Assembly (NCBI RefSeq): GCF_020034665.1
Contig: NZ_JAIQDI010000002.1
Span: forward strand, 1,798,001 to 1,862,000
DNA from: Niabella beijingensis
GTDB lineage: Bacteria; Bacteroidota; Bacteroidia; Chitinophagales; Chitinophagaceae
Length of the DNA: 64,000 bases
Direction of reading: 5' to 3'
The notes beneath the pieces are model-generated. The model was not told where the DNA came from. It did no database searches and saw only the letters and a program-made list of their open reading frames with translations. The position numbers were made by a program, and so were the translations under genes. Position 1 is the first letter of the stretch. Each line of letters starts with the position of its first letter. Positions 1 to 64,000 of this stretch are shown one piece after another.

Positions 1-2
1 GC

Positions 3-341
3 ATTTATAAAGAGGTTGCGGGGAAATCCGGAGAATGGAACGAAAGGATGATCGGTGCTGCTTTAATTACCTACCGTAAGGCAGCTGCTATTATTGAAAA
101 ATCGGATTTAGATTACACCATTGTACGCCCTTCCTGGCTAACGAACAAGGACGAAACCGATTATGAAACGACTCAAAAAGGCGAACCATTTGTTGGTACA
201 GAAGTGGCAAGAAAAGCCGTTGCCGCGTACATCACCGGCATTATTAAAAGTCCCGAGAACGATGTAAAAGCAAGCATCGGCGTAAATAAGCCCGGCGTTT
301 ACGGAATACCCCAGCCTTTTATTAAAGCTAAAAAACAATAA
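3..341 (+). CDS. NAD(P)-binding SDR/NmrA-like protein, 3' part only
   Basis: The frame is open at the left edge, so only the C-terminal 112 or so residues are seen. The stretch [10 protein letters not shown] followed by [13 protein letters not shown] is typical of the C-terminal part of atypical SDR / NAD(P)H-binding proteins (NmrA-like, 'SDR_a5'), where the region after the Rossmann core closes the substrate pocket. The dinucleotide-binding glycine motif would lie outside the window. No substrate can be named. The family assignment comes from the pattern of residues, without any search. Confidence 0.7.
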
Positions 342-504
342 GAGAAGAAAGATAAAATATTTGTCCGGTTTTGTTTTCTCAATTTTCAGGGGCATCCGTA
401 AACTTGGCGCCATATATAACTGATCACGTCATTAAAAGTGCCGGATGCAGAATTTGAAGCAGCGGTTTTTATCCTGAAACCGGGCCGGCAAATGTATACG
501 CATC

Positions 505-533
505 AAAAGAGGCTGTTAAAAAACAGCCTCCCG
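505..533. terminator. Hairpin between convergent genes, likely bidirectional terminator
   Basis: GAGGCTGTT and AACAGCCTC form a 9-bp perfect stem at 509-530 with an A-rich loop, preceded by an A-run. It sits between the end of the SDR-like gene (+) and the end of the dioxygenase-like gene (-), which is where a shared terminator is expected. Confidence 0.55.
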
Positions 534-554
534 TTAACTTTGGCATCCTGCCAG

Positions 555-1334
555 CTACTCCAATGCCAGGCGAATCGCCCGCTCTACGGGAGAACAGCCG
601 GCATCAGAACCTGAAACCGACAATTCATCCCTCAGTAGTAAAGGGGGCTGCGCCATAAATCGGGGTGCCCGCCCCCTGTGAGGTTGAGCTGAATGCACCA
701 AAAACGGATGGCACAGGTAAACGGTTCCTGCCTTACCCGTTGCGTAAACCTCTTTTCTTTCCGGCAACCCTTCCAACCGGCCTGCGAGTTCCATAAATGA
801 AAAGCCAGAATCACCCGCTTCAGATAATAGCTGTGCAACATCAATATGAGACCCTTCATAAATGACCGTGGGCGCATCCTTTTCGCTGACATCCGAATAC
901 AATACCAGCAGTAATAAGGCCCGGCCTTTTGATTTAATATTGATGCGCCATTCAAAATAATTGCCCGGATCGCTGCCCGGAAAACCGGCATCAACATGTT
1001 TGCCGGTGTCATCCGGTTGCCGGTCAGATGGAAACCTTACAGGGAATGTTCCTACACTTTGAGGAGGAATCCATTTGTTTTCACCAATCAACTGATCAAA
1101 AACATGATGCAGCTTAGGCGTGTTGAGCGATTCAATAAAAGGCGGCTGTGTATATAAGCCCAAACGGAAAACCGGCTCCGTCCAGGTGGAAGCATCTGAC
1201 CTGTCACAAGGGAGGTCATTCCATAAAATAGTTACAGCGGCATCTGCAATTTCACTAGAAAAAGCATTATCGATGCGAATAAAACCTTCGGAAACAAACT
1301 GCCCGATCTCCTTTTTGCTTAGTATTTCTGACAT
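555..1334 (-). CDS. Phytanoyl-CoA dioxygenase (PhyH)-like Fe(II)/2-oxoglutarate enzyme
   Basis: A 259-aa protein of the PhyH superfamily, cytosolic (no signal peptide). The metal-binding facial triad appears to be H113-x-D115 (KHVDAGF) with the distal histidine in HPFLVHSAQPH (H214), and R225 is placed to bind the 2-oxoglutarate carboxylate. The frame extends 17 codons further upstream, but MSEILSKKEIGQF is the natural N-terminus of this family ('x-x-L-s-x-e-e-i-x-x-f-x-x-x-G-F'), so the internal ATG was chosen. Family members hydroxylate diverse small molecules; the substrate is not predictable. It is monocistronic in this window. Confidence 0.8.
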   Translation of the reverse strand: MSEILSKKEIGQFVSEGFIRIDNAFSSEIADAAVTILWNDLPCDRSDASTWTEPVFRLGLYTQPPFIESLNTPKLHHVFDQLIGENKWIPPQSVGTFPVRFPSDRQPDDTGKHVDAGFPGSDPGNYFEWRINIKSKGRALLLLVLYSDVSEKDAPTVIYEGSHIDVAQLLSEAGDSGFSFMELAGRLEGLPERKEVYATGKAGTVYLCHPFLVHSAQPHRGRAPRFMAQPPLLLRDELSVSGSDAGCSPVERAIRLALE

Positions 1335-1794
1335 ACTACTTGTTTTATAAACCATCATGGGAACAACAACTAATAGTGAACCCAATAGTTTGAATTATTA
1401 ATAAAAATCAGACTAACAAAAAATAAACGCTATGTAACAGTTATAGCGTATTGCTTAGAAATTAAGCCCGCAAAGGATATTATAACATCACAGTCATTCT
1501 CATACTGCGAAAATAAGTATTCTCCCAAAAAATGAGACGATCTGTCCGGATTTTGATACTATTTGGACGGATACGGATACATTATTTATTTATTTTCACC
1601 CATTCATTAAATAACAATTGATAAACGATAGGTGAACAAACATATGAAGATTGAGGTACCCGGGGTTGGGGCCAGTTTATGCCTGACCTGCTTGTCTGCT
1701 GACCGGCAGAGACAATGCAGCGGCTTTTTTATATGCACCAGCATAAATTTTAATCATCTTATTGTTACCCCCTGAGTCCTCTGCCCAACGAGCA
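1335..1794. other. 460-bp intergenic region, no gene seen
   Basis: This lies between the divergent dioxygenase-like and acyltransferase genes and must hold both promoters. No open frame with coding character and no clear TAnnTTTG/-33 pair was found. CTGTCCG near 1530 and CGGAC near 1563 face each other loosely, but the arms are too short to interpret. Confidence 0.4.
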
Positions 1795-2901
1795 ATGAAT
1801 AATAATAACCTTTCCACAAAGCCACACTATCCCATATTGGACGGATTACGTGGTGTTGCAGCCCTTATCGTTGTAACTTTTCATCTTACAGAGCCATTAG
1901 GAACCGGGCACCTGGATATCCTTGTCAACCACGGTTACCTGGCCGTTGACTTTTTCTTTCTGTTGTCCGGCTTTGTGATCGGCTATGCTTATGACGACCG
2001 CTGGCATAAAATGACCGCAGGCACGTTCTTTAAGCGCCGGATCGAACGGCTACAACCGATGGTGGTGTTGGGGATGACCCTGGGGGCAATCGGTTTCTAT
2101 TTCACCGATTCAACGATCTGGCCGCTCATTCATACCATTCCCCTCTGGAAGATGTTGCTGGTGCTGCTCATCGGTTATACGATTCTGCCGGTTCCCTTAT
2201 CACTGGATATACGGGGTTGGGAAGAAATGCATCCGCTCAACAGCGTAGGCTGGTCGCTGTTCTTTGAATACATTGCCAATATCCTGTATGCCATCGGCAT
2301 CCGGAAGTTCTCCAAAACCGCACTGAGTATCCTGGTGCTGATTGCGGCCATAGCCCTCGCTCACCTGGCCATTACCAATGGCGATGTCAGCGGCGGCTGG
2401 ACGTTAAACGCAGAACAGGTGCGCGTGGGTATCACCCGTACAATGTATCCTTTCTTTGCAGGACTGCTGCTTTCACGGATCACTAAACCCACCCGTATTA
2501 AACATGCTTTCTTGTGGTGCAGCCTCCTGATCGCCCTTGTTTTATATATGCCGCGCATCGGCGGCGCTGAACATCTTTGGATGAATGGCGTCTATGAATC
2601 TGTATGTATCATTCTTGTTTTTCCGCTCATTGTTTACCTGGGCGCCAGCGGCATCCTGCATACGCGGACGGAACGCAGGATCTGTAAATTCTTAGGTGAC
2701 ATATCCTATCCGCTTTACCTGGTACATTATCCGCTGGTCTATTTCTATGTTGCCTGGATCAGCGATCATAAAGGCGTTACCATGGTTCAAGTCTGGCCTT
2801 ATGCCCTGCTGATCCTTATCGGGAGTATTATTCTGGCCTATGCCAGTTTGAAATGGTATGATGAGCCGGTTCGCAAATGGCTGAGAAAAAAACTGGGGTG
2901 A
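1795..2901 (+). CDS. Acyltransferase family 3 (OafA/YrhL-like) membrane protein
   Basis: A 368-aa polytopic inner-membrane protein. The N-terminus has the family signature LDGLRGVAALIVVTFH, with R19 and catalytic H30 of the R-x(10)-H motif at the mouth of TM1, followed by about ten hydrophobic segments and a C-terminal DEPVRKWLRKK that is typical of the family end. Such enzymes O-acylate extracytoplasmic sugars (polysaccharide, LPS or peptidoglycan). An upstream in-frame start at 1762 would add 11 non-hydrophobic residues; ATG 1795 directly precedes the conserved motif. No polysaccharide-assembly genes are adjacent, so the acceptor is unknown. Confidence 0.88.
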   Translation: MNNNNLSTKPHYPILDGLRGVAALIVVTFHLTEPLGTGHLDILVNHGYLAVDFFFLLSGFVIGYAYDDRWHKMTAGTFFKRRIERLQPMVVLGMTLGAIGFYFTDSTIWPLIHTIPLWKMLLVLLIGYTILPVPLSLDIRGWEEMHPLNSVGWSLFFEYIANILYAIGIRKFSKTALSILVLIAAIALAHLAITNGDVSGGWTLNAEQVRVGITRTMYPFFAGLLLSRITKPTRIKHAFLWCSLLIALVLYMPRIGGAEHLWMNGVYESVCIILVFPLIVYLGASGILHTRTERRICKFLGDISYPLYLVHYPLVYFYVAWISDHKGVTMVQVWPYALLILIGSIILAYASLKWYDEPVRKWLRKKLG

Positions 2902-2945
2902 GAAAGACCAACAGAAGGAATCCAGACTAAAGCATACTGATAACA

Positions 2946-3815
2946 TCAATCTTCGATTATCGATGGCTCTCTCTTTCCAATCTTCGAAGCCTGCAGTTTC
3001 CGGTATTTCGTAAGCGCCACCCCTTTCTGTTTTTTAAAGTACTTGTTCAAATGGCTTTCATCCGTAAAGCCAAATTCCAGGGCGATCTCATGCACCCGCA
3101 TATCACTGAATTTTAACCGGTGTTCGATCAGGCGCAATTTATACTGCGTAATAAAATGCTGCAATGTCTCACCCGAACACCGCCGGAAATACTGTCCGAT
3201 ATAACCGGCCGAGACACCAAAGGCCCTGCCGATCACAGCAGCTTTCAGTTTAGCAGGATCAAAGATGTGCTCCTCGATATAATGAATAATATCCAGCAAT
3301 TTTTTGTCGGTATTTTCCGAGGCGGCAGGAGGCCCTGCCTTTTCAATATTACGGGCGGCAATAACAATCAGGGCATTGACAAAATGCTTTACGATATCTT
3401 CCTGGTAAAGGTCGGGATGCTCCAGGGTGTGTAACAGTGAAGTGGCGATAGACCGGACAAGCACATTATCATCGGGCGTCCTCATAATGCATCCGGTAAA
3501 GTGACGTGCATAGTACAGGATACATTCCATCTGGTTCATCTTTCCCCATTCAAAGGACCGGACATAACTGCTGCTGAAACGAACCATCAGGAATTCGGTG
3601 GGTTGTTCCAGTTCAAAATGATGTACATCATCCGGGGTAAGTAATATCACGCTGCCGGACCTGAATGCGGTGCGGTGGCATCCTACCCCAAGATGTCCCT
3701 GGCCGGTCACCACCAGGCAGATCTGGAAGAAATTATTCCGGAAATCCACAGTAGATACGGCTTCCATATTTTGCCGGACCACTTCGAGCGGGCCGTGCAT
3801 TGTCACTTTTACCAT
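2946..3815 (-). CDS. AraC-family transcriptional regulator
   Basis: A 289-aa protein with an N-terminal cupin-like sensor region (about 1-150, including GSVILLTPDDVHHFEL) and a C-terminal double helix-turn-helix (about 190-280). The second helix-turn-helix shows the AraC signature VHEIALEFGFTDESHLNKYFKKQKG. It is divergent from the MFS exporter gene with only 83 bp between the two starts, which suggests that it controls that exporter and itself. The inducer is unknown. Confidence 0.9.
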   Translation of the reverse strand: MVKVTMHGPLEVVRQNMEAVSTVDFRNNFFQICLVVTGQGHLGVGCHRTAFRSGSVILLTPDDVHHFELEQPTEFLMVRFSSSYVRSFEWGKMNQMECILYYARHFTGCIMRTPDDNVLVRSIATSLLHTLEHPDLYQEDIVKHFVNALIVIAARNIEKAGPPAASENTDKKLLDIIHYIEEHIFDPAKLKAAVIGRAFGVSAGYIGQYFRRCSGETLQHFITQYKLRLIEHRLKFSDMRVHEIALEFGFTDESHLNKYFKKQKGVALTKYRKLQASKIGKREPSIIED

Positions 3816-3898
3816 CTGGCAAAACTACCTCTTTTTATAAAAATTATACTGATTTTTTGAAAAATGCCAGTATATTTTAGCAGCCTTATTAAAAACCC

Positions 3899-5455
3899 AT
3901 GATGAATCAAACAAAAGAAAAATTGACAAACCCGCGGGCGCTGATAGCTATTTGCCTGGCAGCGCTGATGTTCGGACTGGAGATCACCAGCGTTCCGGTG
4001 ATCCTGCCGACACTTGAAAAAACACTGGGCAGCAATTTTAGTCAGCTGCAATGGATCATGAATGCCTATACGATCGCCTGTACCATGGTGCTGATGGCTA
4101 CAGGCACGCTGGCAGACCGTTTTGGGCGGAAGCGGGTATTTATCATCAATGTGATTGGCTTTGGCATCACTTCCGTTATCTGCGGCATTGCCGACACTAC
4201 AGAATTGCTGATCATCAGCCGCTTTTTCCAGGGAATGACCGGCGGTGCCATGTTCATTTGTACCATCGCCCTGCTTTCCCACCAGTTTCGGGAGGAGCCG
4301 CAGCGAAGTAAAGCATTTGCCGCCTGGGGAATCATTGCCGGTGTCGGACTGGGCTTTGGCCCCGTCATTGGCAGTATCATCAGTGAGGTCTTAAACTGGA
4401 GATGGGTTTTCCTGATCCATGGCGCACTGGCGACCGGAGCATTACTGCTCATTATCCCCTCGATAACCGAATCAAAAGATCCCCATGCCGGCAGGCTGGA
4501 CCTGACAGGGATACTGGTATTGTCGGCAGCCGTATTTGCACTCACCTATTATATCACACAAGGACCGGAAGCCGGCTTCACCAGTACCTCCTCGCTGCTT
4601 GTGCTGCTGGTTGCCGTGGTGCTGATCATTGTATTTGTTATAGCGGAAACACGCCATTCCTATCCGATGATCGACTTCCGGGTATTCCGGATACGGCGGT
4701 TCTCCGGTGCGGTCATGGGATGTATTGGAATGAACTTCTCCTTCTGGCCGTTAATGGTCTTTCTTCCCCTGTATTTCCAGGCCGTCCTGCATTATGATAC
4801 AATGACCACCGGTATGTGTTTACTGGCCTATACCCTGCCCACCCTCCTGTTTCCACCCATCGGGGAGCGGTTCTCCCTGCGGTATGGCGCCGGACGTGTG
4901 ATCCCGTTCGGCCTGCTGCTGATCGGAGCCGGTTTCTTTATCATGTACATAAGCGGCACTGCAGGCAAAACAAGCTGGCTATTGCTTTTATCAGGTTGTG
5001 TGCTGGCCGGCAGCGGTCTGGGTATGATCAATACACCTGTTACAAATACCGCTACCGCTGCAGTTCCGGGCGACCGCTCCGGCATGGCCTCGGGGATCGA
5101 TGTAAGCAGCCGGCTGATCACCCTGGCGATCAATATCGCCCTGATGGGCTTTCTGCTGCTTCAGGGAACTTTTTCCTATCTGAAGAATGCATTCCCCGTT
5201 ACCGGCTCACACGAATTATTTGAATTGTCCTGGCAACTGGTGGCCGGCAGCCTGACAATGGAACAGATCACAAACAGGGAAACGGCAATGGGAGCGCCGC
5301 AGCTGGGGCTTTTTGGTAAAGCGCTGGAACAGGGTTTCAGCAGGATCTTTTTGTACGGCGCTGCAGGTGTATCGGTATTGGGGCTGATCAGTTTCCTGAT
5401 TTTTAATAATGCTTCCAATCAATTATCCGGGGTTGCTAAACGCCCCGAAAATTAA
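3899..5455 (+). CDS. DHA2-type MFS drug exporter (14-TM, EmrB/QacA-like)
   Basis: A 518-aa polytopic membrane protein, the usual length for 14-TM DHA2 antiporters. Motif A is GTLADRFGRKR (69-79) between TM2 and TM3, and motif C is GVGLGFGPVIGS in TM5, the signature of drug/proton antiporters. A run of hydrophobic segments continues to the C-terminus. The start is a tandem ATG-ATG; either could be used. It is divergent from an AraC regulator, the classic arrangement for an inducible efflux pump. No membrane-fusion or TolC partner gene is adjacent, so it may work alone in the inner membrane or with partners elsewhere. Confidence 0.9.
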   Translation: MMNQTKEKLTNPRALIAICLAALMFGLEITSVPVILPTLEKTLGSNFSQLQWIMNAYTIACTMVLMATGTLADRFGRKRVFIINVIGFGITSVICGIADTTELLIISRFFQGMTGGAMFICTIALLSHQFREEPQRSKAFAAWGIIAGVGLGFGPVIGSIISEVLNWRWVFLIHGALATGALLLIIPSITESKDPHAGRLDLTGILVLSAAVFALTYYITQGPEAGFTSTSSLLVLLVAVVLIIVFVIAETRHSYPMIDFRVFRIRRFSGAVMGCIGMNFSFWPLMVFLPLYFQAVLHYDTMTTGMCLLAYTLPTLLFPPIGERFSLRYGAGRVIPFGLLLIGAGFFIMYISGTAGKTSWLLLLSGCVLAGSGLGMINTPVTNTATAAVPGDRSGMASGIDVSSRLITLAINIALMGFLLLQGTFSYLKNAFPVTGSHELFELSWQLVAGSLTMEQITNRETAMGAPQLGLFGKALEQGFSRIFLYGAAGVSVLGLISFLIFNNASNQLSGVAKRPEN

Positions 5456-5542
5456 GAAATAAAAAACCTGCGCCGAATTTTTTTGTATCGGAATTAACTT
5501 ATATTCGTTGTAATTAAATTTCTTCACTAAAACCCGAATCAA

Positions 5543-6022
5543 ATGAAAAAAGTTCTGGCCATGATTGCCATTGCTGCATTTGCTTTTGCGCTCCCCTCCT
5601 GTAAAGGAAAAAGCGATGCAGACATCAAAACAGAAGTGGATGCCAAATTAGCCACCAACCCTGATTTTGCGCAACTCACTTCCGATGTAAAAGACGGCGC
5701 TGTTACCATTTCCGGTACGGTAAAGGACGACGCCACAAAAACCGCAGTAGATCCTGCTGTAAAGGAAGTAAAGGGAGTAAAATCTGTGGTAAATAATTCA
5801 ACAGTACCTCCTCCCCCTCCTCCGCCTACGATCAATCCTGATGACATGCTGAAAACGGCTGTTACAGATGCGATCAAAGATCATGCAGGTGTAAAGGCTG
5901 AAGTAAAAGAAGGTGTTGTAACACTTACCGGTGACATTAAAAAAGCTGATCTGGCTACATTAATGCAAAAAGTAAATGCAATACATCCTAGAAAAGTGGA
6001 GAATAAATTAACCGTAAAATAA
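5543..6022 (+). CDS. Lipoprotein with two BON domains
   Basis: A 159-aa protein with a lipoprotein signal (lipobox ALPSC, C20). A BON domain (about 25-88, VKDGAVTISGTVKDD) and a second BON-like domain (about 100-158, VKEGVVTLTGDIKKADL) are joined by a seven-proline linker. BON domains bind phospholipid or envelope surfaces and are common in osmotic-stress and outer-membrane maintenance proteins (OsmY, DolP). The next gene starts 15 bp downstream and carries a BON-like segment with an SH3 domain, so the two probably act together in the periplasm. Confidence 0.88.
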   Translation: MKKVLAMIAIAAFAFALPSCKGKSDADIKTEVDAKLATNPDFAQLTSDVKDGAVTISGTVKDDATKTAVDPAVKEVKGVKSVVNNSTVPPPPPPPTINPDDMLKTAVTDAIKDHAGVKAEVKEGVVTLTGDIKKADLATLMQKVNAIHPRKVENKLTVK

Positions 6023-6037
6023 AAGGAGGAACACATT

Positions 6038-6457
6038 ATGGCACTCGAAGAAAAATACAAAGCATTGATTGATGCCGCCAACAGCTCCGGCGTAACAAAC
6101 CTGGCTGTAAGAGAACAGGACGGCGTTTTATATATTGATGGTGATGCACCCAGCGGGGCAGTTAAAGACCAGCTTTGGAGCATCTACGATCAGATCGACC
6201 CTAACTATACCAGCGGGGACCTGATCCTGAATGTAAACGCAAAGGCAGAAGCCGGCTCCAAAGTACGTGTAGCCACCCAGGAAACTGCGCTGAACATCCG
6301 TAAAGGCCCCGGTACCGACCAACCGGTGGTGGGCAAGGCGCAGAAGGATGAGATCATCACCCTTATCAGCCAGGCAAATGATCAATGGTCTTCCGTTCGT
6401 ACCGACGATGGTACCGAAGGATATGCCTACTCGCAATACCTGGAACCCGTTGCATAA
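6038..6457 (+). CDS. BON-like plus bacterial SH3 domain protein
   Basis: A 139-aa protein. Residues 1-70 resemble a degenerate BON fold (VREQDGVLYIDGDAPSGAVK). Residues 75-139 form a bacterial SH3 (SH3b) domain with the usual ALNIRKGPGTDQPVVG start and the SVRTDDGTEGYAYSQYL end. SH3b domains bind peptidoglycan or cell-wall peptides. No signal peptide is visible (MALEEKYKALID), which is odd if the target is the wall; it may act in the cytoplasm or use another route. The start is preceded by AAGGAGG, an unusually strong Shine-Dalgarno for Bacteroidota, which suggests high expression. It is cotranscribed with the BON lipoprotein gene. Confidence 0.82.
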   Translation: MALEEKYKALIDAANSSGVTNLAVREQDGVLYIDGDAPSGAVKDQLWSIYDQIDPNYTSGDLILNVNAKAEAGSKVRVATQETALNIRKGPGTDQPVVGKAQKDEIITLISQANDQWSSVRTDDGTEGYAYSQYLEPVA

Positions 6458-6482
6458 CGGGGTACACAGAACGTCATTTAAA

Positions 6483-6510
6483 GCCGCCTTAACCAGGCGG
6501 TTTTTTTATT
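6483..6510 (+). terminator. Rho-independent terminator after the BON/SH3 pair
   Basis: CCGCCT (6484-6489) pairs with AGGCGG (6495-6500), followed directly by seven T residues. It ends the BON/SH3 operon and lies just before the convergent end of folC. Confidence 0.85.
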
Positions 6511-6559
6511 GGGGCAATAATGGTTTTTCCGGCCCGGGATCAGTTGGCGAATGGCAGCA

Positions 6560-7852
6560 TCAATCCCTTTTAACCTCTCCTACCAGGAATACACTTCCGC
6601 AAACTACAATAAGGTCATCCGCGTGCGCCTGCTCTTTTGCTGCATCCAGTGCTGCATTAACATCCGGCCACACGGTGCCGTTCAAACCCCGTGCCACAGC
6701 CTTATCCGCCAACGCTGCTGCGGGCAGTGCGCGGGGAAGTGCTGCATTTGTAAAATAGTAATCCGCCGCTGCAGGAAGCAGCGCAAGCACGGCATCCACG
6801 TCCTTATCCTTTACCATCCCCAGTACCAGGTGCAGTTTCCGGTAAGGAACCAGCTCCAGCTGGTTCAGCACCTGCCGCATGCCATCCTCATTATGGGCCA
6901 CATCCAGAACGATCTTCGGATCCCGTTGAATGGTTTCCCAGCGGCCATGCAAACCGCTTAATTTTCTGGTATGCGCAATACCCTTTGCGATCGCTGCATC
7001 ATCAAGCGCCCAGCCCGCCAGCTTAAGTTGCCGGCAGGCTTCCAGCACGGTCAGCAGGTTCTTTATCTGGTAAGCGCCGGAGAGGTCCAGCTCATAGCGA
7101 TAATGATCTATAGCCGCGTTCCTTGATACTTCGGCGACAAGCACCTCCTCCTGGTAAGACCAGTTCTCAATATGGAATACCTTATCGGCGAAACTTAAAG
7201 AAGCCTGTTCTGTTGTTGCTTTATCCCTAAATACTGATGCTGTTTCCGGATGGGTTTCACCGATCACTACAGGAACCCCCGCTTTTATAATCCCTGCTTT
7301 TTCCGCAGCTATTTTAGCCAGGGTATCCCCCAGCAGCTGAACATGGTCGAAGCCGATATTGGTGATCACCGAAAGCTCGGGTTGTATAATATTGGTACTG
7401 TCCAGCCGGCCGCCCAGTCCCGTTTCGATCACTGCGATATCTGCCGCTTCCTTTGCAAAATGATCAAAGGCCAGTGCCACAGTGATCTCAAAAAAGCTCG
7501 GTTGCAGTGCTTCAATTACCGGCTGTATCTTTTCAACAAAATCGACGATAGCCTGCTCGCTGATCATCTTACCATTGATCTTTACGCGCTCCCTGAAATC
7601 GACAAGATGCGGGGACGTATATAATCCTGTTTTATACCCCTGTACCTGGAGTGCGGATGCCAGCATATGACTTACGGATCCTTTTCCGTTGGTGCCTGCT
7701 ACATGAATGAACCGCATTCTGGTCTGAGGGTCTCCGAGTGCCATACAAAGTGCCCGGATATTATCCAACCCGTTTTTAATTGCCGCCGCACCGATCCGGC
7801 TGAACATCGGAAGCCGGGCATAAATAAAATCGAGGGTTTCCTGGTATGTCAT
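6560..7852 (-). CDS. folC: Bifunctional folylpolyglutamate synthase/dihydrofolate synthase
   Basis: A 430-aa cytosolic Mur-ligase-family enzyme that adds glutamate to dihydropteroate and to folates, using ATP. Visible hallmarks are the P-loop HVAGTNGKGSV (50-60), the folate-binding segment TGLYTSPHLVDFRERVKING, the Mur-ligase metal/ATP motif IETGLGGRLDSTN, NIGFDHVQLLGDTLAKIAAEKAGI, and DVAHNEDGM in the C-terminal domain. Length is normal for the family. It is a standalone gene whose 5' end faces the tRNA-Leu hot spot. Confidence 0.95.
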   Translation of the reverse strand: MTYQETLDFIYARLPMFSRIGAAAIKNGLDNIRALCMALGDPQTRMRFIHVAGTNGKGSVSHMLASALQVQGYKTGLYTSPHLVDFRERVKINGKMISEQAIVDFVEKIQPVIEALQPSFFEITVALAFDHFAKEAADIAVIETGLGGRLDSTNIIQPELSVITNIGFDHVQLLGDTLAKIAAEKAGIIKAGVPVVIGETHPETASVFRDKATTEQASLSFADKVFHIENWSYQEEVLVAEVSRNAAIDHYRYELDLSGAYQIKNLLTVLEACRQLKLAGWALDDAAIAKGIAHTRKLSGLHGRWETIQRDPKIVLDVAHNEDGMRQVLNQLELVPYRKLHLVLGMVKDKDVDAVLALLPAAADYYFTNAALPRALPAAALADKAVARGLNGTVWPDVNAALDAAKEQAHADDLIVVCGSVFLVGEVKRD

Positions 7853-7988
7853 GATTTAAAAACACAAAGATAGGAAGCTCACCTGCTTAAATATTATTGC
7901 CGGTCATTTTAGTGCATTTAAAAATAGAGCCGGTCATTTGTACTATAAATGAAGTCTTTTGCTTATTTTCGCACTCCCTTAACGGGAT

Positions 7989-8030
7989 GCCCGGGTGGCG
8001 ATCCCGATAGCTATCGGGATGTAGACGCAC
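7989..8030 (+). pseudogene. tRNA-Leu 5' relic carrying a 20-bp palindrome
   Basis: GCCCGGGTGGCG (7989-8000) is identical to the first 12 bases of the intact tRNA-Leu, and GTAGACGCAC (8021-8030) is identical to tRNA bases 8118-8127. The six intervening tRNA bases (AAATTG) are replaced by a perfect palindrome. After 8030 similarity to the tRNA is lost and the anticodon stem cannot form, so this is a broken copy, not a second tRNA. Confidence 0.75.
8001..8020. repeat. Perfect 20-bp palindrome in the tRNA relic
   Basis: ATCCCGATAG followed by its exact reverse complement CTATCGGGAT. From memory, palindromes of the CCCGATAGCTATCGGG type recur in Bacteroidota genomes as short dispersed elements; no second copy was seen in this window. 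Confidence 0.7.
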
Positions 8031-8072
8031 TACACTCAGTAAGGGTAAAAACAGTTCTTTAGTTCAAAAGAT

Positions 8073-8080
8073 TAATTTTG
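8073..8080 (+). promoter_or_regulatory. Candidate -7 element for tRNA-Leu
   Basis: TAATTTTG matches the Bacteroidota TAnnTTTG -7 consensus and lies 19 bp upstream of the mature tRNA start, a plausible distance for transcription to begin just before the tRNA. No good -33 TTG is present, so the assignment rests on one element. Confidence 0.4.
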
Positions 8081-8099
8081 TAAGTTCTCTTTTGATATT

Positions 8100-8188
8100 G
8101 CCCGGGTGGCGAAATTGGTAGACGCACCACCTTGAGGTGGTGGCGCTGGTAACTCGGCGTGCTGGTTCGAATCCAGTCTCGGGCACCA
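8100..8188 (+). tRNA. tRNA-Leu (anticodon GAG)
   Basis: An 89-nt class II tRNA with encoded CCA. The acceptor stem GCCCGGG pairs with CTCGGGC (one G-T pair). The anticodon stem CCACC/GGTGG (8127-8131/8139-8143) encloses loop TTGAGGT with anticodon GAG at 8134-8136. A long variable arm and the T-arm GGTTCGAATCC follow. The discriminator is A and CCA is at 8186-8188. Its 3' end is duplicated twice near 16.8-16.95 kb, which marks it as an integration site. Confidence 0.97.
8169..8188 (+). repeat. Presumed attL (tRNA-Leu 3' end)
   Basis: GAATCCAGTCTCGGGCACCA in the T-arm/acceptor of tRNA-Leu. The first 18 bases recur exactly at 16937-16954, and an 18/20 copy is at 16825-16844. This is the classic position for tyrosine-recombinase crossover. 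Confidence 0.75.
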
Positions 8189-8229
8189 AAAAGCTTTGCA
8201 AGTCATTGATTTGCAAAGCTTTTTTTGTT
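8189..8229 (+). terminator. Rho-independent terminator after tRNA-Leu
   Basis: AAGCTTTGCAA (8191-8201) pairs perfectly with TTGCAAAGCTT (8211-8221), a 9-nt loop lies between, and a T-run follows. A different hairpin with the same design follows the tRNA 3' copy at 16.95 kb. Confidence 0.88.
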
Positions 8230-8235
8230 TTAATA

Positions 8236-8307
8236 CTGTCAAATTCTGTCACTTTTTTACGCTTACTACCGCTATTTCTGACAGAAAAATGACAGGCGGT
8301 ATGACAG
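8236..8307. promoter_or_regulatory. Cluster of CTGTCA/TGACAG hexamers, candidate recombinase arm sites
   Basis: CTGTCA occurs at 8236 and 8246, and its reverse complement TGACAG at 8279, 8290 and 8302. Spacing within each group is 10-12 bp, one helical turn, as expected for protein-binding arm sites next to an att core. The longer form CTGTCAAATT (8236-8245) is the inverse of AATTTGACAG found beside both right-end att copies. Confidence 0.5.
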
Positions 8308-8563
8308 ACTTTTTTTGCTTCTGTTTTTCGGTGATTGTTCACCTCTCTTACTCCCAAATTTTATTTGATGACTACAGGGCGAATCCTCCGCCCAAGATTT
8401 TTTTGTTAACTGCGTACGTGAAATAATTTTCTTTTCTACGCTTTTACTCGCTTCTACACAATTGTCCCATATGGGCATAATGTAAACACCTCAAGCTATA
8501 GAAATCTTCTTTGTTTTGGACCTTGAAGAGGCTTGGTATTGTTCATCAGAAAAAATATACGCA

Positions 8564-9244
8564 ATGAATTTTTTAAAAATAGCCAATAAGAAGGGCGATA
8601 AATTCTATTATTACTACGACTATGGACGGTGTAAAGGCCAACGGCCAAGCACAGGAGTATTCACTTATAAAACTCCCAAAACACAGGTACAGAAAAACCA
8701 TAATAAGGAAGCTCTTTTAATTCTTGAAACAAAGAAAAGTCAACTGACCATCGAGGCTCAAGCAACCGGCGGAGTATATATTCCACATCATAAGTTTAAG
8801 CCTAACTTCCTCGATTACTACTGTGAATATGTCAAACTTAATAAAAAAGACGGCAACCGGCATTTGGAAAATAGCTTGACGCATTTTAAGAACTTCATCA
8901 ATAAAGACTTCATATCGAATGTAGAAGTCACGGAGAATTTTTGTAAACGATTCAGGCAATACCTGTTGGAACGATTTAACGGAGAGACGCCAATGAACTA
9001 CTACGCCCGTTTCAAATGGGTTGTCAAAGCCGCCACAAAGGATAAGTATTTTCATTCAAACCCAACTGAGGACATCAGCGCAGTGACGAACCCATCCACC
9101 GGAATGAAAGAAAACTTGGAAGCAGATGAATACATTCAATTATTGCGAACTCCTTGTAGTAACCAAGAAGTTGGCGCTCGCAGTAGCATTGGTTGGATTG
9201 CACCTTATCCAGTAGTATACTCTTATCAGAAAATTCAAAGCTGA
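8564..9244 (+). pseudogene. Tyrosine recombinase (integrase), truncated after the core-binding domain
   Basis: A 226-aa remnant of a Bacteroidota tyrosine recombinase. It keeps the N-terminal arm-binding region (MNFLKIANKKGDKFYYYYDYG) and the SAM-like core-binding domain (about 90-190, including HLENSLTHFKNFINKDF and MNYYARFKWVVKAA). It stops being integrase-like right after EYIQLLRTPCSNQEV, exactly where the catalytic domain should begin. No R...HxxR...Y catalytic residues follow before the stop at 9244, so it should be inactive. It sits 376 bp from tRNA-Leu and reads away from it, the usual place for an island integrase. An upstream in-frame TTG/ATG at 8516 is possible but adds residues unlike the family. 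Confidence 0.8.
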
Positions 9245-9322
9245 ACGGTGATTAACGGTCTAAGAATCTTTACTCCTGTTCTGATAAATTATAGTTCCGA
9301 TTAATCAGCTACCGAAGGCTCT

Positions 9323-9646
9323 TCATTTTACCCCCCTTTTGAGCGCTTTCAGTTTTCTTCGTTTAAATCGTGCATATAAAAGCACCAATACAAGTGTAAT
9401 AATCAAGGCGAAACCTAGATCTCGTAAAAATTCGTCAAGACGAAAAGAAATAGAAGACCCTATCCGTCCGGGAATCGGACTCACTCCTTGGGTATTTAAA
9501 TAAAAGATTTCAGGGAAGCCAAAGTAAATATCATCAACATCTTTATTAAATGATGCTAATGTAACAAGTCCAAAGACAATCGGGTTAACCAAAGCCACGT
9601 AAGGATAATTTTTTTCCGTTTCATGTTCTTTTGTTGATGCAGACAT
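9323..9646 (-). CDS. Small two-TM membrane protein of the island
   Basis: A 107-aa protein I do not recognise. It has one hydrophobic segment near residues 15-35 (YVALVNPIVFGLVTLASF) and a second near the C-terminus (FALIITLVLVLLYARF), followed by a basic tail RFKRRKLKALKRG, so the C-terminus is probably cytoplasmic. The frame is open up to 9775, but start 9646 follows the stop of the upstream gene by 7 bp (TAA TGAGCAA ATG), an arrangement for translational coupling, and avoids a 120-bp overlap. It is the last gene of the leftward island operon. Confidence 0.6.
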   Translation of the reverse strand: MSASTKEHETEKNYPYVALVNPIVFGLVTLASFNKDVDDIYFGFPEIFYLNTQGVSPIPGRIGSSISFRLDEFLRDLGFALIITLVLVLLYARFKRRKLKALKRGVK

Positions 9647-9653
9647 TTGCTCA

Positions 9654-10427
9654 TTATTGATAAGATATCCGACGTACCCAGGATTGTTTTTTGTAACGCT
9701 CCTGACCAGGACTAGAAACATATTCAATTTTTCGAATCCAACTCCCATTGCTATCATACTCGTAGCTATAATCATGCAACGTCCATTGTGCTTCGTTACC
9801 CTCGCGATATTCCTTTTCCGATATCACACTGCCATTCGAATCGTACGAGTAAGTATTTATCCATCCTGCGGACTTTTTCCTTACAAGTTTATCTTTAATA
9901 TAAACGAACTCATCATTCACAACTTCCTCCACAAATGCGGTGTCTTTAGAACCTGGCCAAATGGCTTTCTCCAATCGTTTCATCGTCGCCCCATCACTTT
10001 CAGACATAGGAACATAGTGATAAAATGACTTCCGGTTAAGCGTCCATCTTTTATCGGGGAGCAATTTAAAAATCTCTTTACTTTCAAGCCAATTGTTATT
10101 TTCAAAGTAACTATACACGACTTTCAACTTTGTGCCATTTAAACCGACCTTATCTGAAACTTCTTCGATGCTACGAGTAGCCTTGTCTACTGTTGCCTGA
10201 ACTTTATAGACGGTTGTGGGCTCTTCTGGGAAATTCGCAGAAAATTCGAAAATGGTGGTCTCTATGGTTCCTACATCCCCTTCCGCTTGAAAAAACTCTT
10301 TCAAAACAGACTGATTGATTACTGCATGGGGTAATCGCCTCTCTCCACTATTTTCGCGCGAAATTGTTTGAGCTTGTGTATGCGGGATGTTTCCCCAAAA
10401 GAAAATCGTAAGAAGTAGAAATTGCAA
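9654..10427 (-). CDS. Secreted protein of unknown function, possible frameshift at its start
   Basis: A 257-aa exported protein; the N-terminal hydrophobic stretch LQFLLLTIFFWGNIPHTQAQ looks like a signal peptide ending at AQA/TQAQ. The C-terminal half has short Y-x-Y-D-x-N-G-x-W-x-x-(K/R) units (SYEYDSNGSWIRKIEY), weakly reminiscent of RHS-like beta repeats. The only in-frame start is TTG 10427. An ATG at 10438 with AAAAA behind it is one base out of frame; with six A residues it would read MKKGLQFLLLT, a textbook signal peptide. The gene follows the LRR gene by 7 bp counted from that ATG, so ATG 10438 is probably the ancestral start. Confidence 0.65.
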   Translation of the reverse strand: MQFLLLTIFFWGNIPHTQAQTISRENSGERRLPHAVINQSVLKEFFQAEGDVGTIETTIFEFSANFPEEPTTVYKVQATVDKATRSIEEVSDKVGLNGTKLKVVYSYFENNNWLESKEIFKLLPDKRWTLNRKSFYHYVPMSESDGATMKRLEKAIWPGSKDTAFVEEVVNDEFVYIKDKLVRKKSAGWINTYSYDSNGSVISEKEYREGNEAQWTLHDYSYEYDSNGSWIRKIEYVSSPGQERYKKQSWVRRISYQ

Positions 10428-10445
10428 TCCTTTTTCATTGTACTA

Positions 10446-11387
10446 TTATATATCTGACCATCCATTTGCTTCAGCAATTTGCCTGAATGCATCGTCCTCA
10501 GATTCTGTTTTAAACACGACCTGGACCTTTCTAAGATTTTTCAAACCACCCAACTGAGTAAAATCTGCGACCGGTATCCGCGTAGGTTCAGTTATCTTCA
10601 GTTCTTCCAGTTGGCTGAACTGCAAAATACTGTCAATGTCTTCGAATTCTTTGGTGGCCACCAGGCTCAGCGATTTTAACACCGCTGGCATGTCCATTTT
10701 CGGGAGACTTTTTACCTTGTTGGTGTGGGCTATCTGTAGGTATTCTAATGCATGTAGAGAAGCAATAAAATCAAAGGTTGATAACCCTTTACCCAGATTA
10801 ATACTTAGGGATTTCAGGTCAGGAAATGCAGATGCCAGCAGCTCCGGGTGCTTTATTGTATTGGAGATCGCCAATTCCTGCAAGCCTGGATTCAATTGAA
10901 CCTTCTTTAAATCGAATGTTGATATTCTAAGGCGTCGAAGACGGGATAAATTACTTGCAAAACCCATTTGTTGCGCATTTGCAAATCCAAATTCCAGGGC
11001 CAGCTCTTCTATACCACTGGTATTCTTTAACGGCTCAAGATCGATTTCTTTTTTGTAGTTGCCATCCAGCCCAAAAGAGGTCAGGTTTCCAAGCCCACAA
11101 AGTTCATCTATATTTTGCAACTGTTGAGAACCGAATGCTAGTACGGTTAGGTGTTTGAAATCGCCCAACGCCTCTACAATTCTTAGGTTACAGTGCCTCC
11201 CTTCAATATTATCCACTGCAGGATCGATAATCAATACAACCCGAATTCGCTGGTTCAACCGCAAGAGGCCTTTTAGGACTTCAGCTTTTTCATGTTCGAT
11301 TACTATTTCTATAGAAATTGAAGAAATGCTTTCTACATTAACTTTCGACAATTCATCTATACTGTATTTGTTAGCTTTTATAACCAT
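10446..11387 (-). CDS. Leucine-rich-repeat protein
   Basis: A 313-aa protein without signal peptide or TM segments. From about residue 75 it contains irregular leucine-rich repeats of about 22 residues (for example FKHLTVLAFGSQQLQNIDEL, LGNLTSFGLDG, LSRLRRLRISTF, FPDLKSLSINLG, LHALEYLQIAHT, FSQLEELKIT). LRR proteins act as binding scaffolds. It is the only clearly non-exported gene product in the island operon, so it may be an intracellular partner such as an adaptor or protective protein; that role is inference only. Confidence 0.75.
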   Translation of the reverse strand: MVIKANKYSIDELSKVNVESISSISIEIVIEHEKAEVLKGLLRLNQRIRVVLIIDPAVDNIEGRHCNLRIVEALGDFKHLTVLAFGSQQLQNIDELCGLGNLTSFGLDGNYKKEIDLEPLKNTSGIEELALEFGFANAQQMGFASNLSRLRRLRISTFDLKKVQLNPGLQELAISNTIKHPELLASAFPDLKSLSINLGKGLSTFDFIASLHALEYLQIAHTNKVKSLPKMDMPAVLKSLSLVATKEFEDIDSILQFSQLEELKITEPTRIPVADFTQLGGLKNLRKVQVVFKTESEDDAFRQIAEANGWSDI

Positions 11388-11484
11388 TTTATACTATAGT
11401 AAAAATATGACAAGTTCGCTCCTGATAAGAATAATTTTAGAGATTCATTGTTTCTTAATTGAAATTGCTTTTACTTTCAAATAG

Positions 11485-12651
11485 TTATTTATCAATCGCA
11501 GTTTCCAGTTGCTTGTCCCTGCCGTTATCAGTATTGATGACTCTTATATCTGGAGGGAATCCAACTTTTTCATAATTTTCTCCAAGTAAAGACGTCAGTG
11601 CTGCAGCAGGGGTATATACGTTAATAAATTTCGCTGCGACAAATGGCCCTCCATTGAATAGTTGCCCATCATAGTTGGCAGGAATCACTCCAGTAGCGCC
11701 CCAGGTTGTATCACCGATGACCCTGGTTTTTTCCCTTGTTCTTAAGGCAATAGTAAAAACTTCCGACATGCTGCGGCTCAACCCATCAACCAAAATTCTG
11801 ATTTCCCCGCCGAAGTTCAACGCGCTCAGCTGGGCATTGACAATTGCATTTATGGCTGGTTGGTAGTTTAGCTGTCCCGGCCCTAATTTATAGGTAAGGT
11901 GTCCGAATGTATAACTTTCAGTCGTTAGATTACCGGCGATAAAGTTTAGATCCCGAACGGCGCCGCCAGGATTACCCCGCAGATCAATTATTGCTTTTGT
12001 TATACCGGGAGATTTTAGCGTTTGGAAAAATCCGTTAATTAACCGACGTGTGCTGTCATTTGCCGGTTCATCATAGGCACTTTTCAAATTAAACTTATCA
12101 AAAAAAAGGTACGCTATGCTATCGTTTATGGTGCCTCCGATTGCGTTCAGTGCTCCAGTTACCCTGTTGAAAGGTTTATCAAGGTATTTCTCAGGGTTCA
12201 GATATAATTGCTGGTCGAGAGTAACGTTATTGCTGTAATCTTTAATGAGCTTTCGCTGGCGGGACGGATTGATATAAAATCCAGCGAGGCGATCATCATT
12301 GAAAGTAATCGTTAGATGTCCGTCAGAGAGCCTTGCAGTCATCTCCTTTATGTAGTCAACGGCAGTTAAAATATCATCGAAATTCTCTGTGTTTAAATTT
12401 TGAAACAGCGGCTTGTATTTTTTATATGTTTCCTCCCAATTTGTCTCTGATTTGTCCATGTTCCAGAAAAGATAGTTGTCCCGCATGCCGAGCCAGAATG
12501 CATCAAAAATTTCTGAAAACGTATAAGGATTATAGTTTTCTGGTTTATTGATTGGTTCCACCGATTTTCGGCATGAAACAAGGAAGCAGAACAATAATGC
12601 AGTCAGCGAGATTATTCCTGGATGAAAGATGTTTGTTCTTTTGATGCTCAT
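11485..12651 (-). CDS. S41-family (C-terminal processing protease-like) lipoprotein
   Basis: A 388-aa lipoprotein (lipobox LVSC, C27). The tail-specific-protease core is visible in the C-terminal half: IIDLRGNPGG (221-230) and LSRSMSEVF (291-299), where S294 is the likely nucleophile in the S-x-S-E motif. An N-terminal helical region typical of Bacteroidota S41 proteins comes first. No PDZ domain is obvious, which is common for this subgroup. It probably cleaves envelope or exported peptides at the cell surface or in the periplasm. Its start is 2 bp from the stop of the upstream beta-barrel gene, so the two are tightly coupled. Confidence 0.88.
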   Translation of the reverse strand: MSIKRTNIFHPGIISLTALLFCFLVSCRKSVEPINKPENYNPYTFSEIFDAFWLGMRDNYLFWNMDKSETNWEETYKKYKPLFQNLNTENFDDILTAVDYIKEMTARLSDGHLTITFNDDRLAGFYINPSRQRKLIKDYSNNVTLDQQLYLNPEKYLDKPFNRVTGALNAIGGTINDSIAYLFFDKFNLKSAYDEPANDSTRRLINGFFQTLKSPGITKAIIDLRGNPGGAVRDLNFIAGNLTTESYTFGHLTYKLGPGQLNYQPAINAIVNAQLSALNFGGEIRILVDGLSRSMSEVFTIALRTREKTRVIGDTTWGATGVIPANYDGQLFNGGPFVAAKFINVYTPAAALTSLLGENYEKVGFPPDIRVINTDNGRDKQLETAIDK

Positions 12652-12653
12652 GT

Positions 12654-13382
12654 TTAATTTTTCGATAAATTAAATGAAGTTCCTATTGAGATTTGGAACG
12701 ATTGATTATAGGATCGAACAGGGAAAAGTTCGGCTTCTTTATATTGGTTGGTTATATCGTGGTAATGCCTGGTTTGGACAAAGACCCTACATGACCTGGA
12801 CGCGGAATACTGTAGACCTCCCCCTACAACATAACCTGCCTCGAAACGATTATCTCTTGATTCCTCAAAACGATAATTTTCGTCAAAATGAATCGCTCCA
12901 AATAGCTCTGAAATTTTCGGATTAGGAATAGTAGGTTCAGCATAGTCGATAATATTTGATGTCACTCCTTTTAGCCGGCCGTTGAGACAATATCCCATAA
13001 ATCCTCCAAGGTTTAAAAACCCCTGAAATTTTCCAGTTCCAAGGGTAAAACGTGCCGTGACCGGCAACTGCAGAAAATTAAAGTAGTTGGAAGTGTAATT
13101 ATCTTGGTAGAAACCTGTTCGATCCAGTCTTGTGTTCTTTTGTATATATTCTATATCTGCCTGCAGTGATAACCATGATCTGAGGTCGTATGTTGCCTGT
13201 AGGTCTAAGAACAAGCCTGTTAATGCTTTTTGACGTGAGTTAAATGGGGCTGCGTTGGAAGTGGTTTTATTTTGAGAAGCACCTAAAGAAACTCCGGCCC
13301 CAAATTGGGGCCAGAGATCATTATAAATGAGAGAAAAGGCTACGATTGCAATAATTCTAAACGCCGGTTTGGGTATTTTCAT
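12654..13382 (-). CDS. Outer-membrane beta-barrel protein (PorT/OmpA-barrel-like)
   Basis: A 242-aa protein with a signal peptide (MKIPKPAFRIIAIVAFSLIYN) and alternating hydrophobic strands with aromatic ends (SLQADIEYIQKNTRL, YFNFLQLPVTARFTLGTGKF, FEAGYVVGGGLQYS, CRVFVQTRHYHDI), ending in FQISIGTSFNLSKN. This is typical of the Bacteroidota 'outer membrane beta-barrel' family (porin-like, 8 strands). It overlaps the upstream 138-aa gene by ATGA and abuts the S41 gene, so the three form a coupled unit. It could present or transport a product of the cluster; function unproven. Confidence 0.8.
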   Translation of the reverse strand: MKIPKPAFRIIAIVAFSLIYNDLWPQFGAGVSLGASQNKTTSNAAPFNSRQKALTGLFLDLQATYDLRSWLSLQADIEYIQKNTRLDRTGFYQDNYTSNYFNFLQLPVTARFTLGTGKFQGFLNLGGFMGYCLNGRLKGVTSNIIDYAEPTIPNPKISELFGAIHFDENYRFEESRDNRFEAGYVVGGGLQYSASRSCRVFVQTRHYHDITNQYKEAELFPVRSYNQSFQISIGTSFNLSKN

Positions 13383-13795
13383 TTTGCTTTAATGTCCTTA
13401 ATGACGGCAGTTTTGTAAAAGTCCCTGGCAGCTGTTGTCCAAGCTCCGGCAGTATCTGTGGCACTGAAAATTACGTCTGACGCCTTAGCATCTCTGGGTG
13501 TTGCCCATTCAATCCACAAGCGTTTTTCAGCAAAGTCTTCCAGGAAGTTAGGAGAATTGAAGTGAAAAAAAGTTGATTTTTCTTTTGCAACATCAAATGC
13601 ATATGCCTTGGGAATAAAAACCTTTATTGGAATTTTCAGACTGTCCAGAAGGACGGAGAAAGGCCTGCCTATAAAATAGGATTTTTTGCTCTCAATTGTT
13701 TTTAGATACGCTGTAGTATCAGTTATCGGAGATGTTTGGGCCTTTGAAACTGATATGATCGCCATGATTACTATTATAAATTTTATCTCTTTCAT
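13379..13795 (-). CDS. Small secreted protein, paralogue A
   Basis: A 138-aa protein with a signal peptide (MKEIKFIIVIMAIISVSKAQ). I do not recognise the family. It is clearly paralogous to the next gene upstream (13904-14320): both share PITDT-(T/S)-AYLKTIESKK, LLDSLKIPIK, FLEDF-(A/S)-EK and a C-terminal FYKTA-x-I-x-DI-x-AK over the same length. Four bases overlap the beta-barrel gene (ATGA). It has no cysteine after the signal, so it is periplasmic or exported rather than lipidated. Confidence 0.75.
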   Translation of the reverse strand: MKEIKFIIVIMAIISVSKAQTSPITDTTAYLKTIESKKSYFIGRPFSVLLDSLKIPIKVFIPKAYAFDVAKEKSTFFHFNSPNFLEDFAEKRLWIEWATPRDAKASDVIFSATDTAGAWTTAARDFYKTAVIKDIKAK

Positions 13796-13903
13796 TATTT
13801 GTGTTCTAAAGAAGGCGAATTTAACTCTGGTCCCAAACAGAGACCAGAGTTTGATATAATAGTAGCTGCACGCAATTGCGAAAATTGATCATATTGAAAT
13901 TCA

Positions 13904-14320
13904 TTATTTTGCTCTAATATCACTTATTATAGCTGTTTTATAAAAGTTCTGGGCAGCTATTGTCCATTCACCTGCTATTGCAGTCGCATTGAATATTAAT
14001 TCTGATGCATTAGCATCTAATGGCGTTGTCCACTCAATACGAAGATATTTTTCTGAAAAATCTTCCAGGTACTTTGGAACAGCAAAATAGAAGTATGTAG
14101 CTATCTCTTTGGATACGTCTGTTGGCTTAGGTTTCGAGCCAAATGTCTTAATTGGGATTTTCAAACTGTCAAGTAATACAGAAAGGGGCTTGCCTTTGAA
14201 GTATGCTTTTTTGCTTTCAATGGTTTTCAGATATGCTGAAGTATCAGTTATCGGGCCTGTTTGGGCATTTGATACATTTAAAATTGTAAGAGTCAAAATC
14301 GTTGTAAGTATCTTTTTCAT
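13904..14320 (-). CDS. Small secreted protein, paralogue B
   Basis: A 138-aa protein with a signal peptide (MKKILTTILTLTILNVSNAQ), the tandem paralogue of the protein encoded at 13379-13795, of identical length and colinear over its whole mature part. Divergence is concentrated in the middle (about residues 60-80), while the N-terminal TIESKK region and the C-terminal tail are kept. Duplication with retained length suggests both are functional. The gene lies 24 bp downstream of the JAB-like lipoprotein gene and is probably cotranscribed with it. Confidence 0.75.
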   Translation of the reverse strand: MKKILTTILTLTILNVSNAQTGPITDTSAYLKTIESKKAYFKGKPLSVLLDSLKIPIKTFGSKPKPTDVSKEIATYFYFAVPKYLEDFSEKYLRIEWTTPLDANASELIFNATAIAGEWTIAAQNFYKTAIISDIRAK

Positions 14321-14344
14321 ATTTATAATTTATTTATAAAAAAA

Positions 14345-15898
14345 CTAACAGCCATTTTCAAATGTTGTTTTTACGTTTCCTTTACTATCCGTGGTTTTTA
14401 CTTTCTTTTTCACAATTGGCTTAAAGGACTTTGTGTTTGGATCATACTTAGTTATTGCAACACCAGTATGAAATTCACTTAATACATATGCAAGTGCATC
14501 CGCGTGAGCTAAATTCTTTTGGTCTTTGTTTTTTTTATAATCGTTTGCCAAGAAATATTGATATGCTTCATCATAGGCTTTACCAATTAGACTGGAAGTA
14601 TTAAAGGCACTGCCATTGAGGTTCGCCACTTGCGATGGCTTGAAGGTAAATGCTGACCCCATGTTAGTTACGGTAATGCCGTACATAGTACCATCCGATG
14701 CAAGAACGAAATTCCCCTGGTATCTTCCTCCGGTGAACTTACCTGAATCGTCGTAAACATTCTGAATGAGCTGATATATGTCAGCCGGTGAAGGACCTGC
14801 CAAACCCTTCGCTGGATGAGTATGTACTGTTGTTACGACACCTTCGAGGTAGGATGTTGTAGTGTTGATTACAATGGATGAATCCGTTCCTGTTTGAATG
14901 GCTCCGGCATAATAGTATTCATGCTTGATTTTTGTATTGTCAAATGAATCCACGGACACCCGTTCGTATAAAGCATATCCCTTTTCCAGCGTTAAATTTT
15001 TTATATCCCCAAGATTGGCTTTTGTTTGTTGCATCGCACTTTCATTAAATATTGCAGTTAATGCTGCAGCTGCTGAGCTTCCGGCGCTGCATGGATCAGT
15101 TGTAGGATTACCTGGGTCTGTCGGATTCGTTGGGTTTGTAGGAGTGCCACCGCCGTTTCCAGGAGGATTAGGAGGATCTGGCGGCATTGGTGGATCTTCG
15201 CCACCTCCAACTGGAGGAGTGACAATAACAACAGGGGGTAGTTCTACAGTATCGGCGTCCACACCTATTCTGCGGTACTTTGCTAAAACATTTGTAGGAG
15301 AAGAATTTGTTGAGCCGCCTTTGATTGCTAATGCTCCTGTTTGAGCACCGTCCTTAAAAATTGCGCCCTTGATGAACAAATTGCTTGTGGTGTAGAACAT
15401 CACTTTTCCTGTGAATGTTGCCGGATACGAATAGGACCGAATACCTTCGGTACTTCTGTGCATTCGGAGCAGTTGCCGGAGGTATACACTATCAAAAATA
15501 ACCTCCTGTATATATTCTTTAATATTCCCATTTTGATCTTTTAGAATAATTAAGTCTCTGAAAGAATTTTTCCCACCCCAACCGCTGGTGTTATCCAGTT
15601 CAATGCGTAACCCCTGCGTGGCGTTGTCGGTTCGGGTATTTTTCCATTCCGGATCGCCAGCAAATGCGCCAATTGAATAAGTCGTCATTCTGCGCTGGCT
15701 ATTTGCGGTTAGGTTGCTCATGATCTTTCGATCTTCCGCATGTTTTGCATTGAACCAGGTCCTTGCTTCTTCAACAGAAAGCGTTTGATTGTTGGGTTCA
15801 GGGCCGCCTCGCTGAGCGGTCTCCTTTTTGGAGCAAGAACCTATAATTGCCAGAGCAATAAGGGGCAAATAAACAGAACGTTTTAATTTGGTGTTCAT
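14345..15898 (-). CDS. Lipoprotein with proline-rich linker and JAB/MPN-like domain
   Basis: A 517-aa lipoprotein (lipobox IGSC, C22). Residues 40-200 form an unrecognised beta-rich domain, 220-270 are a Pro/Gly/Asn/Thr-rich linker, and 280-517 contain a JAB/MPN-like region. Its core HTHPAKGLAGPSPAD gives H359, H361, S370 and D373, close to the JAMM zinc motif H-x-H-x(7)-S-x(2)-D but with one extra residue in the loop. An acidic residue that could complete the site is E352 in the preceding strand. JAMM proteins are zinc peptidases or isopeptidases, and exported JAB-like domains occur in polymorphic-toxin-type proteins; catalysis is not proven here. It is the first gene of the leftward island run. 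Confidence 0.7.
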   Translation of the reverse strand: MNTKLKRSVYLPLIALAIIGSCSKKETAQRGGPEPNNQTLSVEEARTWFNAKHAEDRKIMSNLTANSQRRMTTYSIGAFAGDPEWKNTRTDNATQGLRIELDNTSGWGGKNSFRDLIILKDQNGNIKEYIQEVIFDSVYLRQLLRMHRSTEGIRSYSYPATFTGKVMFYTTSNLFIKGAIFKDGAQTGALAIKGGSTNSSPTNVLAKYRRIGVDADTVELPPVVIVTPPVGGGEDPPMPPDPPNPPGNGGGTPTNPTNPTDPGNPTTDPCSAGSSAAAALTAIFNESAMQQTKANLGDIKNLTLEKGYALYERVSVDSFDNTKIKHEYYYAGAIQTGTDSSIVINTTTSYLEGVVTTVHTHPAKGLAGPSPADIYQLIQNVYDDSGKFTGGRYQGNFVLASDGTMYGITVTNMGSAFTFKPSQVANLNGSAFNTSSLIGKAYDEAYQYFLANDYKKNKDQKNLAHADALAYVLSEFHTGVAITKYDPNTKSFKPIVKKKVKTTDSKGNVKTTFENGC

Positions 15899-16778
15899 AT
15901 TATGATTGGGTTTAAAAATGACGGGGTAACTGGTTCAAAAGTTGGTTGGCGTAAGGTTGGTCAATAGCAACTTTGTGTTTTGAGGTATGGGTTTTTTATA
16001 GTTGAGTTCTTATTTTTTATTAGTTCCGAAGATATCTGTAATTAATATGCAAACATTCATTATATGTTAATATAAAGTTAAATAGCTAATATCTTGAATC
16101 TTGAGACAGGAATCATCGCAGCGCGAAGCACAATAAAGCCTTCCGCAACTGCAGTCATTCTAGGTAGGAATTTTGCAAAAGCAGTACAAATTTGTACCTT
16201 TACTTTGATAAAGGGAGAAATCGTAAGAAAGTGAACAATAGTGAACAGCTTTCAAAACGCGACACTTTTTTGACACACAAAGCCCATAATCAATTGATTA
16301 TCATAAGGAATTCAAGTCCCGCCTGGTGACTTTTACCTTGCCCCACAATTTTTCGCGAGATTTAATGGTATACGAGCAGGATGATGAACGACATCTGAGA
16401 CTGCAACCTATGACGTTGCTCGGTTCGAAAAAAACAACACGGCGCTGGGTGCTTCAAAGTGAGCGACTGGATGAGCTACAAACAACGACGATAATCTCAA
16501 CTGAAGAAAAGAGAACCCACTCTTGATACACGATTTAGTAAACCATTAAATCAAACAGTAGAACTGAATCACTCGCGACGGTCCAACCCACTGCTAGTTG
16601 AAAATCGCTCTCTCACCTTCTATTTGCCAGTATAATAAATGGAGACCGAATGGGTCAAGAAGAACACCGATCTGCAGTTCCCTTCGATTGTACAATTAAA
16701 TCAGAAATAATGAACTTTTTATTTGGTGGTTTTGAGTAACTTTGTGGTGTTATCGGTGGGTGCGTTCAACCTGACCGA
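15899..16778. other. Non-coding stretch with no supportable gene
   Basis: About 880 bp upstream of the leftward island operon, AT-rich at first. It should carry the operon promoter. A perfect 16-bp palindrome lies at 16286-16301. A short open frame at 16326-16526 has no recognisable content. The rest looks like decayed sequence. Confidence 0.5.
16286..16325. repeat. 16-bp palindrome followed by a tRNA-T-arm-like string
   Basis: ATAATCAATTGATTAT (16286-16301) is perfectly self-complementary. Soon after comes TTCAAGTCCCGCC (16311-16323), which resembles a tRNA T-arm (GGTTCAAGTCC) but is not attached to a tRNA. It may be another old att remnant; weak evidence. Confidence 0.3.
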
Positions 16779-16788
16779 AATTTGACAG
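16779..16788 (+). promoter_or_regulatory. AATTTGACAG motif beside att copy 2
   Basis: The 10-mer ends 36 bp before the att-like copy at 16825. The same 10-mer stands 37 bp before the third att copy, and its exact inverse is at 8236-8245 inside the left end. The placement suits a recombinase-binding site at an island end. Confidence 0.5.
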
Positions 16789-16824
16789 AAATCACTTGCA
16801 AATAGTTGTTACCCAGGCAAGAAG

Positions 16825-16844
16825 GAATCCAGTCCTGGGCACCA
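16825..16844 (+). repeat. Presumed attR copy (18/20 match to tRNA-Leu 3' end)
   Basis: GAATCCAGTCCTGGGCACCA differs from the tRNA 3' end only by TC/CT inside the acceptor strand and keeps the CCA. No tRNA 5' part precedes it, so it is a 3'-end duplicate as left by site-specific integration. Confidence 0.65.
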
Positions 16845-16889
16845 ACGGTTAAAATGGTCATTTTATGATAGTCTACATATGACGACATA

Positions 16890-16899
16890 AATTTGACAG
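16890..16899 (+). promoter_or_regulatory. AATTTGACAG motif beside att copy 3
   Basis: Second right-side copy of the 10-mer, ending 37 bp before the exact att copy at 16937. Together with the copy at 16779 it shows that the motif and the att core travel as a unit. Confidence 0.5.
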
Positions 16900-16936
16900 T
16901 TTTTTTAGCCAACTTATTGGAAGCGAAGAGATTGGG

Positions 16937-16954
16937 AATCCAGTCTCGGGCACA
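16937..16954 (+). repeat. Presumed attR copy (18/18 match to tRNA-Leu 3' end)
   Basis: GAATCCAGTCTCGGGCAC is identical to tRNA-Leu bases 8169-8186; the next base breaks the match so CCA is lost. It is followed at once by a terminator hairpin, as a genuine tRNA 3' end would be. Confidence 0.75.
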
Positions 16955-16956
16955 AA

Positions 16957-16997
16957 TAAAAAAGCTGTAAGTTAATCGCTTACAGCTTTTTTGTTTT
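16957..16997 (+). terminator. Terminator hairpin behind the displaced tRNA 3' copy
   Basis: AAAAGCTGTAAG (16961-16972) pairs perfectly with CTTACAGCTTTT (16980-16991), followed by TTTGTTTTT. It has the same layout as the hairpin behind the intact tRNA but a different sequence. It may be the original chromosomal terminator of tRNA-Leu, displaced by island insertion. Confidence 0.8.
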
Positions 16998-17040
16998 TAT
17001 CAGATAATTTCCAGGCAGACTATTCCGGGTACGCAAAACT

Positions 17041-17235
17041 CAGTAAGAAAAAGACAATAGTCATTTGGAAAATAGCCCAAAAGATTTTAAGAAATTCATC
17101 GACAAAGATTTTATTTCTACGTGGAAATGAATACGAATTTTTATAAGCGATTCAGCCAATGTCGACCAGACCGATTTAACAGCTAAACCTCAATGAACAA
17201 CTACGCTTGTTTCAAACGGGCATTACGCTCCCACT
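17041..17235 (+). pseudogene. Second, decayed tyrosine recombinase fragment
   Basis: Read in shifting frames this encodes DNSHLENSPKDFKKFIDKDFIS, then NFYKRFSQ, then RFNS, then MNNYACFKRA. These match, in order, the integrase remnant near 8.8-9.0 kb (HLENSLTHFKNFINKDFIS, NFCKRFRQ, RFNG, MNYYARFKW). In-frame TGA/TAA codons and frame changes show it is dead. Only the core-binding domain survives. It lies 87 bp beyond the third att copy and reads rightward, like the first remnant beside the tRNA, so it likely comes from another island once inserted in tandem. From 17236 to 17387 nothing recognisable is seen. Confidence 0.7.
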
Positions 17236-17387
17236 TCAATTCCCAGAATGATGATAGAAAAAAATCCGTTTGTATGTGCGTAACATGGCATTACCTACCA
17301 GATTAATGGGAGGATCAAAATACCAGTTTTCAGGGAGACAATACCTGATTTTAAATAGGTAATTTCGAATTTCAAAATTTATGAAAA

Positions 17388-17978
17388 ATGCATACAAGTA
17401 TTAAATCAGCTCTTATCGGTCTTTGCGCTTCAGTACTCTTATTGATCTCCTGTTCCAAAAACAATGATAACCGCCCGGGAAACGATGCCGGAAAGTATTA
17501 TTTCCGCGCTAAGCTAAACGGGGAACAGAAAGATTTTATGCACAGTGCTCAATTCCAGTTTGGCGAAAAGGACGGTAATTTGGTAAGTGCCACCGTTCAT
17601 GGGTACCAATCAAAAATCGATTTTTCCCTGCCCCTCGAACAACACCCTCCGGACTTCGAGCTGGAAATATTCCGGTACGATATGAAAAACATCTCTCCCG
17701 GCACTTATACGGAAGCAGCCTGGAGCCCCAGTACTTACCGGCTGGAAGCAGAGCAACATATTCAAAAGAAAAATGCACAGGGAGAGAATTATACGATACA
17801 ATATGACGAAGCAGATCCGAACGACTTCACTATTGTATTTTCTGAGCTCAGCAGGGAAAAAGGAGTCAGGGGGACTTTCAAAGGGAAAATCAAACTGGAC
17901 GCAGCGCCCTTTGATGTCATCAGTGTTACGGAAGGAGAATTTTATTTCCCTTTCAACAATGATCTTTTAAATCCATAG
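17388..17978 (+). CDS. Lipoprotein of unknown function
   Basis: A 196-aa lipoprotein (MHTSIKSALIGLCASVLLLISCSKNND; lipobox LISC, C22). The mature part, KYYFRAKLNGEQKDFM...GTFKGKIKLD, resembles the general pattern of Bacteroidota beta-sandwich lipoproteins in which a small molecule-binding or structural domain ends in 'G-x-F-x-G-x-(I/L)'. No catalytic motif is seen and the substrate or partner is unknown. It is the first intact gene right of the tRNA-Leu hot spot, with no operon partners. Confidence 0.7.
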   Translation: MHTSIKSALIGLCASVLLLISCSKNNDNRPGNDAGKYYFRAKLNGEQKDFMHSAQFQFGEKDGNLVSATVHGYQSKIDFSLPLEQHPPDFELEIFRYDMKNISPGTYTEAAWSPSTYRLEAEQHIQKKNAQGENYTIQYDEADPNDFTIVFSELSREKGVRGTFKGKIKLDAAPFDVISVTEGEFYFPFNNDLLNP

Positions 17979-18123
17979 AGGATCTATTCTTCCGTATCAG
18001 AGGAATGGGAGGACACAGGTTTCTATTTTCCAGATAAAGAGCAGCCTGTACCATCGGTCATAATCCGATTATAGCTGACGTGCCAACAAGCTGCCGATCC
18101 CTTCGCCGGAAGCAACCAGCGAT

Positions 18124-18570
18124 TTAACTTTCAATCTGTTTGTGCGTGCTGATTGCAATCCGGTTCCATGCATTGATGGTTATAATTCCCATAATGATCT
18201 CTGCTATCTGATCTTCATTAAAGAAGCGAAGGGCGTTCGCATATGTTTCATCACTCAATCCGTGTTGATGAATCAGTGTGATTTCTTCCGTCATGGTCAT
18301 TACGACCTGTTCCTCTTCCGTAAAGAACTTGCGGGCTTCCCTCCAGGCGCTTATCAGAAAAATACGCTGGGTGCTTTCACCATCATGAATCGCTTCCTTC
18401 GCGTGCATGTCGATACAAAAGGCACAGCCATTGATGTAAGAAGCCCGTATTTTGATAAGATGCCGCAGTGTTCTGGAAATAGAAGCCTGTGCCATATATC
18501 CTTCCAAGGCCAGCATGGCTTTATATGCTTTTGGATGTTGTACATTGTCTAAGTCAATACGTTTTTGCAT
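18124..18570 (-). CDS. AhpD-like carboxymuconolactone decarboxylase-family protein
   Basis: A 148-aa all-helical cytosolic protein of the AhpD/CMD fold. The redox-active motif is C49-A-F-C52-x3-H56 (NGCAFCIDMHAKEA), as in AhpD-type peroxidase partners. Family members act as thiol-dependent peroxidases or reductants rather than true decarboxylases. The Crp/Fnr regulator gene lies directly upstream on the same strand, a pairing often seen in Bacteroidota, so it is probably the regulator's target. Confidence 0.9.
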   Translation of the reverse strand: MQKRIDLDNVQHPKAYKAMLALEGYMAQASISRTLRHLIKIRASYINGCAFCIDMHAKEAIHDGESTQRIFLISAWREARKFFTEEEQVVMTMTEEITLIHQHGLSDETYANALRFFNEDQIAEIIMGIITINAWNRIAISTHKQIES

Positions 18571-18668
18571 GGTGAATTGATTTGAATTTTAAAAAATAAT
18601 ACCAATCTTTTTTCTTTGATTGGTATTGCAAAGTTGACGAACAGAAATCTCAAAGCCGTTAAACTGGT

Positions 18669-19244
18669 TTAAGAAATCTTTTTCTTACGTATTTCGCTTA
18701 AATATTCGGGTGTAAAGCCAAGGTAGGACGCGATAAGGTATTGCGGTACTCGTTGTACAAACTCAGGATATGTTTTAACCAGGCTAAAATAAAATTCCTC
18801 TTTAGAGAATGAAAAATGATACTTTATCCGCATCTGGCTTGCGGCAAACGCCCGTTGATAAACAAAGCGAAAATACCGCTCCATTACCGGGAATTCGTTC
18901 AGTAGTTTTTCCTGATTTTCCCGGCTGATATAAAGGAGTTCCGATTTTTCTACCGCCTGGATATAAAAAGAAGCAGGTGATCTGTGTTCGTAAGCGATAT
19001 TATCGGTGAGCCACCAGGTTTCAATGGCAAAGTCGGTAGTTTGTTCCACACCTTTTTCATTGACAAAAAACTGACGCAGCAACCCTTCCAACACGAAATA
19101 ATGATGGTTGCATAGCTGACCTTCTTCCAGCAGATTTTCTTTTCTTGCGATGCGCCTTACGTCAAAGAATTTTAATATCCCTTCAAATTCTTTGTCATTT
19201 ACATGGATAAATTTTTCTAAGTGTATTCTGAATATTAATGACAT
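18669..19244 (-). CDS. Crp/Fnr-family transcriptional regulator
   Basis: A 191-aa protein. Residues 20-110 form a cyclic-nucleotide-binding-like beta roll (EGQLCNHHYFVLEGLLRQFFVNEKG). Residues 135-191 form a winged helix-turn-helix ending QYLIASYLGFTPEYLSEIRKKK. The roll lacks an obvious cAMP-contact R-S pair, so cAMP binding is doubtful, as in most Bacteroidota members. It is followed on the same strand by the AhpD-like gene after a 98-bp gap. Confidence 0.88.
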   Translation of the reverse strand: MSLIFRIHLEKFIHVNDKEFEGILKFFDVRRIARKENLLEEGQLCNHHYFVLEGLLRQFFVNEKGVEQTTDFAIETWWLTDNIAYEHRSPASFYIQAVEKSELLYISRENQEKLLNEFPVMERYFRFVYQRAFAASQMRIKYHFSFSKEEFYFSLVKTYPEFVQRVPQYLIASYLGFTPEYLSEIRKKKIS

Positions 19245-19430
19245 CCGTGTTATGCTGTATCATACAAAATTACTGATTTACTTACTACTGCGTTGAAAAG
19301 CCTGTACCGGTCTTCCTGATACCCGCATTCGTTCCGGAGAAGACGGGCAGGCACTTACTAAAAATTTAACTATCTTAGCACGGATTGTCCGGGTCATTCG
19401 GGCGATCGATAGAAATTAAGAAACAACAGC

Positions 19431-20072
19431 ATGCAATCATTCGAAAAATTATTAAAGAACAATAAGGAATGGGCGGCCGAAAAGCTCGGTGTTGACCCGC
19501 AATTCTTTAACAACCTGTCGGAAACCCAAAATCCGGAGTTCCTGTGGATCGGTTGCAGCGATAGCCGGGTACCGGCCAATGAAATTACCGGCACCACCTC
19601 GGGCGAAATATTTGTTCACCGGAATATCGCCAATGTTGTTGTTCATACGGATATCAATCTGATCAGCGTTCTGGAATATGCTGTTGCGCATCTGAAAGTA
19701 AAACATGTGATCGTTTGTGGTCATTATGGATGCGGTGGTGTAAAAGCAGCGATCACGCATGATGATTTTCATCAGGTATTGAATATGTGGTTACGCGAGG
19801 TTAAGGACGTTTACTATACATATAAAGAAGAATTGGACAAGATCCAGGATGAATCGGCCCGGGCAAACCGCCTGGTAGAATTAAATGTGAAGGAGCAGGT
19901 TGAAAAGTTAGCAAAAACCTCTATCATTCAAAAAGCCTGGCAGGAGCGGCAGGCACCTACCTTACATGGATGGGTTTATGGTCTCGCAGATGGTAATCTC
20001 CATGCCCTGCATACCATTACACCAGGTAACAGCTCCATGGATCCCATTTATATGTACAAGGATCTTCAATAA
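19431..20072 (+). CDS. can: Beta-class carbonic anhydrase
   Basis: A 213-aa cytosolic enzyme for reversible CO2 hydration. Zinc ligands are C42 (GCSDSRVPANEI), H98 and C101 (VIVCGHYGCGG). The D44-R46 dyad of the CxDSR motif is intact, so the active site is complete. Also seen are FVHRNIANVV and the C-terminal LHGWVYGLADGNLHAL typical of the clade. It is monocistronic. The start is well placed 15 residues before the first conserved block. Confidence 0.95.
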   Translation: MQSFEKLLKNNKEWAAEKLGVDPQFFNNLSETQNPEFLWIGCSDSRVPANEITGTTSGEIFVHRNIANVVVHTDINLISVLEYAVAHLKVKHVIVCGHYGCGGVKAAITHDDFHQVLNMWLREVKDVYYTYKEELDKIQDESARANRLVELNVKEQVEKLAKTSIIQKAWQERQAPTLHGWVYGLADGNLHALHTITPGNSSMDPIYMYKDLQ

Positions 20073-20317
20073 ATACCTATCATCCACATCATCGTCCAGC
20101 AAATCTCTCACTGAATTTACCAGATCGGAAGCCCGGTTCTCCCAGAGATTCCGGATTGAATGATCCGATCATCCATCTAATCCTCTGAAAATGATTATGT
20201 ATTCGAAAAGGTTGCATCGGTGACCGGCGAGGAGCTGTATTGTACTAAAAAAGTGGAAAACTTACCGCTAAAAAGCAGGATGGATTGAATAAATTCGTTG
20301 CACGATATCTTCAGAAA

Positions 20318-20590
20318 ATGGAACACTACTTTCAGTTACCCATATCATTTAAAGGCGAAGAAATGTCATTTTATGGCAGACTGGTAACGATTGCCTATGA
20401 CTACAAATTTTTTGTGAATATCGATGGTCAGGAAATCGCTTTTGAAGCAGACGGGGCATTTGATCTGAAACGTCTCCATTACCGCGTTGCTGCAAAACCG
20501 ATCGATATAGAACTGGTGAAACATATCGGGCATCAGCTGGAACATCTCCGACCACAACAGCTTGTCAATGTCCTTCCAAAAGCCGGATAG
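20318..20590 (+). CDS. Small conserved-looking protein of unknown function
   Basis: A 90-aa protein I do not recognise. MEHYFQLPISFKGEEMSFYGRLVTIAYDYKFFVNIDGQEIAFEADG suggests a small beta-rich fold, then a helical C-terminus (IDIELVKHIGHQLEHLRPQQLVN). No signal peptide or TM. The frame can start at TTG 20285, but ATG 20318 is the first strong start. No operon partner. Confidence 0.55.
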   Translation: MEHYFQLPISFKGEEMSFYGRLVTIAYDYKFFVNIDGQEIAFEADGAFDLKRLHYRVAAKPIDIELVKHIGHQLEHLRPQQLVNVLPKAG

Positions 20591-20662
20591 GCTTCCTTCA
20601 AATCAAATCCATAGACACATCTGTAACTTTGGACGCAGTATTATCACTCAGATCAGCCGGCA

Positions 20663-21193
20663 TTAAATTGGCGAAACACCGGATGCAAGAACGTGTTGGT
20701 GTTCCTTCCCCGTTTTATCGATGTAAAAGAATATCCCTGTCACCTGCGGATTACCCAGTGTAATAAAATACCACTGGTCCGGTTCAAATTTTATAGGACA
20801 AACCGGGTGATCTCCAAATTTACGGAGCCACCATAGCTTGCCTGTTGAATCGAGGGATGTTCTTGACAACCCATTATGGATGTACGGTATCCTGGTGGTA
20901 TCTTCATCCCACGAATACCTGCCGGGTTTGCCAAAGTAAATTTTATCAGGAGGCTCAGACGGCCTGTCTTTTGGGTGATGTATATTGCAGGAAATTTCAT
21001 AAATAACAGTATACTTAACAGGATACCCCTCCCCGCCCATGGAATCCACCCGAAGTTTTTCAATTGAAATGCCGTTAATGAAATCGCGGTTTGTTGAAAT
21101 ATACTCCTTTGTAATGTTCACTTCAGGAGGCGCAAAGGCGGTGAAAAAGCTATAAAGAAAATAAAGCGCGCCTGCAATGAGCAAAAGTATCAC
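20663..21193 (-). CDS. Single-TM protein of unknown function, start possibly frameshifted
   Basis: A 176-aa protein with one N-terminal TM/signal-anchor (ILLLIAGALYFLYSFFTAF) and an extracytoplasmic domain of unknown family. The only in-frame start is GTG 21193, in the middle of the hydrophobic region. Upstream an ATG at 21230 reads MTKKPGQP and then stops; if its seven-A run had eight bases it would read MTKKTRTTIKYSVILLLIAG, joining smoothly to this frame. So the true N-terminus is probably 12 residues longer, and a 1-bp deletion in an A-run is suspected. Confidence 0.55.
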   Translation of the reverse strand: MILLLIAGALYFLYSFFTAFAPPEVNITKEYISTNRDFINGISIEKLRVDSMGGEGYPVKYTVIYEISCNIHHPKDRPSEPPDKIYFGKPGRYSWDEDTTRIPYIHNGLSRTSLDSTGKLWWLRKFGDHPVCPIKFEPDQWYFITLGNPQVTGIFFYIDKTGKEHQHVLASGVSPI

Positions 21194-21720
21194 AGAATAC
21201 TTTATGGTTGTCCTGGTTTTTTTGTCATACCGGAAGATTTATATCAGCAACCCGTACCGGAACCTGCATATGTCAAAAGCATCTTTATATTAAGCACTTC
21301 AAGCGCTCTAAAACAAGATCCGGCTTACAGGAATAAATTTACGAAAATCCGTTTTTAATAAAGTAACCATTTTGCGGAACCATATTGAACCCGGGACCCT
21401 GACTGATTTGAGCCAATCCAATACGCCGCAGATCTCCGCAGGCTGGTTTTCTGTGAAAATCTGCGGGTAATGCAGCTGCACCTTAAAATTTCAATATGAT
21501 TATTGTTACGCTTTGAAAAATCATTTATTTCAGATAGTATCGCATCCATAAACCCAAAGCGCCGGAAATAGCAAATAAAAGTATCTTTATATGGAAAATA
21601 GTGGTCTGTGATAACAGCCAGCAAATGGTAATTTAAAGCGTGATGATAAGATGTGGTACAGCTCCTTCCAGCCCTCCGTAGTAATAACAATACTTTTTTG
21701 CGCAACAAAAACCGGCCAAA
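21194..21720. other. 527-bp intergenic region, no gene seen
   Basis: It lies between a leftward gene and the DedA gene. It contains the broken start region described for the leftward gene, and a loose inverted pair CCGCAGAT (near 21428) / ATCTGCGG (near 21461). No open frame with coding character. Confidence 0.4.
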
Positions 21721-22335
21721 ATGTTTGATCCTGAAGCATTAATTCAATACGGGGGATTGCTGCTCGTCTTTCTTGCAATTTACGGGCAGACAGGCCTTTT
21801 CTTTTGTTTCTTTCTCCCAAGCGGCGGGCTCCTTTTTATGGCAGGTGTGTTAATTGCAACCGGCGTGTTGGATCATCATCTGTTGACCTTATGCGGCCTT
21901 GGAGTTTTGGCTTCCCTGCTGGGGAATATTACCGGCTATGTCATCGGTTATAAAACAGGACCTGTATTATACCGCAGGAATGAGTCGCGTTTTTTTAAAA
22001 AGGCGTATTTAACAAAGGCCGAAAATTTCTATAAAAGATATGGAGGTTTAGCGCTATCGATCGGCGTTTTCCTCCCTTTGATCCGCACTTTTGGCCCCAT
22101 CGTTGCGGGAATAATCAAACAAAAGTTCGGCCGCTTCCTGCTCTTCGTTTTTATAGGATCAGCCGGGTGGATTCTCAGCTTTGCCCTGGCAGGTTATTTG
22201 ATCGGCAGCCTGCCCTTTTTACGGGCATACCTTAATTACGCCGTCATCGCTATTGTTGTTCTTGTTACAACGCCTGTTGTGGTTAAGATCATCCGGGAGT
22301 TTAAGAGCAATAAACAAAATCCTACGATCCGGTAA
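21721..22335 (+). CDS. DedA-family (SNARE-associated/VTT domain) membrane protein
   Basis: A 204-aa inner-membrane protein. The family pattern is visible: an FLPSGGLLFMAGVLIATG re-entrant-like segment with the preceding FCFFLPSGG, LGNITGYVIGYKTG, and FLPLIRTFGPIVAGI, which carries the conserved arginine. DedA proteins are implicated in lipid (undecaprenyl-phosphate or phospholipid) scrambling and membrane homeostasis. ATG 21721 is the only sensible start. Standalone gene. Confidence 0.88.
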   Translation: MFDPEALIQYGGLLLVFLAIYGQTGLFFCFFLPSGGLLFMAGVLIATGVLDHHLLTLCGLGVLASLLGNITGYVIGYKTGPVLYRRNESRFFKKAYLTKAENFYKRYGGLALSIGVFLPLIRTFGPIVAGIIKQKFGRFLLFVFIGSAGWILSFALAGYLIGSLPFLRAYLNYAVIAIVVLVTTPVVVKIIREFKSNKQNPTIR

Positions 22336-22614
22336 TGCGTTTCCAAAACCGGCCCATCCCGGTAACGCAATAACCTGACAAGATCTGATCACAAGGACAG
22401 AAGTTCCCGCCGGTTGAGAACAGCCTTCCAAAACAATCCATCCTTCCGTAGATGCCCGATCTGCTATTACTCCTGTTGCCCGAACAGCTGCAAGCTCAGC
22501 TGCAACCCGCTTTCTGTTCGGGATTAAATAATCATTAAGAATTCATTTCGGTGAACATTCAAGGCCTGAGTAAAATAGGTTTGCACCAATATTTTGCTGC
22601 ACAAAGAGTATATT

Positions 22615-23547
22615 ATGAATAGACGAACCTTACTTAAACAAGCCGGTCTTGGTTTTTTACTAAGCGCCGCTCCCGGCATCCGTTCTTTTGCCTCTACAGA
22701 AAGTAAAGCTAAAAAAAGAGTTTTACGTTTCGCCCATTTAACCGATGTGCATATTGAGCCGGAGCTGAATGCTCCCGCCGGACTCGCAGCCTGTCTGCAT
22801 CATGTGCAATTACAAAAAGAGCCGGCCTCCTTTATTCTAAACACCGGGGATTGCATCTTCGACGCGCTCAAACAACCCAAAGAAAGAGTAGAGACCCAAT
22901 GGAAGCTTTGGAACGATACTTTTAAAAGCGACAACTCCCTGCCTGTTGAATACTGCATCGGCAATCACGATTGCTGGGGATTTGGCGAAAAAACAGACCC
23001 TTTATATGGCGTAAAATACGCACTGGATAAAATGAGTCTTGCCAAACCTTACCGCAGTTTTGATAAAGCAGGCTGGCATTTCATCATTCTCAACAGCATC
23101 ATGCCAAAACCAGACGGCAGCTGGTACACCTGCGCCCTTGATGAAGAGCAATTTGCCTGGCTGCAGCAGGATCTGGCCAACACCCCGGCCGATATTCCGG
23201 TGATCATCGCTTCACACGCACCTATTGTTTCCGCGGCAAGCGTGGTTGTAGATAATAAGAATAAAGGCAAGGGGTACGAGCTGGGATTAGCTTCTATGCA
23301 CATCGATTCCCCGCGCATCATTTCGTTATTTGATCAGCACCCTAATATAAAGCTGTGCCTGAGCGGTCATATCCACCTGTGCGAACAGATATTATACAAT
23401 GGAGTAACCTATGTCTGCAATGGCGCCGTAAGCGGTAACTGGTGGCAGAAAACGCCCAGGTACCAGACAAAAAACGGATATGCTATGGTGAACCTCTATG
23501 ATGACGGCAGCATCGAAAATGAATATGTTGCATATGGGTGGAATTGA
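22615..23547 (+). CDS. Exported calcineurin-like metallophosphoesterase
   Basis: A 310-aa protein. The N-terminus MNRRTLLKQAGLGFLLSAAPG looks like a Tat-type signal (RRTLLKQ). All phosphoesterase motifs are present: HLTDVHIEPE (D-x-H), NTGDCIFD (G-D), GNHDCWG (GNHD), ASHAPI and SGHIHLCE (GHxH), so two metal ions should be bound. The substrate (phosphodiester, phosphomonoester or nucleotide) is open. ATG 22615 was chosen over an upstream in-frame TTG because it begins the twin-arginine signal. Confidence 0.9.
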   Translation: MNRRTLLKQAGLGFLLSAAPGIRSFASTESKAKKRVLRFAHLTDVHIEPELNAPAGLAACLHHVQLQKEPASFILNTGDCIFDALKQPKERVETQWKLWNDTFKSDNSLPVEYCIGNHDCWGFGEKTDPLYGVKYALDKMSLAKPYRSFDKAGWHFIILNSIMPKPDGSWYTCALDEEQFAWLQQDLANTPADIPVIIASHAPIVSAASVVVDNKNKGKGYELGLASMHIDSPRIISLFDQHPNIKLCLSGHIHLCEQILYNGVTYVCNGAVSGNWWQKTPRYQTKNGYAMVNLYDDGSIENEYVAYGWN

Positions 23548-23629
23548 TGAAGTTGTTTTGTATCGGTCGCCTCGCTTACTGTAAATAAACAGGCCGGTAA
23601 TTTCATTTCTTTATCCCGTCCCGGATGCA

Positions 23630-24715
23630 TTAAATCTCCAGCGTATTCATCAGCTCTCTTGCCGCCGCTGCTCCCGCGCGATTGGCCCCGATGGTAGATG
23701 CCGAAGGGCCATAACCCACTAAATGGATACGGGGGTCTCTGGCAACCATAGTTGCCAGTCTTCCGGCCATGAGGATGCCGCCCTGCTCTTCCCGGGGTAA
23801 AACAGGTTTCAGATGCTCCAGGGCGCTTTTAAAACCGGTATTCCACAAAATAACGTCCGCTTTTTCTTCGCGCCCATCTTCCCATTTCACACCGTCCCTG
23901 GTGATCTCGCTAAACATGGGGAAACGTTTTAGCACCCCTCTTTTTTCCATATCGATTACCGCCGGCGAAACAGGCAGCCCCGTAACAGAAACCACGGATA
24001 AAGGGAGCAGGCCCTTTCTTACTCTTTCTTCCATCATTGCGACGGCATTGTGACCGGCTACATCATCAAAAGGCCCTTCCCTGAATTCGGGTGGCCGCCG
24101 GGTAACCCAGGTAGTAGTGGTGACCTTTGAAATCTGATCGAGCAACTGAATAGCGGAAATACCGGCTCCCACTACAATAACATGTTTTCCTCTGAAATAA
24201 GCCGCCGTCTTAAAATCTTTGGTATGCAATTGTTCTCCTTTAAAAAGAGATGCGCCCGGATACTCCGGAATGTAGGGACTTTCCCAGGTGCCCGTTGCAT
24301 TGATGATACCCAGGGCAGAAAATAAGGCTTTGGAAGAATCGATGTAAAACCGCTCCTGACGGGAATAGACCTGTTCCACTTTTAGCGGACGATATACCCG
24401 GATATCGAATTTCTTTTCGTATAAATCATAATAATACGGTACAGCTAGATTGGCCTGTACTTCCGCATCATTCGTCTCAAGCGTTTTTTCGAAAGACATG
24501 CCGGGTAAATCGTGTATTCTGTTGACCGTACTCAGGGTAAGCGAAGGCCAGCGGTATTGCCAGGCCCTACCCGGATGGGGCGCTTCGTCGAGGATAATAT
24601 AATCTGGACCGATTTTCAGTCCGTTTTTCTTTAAATGATAGGCTGCGGAAAGGCCTGCCTGTCCGGCGCCTATCACTGCAATTCTGGTCTTGTATCGGAT
24701 GCTGTTCACCATCAA
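23630..24715 (-). CDS. FAD-dependent monooxygenase-like (CzcO/YlmS-type) oxidoreductase
   Basis: A 361-aa cytosolic flavoprotein. An N-terminal FAD-binding Rossmann motif VIGAGQAGLSAAY lies at 15-27, and a second, NADPH-binding one, VIVVGAGISAIQLL, near 170. GINATGTWESPYIPEYPG-like sequence between them is typical of class B-like flavin monooxygenases and CzcO-type proteins. It follows the LLM-class oxidoreductase gene by 10 bp on the same strand; the pair probably forms an operon handling a flavin-linked oxidation. Substrate unknown. Confidence 0.85.
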   Translation of the reverse strand: MMVNSIRYKTRIAVIGAGQAGLSAAYHLKKNGLKIGPDYIILDEAPHPGRAWQYRWPSLTLSTVNRIHDLPGMSFEKTLETNDAEVQANLAVPYYYDLYEKKFDIRVYRPLKVEQVYSRQERFYIDSSKALFSALGIINATGTWESPYIPEYPGASLFKGEQLHTKDFKTAAYFRGKHVIVVGAGISAIQLLDQISKVTTTTWVTRRPPEFREGPFDDVAGHNAVAMMEERVRKGLLPLSVVSVTGLPVSPAVIDMEKRGVLKRFPMFSEITRDGVKWEDGREEKADVILWNTGFKSALEHLKPVLPREEQGGILMAGRLATMVARDPRIHLVGYGPSASTIGANRAGAAAARELMNTLEI

Positions 24716-24725
24716 TCATCTCCGT

Positions 24726-25748
24726 TTACCGCCATCCCAGTCCGGGTGCCACATGTTCCAGTATGGAAGCAAGCACATGTACATTATAATCCACACCCAA
24801 GGTATTGGGGATCGTCAACAGAACGGTATCCGCTTCCTGGATGGCCTCGTCTTTAGCCAGCTCTTCAATCAGCTGATCGGGTTCTGCAGCATAGCTTCTT
24901 CCAAAAATGGCAGGTTTATCGGCTTCCAGGATACCGATCTTATCGGTCCGGTCGGCCTCATGACCAAAATAATAACGATCCTGATCGTTTACCAACGCAA
25001 AAACGGACCGGCTTACGGAAACCCGGGGGCTGTGCTGATGCCCTGCTTCTTTCCATGCCTGTTTAAACAGCCGGATCTGTTCGGCCTGTTGTATATGGAA
25101 CGGCTTACCGCTTTCATCAAACTTCAGGGTGGAACTTTGCAGGTTCATGCCCACCTTGCCCGCCCAAACGGCTGTGGCATCGGAAGCAGATCCCCACCAG
25201 ATGCGTTCACGCAGCCCCGGGGAAAAGGGTTCCAGGCGCAGCAGTCCGGGCGGATTGGGAAACATCGGGTTGGGGTTGGGCCGGGCAAATCCCACGCCTT
25301 TCAATTGCTCAAAAAACTCCAGTCCTTTTCTGCGGCCCATATCGGCATCCGTCTCTCCCGCCGCCGGCTCATAACCAAAGTAACGCCATCCTTCGATCAC
25401 CTGTTCCGGTGAACCCCTGCTGATCCCTAATTGCAGCCGGCCGCCGGAAATCAGATCGGCGGCACCGGCATCTTCCACCATGTACAAGGGATTTTCATAC
25501 CGCATATCAATAACCCCTGTGCCAATCTCAATTTTGCTGGTTTTGGCGCCAATGGCTGCCAGTAAAGGAAACGGCGACGCCAACTGTTTGGCAAAGTGAT
25601 GTACCCGGAAATAGGCACCATCCATACCAAGTTCTTCTGCAGCTACAGCTAAATCAATAGATTGCAGCAGGGTGTCGCCTGCCGTTCTGGTGCTGTAGGC
25701 CGGATGCTCGGCCCAATGACCAAATGATAAGAATCCTATTTTTTTCAT
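24726..25748 (-). CDS. LLM-class (luciferase-like) flavin-dependent oxidoreductase
   Basis: A 340-aa TIM-barrel protein of the bacterial-luciferase-like family. The start MKKIGFLSFGHWAEHP and the segments EELGMDGAYFRVHHFA, SKIEIGTGVIDMRYENP and GGRLQLGISRGSPEQVI are characteristic. It uses reduced flavin and O2 or F420-like cofactors; here FMN is more likely given the lineage. It is the first gene of a two-gene operon with the FAD monooxygenase-like protein. Confidence 0.9.
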   Translation of the reverse strand: MKKIGFLSFGHWAEHPAYSTRTAGDTLLQSIDLAVAAEELGMDGAYFRVHHFAKQLASPFPLLAAIGAKTSKIEIGTGVIDMRYENPLYMVEDAGAADLISGGRLQLGISRGSPEQVIEGWRYFGYEPAAGETDADMGRRKGLEFFEQLKGVGFARPNPNPMFPNPPGLLRLEPFSPGLRERIWWGSASDATAVWAGKVGMNLQSSTLKFDESGKPFHIQQAEQIRLFKQAWKEAGHQHSPRVSVSRSVFALVNDQDRYYFGHEADRTDKIGILEADKPAIFGRSYAAEPDQLIEELAKDEAIQEADTVLLTIPNTLGVDYNVHVLASILEHVAPGLGWR

Positions 25749-26065
25749 CTGCTATTTATTTGCTTTCATCCTACGGCCACCCACCCCTCTTTAATGGAGA
25801 TGATGCATGACCTTCAAATTTAGCAAATAACAACATCTTTGCACCGATTGTTCAAACTTGAAACCTCCGGGGCTGCTCTTACCGGTCTCAATTATCAACC
25901 CAATGCGTGCCGGTCTTTATGAAAGGAAACGCCTGCCGGGGTTCTCTTTTTACAATACATGAAAGGAGGGCGCAGGTTCAGCATTTATTTCATCGCCGCT
26001 GAACAAAACGGAACCGGGTTTCAGATCCGGTCGACAACAATCGTTTACAAAAGCGACCGCATCCG
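25749..26065. other. 317-bp intergenic region, no gene seen
   Basis: It separates the LLM oxidoreductase gene from the end of the large leftward glycan locus. A weak inverted pair ACCGGGTTTCAGATCCGGT near 26012-26030 may act as a terminator-type hairpin for neither strand convincingly. Nothing else is recognised. Confidence 0.35.
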
Positions 26066-27418
26066 TTATTGGGTTAGTTGCACCTGCATGATCTGCAGGA
26101 ACTCCCCGTCCTGCGAAGGCTGGTATTGATTAAACAGCATACGGCTGTTATCCGGCGCGAATGAGGGTGCGCCAACTATTTTTTGATCCCCGGGATGACT
26201 AAAGGTCAGCTGACGTGTTTTATGATGTTCCAGGTCCTGTATATAAATGTTATTACCGGATACATAAGCCACCTGCGTTCCGGTGTGGTCCAGGTTAAAG
26301 GAATAATCGATGGGCAACGGATTGCTGGTCAGGTAGGTGATCGCTCCATTGTTTACCGTGCAGCGGATCAGCTGGCTGATCCCTTTTTCGTCCGGGGCCA
26401 ACGCATAGATATACCGGCCATCCGGTGATGACCGGAGCCAGTGTCTTACGGAAGACAATCCCTTTATGCTCCGGGAAACCCTTCGCACGCTGATCCCTTT
26501 GGGAACACGGGGCCGTTCTCCTCGTCTGCCTACGGCAGTGGCATCATTAAGTATGGCAGCAGGATCAAGGTCGGCAATAAAGATCTCCGTAATGGTTTGG
26601 CCTTTCTCATTTTTGGTGTTTCCCTGGAAGGCGATCGCATGGGGAACTTTTTGTCCTTTGTTGTTACGATAGCCGCTGTTGCCTACCCAGCATTCATCAA
26701 AGGCTTTGCTGATCTCATCCGATCCGGGACGCGGATCCCGGACTACAGTAGCCGCTACTGCTGCATAGCAGCGCCCGCTGTTATTTCCGGCAACTGAATC
26801 TACCAGAACAGGCCGGCCCGTATCCAGCATTACACCGATGGTCCGCAGATCAGGATCCACCAGTTCATCATTATACGTAAAGCTGATCATGCTGCCATCC
26901 CCGCTCCAGCAATGGGAATGTGTTCCGCCTCTTAAAGCGCCCGGTGTATAGGGTGCCGTAATATCGCGGGCGTCCATGAACAATGGCAGCAAAGGGCGCT
27001 CCAGATCGATAGCCACACCGGTTCTCCGGGAAGGATTGTAGGGTTTTTCCTTATCCGCGTCTGCAAGACCATGGATAAACACTACCCGGTCCGTTACCGG
27101 GCTGAAGGAAGCGGCTCCGACACCGGGCCCGTACGGAGTAGGATGCGCCGTCTGATAGATTATTTTTTCTTCACCGGTATACAGGTTTACAATCCCGATA
27201 ACGGAGGTTTCCCCGATCCTGGTATCATCATTCCTCCCGTCGAAAACGACCCACTGTCCGTCCTTTGAAAATACGCCGTTGTGATGCAGGGTATGGCCCT
27301 GTTTGCTATGGGTCAGTTGCACGGGTGTTTCACCGGAATATTGCGGGGTGCCACAACGGGTCAGGTTCATAAACAAAAAAATGTTGAAGAAGATCAAAAA
27401 TAATAAACGGCAGCACAT
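26066..27418 (-). CDS. DUF3748 (YidR-like) lipoprotein
   Basis: A 450-aa lipoprotein (lipobox NLTRC, C22) of the DUF3748/YidR family, a TolB-like beta-propeller of unknown function. The signature regions are HTLHHNGVFSKDGQWVVFDGRNDDT, VGAASFSPVTDRVVFIHGL and GGTHSHCWSGDGSMISFTYND. It starts 6 bp after the stop of the sialidase-fold gene, so it is the last gene of the SusC-SusD-sialidase operon. Its repeated pairing with such loci suggests a role in sugar handling; that is inference. Confidence 0.85.
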   Translation of the reverse strand: MCCRLLFLIFFNIFLFMNLTRCGTPQYSGETPVQLTHSKQGHTLHHNGVFSKDGQWVVFDGRNDDTRIGETSVIGIVNLYTGEEKIIYQTAHPTPYGPGVGAASFSPVTDRVVFIHGLADADKEKPYNPSRRTGVAIDLERPLLPLFMDARDITAPYTPGALRGGTHSHCWSGDGSMISFTYNDELVDPDLRTIGVMLDTGRPVLVDSVAGNNSGRCYAAVAATVVRDPRPGSDEISKAFDECWVGNSGYRNNKGQKVPHAIAFQGNTKNEKGQTITEIFIADLDPAAILNDATAVGRRGERPRVPKGISVRRVSRSIKGLSSVRHWLRSSPDGRYIYALAPDEKGISQLIRCTVNNGAITYLTSNPLPIDYSFNLDHTGTQVAYVSGNNIYIQDLEHHKTRQLTFSHPGDQKIVGAPSFAPDNSRMLFNQYQPSQDGEFLQIMQVQLTQ

Positions 27419-27424
27419 CTATGA

Positions 27425-28621
27425 TCATTTCAGTTTCCGGAATCCGGAGATCCGGTGGAAGGTAAGAAAATTGGCATCGTGGTTATTGTGGGCATCTGCC
27501 GTTCCGTCAAAATAAGCGGTTCTTGAGAGCAGCAGGATATCGTTGCCTTCCACCCGCCAGTCTACATACTGAAACCCATGTTTGAGTACATCATCGTGCT
27601 CCAGTATCACTTTTACATCTTTCCAGTGCACCAGGTCCTCCGACCGGCGAAGCATCAGCACATTCCTGAAAGAGGCCGGGTTTCTGTCGGGATAAGCCGC
27701 CCGGTATTTCTCCGGGATCGAATTGGAGAACGTCCAGTAAGCGCGGGAAACGCTGTCGTAACGGATCACAAACTTTTTACTTCCCCCGTCAAAGGGAATA
27801 AATCCTTCTGCCGGATCAAAGCTGAGTGTTTTGCCATCCGGCGCTATTGCCACCATCGCGGCTTTTTCATCAAAGCTTTTCTTATTATCCACCCGGAGCA
27901 TATCCCACATCCGGTGCTGCTTATCCACTACAAAGTTCCCTTCCAGCCACCCGCCGAAATTCCCGCCCAGGTAGGTACTGTCGTAATACATTACAGAGGA
28001 AGCCTGCCAGGATGTTGCTTTCAGCAGGTCCGCATCCACCGGTGCCGACAGCACCATTGCGCCATAACGCTTTCCCCACTGCAGCACCGGGCCATGTGCG
28101 GTTTCCATCGGGCGCCACAGCCGGCCATTGTATTCCACAACCGGCATTGGTGCGCAATGGAACATCCCCTGCAACAACAGCCCGTTCCCTGCTCCGGTAG
28201 GTTGGGTCCACGTGCTGCCTCCGTCTTCCGAGCGGCGTATCAATACCGTGCCGTGGTGCCGGTCCGGCCCCAATAAATAAAGCGCCCCCCTGTGCACAAA
28301 CAGGCTCGACCAGAAAGCACCGGTCACTTCGCTGACCTGCTTCCAGGTGCGTCCTTTATCGGATGAACGGAAGATCCGGGTAACGGCCTGCACAAACTCC
28401 GAACTATTCGGACCAAACAGATCATGCGAAGCTATATAGTCCCCGTTGGGAAGTACAGCCAGACTTGGCGATCCGATATATTGTCCGCCTGAAGCCGGAA
28501 GATGCGCCACAACAGTGCCGGGAACGTTTTTAAACGCCTGGGCCCGGGCACCGGCTGCTATCAGCAAATTCAGAAAAAGTATCCCTGCAAATAATCTCAT
28601 ATAATATCTTTTAGTATTCAT
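27425..28621 (-). CDS. Sialidase-fold (BNR/Asp-box) exported protein
   Basis: A 398-aa protein with a signal peptide (MNTKRYYMRLFAGILFLNLLIAAGARAQ). Two clear Asp boxes, SSDKGRTW (86-93) and SEDGGSTW (131-138), mark a six-bladed sialidase-type propeller. The FRIP motif and arginine triad of true GH33 sialidases are not evident, so it may be a glycosidase of another specificity or a sugar-binding propeller. It sits directly downstream of susD (26 bp) and upstream of the DUF3748 gene, in the core of the glycan locus. Confidence 0.8.
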   Translation of the reverse strand: MNTKRYYMRLFAGILFLNLLIAAGARAQAFKNVPGTVVAHLPASGGQYIGSPSLAVLPNGDYIASHDLFGPNSSEFVQAVTRIFRSSDKGRTWKQVSEVTGAFWSSLFVHRGALYLLGPDRHHGTVLIRRSEDGGSTWTQPTGAGNGLLLQGMFHCAPMPVVEYNGRLWRPMETAHGPVLQWGKRYGAMVLSAPVDADLLKATSWQASSVMYYDSTYLGGNFGGWLEGNFVVDKQHRMWDMLRVDNKKSFDEKAAMVAIAPDGKTLSFDPAEGFIPFDGGSKKFVIRYDSVSRAYWTFSNSIPEKYRAAYPDRNPASFRNVLMLRRSEDLVHWKDVKVILEHDDVLKHGFQYVDWRVEGNDILLLSRTAYFDGTADAHNNHDANFLTFHRISGFRKLK

Positions 28622-28647
28622 ATCCTGTCCTTCTAACCAATGCCGTT

Positions 28648-30120
28648 TTAGTATCCTTCATTCTGGATCAGCAACGGATCCGAATCCATCACCACCTGGG
28701 GGATCGGAAAATAAACATGAAACGGCTGGGCATTTGTTTTTCCGCGCTGCCGTGCACCGGATATAAATTTGTCCATCCGTATCAGGTCCATTCTTCGCTG
28801 TCCTTCTGAAAAGAATTCCCATCCCCTTTCAGCCAGTATATGATCCCGAAGGCTTTCTTTAGTGGGATAGTCCGTCAGCAGAAGGTTCTTCAAACCCGCC
28901 CTTGTGCGCACCTGGTTAATCAGGCCCAATGCCGCCTGGGCAGGACCGTTTAATTCATTGAGTGCTTCCGCCCTTGCCAGGAGGATATCCGCATAACGGA
29001 TCTCCGGGATATCATTCCCATGAGAAGCCCCCATGGCATTGGGATCCGGAAGGTATTTAAAAGACCGGATATTATCGCTGCCAAGCAATGATATTGTCTG
29101 TCCTGATGTATTGATATAGTATGTAACCAGCAGGCTCCGCCGTTTATCCCCCGGCTCAAAGGAATTATAAAAAGCATCATAAATCCTGAACTCATTGGGC
29201 CAGTTCACATAGGTGGAAAGGAATTTGACCCCAAGGGACGGCGCTTCTGAAAAATTATCCGGGAATGCTGTGTTCATCCAGCTGTTGGCAGTAGCACGGT
29301 CGCTGCTGGCCAGGGCCGGCCGTACCCAGATATATTCTTTGTTGCGTTCATTGGCCACACTGAACAGCTGCTGATAATCGTTGAAAAGTGCATAATCAAA
29401 CCCGCTTATGATCTGGTCCGCTATATCCGCGCATTTCTGCCATTGTTTTGTATTCAGGTAGAATTTGCAAAGGAAGCCCAGCGCAGCGGCCCTGTGTGCC
29501 CGCCCGTAAGCCAGCTTCCCACCCGGGTCCGGCAGCGCAGCCGCTACAGCCGAAAGTTCCGATTCGATAAATGCTTTCATCTCATCGTCCGTGGCCCTTT
29601 TTAACTGCAGTTCTTTGGTGGTTTCTGTCCGCAGCGGTACAGGGCCAAAGAAAAAATAGAGCTTGTAATAACTGATTGCCCGGAGAAAACGGAATTCCGC
29701 CGTATAGGAGGCTTTTGCCGGGTCTGAAATGGGAACCGTCCCGATATTATTCAATAACAGATTGGCATCACGGATGGCCTGGTAAGGCGCATCCCAGTTG
29801 TTACCGATAAAATCGATCGTGGGATCCCAGCTGAAATTGATAAAGTTCCGGGCGTCGCGTTCCACATTATCTCCCGACTGGTACAGGATATCCGTGGTCC
29901 ATTCCTGAGGAGCTATTACATAAATAGAATTATTGGTATTCATATTGGCCGCACGGGCGTAGGCATCGTTCAGCAATGCTTTTATCCCGTCTTCCGTATT
30001 CAGGAAATTATCGGGGGCCAGCTGTGAATAGATTTTCTCTTCCAGGAATTTTTTACAGGAAGAAAAAGACAACAGTGCAAAACCTAATACCGCAATATAA
30101 ATTCGTCTTTTCTGTATCAT
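28648..30120 (-). CDS. SusD/RagB-family glycan-binding lipoprotein
   Basis: A 490-aa outer-membrane lipoprotein (MIQKRRIYIAVLGFALLSFSSC, C22) with the SusD start KKFLEEKIYSQLAPDNFLNTEDG, TPR-like helices (EFRFLRAISYYKLYFFFGPVPL) and the C-terminal RAEALNELNGPAQAALGLINQVRTRAGL. It binds the oligosaccharide and acts as the lid on its SusC partner, whose gene ends 20 bp upstream. Length is normal for the family. Confidence 0.96.
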   Translation of the reverse strand: MIQKRRIYIAVLGFALLSFSSCKKFLEEKIYSQLAPDNFLNTEDGIKALLNDAYARAANMNTNNSIYVIAPQEWTTDILYQSGDNVERDARNFINFSWDPTIDFIGNNWDAPYQAIRDANLLLNNIGTVPISDPAKASYTAEFRFLRAISYYKLYFFFGPVPLRTETTKELQLKRATDDEMKAFIESELSAVAAALPDPGGKLAYGRAHRAAALGFLCKFYLNTKQWQKCADIADQIISGFDYALFNDYQQLFSVANERNKEYIWVRPALASSDRATANSWMNTAFPDNFSEAPSLGVKFLSTYVNWPNEFRIYDAFYNSFEPGDKRRSLLVTYYINTSGQTISLLGSDNIRSFKYLPDPNAMGASHGNDIPEIRYADILLARAEALNELNGPAQAALGLINQVRTRAGLKNLLLTDYPTKESLRDHILAERGWEFFSEGQRRMDLIRMDKFISGARQRGKTNAQPFHVYFPIPQVVMDSDPLLIQNEGY

Positions 30121-30139
30121 AACTTTAGGTTTTTAAATT

Positions 30140-33100
30140 TTAAAGATCGATGGTTACTCCGGCCAGGAAGGTCTTGGATGAAGGATAGGCATTCCAGTCG
30201 ATCCGGAAATTGGCGCCCCCGTACGGGTTCAGCGCCGGGTCGTATCCCGTGTAGTCGGTAAGCGTCCAGATGTTCTGGGCAGAGAGGTAAACCGTTGCAC
30301 CCTTTATCACACCTTTCTTCAGCGGTACAGCATAACTCAGCCGGATCGTATTCAGCCGCAGGTAGGAAGCATCTTCCACCGTATAGGAGTTAACGGTCTT
30401 TTGTCCCTGCGCATTGGGCGTCACAAAAGACGGGTATACGTTGGAAGGATTGGATTCCGTCCATCTGTTCAACAGGGGCTCCGCCAGCCGGTTCCGTTTC
30501 AGGTTCGCCGGGAAATAGGTATCCACCATATTATTGTTCAGCATGGACACTCCTTTTACCCCTTCGAGAAAAACATAGAGCTGGAAATTCTTGTAGCCGA
30601 AATTACTGGTAAACGAGCCCATCAGATCCGGGAAGGATTTCCCGATGATCACCCGGTCATCCGCATTTACTACCTGGTCTCCGTTGATATCGCGGAACCG
30701 GAGATCCCCGGGTTTTACGTTGTCTTTCGTCTTTGAAAAATCATCGTTCTGCTGCCAGACCCCGTCGATGATATACCCATAGAATGCGTTCACCGGCTGG
30801 CCTACCTCGGTTATGGCGATCTGGGAAGTAGAGCCCGCACTACCCGAAATGATATTGGAAATACCGGCCAGATCCAACACCCGGTTCTTTAGTGTATTAA
30901 AGGAGGCATTGGCGTTCCAGGTAAAGGGGCCGGTAAGAATATCTCCTGACAGCATGATCTCAACCCCGGTATTGCGCATACTCCCTGCATTACTCAGCAT
31001 CGTCGCAAAACCCGTTGAACGCGGAACGGGCAGGCTCAGCAACATATCCCTCGTGGTTTTTGAATACCATTCCAGGCTTCCCGACAGGCGGTTCCCGAAC
31101 AATCCGAAATCAACGCCAATATTCAGCTGCTCCGCGGTTTCCCATTTCAGATCCGGGTTGGCGATCCTTGAAGGCGTAAGCGATGTTACCTGCACGCCAT
31201 CAAATACCGTTTTCAGACCGGTACCAAATGTAGACATCGACTGGTAGTTCCCGATCTCCTGGTTGCCGGTACGCCCCCAGCTGGCCCTTAGCTTCAGGTT
31301 CGTTATTTCAGATACATCGCTCAAAAAGGATTCTTCATTTATTTTCCATCCCAGCGCTACCGAAGGAAAATACCCGAACTTATTGTTCGCTCCGAATCTT
31401 GAAGAGCCATCGATCCGCATCGTTCCCGTTAAGAGGTATTTATTATGCAGCACATAATTAACACGTCCCAGGTAGGAAAGCAGGCTGTTCTCGCTTTTGC
31501 TGCTGGAATTCACGGCAGCTGCCGGGTTGCCCAGCCCCAGGTTATCGGTGCCGACGGCATCTGAAGGAAACCCTCTGCCTTCAGCGGTTGATGCATTCTC
31601 TACAAACCGCTGCCCCGTCATACCCACTACTGCATTGATGGAACTGTTCTTCAGATCTTTTTTATAATTCAGGGTCCCTTCCACCAGGTAGTTGCTGTTC
31701 TTACCGTTTAAGATGCTGGCGATACCACCTGCTGCGGCACCGTCGATCGTTAAGCGCCCGACGTAGGTATCCCGGCGCTGGTTCACTACATCTCCTCCGA
31801 TATTCAGTCTGGCAGACAGGCCTTTCAGTATAGTGTATTCACCATACATAGTACCAAAGGTCCGGTACAGATCAGAGACCGCCGTTTTCCCGTTTGCAAT
31901 AGCAAGCGGGTTATCGATATTCATGTCTTTTGACAACGTATACTTTCCCTGTTCATCATAGATGGACAAGGTCGGATCATAATTCATAGCGGCATAGATG
32001 ATCCCTGCACGCTCATTCAGATCCATACCATTTGGCACATACCGGTCCTTTACATAGCCGGTGCTTACATTGATGCCCATTTTAAATTTCTCCGATGCCC
32101 GGTGCTCCAGGTTCACGCGGGCCGTGTAGCGTTTGTTATTCGAACGGATCAGTATTCCGTCCTGGTCATAATAATTCAGCGAGGCCATAAAGGAGGTCTT
32201 TTCATTACCGCCCGAAAGCGAAAGATTATGATTCTGGATACCCGCATTACGGTGATACGCCTGTTCCAGCCAGTCGGTGCCGTTCCCGGCGATCTCCTGC
32301 ACTTTCTGGGAGCTGCTTCCGCCCCCTTCATCGATGATCGCGTTGATGACGTCTTTGTATTGCACCGGATTGAGCAGCTCAATCTTATGCGCCACGTTCT
32401 GAATGCCTGCATAAACATCATAGGTTACTTTTAAAGCACCCGATTTACCGCTTTTTGTCGTGATCAGTACCACGCCGTTTGCTCCGCGCGATCCGTAAAT
32501 AGCCGTAGCTGAGGCATCTTTTAAGATCTCGATGGAAGCGATATCATTCGGATTAATGGAATTCAGCGGATTCCGGGGTGTTTTCATCCCCGTAAAATTG
32601 GTGCCGGATCCGCTCACTGCCGACGAGTTGTCGAGCGGCAACCCATCCACCACATATAAGGGACTGTTACCACCATTAATGGATCCCACACCGCGGATAT
32701 TAACAGAGATCCCGCCTCCGGGCTCGCCGCTGTTCTGCACCACCTGCACACCGGCCGCCTTTCCCGCTATCAGCTGGTCGGCCGAGGTGATGGCGCCCTT
32801 ATTGAAATCCTTTGGCGATAAGGCGATGACGGCACCTGTCAGGTCTTTTTTCTTTACGGTTCCGTATCCGACCACCACCACTTCATCCAGCTTATCGTCA
32901 ACCGGATCCAGGAGCACCATGCCCCCACTGCTTTGCAGCTGCGCTGCTTCTACTTCTTTGTCAAGATATCCGACATGAGAAAACAGCAGCATCTCATGGG
33001 ATGCAGCGGTGATCGAGTAGAACCCTTTATCATCAGAAGCGGTTACGCGGTCAGTTCCTTTTACGCGGACGGTAGTGGCGGAAAGACCGGTATTTTCCGC

Positions 33101-33220
33101 ATCCTTTACCTGGCCTTTGATCTCCGCCGGTCCGTTTTGTGCAGTTGTTTTTATACTCCCGCAGGGGATAATAAATAACAGGAACAAAAAATACTTTAAT
33201 AAAAAATAATTCACTTTCAT
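30140..33220 (-). CDS. SusC/RagA-family TonB-dependent outer-membrane transporter
   Basis: A 1026-aa transporter: signal peptide, carboxypeptidase-regulatory-like domain (about 35-105, AEIKGQVKDAENTGLSATTVRVKGT), TonB box region DEVVVVGYGTVKKKDLTGAV, plug with GAITSADQLIAGKAAGVQVVQNSGEPGGG and SIEILKDASATAIYGSRGANGVVLITTK, then the 22-strand barrel ending FLAGVTIDL. It imports oligosaccharides with its SusD partner. The domain order fits the non-sigma-regulated type: no N-terminal STN domain, so regulation is expected from the two-component system and not from an anti-sigma pair, and none is present. Confidence 0.97.
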   Translation of the reverse strand: MKVNYFLLKYFLFLLFIIPCGSIKTTAQNGPAEIKGQVKDAENTGLSATTVRVKGTDRVTASDDKGFYSITAASHEMLLFSHVGYLDKEVEAAQLQSSGGMVLLDPVDDKLDEVVVVGYGTVKKKDLTGAVIALSPKDFNKGAITSADQLIAGKAAGVQVVQNSGEPGGGISVNIRGVGSINGGNSPLYVVDGLPLDNSSAVSGSGTNFTGMKTPRNPLNSINPNDIASIEILKDASATAIYGSRGANGVVLITTKSGKSGALKVTYDVYAGIQNVAHKIELLNPVQYKDVINAIIDEGGGSSSQKVQEIAGNGTDWLEQAYHRNAGIQNHNLSLSGGNEKTSFMASLNYYDQDGILIRSNNKRYTARVNLEHRASEKFKMGINVSTGYVKDRYVPNGMDLNERAGIIYAAMNYDPTLSIYDEQGKYTLSKDMNIDNPLAIANGKTAVSDLYRTFGTMYGEYTILKGLSARLNIGGDVVNQRRDTYVGRLTIDGAAAGGIASILNGKNSNYLVEGTLNYKKDLKNSSINAVVGMTGQRFVENASTAEGRGFPSDAVGTDNLGLGNPAAAVNSSSKSENSLLSYLGRVNYVLHNKYLLTGTMRIDGSSRFGANNKFGYFPSVALGWKINEESFLSDVSEITNLKLRASWGRTGNQEIGNYQSMSTFGTGLKTVFDGVQVTSLTPSRIANPDLKWETAEQLNIGVDFGLFGNRLSGSLEWYSKTTRDMLLSLPVPRSTGFATMLSNAGSMRNTGVEIMLSGDILTGPFTWNANASFNTLKNRVLDLAGISNIISGSAGSTSQIAITEVGQPVNAFYGYIIDGVWQQNDDFSKTKDNVKPGDLRFRDINGDQVVNADDRVIIGKSFPDLMGSFTSNFGYKNFQLYVFLEGVKGVSMLNNNMVDTYFPANLKRNRLAEPLLNRWTESNPSNVYPSFVTPNAQGQKTVNSYTVEDASYLRLNTIRLSYAVPLKKGVIKGATVYLSAQNIWTLTDYTGYDPALNPYGGANFRIDWNAYPSSKTFLAGVTIDL

Positions 33221-33658
33221 ATGGACATGCTCATTTTAAGTACAGGGTTGCCAGCGCGCAATCATCCTGCCTGTGCAGGGCAAATAGCTGATCGCTTATG
33301 ACAATGCAAACGCTGCGGTAATCAATACATCAAATTTATAGCAGGTTCTCCGTCGTTACTTATAGGCTATTATCCCAAGTTTATACAATCTTAGCCTTTT
33401 CGTTCTGATGCTATTTACCGGGTATTGTTTTTGAAAAAAAAGAACATGGAGCCACTGCAGAGTGCAGATCTGCGGGGGTATTCTTTAACCCTTGTCCGCG
33501 TGCGGCGCTGCCGGGGACCACACGGGCAAACGGGCAATAGCTGCAAAAATAATAATGAGCGCAGCAGGTTGATGTATGCAACGCTACCCGCAACGCGGTA
33601 ATCATTTTGCCGCCGGGTATGGTTTCTAAAAAACAGGATTGGCCGGCACCGGGATATG
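33221..33658. other. 438-bp intergenic region upstream of susC
   Basis: It separates the ROK kinase gene from susC, both leftward, and is the only large gap inside the locus, so susC probably has its own promoter here. No gene is seen. Confidence 0.5.
33331..33338 (-). promoter_or_regulatory. Candidate -7 element upstream of susC
   Basis: Read on the minus strand this is TAAATTTG, a full TAnnTTTG match, about 110 bp upstream of the susC start. No -33 TTG is found at the expected 17-23 bp, so it is only a candidate; a regulator may compensate. Confidence 0.3.
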
Positions 33659-34537
33659 TTACATTACCAGACCGGTCAGCAAGTGACTGACCGCCCCGAT
33701 CAGACCGGCATCTTCCCAAAGCGCTGCGATCCTGATCGAAACATCCGTGCGCTGCTGCTGAAGAAGTTGCTGCAGGGAAGGAAGGAACAACAGATGGGCG
33801 CGTGCGATGTTACCTCCGAGAATGACGGTTTTTGTCTTATGTTTTCTGAGCTGCGCTGCCAGGAAACTGCCCAGGTTCGCTCCGAATTCGGAGAAAACGG
33901 TCTCCACGCGGCCGTCGGCTTCCGCCTCTTTTGCGATCTCCCGGACATTGCGCGCTTCCTTACCGGTCAGTTCAAAATAACGCTGCCGGAACCACTGCGC
34001 AGATAAGTATTCTTCCGCGATCGTTTCTTTAAAAGGGCTTTGCCACAGGCCGGCATCTTTTACTTTTCCCTGTATCGCAACCGCACTGCCCAGACCGGTG
34101 CCGATGGTAAGTCCTAATGCTGTTTCAAGCCCCTTTCCCGCCCCGTTTATCATTTCACCCTTCAGCTGGCATTCCGCATCATTGGTAAACACGATCCCTT
34201 TTGGGAGAATACCTAAACGGCCGGCCAGCTCTTTTTTAATATTGACCTGATACAGCGCTTCGAACTTATGTTGTCCCCTTATATAGGAGATGCCTTTTTC
34301 ATAATCAAATGGCCCGGGCATGGCCACACCGATCTTACCAACAGGCTGATCCGCAGCTGCAAAACAGTTGACGATCGTACCGGCCCACGCTTCCAGTAAT
34401 GTTGTTGCTGTTGCAGCCGCATCAACCATTCTCCGGGTTCTGGTAGTTGCAATGATCGTTTTTGTGAAAGGATCGATCAGGGCTGCTGTGATATGCGAAC
34501 CACCAATATCTACTCCTGCTACCAATTTACGTTTCAT
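33659..34537 (-). CDS. ROK-family sugar kinase, zinc motif absent
   Basis: A 292-aa cytosolic protein. The N-terminal phosphate loop VAGVDIGGSHITAAL, the sugar/ATP segment IGVAMPGPFDYEKG, FTNDAECQLKGE (catalytic D in N-D-A) and the second ATP motif GLTIGTGLGSAV are all present, so kinase activity is expected. The usual ROK zinc site (GH...C-x-C-G-x-x-G-C) is missing; LWQSPFKETIAEEYL stands in its place. It would phosphorylate a hexose released by the locus (mannose, glucose or an amino sugar). Located between susC and the GH92 gene. Confidence 0.85.
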   Translation of the reverse strand: MKRKLVAGVDIGGSHITAALIDPFTKTIIATTRTRRMVDAAATATTLLEAWAGTIVNCFAAADQPVGKIGVAMPGPFDYEKGISYIRGQHKFEALYQVNIKKELAGRLGILPKGIVFTNDAECQLKGEMINGAGKGLETALGLTIGTGLGSAVAIQGKVKDAGLWQSPFKETIAEEYLSAQWFRQRYFELTGKEARNVREIAKEAEADGRVETVFSEFGANLGSFLAAQLRKHKTKTVILGGNIARAHLLFLPSLQQLLQQQRTDVSIRIAALWEDAGLIGAVSHLLTGLVM

Positions 34538-34575
34538 AATTCTGTAAATCCTGCTAAAACCAAGAAATGCCGCAT

Positions 34576-36732
34576 CTAGTTCGTGTGGATACGGATCTCA
34601 GCTCCGTTCACAAAACAATCGTGGCCTACAAAATAATCATGTGCGGTACCCTTATCCACCGTGACCTTGCGAAGCCTGCGGCCGGTGCCCGACTTTTTAA
34701 TGATCAGTGACTTTCCGTTCTCCTGCCGCCACTTTACTTCATCAAACAAAGGTACCGTAACGATGTATTCCGGATCGGATGCCGAGAAAGCATAAAGCCC
34801 GAGTGCATTCCAGACATACCAGGCAGACATTTCCCCCGCATCATCCATCCCACTCAAACCAAGTCCTTCTTTCCCGATACCATAAAGCTCGTTCAGAATG
34901 CGGTCGATGATCTTTTGGGATTTTTCCGGTTTCCCTATAAAATAATACGCATAGGGCGCTTCATGGTCCGGCTGGTTGCCATGGCAATACTGCCCGATCA
35001 TCGTCTCCACATTACGCGCAATATATGTTGGATTCCAGGGTAGCGTAAAGAATGAATCGAGTTTTTCTTCAAACGGTTTTTCACCACCGTACAGGCCGAT
35101 CAGTCCCTGCATATCATGCGGTACGTAGAAGGATAATTGCCAGGCATTCGCCTCGCGGTACATGTATTCATAATAAGGATACTCCGGGTTAAAATTCTTT
35201 ACCCATTGCCCGTTTTCCAGTTTTCCTCTCATAAACCGGGTGGTGGGATCAAATACATTCCGGTAATTTCCCGAGCGCCGCAGCAATTCTTTATAATGCG
35301 CGCTATCCCCCAATGCCTTTGCCAGCAATGCAAGCGAGTAATCATCATAGGCGTATTCCAGTGTTTTTGAAACACCTGCTTTCGCCTTTGTTTCTACATG
35401 CGGGGCAGCGATATCCTCTTCGGATACATAGCCCCGCTCCATATACTCTTTTATATAAGGACGGGTACCTCCTTCCACCGTAGCGTTCCGCAACAGCAGC
35501 CGGTAGACATCCTTCACATCGAAGTTCCTGATCCCTCTCAGATAAGCGCCCGTAATGGTAGAAGCTGCATGGTCTCCATGAAAGAATGTAGGGATAAAAC
35601 CGGTCTTATCCCCGATATCTTTTAACGACCGGATCACATCCAGTGCCACATCCGGAGAAACAATACTCAGCAACACATCTTTGTTACGATAGGTATCCCA
35701 TAAAGAAGGAATGGTGTAATAATTGAAGGCAGCTTTTACCACCTGTTTTTTTACATCGGTATACTCCCCGTTCACGTCACTGCGCAATGCCGGCCATAAC
35801 AGCGACCGGTAAAGACTGGAATAGAACAGCTGCCGTTGTTTTTCGGTTCCGCCCTTCACCTGTATGGCGGATAATTTTTTTTCCCATACAGCTGCACCTG
35901 TTTTACGGATGGCATCGAATGACTGCTGGCCGATCTCCTGTTCCAGGTTCTCCCGGGCATTCTCCGTACTTACAAATGACAAGCCGATCCGGAGTTCCAC
36001 CGGGGTTTTATCTCCATCGGCCACATCAACGATGGCCCTGCCTTCAGCTGCTCCTTCCATTATTTTCTGCAGTCCGGCTATTTTTTTATTTAACACTGCG
36101 TAAAAATAAATCTTATCGCCGCCGGCTACCTGATACCCTTTTACCGTCGATGGGTCCACCTGGTCGATCATCCAGCCGGTTACCCGGTTATTGGCCCTGG
36201 CGAGGTCGAAAAGGATCTTCCGGTTTACATTATTGCCATATTCATACCGGTGATAGCCGCATCTTAATGTAGAGGTAAGCTGCACATTGATTTTGTAATC
36301 TTCAAGATATACCTGGTAGTAAGCCGGAGAAGCAGACTCCCGGCCGTGTGAAAAACGGGATACGTGGGTCCTATCATCCCCGGTACCGGAAAATGGAAGC
36401 ACCGGGATATTACACAGGTTCCAGTGGCCTTTATTCGTATGTGTAAAGCCATAGATAAGCGTATCTTCATATTCATATCCGGCGCCCGAACCATATTCCG
36501 TTATGGGACTTAGCTGTACCATGGCATTGGGCAGGGAAGAGCCGGGGAATACGAGGCCCGACCAGGGCCGCCAGCCATCCGGTAACCGGTATCCGAGAAT
36601 AGCGGAATCTGTTACCGGTGTTGTTCCGATGAAGGGATTTACATACTTACCAAAAGATGTCGTTTCCTGGGCCTCCGATACCTTCCCGGATGATAGCAAT
36701 AGCAGAACTAAAAGAAAGCGCTTTCTGAACAT
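34576..36732 (-). CDS. GH92-family exo-alpha-mannosidase
   Basis: A 718-aa exported enzyme (signal MFRKRFLLVLLLLSSGKVSEAQ) of GH92, calcium-dependent exo-alpha-mannosidases. Hallmarks in order: YVNPFIGTTPVTDS, YGFTHTNKGHW, SLWDTYRNKDVLLSIVSPD, FFHGDHAASTITGAYLRG, GNQPDHEAPYAYYF, and GLSGMDDAGEMSAWYVWNALGLY near the C-terminus. Length matches the family (about 700-770). It points to an alpha-mannose-containing target glycan, in line with the adjacent ROK kinase. Confidence 0.95.
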   Translation of the reverse strand: MFRKRFLLVLLLLSSGKVSEAQETTSFGKYVNPFIGTTPVTDSAILGYRLPDGWRPWSGLVFPGSSLPNAMVQLSPITEYGSGAGYEYEDTLIYGFTHTNKGHWNLCNIPVLPFSGTGDDRTHVSRFSHGRESASPAYYQVYLEDYKINVQLTSTLRCGYHRYEYGNNVNRKILFDLARANNRVTGWMIDQVDPSTVKGYQVAGGDKIYFYAVLNKKIAGLQKIMEGAAEGRAIVDVADGDKTPVELRIGLSFVSTENARENLEQEIGQQSFDAIRKTGAAVWEKKLSAIQVKGGTEKQRQLFYSSLYRSLLWPALRSDVNGEYTDVKKQVVKAAFNYYTIPSLWDTYRNKDVLLSIVSPDVALDVIRSLKDIGDKTGFIPTFFHGDHAASTITGAYLRGIRNFDVKDVYRLLLRNATVEGGTRPYIKEYMERGYVSEEDIAAPHVETKAKAGVSKTLEYAYDDYSLALLAKALGDSAHYKELLRRSGNYRNVFDPTTRFMRGKLENGQWVKNFNPEYPYYEYMYREANAWQLSFYVPHDMQGLIGLYGGEKPFEEKLDSFFTLPWNPTYIARNVETMIGQYCHGNQPDHEAPYAYYFIGKPEKSQKIIDRILNELYGIGKEGLGLSGMDDAGEMSAWYVWNALGLYAFSASDPEYIVTVPLFDEVKWRQENGKSLIIKKSGTGRRLRKVTVDKGTAHDYFVGHDCFVNGAEIRIHTN

Positions 36733-36760
36733 GGTTCACCACATTTTAATTTAACAGATC

Positions 36761-37885
36761 TCACTGTTTATCCCGTACACATCTGAAACCGGTATGCTCC
36801 AGACCCGTGTCGGGGCTGCTTTTCATCCGGCGTGCCACACGGTAACCACTGCAATAACTGTCATTGCACAGGAAGCTGCCGCCTCTGAGACTACGTTTAA
36901 GCGTATACGGTTCTTGCGGATCATAGGATTTTTCAGGGCCCTGGGGATTTACCGTCAGCTTACCTGCAAGTTGTTTGTAATAATCATGATGATACAGATC
37001 GTTGCACCATTCCCATACGTTGCCGGCCATATCATACAACCCGTATCCGTTAGGGGCATACGTTTTAACCGGGGCGAGTGTCAGGTATCCGTCTTTTTTT
37101 TCATTCAGATAGGGAAATTTGCCTTCCCAGGAATTGGCCTTCGGTGTGCCGGTATTCACGTGCTCGTTTCCCCAGGGATAGATATTATTCGTCAGCCCGC
37201 CCCTTGCTGCAAACTCCCATTCTGCTTCTGTGGGCAATCGTTTGCCGGCCCATTTGCAATAAGCCCGGGCGTCATCCCAGCTTACCTGTACCACAGGAAA
37301 ATGGTCCTTTCCTTCTATGGTGCTGCCCGGCCCCTCCGGATGCTTCCAGTCGGCTCCCTTTACCCAGCTCCACCATTGACTGTAATCAGAAAGATCCACC
37401 GGCCCCGCAGCAGGCTTAAACACCAGCGATGCTGCAATGAGCATACTATCCGGAGGCCGCGGCGTTCCCGGAGGAAGCGTTTTTTCGATCTCTTCCCAAT
37501 CCGGTTTTCGCTCGGCGGTTGTAATATAACCGGTAGCTTCCACAAATTTCCGGAACTGGGCGTTGGTTACTTCAGTAACATCCATGTAAAATGGTGCTAC
37601 CTGTACCTTATGCTTCGGATATTCATCTTCTGAAGCCTGGTTGTTATCACCTCCCATATCAAAAACGCCTCCCGGTATCAATACCATTCCGGTTACAGAG
37701 GTATCTCCGCCAAAAGAAACATCCGAGGAGTCCTGTACACCGAACCGGGCAGGCACTTTCATACAGGAATGGGCCGTGTCCCTTTCTGCATCCTTGTTTT
37801 CGCTGTTGTTGCTCTTGCAGGAAAATACTGCTGCTGTAATAAATGTACCCGTTACGATATATCTTGATAAAATCATCTTTTTCAT
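36761..37885 (-). CDS. Formylglycine-generating enzyme (sulfatase activator)
   Basis: A 374-aa lipoprotein-type FGE-sulfatase domain protein (lipobox VFSC, C23). FGE oxidises the active-site Cys of sulfatases to formylglycine. Both catalytic cysteines are present in the canonical spacing, C340-N-D-S-Y-C345 within GGSFLCNDSYCSGYR, followed by GFRCVRD; many FGE-fold relatives lack these. Others seen: MVLIPGGVFDMGG, VTNAQFRKFVEATGY, VQVSWDDARAYCKWAGKRLPTEAEWEFAARGG and NVWEWCND. An exported FGE next to four sulfatase genes suggests maturation outside the cytoplasm. The upstream in-frame start at 37906 adds seven residues before the signal; ATG 37885 fits better. Confidence 0.93.
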   Translation of the reverse strand: MKKMILSRYIVTGTFITAAVFSCKSNNSENKDAERDTAHSCMKVPARFGVQDSSDVSFGGDTSVTGMVLIPGGVFDMGGDNNQASEDEYPKHKVQVAPFYMDVTEVTNAQFRKFVEATGYITTAERKPDWEEIEKTLPPGTPRPPDSMLIAASLVFKPAAGPVDLSDYSQWWSWVKGADWKHPEGPGSTIEGKDHFPVVQVSWDDARAYCKWAGKRLPTEAEWEFAARGGLTNNIYPWGNEHVNTGTPKANSWEGKFPYLNEKKDGYLTLAPVKTYAPNGYGLYDMAGNVWEWCNDLYHHDYYKQLAGKLTVNPQGPEKSYDPQEPYTLKRSLRGGSFLCNDSYCSGYRVARRMKSSPDTGLEHTGFRCVRDKQ

Positions 37886-38130
37886 ATCCTTCTTTTTCCC
37901 GGCCATTTACTGTGCGTTCCGCCTGTGGCCATTCTCTTTCATCATCTTCCGGTATCTTATAGCGTTCCTCTTCATCGCTGCCCGTCACCGGAACCCCGGT
38001 GGCACGAAAGATACTTTTATTATTTTACAATAGCATAAGGGAGGGAAGTAATTTTTACCTCCGCTATGCAGGCAACTCCTCCTGTACACCGGCGGCTTCG
38101 CTCCTGAATAAGCTGGTGCCCCACCTGTTG

Positions 38131-39975
38131 TCAATCCTCCAACGCCGAATGGATCTTTTTAAGCGTTGCCACGGGGATCTTGATCACCTTCCGGTCATAG
38201 GTCATCAGTCCGTTTACCTCGCCTTCCACGTCGGTTGTTTGTGTATACACGGCTGCTGACAGTCCTTTGTTCTTTTTCATATCCACTATCTGGTCGAATT
38301 TATGCTGATAATTTTTCAGCAGTTCTTCTGCTGACTGATAGGTTTGGTAACCCCAGTTGCGCATATCTGGGTTCCATAAATGCCCCTGTACGGGATACCC
38401 GATCCCTCCGAACTCCCCGATCACACTGGCCCGCTCAACGGGTGGCGGTGGCAGGTCCAGAGTCGTCTGGTAAGTGTGTATATCGTGCAGATCGCCCGCC
38501 GGACGCAGGGCCCAGCCGCTCACCGCATTTACCAGCCGGGAGGGATCCAGTGCCTTAATGGTATTTGCCAACCGGATCGTGGCGTATTGTCCCCAGCCTT
38601 CGTTGAGGGGCACCCAGGTTACGATGCTTGCTGCGTTATAATGCTGATCGATCATACGTCTCAGCTCCCATTCAAACTGTGCAGCACTTTCCGCATCCCG
38701 GTATAGATCCGGACCGTTTTTGGGAACATGCTGCAGATGAAACGGCTTGCGGTCCTGCACTGCGGCTTCCACAGCCATACCCGAAGGCATGTCCTGCCAC
38801 ACCAGCATACCGGCCTTATCGCAATGGTAATACCACAGATCCGGTTCCACTTTTATGTGTTTGCGGATCATATTAAAACCCATTTCCTTGGTCTTTATGA
38901 TATCAAATACCATGGCTTCCTCTGAAGGCGGTGTATGAAGCCCGTCGGGCCACCAGCCCTGATCCAGTGTTCCGTACTGGAAGATGGATTTATTATTCAG
39001 GAAGGTATATTTTAAGCCATTCACTGTTCCGATGCTTATTTTCCGCATGCCGAAATAGCTGTCGATTTCATCCAGCGCGGCGCCATTCTTATCCAGCAGC
39101 GTTACGTGCAGGTCGTAAAGAAAAGGATCGTCGGGAGACCAGAGCCGGGCATTTTCTATTGCGATCTCGGTTTCCCTGTTTAGCACCGCTGTTGCCGTTG
39201 CTATTTTATGGCCGCCATTCTGTATACTGATGGTTGCTTTATAAGCGGGTCGCAGCGGCCGGTTGGATACGGGTATGATCTTAACGGTTCCCTTGTCGAT
39301 ATCCGGAACGATCCGCAGTTCACTGACCCAGGCTTCCATGGGAACTGCCTCCAGCCATACGGTTTGCCAGATCCCGCTTACAGGCGTATACCAGATCCCC
39401 TGCTGTTGCAGCTGTTGTTTTCCTCTTGCCTGTGTTCCGGAGCTGGAAGGATCATCCACTGCCACCACCACTTCCTGCCTGCCGGGTTTCAGGTACGCTG
39501 TGATATCAAAAGAAAAGCGGTCGTAAGCACCTTTGTGCGATCCGACAAGTACACCGTTGACCCAGACCGCCGCTTCCCAGTCTACCGCATCAAAGTTCAG
39601 CAGGATATTTTTCCCGTTCCAGTTGGCAGGTAATGTGAATTGCTTCCGGTAATAAAGACGGTTGTCCGGAAGAAAATTTTTCTTTACCCCGGACAGTGCC
39701 GACTCCACGCAGAAAGGCACCAGTATCTTTCCCTGGTAGGCAGCCGGTACCGGTTTATTTTTAGCGGTAAGGGTGTAATCCCATAGCCCATTCAGGTTCA
39801 TCCATTCTTTCCGTTTCAGCTGCGGGCGCGGATATTGCTGCCACACATTCCGGGGAGTCACTTTCTTTGCCCATTCGGTCACCAGTGAATGAGGCTGCAT
39901 CTTCCACTGCTGTGCTTTTGCTGTAAAAACAGTGGCAAATAAAAAATACCCGATAATAAAACAACATCTCCGCAT
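38131..39975 (-). CDS. GH2-family glycoside hydrolase
   Basis: A 614-aa exported enzyme (signal MRRCCFIIGYFLFATVFTAKA) with the GH2 layout: sugar-binding jelly roll (about 40-190, FDAVDWEAAVWVNGVLVGSHKG), immunoglobulin-like middle, TIM barrel from about 290. The acid/base glutamate is in WVPLNEGWGQY and the nucleophile glutamate in SVIGEFGGIG. GH2 includes beta-galactosidases, -glucuronidases and -mannosidases; the specificity is not readable here. The frame extends upstream, but ATG 39975 starts the signal peptide. It lies between the FGE and the sulfatase genes. Confidence 0.9.
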   Translation of the reverse strand: MRRCCFIIGYFLFATVFTAKAQQWKMQPHSLVTEWAKKVTPRNVWQQYPRPQLKRKEWMNLNGLWDYTLTAKNKPVPAAYQGKILVPFCVESALSGVKKNFLPDNRLYYRKQFTLPANWNGKNILLNFDAVDWEAAVWVNGVLVGSHKGAYDRFSFDITAYLKPGRQEVVVAVDDPSSSGTQARGKQQLQQQGIWYTPVSGIWQTVWLEAVPMEAWVSELRIVPDIDKGTVKIIPVSNRPLRPAYKATISIQNGGHKIATATAVLNRETEIAIENARLWSPDDPFLYDLHVTLLDKNGAALDEIDSYFGMRKISIGTVNGLKYTFLNNKSIFQYGTLDQGWWPDGLHTPPSEEAMVFDIIKTKEMGFNMIRKHIKVEPDLWYYHCDKAGMLVWQDMPSGMAVEAAVQDRKPFHLQHVPKNGPDLYRDAESAAQFEWELRRMIDQHYNAASIVTWVPLNEGWGQYATIRLANTIKALDPSRLVNAVSGWALRPAGDLHDIHTYQTTLDLPPPPVERASVIGEFGGIGYPVQGHLWNPDMRNWGYQTYQSAEELLKNYQHKFDQIVDMKKNKGLSAAVYTQTTDVEGEVNGLMTYDRKVIKIPVATLKKIHSALED

Positions 39976-40152
39976 AGCTGATAAATAAGTATAAATTTTA
40001 AAGGAATGGTATTTTATGAGGAGGCCCCTTTTCCTGAAGCGGGTTCGGGCGTCCATACTATCTGTTGCCTGCCTGTGCTCCGTGCCATATTCACCTGCCG
40101 GTCAGCAGCAAACGGCGGTACAGGCATACTGTTGCACAGGATATAATACCTT

Positions 40153-41559
40153 TTATAAATTCTTCTTTCTTTTAATGGGTTTATCCATTGCTGCACCGGT
40201 ATCGCCCTGCTCTTTCATCCACTTCAGCAATTCCGATTGATAACTGCGGATCTGTTCCCCGTACTGCGCCTGTCCGGCAAGATTGTTCAACTCATAGGGA
40301 TCGGCTTTAAGGTCATAGAACTCCAGGGCCGGACGGTGCGCGATGCGTTCCACCAGTTTTTGATCTGCCGCGCTGTGTGCAGCTTTGGCCACCCAGGTGG
40401 TCCATGCAAGCTCTTCCCGTTTGGTATTCATCATGTATTTGATGTAATAGGCAGAATCGGGCCGCAGGTTCATGATCAGCTTGTACTGATGATCCCGGAT
40501 ACTCCGGATGGGATAGGCCGGTCCTTCGGGTATGTTGTTATGAATGCCATAAGCAACGCTGCGGTGCTCCGCGGTCTTAGCTTCCAGTACCTGTTTAAAG
40601 CTTCTGCCATCCAGGCTTTTAACGGGGCTGCCGCCTGCGATATCAATCAGTGTGGGTGTTATATCTTCATACTGCACGATAGCATCTGTTTCTGAAGCAG
40701 GCTTTACCACACCGGGCCATCGTACGATCATCGAGCTTTTCTGTCCATTGTCAAAGAGGTTCCATTTTCCACCGGGAAACTGTGGTCCCTGTTCTCCCAG
40801 AAAAATGACTATGGTATTTTTATCTTCACCCGTCTCTTTCAGCAGGTTCAGCACATCGCCTACCTCATCGTCCAGTCGCCGCACTTCCGCCAGGTATTTG
40901 CAGAACTGTTTCCGGGTTAGATCTGTATCCACCCAATGCGCCGGCAGCTTCAGTTGTTTGGGATCAAACGCATCCGGATCCCCTACCGTCCAGGGTGCAT
41001 GCGGGTTGATGCTCATTACAAACAGGCAATAAGGTTGCTGCTGCCGGATGTATTGCTTTATACTGTCGAGAAAATATGCATTTGTCGGTGATACGCAATT
41101 GGGTTCAAACCCGGGAATGATATCAAACGGAAAAACAGTGACGGGTTTTGTAACATGGTTCTTACCGGTAAGTCCCACGCGGTAGCCGGCCGACTTCAGA
41201 TAGTGACACACACTTTTCAGGTCGTTATACACTGGCTTATGGTTCTGGTAAGCGCCATGATGTGCCGGGTATAAGCCCGTGAAGAGGGACGCCCTTGTAG
41301 GCACGCACATGGCCTCAGAAGCGATAATGGCATTGAACTTCAATCCTTCTTCCGCCAGCCGGTCGATGTTCTTTGTTTTCAGGTTCACACCTCCGTAACA
41401 ACTCAGTTGCCGGGAGTCGAGATCATCGGCCATGATGATAATGATATTGGGTTTCCGGTCTTTTTCACCCGGGGGAACTGCCGCGTGAACAGTAACCGTA
41501 CTGAAAAACATTGCAGTCAGTGGCAATGCCTGTAAAACGTTCTTTAGAGATAACAACAT
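40153..41559 (-). CDS. S1-family sulfatase (1)
   Basis: A 468-aa exported sulfatase (signal MLLSLKNVLQALPLTAMFFSTVTVHA). The formylglycine motif is C85-V-P-T-R followed by ASLFTG, and metal ligands MADDLDSRQL (DD near residue 45), TGKNHV and LGEQGPQFP complete the alkaline-phosphatase-fold active site. It resembles the iduronate/heparan-sulfatase-like subgroup in its 'PHAPW' and 'GKWNLFDNG' segments. The frame runs 39 codons further upstream, overlapping the next gene; ATG 41559 starts the signal. Target sulfated sugar unknown. Confidence 0.93.
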   Translation of the reverse strand: MLLSLKNVLQALPLTAMFFSTVTVHAAVPPGEKDRKPNIIIIMADDLDSRQLSCYGGVNLKTKNIDRLAEEGLKFNAIIASEAMCVPTRASLFTGLYPAHHGAYQNHKPVYNDLKSVCHYLKSAGYRVGLTGKNHVTKPVTVFPFDIIPGFEPNCVSPTNAYFLDSIKQYIRQQQPYCLFVMSINPHAPWTVGDPDAFDPKQLKLPAHWVDTDLTRKQFCKYLAEVRRLDDEVGDVLNLLKETGEDKNTIVIFLGEQGPQFPGGKWNLFDNGQKSSMIVRWPGVVKPASETDAIVQYEDITPTLIDIAGGSPVKSLDGRSFKQVLEAKTAEHRSVAYGIHNNIPEGPAYPIRSIRDHQYKLIMNLRPDSAYYIKYMMNTKREELAWTTWVAKAAHSAADQKLVERIAHRPALEFYDLKADPYELNNLAGQAQYGEQIRSYQSELLKWMKEQGDTGAAMDKPIKRKKNL

Positions 41560-41639
41560 AATCGTTTGTATGCTTTTAATAAATGACGGTCGCTTCCGGC
41601 CGCGGATAGTGATCCAATCCGGCAGCCGGGCTATTTCGG

Positions 41640-43310
41640 CTATCGCTTCGGAAGCACATGATGCTGCGCTGCCCATTCATCCCACATACCGGAAAGGTCT
41701 TTTACCTTATCCGGGTACTGCGCTGCCAGGTCGTTGATCTCCGCCGCATCACTGATCATATTATACAGGCTCCATTTCCGGGTACCTTTCGGCATTACCA
41801 GTTTCCATTCATTCTGGCGCACATATCTGCTGCCTTCGTGTTCGTTAAACAACAGATCATGCCCCCGGTTTTTGCCGCCTTTCAGTGCTGCTGCAAAGCT
41901 TACACCGGCAAGCGGCAGCACCTGGTTGCCATTATATGTTTCTGGATAGGACGCACCCGCCAGCTCTATAAACGTAGCCATAAAATCCATTACATGCCCC
42001 ACCATATCCACCTTGCCGCCCTTATTCTTTATTCCTTTTGGCCAGTACACGATGGTGGGGGTACGGATGCCGCCTTCTGTCGACTGTGACTTCCACAACC
42101 GGTAAGGTGTGTTGGCTACATTCGCCCAATCGGGCCCGATGGAGAAGAAGGTGGTTTGCGGACCCGGCAGCACGCTTTTATCCGTATTGTAGGCCACTTT
42201 TTGTCCGTTGCGGGTTGCACCGGGCCGGTCAAAACCCGGGCCATACCGCTCGCACAGCTCGGCGCTGGCACCATTGTCACTCAAAAAAACAATAATGGTA
42301 TTGTCCAGTGTCCCGGTTTCCTTTAGGGTGGCAATGATCCTGCCGATGCCCTGATCCATACGGTCTACCATTGCCGCATGCACCGCCATTGCCCGTGCAT
42401 CCCACTCCTTGTTGGGATTGGCCTCCCAGCTTGTCTCCGCCGGATGTCTCGGAGACAGTTTTGTTACATTGGGATCGATCAGCCCCAGCTCCACCATACG
42501 TTTGTAACGCTGTTCCCGTATAGCTTCCCAGCCCTTTGTATACCTATCTTTATATTTTTCGATGTCCTCCGGCAACGCCTGAAGCGGCCAGTGCGGTGCA
42601 TTCTGCGCCACATATAAAAAGAAGGGCTGGTCGCCCCTGCTGAACTCCCGTATATATCCCGAGGCTTTTTCATTGATCGCATCTGTATGATAATATCCTT
42701 TGGGAATATTGGTAACCGGCTTGGTGCCTTCAACCAGACTGAAAGGATCAAAATAATCCACAACCCCCCAGATCGTTCCGTAAAATTTCTCAAACCCGCG
42801 GCTGGTAGGATACTGGTCGATTGGGGAAAACAGCGGATGCTGCTCCTGGTGGCTCAGCCATTTCAGCTGTGCGGCTTCCGTTGACTGGCTAACAGTGTTC
42901 GATACATGCCATTTGCCGGACATCGCAGTCCTGTAGCCGGCCTGTTTCAGCACTTCTGCTATGGTAACCGTATTTTTACCGAGATGGCCTTTGTAGGCCT
43001 GATCATCTTTGTGGGCCGTCATGGCACCGATACCGGCATCATGATTGTAAAGACCGGTAAGCAACGAAGCGCGGGTAGGACAACACCTGGAGATATTATA
43101 GAATTGTGTGAACTGCAATCCATTCTTTGCAAGGCCGTCCAGGTTGGGGGTATGGATCTCCCCTCCAAAACACCCCAGATCCGAATACCCGAGATCATCC
43201 GCCAGGATCAATATAATATTAGGGCGTTTGTCTTTTTTGGGCTGAGGGCCGGGGCCTGCAAAAGCGGATTGTGCGGCCGTTAAAAAAAATAATAAAAAAT
43301 ATTTATTCAT
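41640..43310 (-). CDS. Arylsulfatase-type S1 sulfatase (2)
   Basis: A 556-aa exported sulfatase (signal MNKYFLLFFLTAAQSAFAG). The formylglycine site is C76-C-P-T-R ASLLTG, metal binding begins with ILADDLGYSDLGCFGG, and the motif SGKWHV and FLSDNGASAE are intact. The length and the GAMTAHKDD and RGFEKFYGTIWG segments resemble classical arylsulfatases (AslA-like). It is the second of four sulfatases in the locus; sequence differences between them argue for different sulfate positions on the glycan. Confidence 0.93.
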   Translation of the reverse strand: MNKYFLLFFLTAAQSAFAGPGPQPKKDKRPNIILILADDLGYSDLGCFGGEIHTPNLDGLAKNGLQFTQFYNISRCCPTRASLLTGLYNHDAGIGAMTAHKDDQAYKGHLGKNTVTIAEVLKQAGYRTAMSGKWHVSNTVSQSTEAAQLKWLSHQEQHPLFSPIDQYPTSRGFEKFYGTIWGVVDYFDPFSLVEGTKPVTNIPKGYYHTDAINEKASGYIREFSRGDQPFFLYVAQNAPHWPLQALPEDIEKYKDRYTKGWEAIREQRYKRMVELGLIDPNVTKLSPRHPAETSWEANPNKEWDARAMAVHAAMVDRMDQGIGRIIATLKETGTLDNTIIVFLSDNGASAELCERYGPGFDRPGATRNGQKVAYNTDKSVLPGPQTTFFSIGPDWANVANTPYRLWKSQSTEGGIRTPTIVYWPKGIKNKGGKVDMVGHVMDFMATFIELAGASYPETYNGNQVLPLAGVSFAAALKGGKNRGHDLLFNEHEGSRYVRQNEWKLVMPKGTRKWSLYNMISDAAEINDLAAQYPDKVKDLSGMWDEWAAQHHVLPKR

Positions 43311-43427
43311 AATTGGCGGTTATCGGTCTGTCAAAAATAATCCGATACAAAATCTGCTGCTGATCATATTCTGTATAGTTTGTCTCAGAGCTCCCGGGTG
43401 TTGCGGCAAACCCGGTTATCCGCAGCA

Positions 43428-44834
43428 TTAATCCCCTTCTGCTGCATGACGGGGCTGCCGGCTCAGCGCCTCCATTTCCGTTTGAATGCCTTTATCCCCC
43501 TGTTGTTTCATAAATCCATCCAGCTTTGAACGCAGTCCCGTTTTAATATCCGCGTACCGGCTGTCTGCGGCCAGGTTCTTCAATTGCCAGGGATCGCTCA
43601 CGACATCATACAGTTCTTCTTCCGGCCGCTGCACATACTGCCGGGCCCTTGCCGGGTCGGTATGCAGCCATTGCTGAAACAGCGGCGAATGCGTCACCAC
43701 ATTGGAAAAACGATTGCCTGAATTCAGGTTCCATATGTACAGGTATTTCTCCGTTCTTACCGACCGGTTGGCATAGGCAGCGCTTCCTTTGATGATACCG
43801 CGGGTAGTATTCACGCCAAACACATAATCGCGCATATGGGTGCGTTCACCCGTAAGCACGGCTTTAAAGGATGTACCATCAAAACCGGTATCCCCGTTCG
43901 CATCGGTGGAGCCGGTATGAATGGCAGCCGGATCGCCTCCTGCAATATCGATCAGCGTGGGCAGTATATCGGTATACTGTACCATCGCGGGGTTCCGGGT
44001 TCCCTGCTTTATCCTTCCCGGCCATCGGACAATAAATCCCGAGTGCAGTCCCTGGTCGTATAAGGTCCATTTCGAAAACGGAAAAGAATTTCCCTGCTCT
44101 GTTGCAAACAGGACAAGCGTATTGTCTTTTTTTCCGGAGCGTTCAATAATGTCCAGGCAGGTCCCTACCAGACTGTCCAGGTAAGTGATCTCGGCAAAAT
44201 AATCGGCCATCTTCTCCCGCGTCAGTTTGGTGTCGATCATATTGGGACCCAGCTGCAACTGCGCCGGGTTATAAGCGCTCCGGTTGCCGCGGTTCCAGGG
44301 ACTGTGCGGCTGATTGCTGGTGAACATCAGGAGAAACGGCTGATCGCCGGACGCTGCGATGTATTCTGCGGCCTTTGACAGATCCACTTCCTGTCCTTTT
44401 CCGTCATCATGATCCCGGCCTCCCAGGAAATCGAACGGAAAAGCCGCTTCAGGTCCAAAATGTTTTTTGCCGATCAGCGCCGTGCGGTATCCCAGCTCCT
44501 GCAGGTACACCGGCAGGGTTTTAATGCCCTTATAAATCTCGCTGTGATTGGGATAAGCGCCGTTGCGCACCGGTCCGAGCCCGGTAAGCAGGTTCTGCCG
44601 CGTCGGTGCACAAACAGGCACCACGTTATACATATTATCCAGGCAGAGTCCTTCTTCCGCCAGCCGTGCTATATGTGGTGTACGTACCTGCTTGCTGCCA
44701 TAAGGACTGATATCCTTCATGGCCAGGTCATCCGCCATAATAAAGACAATATTGGGTTTTACCTTCCCGTCCTGGGCTGTTGTGGCTGTGGCTGCCAGCA
44801 TCAGTAACAGCCAAATCATCGTGCGTATCTGCAT
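43428..44834 (-). CDS. S1-family sulfatase (3)
   Basis: A 468-aa exported sulfatase (signal MQIRTMIWLLLMLAATATTA). The formylglycine site is C75-A-P-T-R-QNLLTG, with FIMADDLAMKDISPYG upstream and ALIGKKHFGPE and FATEQGNSFPFSKW downstream. Same length class as sulfatase 1, and the shared PHSPW and WTLYDQGLHS segments suggest a common subfamily. The gene begins 12 bp after the stop of the GH43-like gene, so they are cotranscribed. Confidence 0.93.
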   Translation of the reverse strand: MQIRTMIWLLLMLAATATTAQDGKVKPNIVFIMADDLAMKDISPYGSKQVRTPHIARLAEEGLCLDNMYNVVPVCAPTRQNLLTGLGPVRNGAYPNHSEIYKGIKTLPVYLQELGYRTALIGKKHFGPEAAFPFDFLGGRDHDDGKGQEVDLSKAAEYIAASGDQPFLLMFTSNQPHSPWNRGNRSAYNPAQLQLGPNMIDTKLTREKMADYFAEITYLDSLVGTCLDIIERSGKKDNTLVLFATEQGNSFPFSKWTLYDQGLHSGFIVRWPGRIKQGTRNPAMVQYTDILPTLIDIAGGDPAAIHTGSTDANGDTGFDGTSFKAVLTGERTHMRDYVFGVNTTRGIIKGSAAYANRSVRTEKYLYIWNLNSGNRFSNVVTHSPLFQQWLHTDPARARQYVQRPEEELYDVVSDPWQLKNLAADSRYADIKTGLRSKLDGFMKQQGDKGIQTEMEALSRQPRHAAEGD

Positions 44835-44845
44835 CTTGTTTGTTT

Positions 44846-46012
44846 TTATTCTGATCCGCTGTCCGGAGGAAACTGCTGTACCTCGTCAGGCCCTGGTGCA
44901 ACATAATCCGCATCCTTTGCCCTGATCCGGATATCTCCACTCTTCAGCACCGTTACCTCCAGCGGAACCAAAGTGATCCCCTGCCTGTTGATCGTATAAG
45001 CATTATCGGCCAGGTTGCGTGTCTGTATGCCATCGCGGTCAAGCGGGGGCACATTGCTGTTATAGAAGGCCGTACACCACCACCGGCCCTCTCTGTCCCT
45101 GAAGGGGGTTCCGTGTCCGAGGAAACGCCCTGCAAATTTACGAGGTCCGTAAGGCCCTTTCACGGAGCCCGCCACTGCGTAATAAAGATTATAGGAGCCC
45201 CTCCGGCCTTTGTTGGTCGACCATCCGGTACCAAACAATACATATTTGTTCCCGATCTTCAGCACCGTACATCCTTCATGTCCGATGCCCGGCTGACGGG
45301 TACCATCCGGCATCTCGCGCAGTGTGGAAGGTTGTATGGCCTGTGGTGGTCCTTTAAACCTGGTCAGGTCCGGAGTGAGCTCCGCGATCTGTGTATTACC
45401 CCAGATCAGGTATACCTTACCGTCCGTATCCTGGAATAAAGAAGGGTCGTGCAATTTTGCCGACAGATCGCCCAACGGAAAATCATAAGGCCCGGTGAGC
45501 TGGCTGCTTTTCGTAACTGCCAGATTGGACCCGCCTTTAACAGGTCCGGGTGTGGTATGGAGCAGTATCCATTTGCCGTTTACAACATGCAGCTCCGGCG
45601 CCCACAAATGCCATTTGGAGGATGGTGTATGCTGAAACGCCTGTGGCCGCTTCTTTGACCAGTATCCATCGGTAAGCCGGAAAGGCTCCCCTGCATATTC
45701 CCATGCTGCGAGGTCTTTGCTTTTCCAGACCCGAACGGACCATCCTACCTGGCTGGAATCGCCGAGTCCTACATTGTATTTTGTACCTTCATTCAGCTTC
45801 GACGCGGGCAGTTGTGTGGTTCCTGTAAGATAGTAGTAATCATCTGGGCCGAGTACAATATAAGGATCCCGGATCCAGATATCATCCTTTACCAGCACTG
45901 CCTTGTCGTGTGATTTTAATGCTGCCCGTATTGCATCTGCCTGTGCCTGCGTCTTTGCTGTGCAGGCCAGCAGCCATCCCAGTATCAGCAGACCCGTCGT
46001 TCTCAGATTCAT
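44846..46012 (-). CDS. GH43-like five-bladed propeller hydrolase
   Basis: A 388-aa exported protein (signal MNLRTTGLLILGWLLACTAKTQA). The clan F propeller is shown by DDIWIRDPYIVLGPDDYYYLTGT (catalytic-base Asp in RDP), HLWAPELHVVNGKWILLHT, KLHDPSLFQDTDGKVYLIWG and GIGHEGCTVLKIGNKYVLFGTG (likely acid Glu in GHEG). GH43 removes arabinose, xylose or galactose side groups; GH117-type agar enzymes share the fold and cannot be excluded. Between two sulfatase genes. Confidence 0.85.
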   Translation of the reverse strand: MNLRTTGLLILGWLLACTAKTQAQADAIRAALKSHDKAVLVKDDIWIRDPYIVLGPDDYYYLTGTTQLPASKLNEGTKYNVGLGDSSQVGWSVRVWKSKDLAAWEYAGEPFRLTDGYWSKKRPQAFQHTPSSKWHLWAPELHVVNGKWILLHTTPGPVKGGSNLAVTKSSQLTGPYDFPLGDLSAKLHDPSLFQDTDGKVYLIWGNTQIAELTPDLTRFKGPPQAIQPSTLREMPDGTRQPGIGHEGCTVLKIGNKYVLFGTGWSTNKGRRGSYNLYYAVAGSVKGPYGPRKFAGRFLGHGTPFRDREGRWWCTAFYNSNVPPLDRDGIQTRNLADNAYTINRQGITLVPLEVTVLKSGDIRIRAKDADYVAPGPDEVQQFPPDSGSE

Positions 46013-46072
46013 ATATTTCCTTACGTTTTTATTTTCGTACTGCTCCCGTTATGGCGGTTACCACATACGGTA

Positions 46073-47959
46073 TCACGGTGTTCCCGACAAATCATTCATC
46101 GTGAACCGGAGATCGCTGATGGTTCCGCGGAATGGTTGCAGTTTGCCTGTCAGCGTTTCTCCCTGTATCTTACCGCAGGTCACATATCCGCCGTTGATCT
46201 TTGTAAGGTCCTTATCCAGCTTTGTGCTCAGTACCACCTGGTGATCGAATTGTACCTGAAGCGTTCCCTGTGCATCCAGCCGCACCAGCAGTTCGCCCTC
46301 GGCAGCCGGCAGAACAATGCTTTCCGATACCCGCCCATCCGGAAGCTGGATACCGATCCGCTGCCCGGATGCATATAACCGGAAATTATTAAAGTAGCTG
46401 CACACAACACCTCCTTCCCGGATCCCTTTTAAATAGCCGGTAATGTACAATACATCCGGGTTCCAGATCTTTTTATTAAAGGAAAGATCCGCCGCGCTTT
46501 TATTCTGTGCGATCGTATAGCTGTTATTGCTGAACTGCGGCAATGGCCCCTCCAGTATCATTTTTTCAGATTCGCCCTGGCGCTCCAGCTCCTTGTCAAG
46601 CAATGATTGCAGGGCTTCAAGTCTGCCGCGGAAATCGGGCACACCGGCCAGGTTCTTAAATTCGGTACGGTCGCTGTTCAGGTCAAACAGTTCTTCCGGA
46701 GGGCGGTAACTATAGCGGTTGAGCAGGAATTTTGTTGTTGTATCCGTGGCTGCCTGCGCCACCCAGGAATCGAAATAAAATTCATTGCGTTCCACTTTAT
46801 CGATATGCGTGATAAAGCGCACACCGGGATGATAATTTTTTATATAATGCCATCCTTCTGCGGTGATCACGGATCGGGCGGGTGTATAATTATACCAGTA
46901 ATGCGGCTCTACGGAAGTTTCGGCAAATATGTAGCGGTGATGGGTTTGCTTTTTTCCCAGCAGCACTTCCTTAAACGAGATTCCGTCGAGGCCTTTGATC
47001 TCCGGGCCTCCGGACAGGTCAACCAGCGTTGGCGTCAGATCCGCCAGCGATACCAGTGCATCCGAGACAGCGCCGGGCCGTGTCTTCCCCGGCCAGCGAA
47101 CAATTAACGGAACCCTTAGCCCCTGGTCGTACACCGTCCATTTGGCAGCCGGGAACTGGGCTCCCTGATCAGAAAGGAACAGCACAGCAGTGTTATTTTT
47201 TTCACCGGATTTATCGAGTGCCTGTAATACGGTGCCCAGCATTTTATCGGCTTCACCAATACTCTGGTAATAGGAAGCGAGCGCGTGACGGGTCTCCCGG
47301 GTATCAGCCAGGTATTCCGGCAGCTTCAGCTGCTGCAGATCAAAGTCGCGGTTGGGGAACCAGGGTACATGCGGCACCCAGGGCGCTACGATCAGACAGA
47401 GTGGCTGACCGGCATGTGTTTTAAAATGGTCCTCGATCAGATGCACCGTTTCCTGTTTCCGGTCGAGCCGGTTCTCAATCGGCTCATACCGGCCGAACTC
47501 CTGACCGATCCGCTCAAAGGGAAAATTCTGCTGCGGAAAAACATCGATCTTGCCGGCAATAACAACGCGGTAGCCCTGCTGCTGCAAAAACTGCGGCAGG
47601 TTGCGCGTACCGGCACGCACCGTAAAATGATTCATCTGCGATCCGTTGCGGAACGGGTAAAGTCCCGTGAACATGACGCTTCTCGACGGGGAACACATGG
47701 GCGAGGCCGCGTACGCCTTTGTAAACCGCATGCCCTCCGCTGCCAGCCGGTCTATATTCGGGGTCTTTACATCCCTGTTGCCATAACATCCCATATCCTG
47801 CTGGTTCAGGTCGTCAGAAATAAAAAGGATCATGTTCGGCCGGTCCTGGCCCATCGTTGTTAAGGTGTACAGCACCTGCAGTACCAACAGGCCAATGGTC
47901 CGTTTTAAGCACCGGCCGCGCCGCAATGTGATCGCTGCAATAGTATTGTTCGTTATCAT
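46073..47959 (-). CDS. S1-family sulfatase (4) with C-terminal beta domain
   Basis: A 628-aa sulfatase, longer than its three neighbours. The formylglycine site is C89-S-P-S-R-SVMFTG; FISDDLNQQDMGCYG and FLSDQGAQFPAAKW complete the site. Residues from about 470 on (NKKIWNPDVLYITGYLKGIREG...FRLYASGQRIGIQLPDGRVSESI...KINGGYVTCGKIQG) form an additional beta-rich domain of the LamG/concanavalin-like kind, which could bind the glycan. The likely first gene of the leftward run, starting 428 bp from the divergent kinase gene. Confidence 0.9.
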   Translation of the reverse strand: MITNNTIAAITLRRGRCLKRTIGLLVLQVLYTLTTMGQDRPNMILFISDDLNQQDMGCYGNRDVKTPNIDRLAAEGMRFTKAYAASPMCSPSRSVMFTGLYPFRNGSQMNHFTVRAGTRNLPQFLQQQGYRVVIAGKIDVFPQQNFPFERIGQEFGRYEPIENRLDRKQETVHLIEDHFKTHAGQPLCLIVAPWVPHVPWFPNRDFDLQQLKLPEYLADTRETRHALASYYQSIGEADKMLGTVLQALDKSGEKNNTAVLFLSDQGAQFPAAKWTVYDQGLRVPLIVRWPGKTRPGAVSDALVSLADLTPTLVDLSGGPEIKGLDGISFKEVLLGKKQTHHRYIFAETSVEPHYWYNYTPARSVITAEGWHYIKNYHPGVRFITHIDKVERNEFYFDSWVAQAATDTTTKFLLNRYSYRPPEELFDLNSDRTEFKNLAGVPDFRGRLEALQSLLDKELERQGESEKMILEGPLPQFSNNSYTIAQNKSAADLSFNKKIWNPDVLYITGYLKGIREGGVVCSYFNNFRLYASGQRIGIQLPDGRVSESIVLPAAEGELLVRLDAQGTLQVQFDHQVVLSTKLDKDLTKINGGYVTCGKIQGETLTGKLQPFRGTISDLRFTMNDLSGTP

Positions 47960-48123
47960 TGTCCGAATTTACCCATCAATCCCCAAACTGCAAATCCTGT
48001 ACCGCGTATTCTGTCATTCACACGTTGTAAAAAAATAAAAGTTTTCAGCATCCTTTGTAATGGTTGACCGGCCTGTTGTTTTAACGGCTTCTCTGACAGC
48101 ATGAATCGTTACAGGAGGACCCC

Positions 48124-48179
48124 TGACCAGTACAAAGTAATTAACGATCGCCGCACCAATCTGATCAAAATCTGGTCAA
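48124..48179. promoter_or_regulatory. Candidate operator for the split two-component system
   Basis: AATCTGATCAA (48158-48168) and AATCTGGTCAA (48169-48179) are adjacent direct repeats with one mismatch and an 11-bp period. TGACCAG (48124-48130) is the exact reverse complement of CTGGTCA inside the second repeat. AraC-type response regulators bind such repeats. The cluster sits between the divergent sulfatase run and the kinase gene, upstream of the latter's promoter. Confidence 0.4.
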
Positions 48180-48230
48180 TACATCTCAAATGCGGCAGCA
48201 GCCGCTTTGCCACTGTTCAAAAAAGTGTTT

Positions 48231-48264
48231 TTGAAAATTCTTCCCTGCTTTTAATCTATCTTTG
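48231..48264 (+). promoter_or_regulatory. Promoter of the kinase/response-regulator pair
   Basis: A -33 TTG (48231-48233) and a full TAnnTTTG -7 element, TATCTTTG (48257-48264), are separated by 23 bp, the upper limit of the Bacteroidota consensus. Transcription would begin near 48271, about 115 bp before the kinase start codon. Confidence 0.5.
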
Positions 48265-48386
48265 AAACAGGCTGATGAACGGGCCCTTCCGGCCGCTTTC
48301 ACGGAACAGCAACGATAGCCGGCGTGCCGGTACTTCTGCAAACAGCTGTATCCGGAACAGTAATTAAAACATTCTGAGACCTGACA

Positions 48387-51300
48387 TTGAACCGTATTAA
48401 AGATATCCTTCTCACGGGCTTGCTGATGCTTTGTGCCATCACGGCAACCGCTGATTTTTACTATTTCAAACATTATCAGGTCGATGAAGGATTGCTGCAC
48501 AATAATGTGAATTGCATCTCCCAGGACCGGATGGGATTTATATGGCTGGGGACACGCGGCGGGTTGAACCGGTTTGACGGATATACGTTTAAAAGCTATG
48601 TCATCGACCGCAGCAAAACAGGAACCAATTATATCCGCAGCATACGCGAAGATAAAAACGGTATTCTCTGGATCGGAACCGCCTCCGGTATCTATAAATT
48701 CACTCCGGATGTCGAAACTTTTGAGCAGGTGGTGGCCTTTCCGGCAGCCAATATCCGGGATATAAGAATTGACAGCCGCAATCATCTCTGGGTCATTGCC
48801 AGGGGTACCCTCTATGAATATATACCCCGTACTGCAAAGCTGGTTGACTATAAGCTTGCCGCTACCGCCATCGACATCGATGAAACGGACCGTGTCTGGG
48901 TCGTTACACCTTTGAATGAAGTAAAAAAAATAACCCTTTCGGACAATACCATTACGGATCTTGCATTGCCCGGCAGTCAGCAGCCGGAACACAGGAGCAT
49001 CACCCAGATCAGGTATTTCAACAACAGTTTACTGATCGGCTCGATCCGTGGCCTGTTCCGTTACGATCTTAACACCCGGCAGATGACTCCCGTACTCCGG
49101 AAAACCGAAAAGGATGCCGAGATCTTTGTACGGGAGATCTTTATCAGCCCGGAAAAGGAACTCAGTTATATCGCTACGGAATCGGGCCTGTATATTTATA
49201 ATCTGCGCACTTCACAGATCACCCATTTAAAAAAAACTCCGGGCGATCCTTATTCGCTCAATGATAACGCGGTCTATTCCGTTTATGCCGATTCGAGAAA
49301 AGGCGTATGGCTGGGCACTTTCTTCGGGGGGCTCAACTATTTTTCTAAAGAGAACAACCAGTTTGAAAAATATTACCCAATGAATACGCCCGGTTCGATT
49401 TCCGGAAACGCCGTACGCGAGATCTGTGAGGATAAGGAAGGAAATATCTGGATCGGTACCGAGGATGCCGGCATCAACATATTTGATAAAACAACCGGGC
49501 ACTTCCGGCAGATCACCAGTGATGATCCGATGCGGGGTCCCTCTTACCCGAACATACACGGTCTGCTGGTCGATAACAAAAAACTATACATTGGCCCGTT
49601 CTTTCATGGACTGGAAGTAATGGACCTGGTTAGCGGAAGGATCATTGACCGCCATCCGCGCATCACTTCGCGGAATAACTCCATGAGCAATATCGTGATG
49701 TCGGTATTCAGAACCTCGGAAGGCCGCATTTTGATCGGCACCACGGGCTCGGGATTGTTTGAGTATGATCCGCGCTCCGGGAAACTGACTCCCGTAAAAT
49801 ATGTACCGGAGAACTCTTATGTATATGCCATCACGGAGGACCATGCCGGCACTATATGGACGGGCAGCCTTGCCAACGGCGTATTCTATTACAATCCCAG
49901 AACGGGGCAGTATGGCAACGTTAACTTCAGTCATTTAAAGGATACCACAAAAAATTCCTATATCGTACAGGGCATTTATGAAGACCGGCAGCATTTCATC
50001 TGGCTGGCAACGGAAGGCGGTGGATTATTTAAAATGGACAGCACCCACCGGCTGATCAAAAGATACACTTTTGCAGATGGGCTGCCCACGAACAACCTGT
50101 ACCGCATCCTGGAAGATGAAAAAGGCAACCTGTGGATCAGCAGCCTTAAAGGGCTGATCTGTTTCGATCCGCGCACGGAAGCGATCCGCACCTATACAAA
50201 GTCGAATGGACTGATCACCGACCAGTTCAACTACAACTCCGCCTACCGGGCGCCGGACGGTAAAATGTATTTCGGAACGGTAAAGGGAATGATCGCTTTT
50301 CAGCCGGAGCAGTTAACAAAGGATCATACAGCTCCCCCTTTGTACATAACCGGACTTTTTCTCGGCAACGAAGTACAGACACCGGCAACACTCCGGGGGC
50401 TTAAAAAACCGATGCTGTTTGCCGATACGATTACACTGGATCATCTGCAAACCACTTTTAACATTGAGTTTGCCGCCCTGGATTTTGCGGCCGCCGATGC
50501 GGTGCGTTATCGGTATAAAATGGAAGGTGTTGATCAGGACTGGACCTACCTTACTGCCAACCGCAGGGCTTACTTCACCGATCTGCCTGCCGGAACTTAC
50601 CGGTTTATCGTTCAGGCCGAAGACAATCTTGGTTACTGGACCAGCAACAGAAGAACGATCGTTATTACTGTACTGCCCCCGTTGTGGAAAAGCACACCGG
50701 CACTGATCGCTTATGCAGTCCTGCTCACCGGTCTTTTATTACTGGCGCTGCTGCTGCACCACAATAATCTTAAGAAAAAAAACCAGCACCGGCTGCGGCT
50801 GTTTGAACTGGAAAAAGAAAAAGAGGTCTATCATACCAAGATCGGCTTTTTCACCAATGTAGCGCACGAGATACAGACGCCGCTGACCCTGATCAAAGGA
50901 CCGGTGGACTGGGCCCTGTGCCAGATCAACGACGCATCCGTTGTTAAGCGCAACCTGGAGCTCGTAAAGAAACACACGAACCGCCTGGTAACACTTACCT
51001 CCCAGCTGCTCGATTTCAGAAAGATGGAGACCAACCAGTTTGAACTGACCCTGACGGAAGTCGACATCAGCACCCTGCTCACAAACACCACGATGTACTT
51101 TAAACCGGAGCTGGAAAAGCGCAACCTGAGGTGGCAGATCATTCTTCCTGACAAGCCGGTGCTGGCCTTTGTAGATGAAGAAGCATTTTCGAAGATCATC
51201 AGCAATCTTCTTTCCAATGCGCTCAAATATTCAGAAACAACGATCGAAATGCGGCTTTATACGGTTCCTGCTGCACCGGGTTATTTCAAATTACGGGTCG

Positions 51301-51572
51301 CGAACGACGGGCCACCTATAAAACCCGAATACCGGAAAAAGATCTTTGACCCGTTCTTCCGGATCCCATCGGCCATACACCTTCCCGGAACCGGCATCGG
51401 CTTGTCGCTGGCCCGCTCGCTTGCCGAATTGCATAAGGGAAGCCTGGAGCTGATCGCAGATGCAGGAGCATTCACTGTTTTTGAATTAACTTTACCAGCA
51501 GATCCCGACCATGAATCGGGGCCGGCGGCAGATAATACCTTCAAGCATGAAAGAAACATTACTGATCATTGA
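48387..51572 (+). CDS. Reg_prop sensor histidine kinase (HTCS sensor half)
   Basis: A 1061-aa membrane sensor. TTG start gives a signal peptide (NRIKDILLTGLLMLCAITATA). Residues 25-680 hold two seven-bladed Reg_prop propellers (GFIWLGTRGGLNRFDGYTF; GNIWIGTEDAGINIFD; GNLWISSLKGLICFD), then a Y_Y_Y domain (about 680-765, YRYKMEGVDQDWTYL), a TM helix (about 771-791) and the kinase core with H827 in NVAHEIQTPLTLI, ATPase NLLSNALKYSE and GTGIGLSLA. Such sensors bind oligosaccharides in the periplasm and activate nearby glycan loci. Most relatives are fused to receiver and AraC domains; here those are in the next gene, which overlaps by 26 bp. Confidence 0.94.
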   Translation: MNRIKDILLTGLLMLCAITATADFYYFKHYQVDEGLLHNNVNCISQDRMGFIWLGTRGGLNRFDGYTFKSYVIDRSKTGTNYIRSIREDKNGILWIGTASGIYKFTPDVETFEQVVAFPAANIRDIRIDSRNHLWVIARGTLYEYIPRTAKLVDYKLAATAIDIDETDRVWVVTPLNEVKKITLSDNTITDLALPGSQQPEHRSITQIRYFNNSLLIGSIRGLFRYDLNTRQMTPVLRKTEKDAEIFVREIFISPEKELSYIATESGLYIYNLRTSQITHLKKTPGDPYSLNDNAVYSVYADSRKGVWLGTFFGGLNYFSKENNQFEKYYPMNTPGSISGNAVREICEDKEGNIWIGTEDAGINIFDKTTGHFRQITSDDPMRGPSYPNIHGLLVDNKKLYIGPFFHGLEVMDLVSGRIIDRHPRITSRNNSMSNIVMSVFRTSEGRILIGTTGSGLFEYDPRSGKLTPVKYVPENSYVYAITEDHAGTIWTGSLANGVFYYNPRTGQYGNVNFSHLKDTTKNSYIVQGIYEDRQHFIWLATEGGGLFKMDSTHRLIKRYTFADGLPTNNLYRILEDEKGNLWISSLKGLICFDPRTEAIRTYTKSNGLITDQFNYNSAYRAPDGKMYFGTVKGMIAFQPEQLTKDHTAPPLYITGLFLGNEVQTPATLRGLKKPMLFADTITLDHLQTTFNIEFAALDFAAADAVRYRYKMEGVDQDWTYLTANRRAYFTDLPAGTYRFIVQAEDNLGYWTSNRRTIVITVLPPLWKSTPALIAYAVLLTGLLLLALLLHHNNLKKKNQHRLRLFELEKEKEVYHTKIGFFTNVAHEIQTPLTLIKGPVDWALCQINDASVVKRNLELVKKHTNRLVTLTSQLLDFRKMETNQFELTLTEVDISTLLTNTTMYFKPELEKRNLRWQIILPDKPVLAFVDEEAFSKIISNLLSNALKYSETTIEMRLYTVPAAPGYFKLRVANDGPPIKPEYRKKIFDPFFRIPSAIHLPGTGIGLSLARSLAELHKGSLELIADAGAFTVFELTLPADPDHESGPAADNTFKHERNITDH

Positions 51573-52317
51573 CGACGCGGAAGACCTGTTGGAATTTCTT
51601 GCGGAGATACTGGGAACCAGGTACCATATTTTAAAAGCGCTGAATGCGGATGAAGCCCTTATTCAGCTGCAAACCCAATTCGTTGATCTGATCATCAGTG
51701 ATATTATGATGCCGGGGCTCAGCGGTCTGGAGCTCTGCCACCAACTGAAGTCGACCATTGAATATTGCCACATCCCCGTCATTCTGCTCACTGCAAAAAA
51801 AAGCCACCGCGATCTGCTGGAAGGGCTGGAAACCGGTGCAGACGCCTATATCGGAAAGCCCTTTTCCAATGACCTGCTGCTGGTACAGGTGGCCAACCTG
51901 TTAAAAAACCGGTCAAAGATCAAAGAGCATACGGCGCATATGCCGTTGGAGGATAATTTTGTAGCGCTCAAGACAAAATCCGATGAAACCTTTATACTGC
52001 AGCTGACCACTTATATACATGAGAACATGGAAAAGAAGAACCTGAGTGTGGATGATCTGGCGGAATATGTAAATATGAGCCGGGCTACCTTCTACAGAAA
52101 ACTCAAATCCATCTCCAAACTATCCCCCAAAGATTTTATCGATCGTATCCGGCTGAAAAAAGCGGCCGAGCTTATTGCAGAAAACGATAAGAAATTCTTC
52201 CAGATCGCTAATAAAGTAGGCTTTGGTTCCCACAGTTCTTTTGGCAGGAATTTTCAAAAGCATTTCAACCTGTCTCCCAAAAAATACCTGGACAATCTGA
52301 AAGATAAATGGGAATAA
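51547..52317 (+). CDS. Response regulator with AraC-type DNA-binding domain (HTCS output half)
   Basis: A 256-aa protein. The receiver (1-115) has acidic pair D9-D10, phospho-acceptor D52 (SDIMMPG), T82 and K104 (IGKPF). The C-terminal AraC domain (about 150-250) has LSVDDLAEYVNMSRATFYRKLKS and QIANKVGFGSHSSFGRNFQKHFNLSP. ATG 51547 lies inside the 3' end of the kinase gene (26-bp overlap, different frame), giving translational coupling. It should drive the divergent sulfatase/SusCD genes. It is complete and starts like a free-standing regulator (MKETLLIIDDAEDLLEF), so the split looks genuine, though a frameshift of an ancestral fusion cannot be excluded. Confidence 0.93.
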   Translation: MKETLLIIDDAEDLLEFLAEILGTRYHILKALNADEALIQLQTQFVDLIISDIMMPGLSGLELCHQLKSTIEYCHIPVILLTAKKSHRDLLEGLETGADAYIGKPFSNDLLLVQVANLLKNRSKIKEHTAHMPLEDNFVALKTKSDETFILQLTTYIHENMEKKNLSVDDLAEYVNMSRATFYRKLKSISKLSPKDFIDRIRLKKAAELIAENDKKFFQIANKVGFGSHSSFGRNFQKHFNLSPKKYLDNLKDKWE

Positions 52318-52947
52318 CCCGGTGTGGTATTGCTGCTGCTTTTAAATAAGCGGATCAGGTCCGCGCTGTGATACCTTACGCGCAGCGAAGACGGCATCCT
52401 GCCACAGGCGGTTTTACAGGGGAGTGTATACCTGTAATGTTATCCAGAGCCATTGGAGCTTTTTTGTTCAGCAGCAGTTTCTTTCCGCCTGTCATCTGCT
52501 GTAAGTAATGATTTATCCTAAATAAGGATGGAAATCTGCAACTATTTACCTGATACCCCATACCTGTAGTACCTATCTTTGATATGCGGTTTTTAATTGT
52601 TCGTTAATCACACATGCAGTTGTAGAAATGGACAGATACAAGACGAAGTCCCTTTTTGGGGACTTCCTGATTTAAAGAGCTTTCATCCTGAAAATAGTAC
52701 CCTGATGCCAGCGGGATGGTATTTAATTAACGCAGTGGTTTAGTTAGCCGCTCAGAGCACATACGACTCAAGAGCAGAGAGATCCCTTTTCAGGGATTTC
52801 TTTTATACCCCGATCAGCCGAATGCAAATACCCCCGGGGTTGTCCTGCCCTGTGAAGCGATAAGACAGATCAGCAGATTTAACCCAATTGTTGTAGTTTT
52901 ACTCCCGACTGTCTTTTACCATTTGTATTAAATTATTCCGGGGCTAT
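52318..52947. other. 630-bp intergenic region with two hairpins
   Basis: No coding frame. GAAGTCCC (52645-52652) pairs with GGGACTTC (52659-52666). ATCCCT (52782-52787) pairs with AGGGAT (52792-52797) and is followed by TTCTTTTAT, terminator-like. The hairpins may end small RNAs or the upstream operon; no known RNA family is recognised. Confidence 0.45.
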
Positions 52948-54927
52948 ATGAAGCTTATCCTGTTTTTGTTCCTTTTTCTTAGTACCACAGGCCATACACA
53001 GGTTATCGATCCCGGATCGGATGATCCCATGCTGAATCTTGGGAAAAAGGTAACGTGGTTTGAAGACAACAGCACGGTGCGCTCTTTACAGGAGGTGCAG
53101 GAGGCTTATGCAAAAGGGCAGTTTAAAAACGGCCTTACCGATATCCTTAATTTTGGCAACACTTCCTCCGCCATATGGATCCGTATCCCGTTCAGGCCAG
53201 GCATAAAAGAGACGGATTATCTTATAGTGGATGCCGCCACACTTGAAAAGATCGATTGTTATCAGCCTTCGGATACCGGGTGGATACACCTCCAGGCCGG
53301 TGCCGTTATCAGGGCATCGCCCGGCGTGCAAAGCACCAATCATTTTGTTTTCCCGGTATTTTCAACCGCTGCTGATGCGACGGTCAAAACTCTCTGGCTT
53401 CGAATAAAGACCCGGAACATTATGCTGGTACCTTTAAAAATGGCTGGCGCCGGCAACCTGTTCCAGGTGGAAAAATCGAGTTACAGGATCATTGAGACCG
53501 GCCTTATCGGTATTTTCTTTACGCTTCTTGCTTTTAACCTGTTCCTCTTCTTTGGCCTCGGGGACCGGTCCTATCTTTATTATTGCCTCTATGTTTTTTC
53601 CTTCGGGTGCTATGTGCTCGGCTATTTTGCGGGGTATGGCTACCTCCTCGGGCCGGAGGTCCGCATCCTGCTTAACAAATACCCGCATGTTTTTCTTTGC
53701 CTGGCGCTTGTGTCCTCGCTGCTCATCACCAACAAGGTTTATGACCTTCAAAAAATTTCGCCGGTCTTTTTCAGGATGTTCAAATACCTGTTCGCAGCAA
53801 CAGGCGCCTTGCTTATCATCAGCCTTCTTGGTCTTAAATCAGTGGCTGCCGGCGGTGCGCAGCTTCTTGGTCTGCTGGTGCCGCTGGTGCTGCTCATCTG
53901 TGGTATCAGCATACAACGCAACAGGAAACATCCGACCCGGTATTTTACGCTGGCCTGGCTTGCCATTATCCTTGCCGTCATCATTTATGTACTCAGCCTT
54001 CAGGGCGTTCTTGAATACCGCCCTTACAGCCGTCTGATACTGGAGACCGGTGCTATTATTGAATTCCTGCTGCTGGCCTTTGTACTGGGACAACGGTACC
54101 ACCTGATACTGGAAAACCAGCGGGCCATACAGGAAGAAAATTACCGGCTGATCAAAGACCGCAACCTGCAGCTGGAACAACTGGTAGAAAAGCGCACCGA
54201 AAAGCTGAAAGAAGCCATTGCAGGACTGGAAGCCTCCGATAATGTAAAGAACAAGCTGTTCTCAATTATCGCCCACGATCTCCGGACGCCCTTCAACAGT
54301 ATGCTGGGCATCTTTTCCATCGACAGCCCGGAAGCGCTCTCCCTGGATGAATTACAGCTGATCCTGAATGAAAACAAAAAGAGTTTTTTTCATCTCCGGA
54401 ACCTGCTCGACAACCTGCTGCACTGGGCGCGTACCCAGATGAATGAGGTACAGCTACGACCGGAAGTCTTTAACCTTGTGGAAATAGTGCAGGACCTTGC
54501 AGCTGTATATCAGCCTGTAGCCCAGGCCAAACAGCTGCACCTCGAAATAAAAACGGAGAAATCCGCCATGGTTTATGCCGACAAAAACCACATCCAACTG
54601 GTATTAAGGAACCTGCTGGATAATGCGGTAAAGTTCACCCAGCCGGGGCATACCATTTATGCAGCAATTGGTACTACGGATACCGGTGTCCGTTTCGAGC
54701 TCTCCAACGAAATCACCGACACTACAGCGCTTGCCGCAGCCCTTCGCCCCGCAGCACTGCAATACCGATCCAGCTATGGAACCGCCAATGAAAAAGGCGT
54801 CGGTCTGGGGCTGAACCTGTGCCGGGATTACCTGGAGCTCAACGGCAGCAGTCTTGCAGCAACAGTTACAGGAACCAATGTATCCTTCGGTTTCCTCCTG
54901 CCCTATCCTCCGGCAAGGCCCGGTTGA
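52948..54927 (+). CDS. 7TMR-DISM sensor histidine kinase
   Basis: A 659-aa membrane kinase. Signal peptide (MKLILFLFLFLSTTGHTQ), 7TMR-DISM extracellular domain (about 20-165, SSAIWIRIPFRPGIKETDYLIVD), seven TM helices (about 180-385), coiled coil (about 395-430, NLQLEQLVEKRTEKLKEAI), HisKA with H443 (SIIAHDLRTPFNSML) and an HATPase domain with NLLDNAVKFTQ and GVGLGLNLC. The G1 box (usually DxGxG) reads ELSNEITDT, so the adenine-contacting Asp is not obvious. DISM sensors often bind carbohydrate-like ligands. No response regulator is adjacent; the nearest output is that of the split system upstream. Confidence 0.9.
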   Translation: MKLILFLFLFLSTTGHTQVIDPGSDDPMLNLGKKVTWFEDNSTVRSLQEVQEAYAKGQFKNGLTDILNFGNTSSAIWIRIPFRPGIKETDYLIVDAATLEKIDCYQPSDTGWIHLQAGAVIRASPGVQSTNHFVFPVFSTAADATVKTLWLRIKTRNIMLVPLKMAGAGNLFQVEKSSYRIIETGLIGIFFTLLAFNLFLFFGLGDRSYLYYCLYVFSFGCYVLGYFAGYGYLLGPEVRILLNKYPHVFLCLALVSSLLITNKVYDLQKISPVFFRMFKYLFAATGALLIISLLGLKSVAAGGAQLLGLLVPLVLLICGISIQRNRKHPTRYFTLAWLAIILAVIIYVLSLQGVLEYRPYSRLILETGAIIEFLLLAFVLGQRYHLILENQRAIQEENYRLIKDRNLQLEQLVEKRTEKLKEAIAGLEASDNVKNKLFSIIAHDLRTPFNSMLGIFSIDSPEALSLDELQLILNENKKSFFHLRNLLDNLLHWARTQMNEVQLRPEVFNLVEIVQDLAAVYQPVAQAKQLHLEIKTEKSAMVYADKNHIQLVLRNLLDNAVKFTQPGHTIYAAIGTTDTGVRFELSNEITDTTALAAALRPAALQYRSSYGTANEKGVGLGLNLCRDYLELNGSSLAATVTGTNVSFGFLLPYPPARPG

Positions 54928-55093
54928 CACGGATCTGATAAAATCAATTGCCGTCTTTGCTTTCAGCTGCCAGAAATCTTTGTTATTATTGCACCCGGAG
55001 ATTGCGGTCATTAAATCCTTCTTTTATTACGCCCTCATTAAAGAAGGATAACAAGTGCTGTATCACATATCGTCTTAAAAATTTTGTCTTTTT

Positions 55094-58000
55094 ATGAGCC
55101 AGAAATTCATACGTATACTGCTTTTCATCGCCTTTATTGCCGTAGCTGCGGTGCCGTTTGCGCAGGTTGCTGCTATACCTTCGGAGTCCGGCAGCTATTT
55201 GGATATCCGCGATAAAAAAGCGTTCCTGTCTCCTTCAACGATCTACCAGCCGGAAACCTGGTTTCATTTTATCGGGGGGAATATCTCCCGGAAGGGGATC
55301 ACGGCAGATCTTGAAGCTATAGCACAGGCGGGCATTTCCGGCGTCCAGTTATTTCATGGTCAGTTTGGCGGCCGGTGGCCGGCCACTGATTCGCAGATCT
55401 ATTGCCTCAGCCCTGCCTGGGATGCTGCCTTACACCATACTGCCCTGGAGTGCCGCCGCCTGGGGCTGCGGTTCACAATGCAGAACTGCCCGGGCTGGGC
55501 AATGGCAGGCGGACCCTGGATCCAACCCTCCAACGCCATGCGTCATCTGGTATGGAGCCGCCGGGACATTTCAGCAGAGCAGCAAACGGTGACGGTCACA
55601 CTGACAAAGCCGGGTGGTAACGAGCCCTGGCGGGATTATAAAGCCATTACCGTGCTGGCCTTTCCCACACCCGAGGGCGATACCGACCGTCCATTGGTAC
55701 CTGCAGCTGTAACCGGTAGTCCGGAGGTGCAATGGAACACGATCCTGTCGGAAAAACCAGACCGGCCCGTGGCGCTTTCGCCTGCGGCCCCTTCGGCACC
55801 GCACTGGTTCGAGGTAACATTTGATACCAGCACCATTGTCCGTTCGATCGTATTGCCCAGTATCAACAGTTTAAACCACAGTTGGTGTTATGAACCTGGT
55901 GTTGCCTTAAAGGTCGTTGCTGTTTCCGGCGACGGCGGTCAGACCGAGATCCTGAACACCCGGCTGCCGCAGAGCAACTGGCAGGACAATGCCCCCCTTA
56001 CCCTGGCCTGTGCGGAAACCCCGGGTGTAAAAAGATACAGGGTTGAGCTGGTAAATGAACACGATATCCGGCTGGGCACCATCCGGCTGCTTTCCGCCGC
56101 CCGGAAAAACAACTGGGAGTCTGAAGCGGGATGGACCCTGCGGACGATCGAACGGAAGGGCGATGGGTACACCCGTCCGCCGGGTACCTGTGTCGACCCG
56201 GACCGGATACGCGACCTCACCCGGCTGATGGATGACAAAGGGCTGCTTACTTGGAAGGCACCTCCCGGCAAATGGACCATCCTGCGCATCGGGCATGTGA
56301 ACACCGGAAAACAAAACGGACCGGCCCCGCCGGAAGGCACCGGCTGGGAGTGCAACAAACTGTCTGAAGAAGGCGCCGCGGCGCATTTCCAGGGGTATAT
56401 CGGGCGGTTATCGAACAGCAGCGGCCCTGTGGGCAACGGACTGCTCAACGGTATGCTCCTCGATAGCTGGGAGTGCGAAACACAGACCTGGACCGATGAT
56501 ATGGAGGCGGAATTTGAGCGCGTTACCGCTTACCCGCTCCGCAAATGGCTGCCCGCCGTGTTCGGCTATGTAATAAAAGACCCTGAGACCACTTTCCGTT
56601 TTCTGCGCGACTGGCGGGCGACGATCAGCGATCTTGTTACCAATAAGTTTTATGGCAAGATGCATCAGCTTGCAAAGGAGCGGAACCTGTCCATCACTTA
56701 TGAAACAGCAGCAGGCGACGTATTTCCTGCCGACATCATGGAGTACTATAAATATGCTGATGTTCCGATGTGCGAGTTCTGGCAACCTTTCACCAACGGG
56801 TATGTCGGATCCCTGAACTTCAAACCCATAAAACCTACGACGTCCGCCGCCCGGCTGTATGGGAAACCCCGTATTGCCGCTGAGGCCTTTACTTCTTTTG
56901 CGCTTACCTGGGACGAGCAGTGGCAGCAGCTCAAAGAGGTGGCCAATATCAATATGATCGAGGGGGTTACCCACCTGGTATTTCATACCTATACCCACAA
57001 TCCGCAAACGGACTTTCTAAAGCCGGGTACTTCTTTCGGGTCGGGTATCGGCACTCCATTTCTCAGGGGCCAGACCTGGTGGAAACACATGCCCGAGATC
57101 AACCGCTATTTTGCCCGTTGTAATTACCTGCTGGAAAAAGGACGGCCTGTATCCGACATACTCTGGTACCTGGGCGATGCGATCGACCACAAACCGGATC
57201 AGCAGGCGCCGTTCCCCGAAGGGTTTAAATATGATTATTGCAATACCGATGTATTGCTGAACCGGCTTTCTGTCGATAACGGATGGATCGTTACGCCGGA
57301 AGGGATCCGGTACCGGCTCCTGTGGCTGCCCGACAATACCCGCCTGCTGCCTGAAACGGTTAAAAAAATAGCGGCGCTGGTAAAAGCAGGAGCAACCGTG
57401 GTGGGTAATGCGCCTTCGGGAATTGCGACACTCCGCGGCGGGATCGCTGCAAAAGAGTCGTTTGATGCAATGGTAAAGAGCATCTGGGTTCAGCCCCGGG
57501 GCATCCGGCAATCCGGCAGGGGAACGATCATTTCCGGCATGTCCCTGTCTGATGCGCTGAGCGCCTTAAACATTGCACCTGATGTTTCCGGCGGAGCGGC
57601 ACAGTGGCTCCACCGCAGCACACCGGATGCCGACTGGTATTTTATCTGTCCTTCAAAAGGGAACCGGTTCAACGGCACACTGAGCTTTCGTAATACCGGA
57701 ATGGTTGAGTTGTGGGATCCTGTTTCCGGAGACATTACACCCATCCGGACCGAACAGCAGGGAGATCGTACTTCGGTTGCACTCGATCTGCCGGAAGCGG
57801 GTTCCTGTTTCCTTGTGTTCCGCCGCAATAACAGGGAAAAGAAAAACAAACAACCGGCCACCGTAACGACGGTTGCCTCCACTGCTCTTACAAACCCCTG
57901 GACCCTCCGCTTTCCGGAAGGCTGGGGCGCACCATCCCTGCTAAAGCTATCCGGGCTCAAACCCTGGAAGGAGCTCGATCTTTCAAAGGAAGGAAAAGCT

Positions 58001-58363
58001 TTTTCCGGAACGGCTGTTTACACCACGACCTTCCGGCTGGACCAGGTGGCACCGGACATGCAGTATTCGATCGACCTGGGCGAGGTCGGTATGATCGCTT
58101 CTGTAGCTGTTAACGGGCAATCCCTGCGCACCTTATGGGCCGCCCCTTACAAGCTGGATATCACAAAAGCCATCCGGCCGGGTGATAACACTTTAAAAAT
58201 CGAAGTGACCAGCACCTGGTTCAACCGCCTGGTATATGATGCGGGGCTACCAGAAGACCGGAGAAAGACGTGGACCATAAACGGACCTCCAAAGGAAGCC
58301 GCTCTGAGGAAGAGCGGGCTGACAGGGCCGGTGCGGATCATTACAGAAAAAACAGGCCGTTAG
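55094..58363 (+). CDS. GH106-like glycoside hydrolase (alpha-L-rhamnosidase type)
   Basis: A 1089-aa exported enzyme (signal MSQKFIRILLFIAFIAVAAVPFAQVA). The N-terminal TIM-barrel features of GH106 are present: WFHFIGGNISRKGITADLEAIAQAGISGVQLFHG, GLRFTMQNCPGWAMAGGPW and GMLLDSWECETQTW, with VTHLVFHTYTHNPQ further on. A jelly-roll domain closes the protein (about 970-1080, GEVGMIASVAVNGQSLRTLWAAPYKLDI). Length is usual for the family (about 1000-1150). It follows the 7TMR-DISM kinase and lies outside the leftward sulfatase run; rhamnose-containing glycans are the likely targets. Confidence 0.88.
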   Translation: MSQKFIRILLFIAFIAVAAVPFAQVAAIPSESGSYLDIRDKKAFLSPSTIYQPETWFHFIGGNISRKGITADLEAIAQAGISGVQLFHGQFGGRWPATDSQIYCLSPAWDAALHHTALECRRLGLRFTMQNCPGWAMAGGPWIQPSNAMRHLVWSRRDISAEQQTVTVTLTKPGGNEPWRDYKAITVLAFPTPEGDTDRPLVPAAVTGSPEVQWNTILSEKPDRPVALSPAAPSAPHWFEVTFDTSTIVRSIVLPSINSLNHSWCYEPGVALKVVAVSGDGGQTEILNTRLPQSNWQDNAPLTLACAETPGVKRYRVELVNEHDIRLGTIRLLSAARKNNWESEAGWTLRTIERKGDGYTRPPGTCVDPDRIRDLTRLMDDKGLLTWKAPPGKWTILRIGHVNTGKQNGPAPPEGTGWECNKLSEEGAAAHFQGYIGRLSNSSGPVGNGLLNGMLLDSWECETQTWTDDMEAEFERVTAYPLRKWLPAVFGYVIKDPETTFRFLRDWRATISDLVTNKFYGKMHQLAKERNLSITYETAAGDVFPADIMEYYKYADVPMCEFWQPFTNGYVGSLNFKPIKPTTSAARLYGKPRIAAEAFTSFALTWDEQWQQLKEVANINMIEGVTHLVFHTYTHNPQTDFLKPGTSFGSGIGTPFLRGQTWWKHMPEINRYFARCNYLLEKGRPVSDILWYLGDAIDHKPDQQAPFPEGFKYDYCNTDVLLNRLSVDNGWIVTPEGIRYRLLWLPDNTRLLPETVKKIAALVKAGATVVGNAPSGIATLRGGIAAKESFDAMVKSIWVQPRGIRQSGRGTIISGMSLSDALSALNIAPDVSGGAAQWLHRSTPDADWYFICPSKGNRFNGTLSFRNTGMVELWDPVSGDITPIRTEQQGDRTSVALDLPEAGSCFLVFRRNNREKKNKQPATVTTVASTALTNPWTLRFPEGWGAPSLLKLSGLKPWKELDLSKEGKAFSGTAVYTTTFRLDQVAPDMQYSIDLGEVGMIASVAVNGQSLRTLWAAPYKLDITKAIRPGDNTLKIEVTSTWFNRLVYDAGLPEDRRKTWTINGPPKEAALRKSGLTGPVRIITEKTGR

Positions 58364-58564
58364 GTACCGGCAGTTGCGTTTTCACTTTTACATTTTACGT
58401 AATCTTCCGGAGGCGATGACTGCCGGGAACAGCGGTGTCAACAGGCCGTCTACATTTTGTAACCGGGTCCGTAAGGCGTTGTAGACGTTTAATAGACGCC
58501 TGTTTTTTGGAATAACTCCTGTTTCAATAAAATATTTGCTCATTGTTATATTAAAAAAAATATT

Positions 58565-58897
58565 ATGAGCAACAAAACCTTGGCAATCGTTTCCTACATC
58601 ACGATCATCGGCTGGCTGATCACTTATTTTTCCTATAAGGACCAGCAGGAAAAAAGCACACTGGTAAGCTATCATCTGGAGCAGGGATTGGGTGTCTTTA
58701 TTTTCAGTGTGATCGTTTCCATTGCAGTGGGCATCCTGTCTGCCATCCTCCCGGCCCTCTCACTCATTTTTTCACTCATCAGTCTTGTACCTCTCATCCT
58801 GCTGATACTGGGCATCATCAATGCTGCAAACGAGGTATGCAAACCTGTACCTGTTATCGGGAAGTTTTTTGAAAAAAAATTCGGGTTCCTGGCATAA
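58565..58897 (+). CDS. DUF4870-type membrane protein
   Basis: A 110-aa protein with about three TM segments (LAIVSYITIIGWLITYFSY; GLGVFIFSVIVSIAVGILSAIL; LISLVPLILLILGIINAAN) and the characteristic end EVCKPVPVIGKFFEKKFGFL. DUF4870 proteins are Tic20-like small membrane proteins of unknown role. Start ATG 58565 precedes the first TM by seven residues. It is followed after 29 bp by a SIMPL gene. Confidence 0.85.
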   Translation: MSNKTLAIVSYITIIGWLITYFSYKDQQEKSTLVSYHLEQGLGVFIFSVIVSIAVGILSAILPALSLIFSLISLVPLILLILGIINAANEVCKPVPVIGKFFEKKFGFLA

Positions 58898-58925
58898 GCC
58901 GCTTTCACCTCCAACAGATATTTTT

Positions 58926-59537
58926 ATGAGGCAAATCTTCCTTCTCCTGTCCGCAGTCCTCATTACCTCCTTTGCCGGCGCACAGGCCAGTAAAGCCTAT
59001 ATAGAAGTAAGGGGAATGGCAAAGGTACCCAGGACGGTAAAATCCTATATCCTCGATATCCTTATTTCGGAGGACCTCAGCACCGGTGAGGCCAACTCTT
59101 ATGATTCCATTAAAAACGCCTTCTTCACCGCCGCAAAAGCTGCGGGTTATAAGGAGGACCGGTTCCGGGAAGACCAGCTGGGCTATGCGTTATTACAATA
59201 TCCCGGCAAGGGCAGCATGTACCATTTTGAGACCAGTAATGAGGCCGATATTATCAAATTGCACCGCCTGGCCGGTGAACGTGGCAGCGCCGTAAGCATT
59301 GCATCCCGGCGCATCCGGTACGAACCTGTAACGGATATGGACAGGATCTATACCGCCGCTTTTGCCGATGGCAAACAACGGGCTGAAAAAATAGCAAAAA
59401 CCATGGGTAAAAAGCTGGGACAGCTTATTGCCGTGGTCGACTACTCCGCCGCACCCATGGATACGGAAGAGACTTCCTATTACAAACAAACGGATGATAC
59501 CTATTATTATCTTTCCGCCCAGTTTGCAATAGAATAA
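58926..59537 (+). CDS. SIMPL-domain periplasmic protein
   Basis: A 203-aa exported protein (signal MRQIFLLLSAVLITSFAGAQ). AYIEVRGMAKVPRTVKSYILDI begins the SIMPL (DUF541/Oxidative-stress-defence BP26-like) fold, and FADGKQRAEKIAKTMGKKLGQLIAVVDYS is the typical late helix. Members form oligomeric channels-like rings in the periplasm; function in stress is suspected. The frame continues upstream to 58821, overlapping DUF4870, but that part lacks the signal and is not the start. Confidence 0.85.
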   Translation: MRQIFLLLSAVLITSFAGAQASKAYIEVRGMAKVPRTVKSYILDILISEDLSTGEANSYDSIKNAFFTAAKAAGYKEDRFREDQLGYALLQYPGKGSMYHFETSNEADIIKLHRLAGERGSAVSIASRRIRYEPVTDMDRIYTAAFADGKQRAEKIAKTMGKKLGQLIAVVDYSAAPMDTEETSYYKQTDDTYYYLSAQFAIE

Positions 59538-59728
59538 GGATTACTGCAGGGCCGTTGCCATACCTATGAACACAAAGCGGCGTCCGCCGGTGCATTGGTG
59601 CGCAGCATTTCAAACAATAAGCAACCGTCGCTGCCCGGAAGCTCTCGACGGGCTGTTTCAGACCACCGCTGCTTTATAGATGTGCTGATAAAATAGTATA
59701 TTCGTCTACCGCATCTAAATCGCGCCAT

Positions 59729-60892
59729 TTGAAAATACTTACAGTACTTCTGTTGATCATTTGCACCGCTGTTTGTCTGTTAAAATGTACAGACCGGCGT
59801 ACTGCCTCCGGCGATCCAAGAGGCAGCCGGTATGCCGGCGCCGCAAGCTGCGTACAGTGCCATAAAAATATATCGGATGATTATGTGCACACCAGCCATT
59901 TTAACACTTCTGCAAAAGTGGACGCAGAGCGGTTCCGCAAACTGATTGCCGCGCTGAGCGACACGGTGCATTTTCCCAACGACCAGCTGGTGGTACTGGA
60001 AACAGCACACAGCAAACTGGTTCAGTCCTATCTGTTAAACGGCAGGCAGGAACGGAGCGAGCCCCTGGATGTAGCCTTTGGTTCCGGCGAAAAAGCATGG
60101 ACCTTTGCCTACTGGAAAGACGACCAGTTGTTTGAACTGCCCCTCACTTATTTAAGTGCTATAAAACGCTGGACCAACAGTCCGGGCTTTCAAAAGGACC
60201 GCCCCAATTACACGCGCCCCATTGTGCGCCGCTGTTTTGAATGCCATAGCTCCTATGCTTATTCGGAGAACAGCCTGGCCCAGGGCCAGTACGCGGTAGA
60301 GCAGATAAAGGCCAATACCGTCCTGTACGGTCTGGACTGTGAGCGCTGTCACGGGCCGGCGGCGGAGCACGTAACTTTCCACCAGGATAACCCGCAGGAA
60401 AAGAAAGCCCGGAACATGGTATCTATAAAGGCGCTGAGCCGGCAGCAGCAGCTGGACCTCTGCGCTACCTGCCATTCCGGCGACCCGGTATCGCTGCGGT
60501 CCATTTTCGCCTTTACCCCCGGCGACTCCCTTACGAACTACTATATGTACTATCCCGGCTCGGGTAAGGATCCGGATGCCCATGGCATGCAAATGCAGTC
60601 GCTGATGCTGAGCAATTGTTATCAGCAAAGCTCAATGACCTGTATGAGCTGTCATGATCCGCATATCAATGAGCGCAATAAAAAGGAAGTATTTGTACAA
60701 CGCTGTATGAGCTGCCATCAGCAATCCACCCACGCCATCACCATGCAGCAGGGCAATAATTACTGCATCAGCTGTCACATGCCCCTGCAGGCCTCCAAAA
60801 GTCTGGATTTTAATAACAGCACCGAACAAAGCGACCTGAAATACTACCTCAGAACCCATCGCATTGCTGTTTACCCGGAGACGGGGAAATGA
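59729..60892 (+). CDS. Seven-haem c-type cytochrome lipoprotein
   Basis: A 387-aa protein from a TTG start with a lipoprotein signal (LLIICTAVCLLKC, C20). Seven CxxCH haem sites are visible: CVQCH (41), then CFECH, CERCH, CATCH, CMSCH, CMSCH and CISCH. The spacing and scattered histidines fit the cytochrome c554-like multihaem family used in anaerobic or nitrogen-cycle electron transfer. There is no partner reductase, quinol oxidase or maturation gene nearby, so the electron path is unknown. Confidence 0.88.
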   Translation: MKILTVLLLIICTAVCLLKCTDRRTASGDPRGSRYAGAASCVQCHKNISDDYVHTSHFNTSAKVDAERFRKLIAALSDTVHFPNDQLVVLETAHSKLVQSYLLNGRQERSEPLDVAFGSGEKAWTFAYWKDDQLFELPLTYLSAIKRWTNSPGFQKDRPNYTRPIVRRCFECHSSYAYSENSLAQGQYAVEQIKANTVLYGLDCERCHGPAAEHVTFHQDNPQEKKARNMVSIKALSRQQQLDLCATCHSGDPVSLRSIFAFTPGDSLTNYYMYYPGSGKDPDAHGMQMQSLMLSNCYQQSSMTCMSCHDPHINERNKKEVFVQRCMSCHQQSTHAITMQQGNNYCISCHMPLQASKSLDFNNSTEQSDLKYYLRTHRIAVYPETGK

Positions 60893-61412
60893 TAACCGAT
60901 GGATCATTGGTACAGTGGAGTCAATAAGACAGTACCCTCATTTAAACAGTTGTCCCAGCCGGCGGCCTTGTCTTCCCGATGGCTATCGCATATGTCCGGC
61001 TTAAGCAAGGCCTTTTCAGGATAACGCTTCCTGAAACCGGTGCTTTCCGGCACATTATATCTGTACTATGACAGGCGGGCTACTTCCCCCACCTGTCAGG
61101 TACCCCGCTGTGCCTAAAACCTAAGCGCACGGAGCTTTTACCTCAGATCCCAAAGCGATTTGCCAAACTGTCGAAGCTTTTTCTCAAACAGACCTACCGG
61201 TACAGGTGGGGGTAGCCACCTCTCTCCATTGGTCAGTTTAGGTTTTGTATATCCCCCACCCACCTAAAAGTCTCGCACGCGAAGTTTTTTAGGTGGGTCA
61301 GTTTAGCTTTTGGCTTCAGCGGTTTAGGAATCAGCTTCAACAGTTTAGGTTTTAGGTGCCGCTCCCCACCTTTGAGGTGGGGTACAGCGGTTCTGCGCCG
61401 GCCCGCCAGCCG
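60893..61412. other. Non-coding region with large stem-loops
   Basis: No gene is seen. CCCACCTAAAA (61259-61269) pairs perfectly with TTTTAGGTGGG (61287-61297). CCCCACC (61364-61370) pairs with GGTGGGG (61376-61382). The phrases GGTTTAGG, AGTTTAGGTTTT and CACCTGTCAGGT recur in between. It runs directly into the tandem array. Confidence 0.6.
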
Positions 61413-62230
61413 CTCTTTTTATGGGGCGTGCCTATGGCACTCTGTGCTCCCTAGCATGTTCCCGCCTCCGGAATAAATTCCGGAGTTATTAAAAAATAAG
61501 GCAGGCCAATGGCCTGTAGAAAGAAGGGATGCAGGCGGGTGTAGCAGCACTCGGCGCTCTGCATAATGGAAGAAAGGCGCATGTCATGGAAGTCCCGCCC
61601 CACTCCAGCCAAAAACCTTTGCGCGCAGGCCTTAGGTGAGGTAGCTGGGGGTTACTCTTCCAACTGGCTGTTGCTTTTATGGGCCGTGCCTATGGCACTC
61701 TGTGCTCCCCAGCATGTCCCTGCTTCCGGAATAAATTCCGGAGTTGTTAAAAAACCAGGCAGGCCGAGGGCCTTTAGAAAAAGGGATGCAGGTGGGTGTA
61801 GCAGCACTCTGCGCTCCGTATGATGCAAGAAAGGCCCGTGTCGTGCAAGTTCCGCCCTGTCCCAGCCAAAACCTTTGCGCGCAAGCTTAGGTGAGGTAGC
61901 TGGGTTTTACTCTTCCTCCCGGCTGTTGCTTTTATGGGCCGTGCCTACGGCACTCTGTGCTCCGCAGCATGTCCCTGCCTCCGGAATAAATTCCGGGGTT
62001 ATTAGAACCCAGTCAGGCCGATGGCCTTTAGAAAGAAGGGATGCAGGTGGGTGTAGCAGCACTCTGCGCTCCGCAGCATGTCCTTGCCTCCGGAATAAAT
62101 TACGGAGGTATTAAAAACCAGTCAGGCCGAGGCCTTTAGAAAAAGGGATGCAGGTGGGTGTAGCAGCATTCTGCGCTCCGTATGATGCAAGAAAGGCCCG
62201 TGTCCTGCAAATCCCGCCCTGTCCCCATAA
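61413..62230. repeat. Tandem array of a palindrome-rich unit of about 256 bp
   Basis: Three copies start with GTGCC-TAT/TAC-GGCAC palindromes at 61428, 61686 and 61941 (periods 258 and 255). Each continues with a TCCGGAATAAATTCCGGA palindrome (near 61467, 61725, 61980), an AGGCC-AATGG/GAGGG-CCT palindrome and the string GGGATGCAGGTGGGTGTAGC. A shorter fourth copy from about 62069 lacks the first module. The multi-hairpin architecture fits a REP-like non-coding repeat. Confidence 0.85.
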
Positions 62231-62242
62231 CCACAAACCAAA

Positions 62243-64000
62243 CTACTGCTCCTTCAGCAACGATGCTACTTTTTCCGCAGCAACCATCGTTGCAGGGTCA
62301 AACGCCGGAGTATTCATATAGGACAGAAGACTGTGCAGCAGTTGCTGTGCCTCCGGGCGCTGTGCCGTATCGGTCAGCAGGTCGATGCCGGTTATCATGA
62401 GTTTTCCTTTACCCACCTTACATTCCGTGATCAGTCCCAGCGGGCGGGCCGTTACCCAGTCGTCGATCACGCGCACTACGGGCTGTAACCCTTTCGCGAG
62501 GGAATCGAGAATGATGGCATTGGAATGGCTCATGGCATCCCACCACTGCCAGTTGCTGTGGTACTGTGTGGGAAATTCCTTTAATGCCGGATGCTTCGGA
62601 TCGCAGAGAATGCCCAGTGTGTGCGGCGGCTGATTGTGGGTCCAGGCCGTGTTCCAGAAGATACTGGAAAAACCTACGGCAATATTACCTCCTGCCGCAT
62701 CGGTGATACTGCCTTTCTTTAAGCTCAGCAATACCTTACCACCGTTCTGCAATGCCGTTACTGCTGCGGCATCCAGCTGCCGGGTTACCAGTATATCAGC
62801 CGGTGCTGCGGGCAATGTGGCGGGATATACAAAAATATCCCAGGCATTCTGATAGCTGCCCGCACTTACGGTCACGATCAGGCGCGAAGGTTTGGCCACC
62901 GATGCCAGGGATTGCTCGATGGTGCCCAACTGTACCCGGCTGCCGGCGGGAATCCCGGCGGTTTTGAAATCCCCTTCAAACAAGATACGGCCTGCCTCGT
63001 TGGCAATCGTCCATTTAAAGCTGCCTTTCAATTCGCCGGAACTGAACTGTGCCAGCTCCACCGGTACCTTTAAGGTTTCATTATTCCGGTAGATCATTTT
63101 AGGGAATCTTGCCAGCGGCACTACCGCATTACAAAAGCGGCTGTATTCCGGGCCGGTAACATAGCCTTTTTCTTCCCAGAAGGGACTCAGCACGCCCACC
63201 AGGGCCGTACCCTGACCGGGAAAATCGTGCAGGTCGAGGAGCTGGAAACCTGCAAAACCCGGCGTACGCAGCGCGGCTTCTATATCGGCTTTGTAACAAA
63301 GCGTCTGCAGCTTGCCGGAAGCCAGCAGGAAACTGTCTGCCAGCCGCAGCATACCGTTGTGCTGGAGCTTTTCCCGGAAGATCTCAAAGTTCTTTGCCTT
63401 CAATACACCGGTGTATTTTTTTATTTCCTTAAAATCAGGATACACGCACCACTGGCCTATTTCATGACTTACCGTAGGCTGTTTCCATTTGGAGATGATG
63501 GAAGCCCAGTCGTAATCGCTTCGGGGTGGCTGACCGTTGATAATACTTTTCAATCCCTGACCCCAGCCCTGTATCCGCGGGTCGGGCGTATTGTTATAAT
63601 CGCTTTCCGGTACCACAGGCCATCCGGCACCGGTGGTGTACAGGCGGCGACTGTCCTTTTGCTGCCAGTATTTTACAAAACTGACCAGGTAGTTCTTCAT
63701 ATTCGGACCGCCGGGTTCATTGCCGTACAGCATCATCACAAAGGAAGGATGATTGCCATAGCGTTTAACCACGCGGTTGCTTTCGTCATAGATCCAGGCA
63801 TCGATGGGATCACCGCTGCCGATCCTGGAGTCCTGGTTCGCCCAGGAAGAACATTCCACCTGTAAATAAAAGCCCAGCTGATCGGCGGCTTCAAACGCGG
63901 CCTCCGGCGGCGTCCAGGAATGAAAGCGGATATGGTTGAGCCCGAAAGAACGGGCCTTTTTTAAAATGCGCAGCCAGGAGGCCACATCCGTGGGCGGATA
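62243..64000 (-). CDS. GH2-like glycoside hydrolase, 5' end outside the window
   Basis: At least 585 residues, frame open at the right edge. The TIM-barrel part has GLNHIRFHSWTPPEAAFEAADQLGFYLQVE, FVMMLYGNEPGG (acid/base Glu in GNE) and PTVSHEIGQWCVYPD (nucleophile Glu in SHE), as in GH2 exo-beta-glycosidases. Downstream are beta domains and a C-terminal Rossmann-like region (LTECKVGKGKLMITGIDL) typical of a large-protein GH2 subgroup. Catalytic residues look complete. The sugar-binding N-terminal domains are beyond the window. It may belong to a second glycan locus to the right. Confidence 0.85.
   Translation of the reverse strand, partial: YPPTDVASWLRILKKARSFGLNHIRFHSWTPPEAAFEAADQLGFYLQVECSSWANQDSRIGSGDPIDAWIYDESNRVVKRYGNHPSFVMMLYGNEPGGPNMKNYLVSFVKYWQQKDSRRLYTTGAGWPVVPESDYNNTPDPRIQGWGQGLKSIINGQPPRSDYDWASIISKWKQPTVSHEIGQWCVYPDFKEIKKYTGVLKAKNFEIFREKLQHNGMLRLADSFLLASGKLQTLCYKADIEAALRTPGFAGFQLLDLHDFPGQGTALVGVLSPFWEEKGYVTGPEYSRFCNAVVPLARFPKMIYRNNETLKVPVELAQFSSGELKGSFKWTIANEAGRILFEGDFKTAGIPAGSRVQLGTIEQSLASVAKPSRLIVTVSAGSYQNAWDIFVYPATLPAAPADILVTRQLDAAAVTALQNGGKVLLSLKKGSITDAAGGNIAVGFSSIFWNTAWTHNQPPHTLGILCDPKHPALKEFPTQYHSNWQWWDAMSHSNAIILDSLAKGLQPVVRVIDDWVTARPLGLITECKVGKGKLMITGIDLLTDTAQRPEAQQLLHSLLSYMNTPAFDPATMVAAEKVASLLKEQ

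Follow-up and report, generated by a model that had tools for sequence, protein, structure and literature searches.

A probable tandem stack of decayed integrative genomic islands at the 3' end of a tRNA-Leu(GAG) gene in Niabella beijingensis

Introduction

Given that the 3' end of a tRNA-Leu gene recurs in like orientation on a 64-kb stretch of DNA (the window) from the 6.59-Mb genome of Niabella beijingensis (G000), the question arises of how the additional copies came to lie there. According to an excerpt of the Islander work, a regenerated tRNA gene and a like-oriented displaced fragment of it mark the ends of an island (PMC4383910), and an excerpt on the accretion of ICE, IME and CIME describes how entry, decay and re-entry at one site lead to tandems of decayed elements (PMC5704250). 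A sequence-only reading of the window had noted three att-like tRNA-Leu ends tied to an inverted motif, and had proposed recombinase-type island ends with nested or successive insertions. Our analysis indicates that integrative genomic islands, now decayed, were very probably stacked in tandem here at the 3' end of tRNA-Leu(GAG), a gene that mobile elements appear to have entered at least twice and probably three times.

Copies of the tRNA-Leu 3' end

The target gene and the core copies are as follows.

8100..8188, + strand: tRNA-Leu(GAG), the regenerated target gene (ARAGORN; same-genus copies 87-100% identical)
8169..8188, + strand: core copy 1, the tRNA 3' end (0/20 mismatches)
16825..16844, + strand: core copy 2, putative junction of islands A and B (2/20 mismatches)
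16936..16955, + strand: core copy 3, putative junction of islands B and C (1/20 mismatches)

ARAGORN reports the gene as tRNA-???, and its anticodon loop, TTGAGGT, is read here as that of tRNA-Leu(GAG). The three att-like ends are confirmed and are the sole copies in the 64 kb, as no further copy with up to five mismatches of 20 was found on either strand. Across the whole genome an 18-base core with up to two mismatches occurs at four places, namely these three copies and a second tRNA-Leu. An intact tRNA gene is thus accompanied by displaced 3' fragments in like orientation, as in tRNA-gene islands.

The motif AATTTGACAG, which includes one TGACAG, is indeed exact at 16779-16788 and 16890-16899, with its exact inverse at 8236-8245; elsewhere in the window it has one site, with one mismatch. 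The distance from motif to core is 36 bp at the first right end, as had been stated, and also 36 bp at the second in register with GAATCC, where 37 had been given because the third core copy was taken one base later. The link between the motif and the att cores stands. The idea of a single inverted pair does not, since the motif is one of several arm-type sites. TGACAG or its complement CTGTCA occurs 30 times in the 64 kb, with seven occurrences within these ends: a 72-bp span at the left holds five (8236, 8246, 8279, 8290 and 8302), and the two right ends hold one apiece (16783 and 16894). We read these clustered sites as putative arm-type sites of an integrase.

Islands A, B and C

Island A, the best preserved of the three, comprises the following features.

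8190..8226, + strand: putative tRNA terminator, formed by a hairpin and the T run after it (sequence; covariation in 22 left ends), with an exact match to WATCAANNNNTTR, an IHF-consensus site, at 8199-8211 (- strand)
8236..8251, - strand: two inverted putative arm-type sites, CTGTCA (8236, 8246; 6-mer scan)
8279..8307, + strand: three direct putative arm-type sites, TGACAG (8279, 8290, 8302; 6-mer scan), kept in the left-end alignment
8516..9244, + strand: truncated tyrosine recombinase (PF13102 only; tblastn to the intact integrase of genome G012)
9323..15898, - strand: cargo genes (ORFs, Pfam)
16772..16788, + strand: putative right-end arm pair 1, TGACCG (16772) and TGACAG (16783), from the sequence
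16799..16811, - strand: IHF-like site with one mismatch in right end 1, placed as in 15/23 right ends (consensus scan)

The recombinase of island A shares 56% identity with the intact 371-residue integrase of G012 (tblastn, E 3e-77). This homology spans 8564-9172, or approximately residues 5-207, and the catalytic domain is absent; Pfam likewise finds PF13102 and no catalytic domain. The cargo includes a leucine-rich repeat (LRR) protein, an S41 peptidase, a beta-barrel protein, two related 138-residue proteins (66% identity) and a 517-residue lipoprotein-like protein, with Pfam domains (LRR, S41 peptidase, beta-barrel) in 3/8 cargo ORFs. No relaxase, conjugation or transfer domain was found by Pfam in these eight ORFs. 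A reading of the block as a defence island was dropped, as PADLOC gave no match for nine proteins at E up to 0.01. The GC content of 8189-16824 is 39.7%, against 48.1% for the window, and this block has the lowest GC among the window's 8.6-kb stretches.

The sequence to the right of island A holds the remaining features.

16845..16935, + strand: probable remnant of island B, with the inverted repeat TAAAATG-GT-CATTTTA (16850-16865) and putative arm pair 2 (TGACGA 16880, TGACAG 16894), from the sequence
16958..16993, + strand: left-end hairpin and T run of island C (16936-16998 matches a tRNA-Leu and its terminator in genome G011 at 86%)
17050..17216, + strand: decayed remains of the island C integrase, covering residues 100-155 in two frames with one stop (tblastn)

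Islands A and C are backed by integrase sequence. Island B, reduced to 92 bp, is probably a separate insertion, as suggested by its two cores and by the arm pair and inverted repeat between them. The integrase fragment of island C (tblastn E 1.6e-4 with composition correction off) begins 95 bp past core 3, whereas in intact elements several hundred bases separate residues 100-155 from the core, which implies an internal deletion. Core 3 would be a junction that doubles as the left end of an older island C. With a hairpin and another integrase remnant behind this core, the stack comprised at least two islands and probably three. The core scan recognised no right end of island C in the window, and since matches to the genes at 17.4-23.6 kb are scattered over several places in relatives, its right limit was not located.

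Integrases and island ends in relatives

Matches to the window integrase (E up to 1e-8) were found in 13/59 genomes, its own included, several of them adjoining tRNA-Leu genes. In G012 an intact integrase lies 3' of tRNA-Leu(CAG), with a second core 70.8 kb away in like orientation, and in G006 three cores on one strand (1038888, 1057460 and 1109726) span 71 kb, the middle one being followed by integrase fragments. These homologous islands, with intact integrases and paired ends, support both the proposal of recombinase-type ends and that of successive insertions.

An integrase scan of named genomes gave 66 loci, of which 49 were inspected (33 at 40% identity or more and 16 below). ARAGORN called an upstream tRNA-Leu at 26 of the 33 loci in the upper class and at one of the 16 in the lower; these genes were of the CAG, GAG, CAA or TAA type, at a distance of 144-621 bp. 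Among the seven exceptions, five (L094, L105, L108, L112, L141) show sequence resembling a tRNA 3' end by eye, and two have little upstream DNA. Intact integrases of relatives contain PF13102 and PF00589. Islands with an intact integrase include one of 14.8 kb in Niastella soli and one of 41 kb in Niastella sp. OAS944. The His of the HxxR motif is replaced by Ser in 12 of 15 aligned integrases. A search with the integrase profile gave partial matches to structures of lambda integrase. No relaxase or conjugation gene was found in the ten ORFs examined, out of 17, of the 14.8-kb island in N. soli.

The left ends were compared in an alignment of 22 sequences. In their consensus fold, nine of the 12 hairpin pairs have a sequence changed on both sides, with 2-8 such sequences for each of the lower six pairs and 0-3 for the upper six. 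A covariance model was trained on left ends beside tRNA ends or displaced copies, with the core left out, and gave 40 matches in 22/99 genomes, that of the window included. Repeats common outside tRNA contexts had been named as counting against the island interpretation. The result speaks against such a refutation, as all 30 matches inspected come after a tRNA 3' end or after what was judged by eye to be a copy of one, displaced or cut off: 21 lie after tRNA-Leu, five after such a copy and four, which are weak, after tRNA-Arg or tRNA-Pro. The training set contained nine of the 30; the 21 outside it divide into 13, four and four, respectively. The hairpin alone was rejected as unique to these islands, as its motif occurs in 50 viral contigs, where a tRNA is called within 400 bp in one and a related integrase in three.

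Empty and filled sites

The sequence-only reading had looked to sister genomes for an unoccupied tRNA-Leu site. Nine other genomes were searched, and six Niastella regions were inspected. Four of the six (G086, G088, G092, G093) carry tRNA-Leu(CAG) with the core running directly into a terminator, that is, an empty site. In N. soli a similar terminator follows the right core of the 14.8-kb island (87% over 62 bases to G093 by BLAST), and in 4/4 comparisons by global alignment the right core is the better match than the left, if modestly so (G093: 39/54 against 35/60). The flanks in N. soli imply that the tRNA segment is inverted there. These empty and filled sites support insertion at this core.

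An empty site was found for a related island in Niastella; for the window's own tRNA-Leu(GAG) none was found in a close sister, because the right flank is rearranged. Matches of relatives downstream of tRNA-Leu(GAG) resume near 23.6 kb. In G003 the tRNA-Leu(GAG) is followed by a 3.4-kb insert, apparently of another kind, and the sequence after the right core of this insert is that found after the uninterrupted tRNA in G001, G004 and G013. The terminator common to these three genomes was not found in the window. Two other guides to an empty site failed: for the right flank in G010, the best match in G005 lies on another contig, and the right flank of the 70.8-kb island in G012, matched in 14 of 16 other Niabella genomes, has its matches either on a different contig or no less than 86 kb away from tRNA-Leu(CAG).

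IHF-type sites and arm-site dialects

The version of the IHF consensus used here, WATCAANNNNTTR, is that of an excerpt of PMC8942017; an excerpt of PMC6907758 lists the same pattern under H-NS. It is exact in 23/47 left ends and present with up to one mismatch in 35/47, 31 of the latter on the minus strand at offsets 11-14. In right ends it is exact in 6/23 and within one mismatch in 20/23, of which 15 share one offset and strand. Shuffled sequences gave means of 0.32 (left, exact), 5.2 (left, up to one mismatch), 0.23 (right, exact) and 3.27 (right, up to one mismatch), and among 1000 permuted patterns three reached the left count, none the right and none both. Thinning at 75% identity left 14 exact and 23 one-mismatch matches in 32 left ends, and five and 15 in 18 right ends. 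As the end sequences are homologous, these counts are not independent, and the weight lies on the occurrence at two separate ends. Within the window the mismatches number zero at the left end, one at right end 1 and two at right end 2, the last of which has no IHF-like site within one mismatch. In Bacteroidota, an HU-family protein would be used at such sites. A positioned IHF-consensus site at both left and right ends goes beyond the textbook picture.

Arm sites vary among islands. The arm regions of 18 pairs of neighbouring, like-oriented cores give a summed best match of 170. Permutations average 145, and 102 of 20000 reach 170. In one case (L110/L171) GGCAC-type arms are common over 20 bases. 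Five of the 18 pairs lack an arm-like match (G006 GAG, G015 CAG, L091, Chitinophaga silvatica and Puia) and may reflect the decay of an end or the fusion of islands. Because most ends share TGACAC, only two of the 18 left ends have their true right end ranked first. A tendency of arm-site dialects to match between the two ends of an island, which likewise would go beyond the textbook picture, is suggestive only.

From these observations we tentatively put forward, as a proposal that we rate below an even chance, that a class of tRNA-Leu islands widespread in Chitinophagaceae may have a composite boundary, in which the conserved upper stem and loop of the tRNA terminator would serve as a bend site for an HU/IHF-family protein. 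Arm dialects (TGACAG, TGACAC, TGACAA, TGACTG and GGCAC) would then be a compatibility code by which the two ends of one island are matched.

Alternative explanations

Short repeats are common in genomes, and chance repeats near a tRNA gene would be one account of the three cores. In a sample of 2000 random 20-mers from the window, 21 recur at least once with up to two mismatches, and nine recur at least twice, as the core does; integrase homology, recurrence in relatives and the drop in GC also speak against chance, and we give this account practically no credence. It is also improbable that a single island was present whose right end was duplicated locally, so that the extra core and 16845-17300 are the decayed product. 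That account would fit the equal 36-bp spacing of AATTTGACAG at both right ends and the missing right end of a third island in the window. A duplicated right end would not, however, supply the left-end-type hairpin and integrase fragment after core 3; the two right ends also differ outside core and motif, and G006 shows a like order at full size.

A stronger competitor accepts the islands and bears on their ends: the conserved hairpin may be a terminator only, with the IHF-like match a by-product of shared descent. We consider this a substantial possibility, if short of an even chance. The homology of the left ends lends it weight, as do the mixed places of the hairpin in viral contigs, the tRNA-Leu sites with a hairpin and no arm sites (L035, L037, L052) and a left end with arms and a different hairpin (L102). 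Against it, the separate right ends match the consensus as well, largely at one offset and strand and at a frequency that no permuted pattern reached, and the lower stem varies with compensation while the sequence of the upper stem and loop is kept.

Proposed course of integration

The stack of islands that we favour is based on the three cores, the arm-type repeats adjoining them, the two integrase remnants, a left end homologous to those beside intact integrases, the paired ends of relatives and the contrast of empty and filled sites in Niastella. Each element would have borne a copy of the tRNA 3' end, at which its tyrosine recombinase would have integrated it; the incoming copy would thereby regenerate the tRNA and shift the old 3' end, together with earlier islands, to the right. 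The N-terminal part of the recombinase would bind TGACA[G/C/A] repeats, and on each side an HU/IHF-family host protein would bend the stretch that separates core from arms. Within the resulting lambda-like complex, strands would be exchanged in that portion of the core which belongs to the tRNA.

The copy in the window looks like an immobile relic, with the catalytic domain absent from island A, 92 bp left of island B and a fragmentary integrase in island C. Given the loss of that domain, self-directed excision of island A is unlikely, and an excised circle made by the element's own truncated enzyme is not expected. Action in trans by a related integrase is possible.

Comparison with known systems

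NBU1/IntCTnDOT-type elements appear to be the closest known, and integration at the 3' end of tRNA-Leu is shared with them; the host here belongs to a different bacterial family from that of the Bacteroides element NBU1. The ORFs scanned here hold no relaxase, the aligned integrases mostly have Ser for the His of HxxR, and the domains are PF13102 with PF00589 in intact relatives and PF13102 only in the window. The IntCTnDOT subgroup, from Bacteroidetes, has an arm-binding domain according to an excerpt of PMC8138268; Pfam found none in two intact integrases of relatives. The end marks are alike to those of Islander-type islands, for which Islander requires an integrase gene per island; the integrases here are truncated or fragmentary, and intact in relatives. 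The stack also resembles the tandem accretion of ICE, IME and CIME, although its ancestors cannot be called ICE or IME, as transfer genes were not seen.

In the lambda intasome, the core with IHF sites is accompanied by arm-type sites on both sides. By sequence, IHF-consensus sites and arm-type repeats, at which a bend protein and the integrase would bind, likewise flank the core on both sides here; a difference is that the target is a tRNA 3' end. An island at tRNA-Arg is described for Riemerella in an excerpt of PMC6764341. In the open-licence literature we found no earlier description of Chitinophagaceae integrases with tRNA-Leu islands, of tandem tRNA-Leu islands with attachment sites in Bacteroidetes, or related to the string AAGTCATTGATTT (one match was judged unrelated by its title). 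The same literature yielded no earlier description of the putative composite terminator and bend site with arm dialects.

Significance

The window holds a decayed member of an already known kind of island. Its three repeats lead to an attachment-site grammar with which the ends of islands can be located in related genomes even after degradation. Natural arm-site variants at a common target are useful for testing how stacked islands avoid cross-recombination of their ends. If the composite boundary were true, integration would supply a fresh tRNA terminator and half of a recombination complex in one stroke; where tandem stacks are crowded, dialects would sort the ends island by island, and a pair of ends that do not match would point to a fusion of islands. 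As the end design recurs in related bacteria, this ordinary kind of relic shows in legible form how the islands of one integrase family are marked at their ends.

Integrase motif and cargo genes

The catalytic HxxR motif was compared in an integrase alignment (A2) in which the loci L089-L101 and L148 were set against L107, L110 and L111. Serine replaces the histidine (TWSCAR) in 12 of the 15 integrases, and the histidine is kept in the other three, which are the more distant ones.

Two cargo features of island A, the island adjoining the tRNA-Leu, are listed here in window coordinates.

9323-10427, minus strand: two ORFs of 150 and 257 aa that overlap but are read in different frames
14345-15898: ORF for a 517-aa lipoprotein-like protein

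The ORF pair looks like a single gene split by a frameshift. The 517-aa protein has no match in Pfam; it contains HTHP...SPAD, which we take to be reminiscent of the JAMM metalloprotease motif.

Sequences flanking tRNA-Leu

Immediately 5' of tRNA-Leu, GATGCCCGGGTGGCGATCCCGATAGCTATCGGGATGTAGACGCA (window 7980-8040) resembles the 5' part of tRNA-Leu with an inverted repeat interrupting it, and similar pieces also precede the tRNA in two of the compared genomes (G004 and G013).

The hairpin TGTAARTCATTGAYTTACA is present in 50 IMG/VR viral contigs (L235-L284), partly behind tRNA-like 3' ends and partly in phage intergenic regions. It may be a terminator or host-factor site in wide reuse.

A different tRNA-Leu downstream type, consisting of a terminator followed by TTTTTTTATGC, was seen repeatedly (loci L034, L044 and, right of its core, L075), namely in the compared genomes G015 and G003 and on the right side of the G012 island. 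This arrangement may mark the left end of islands from a second family.
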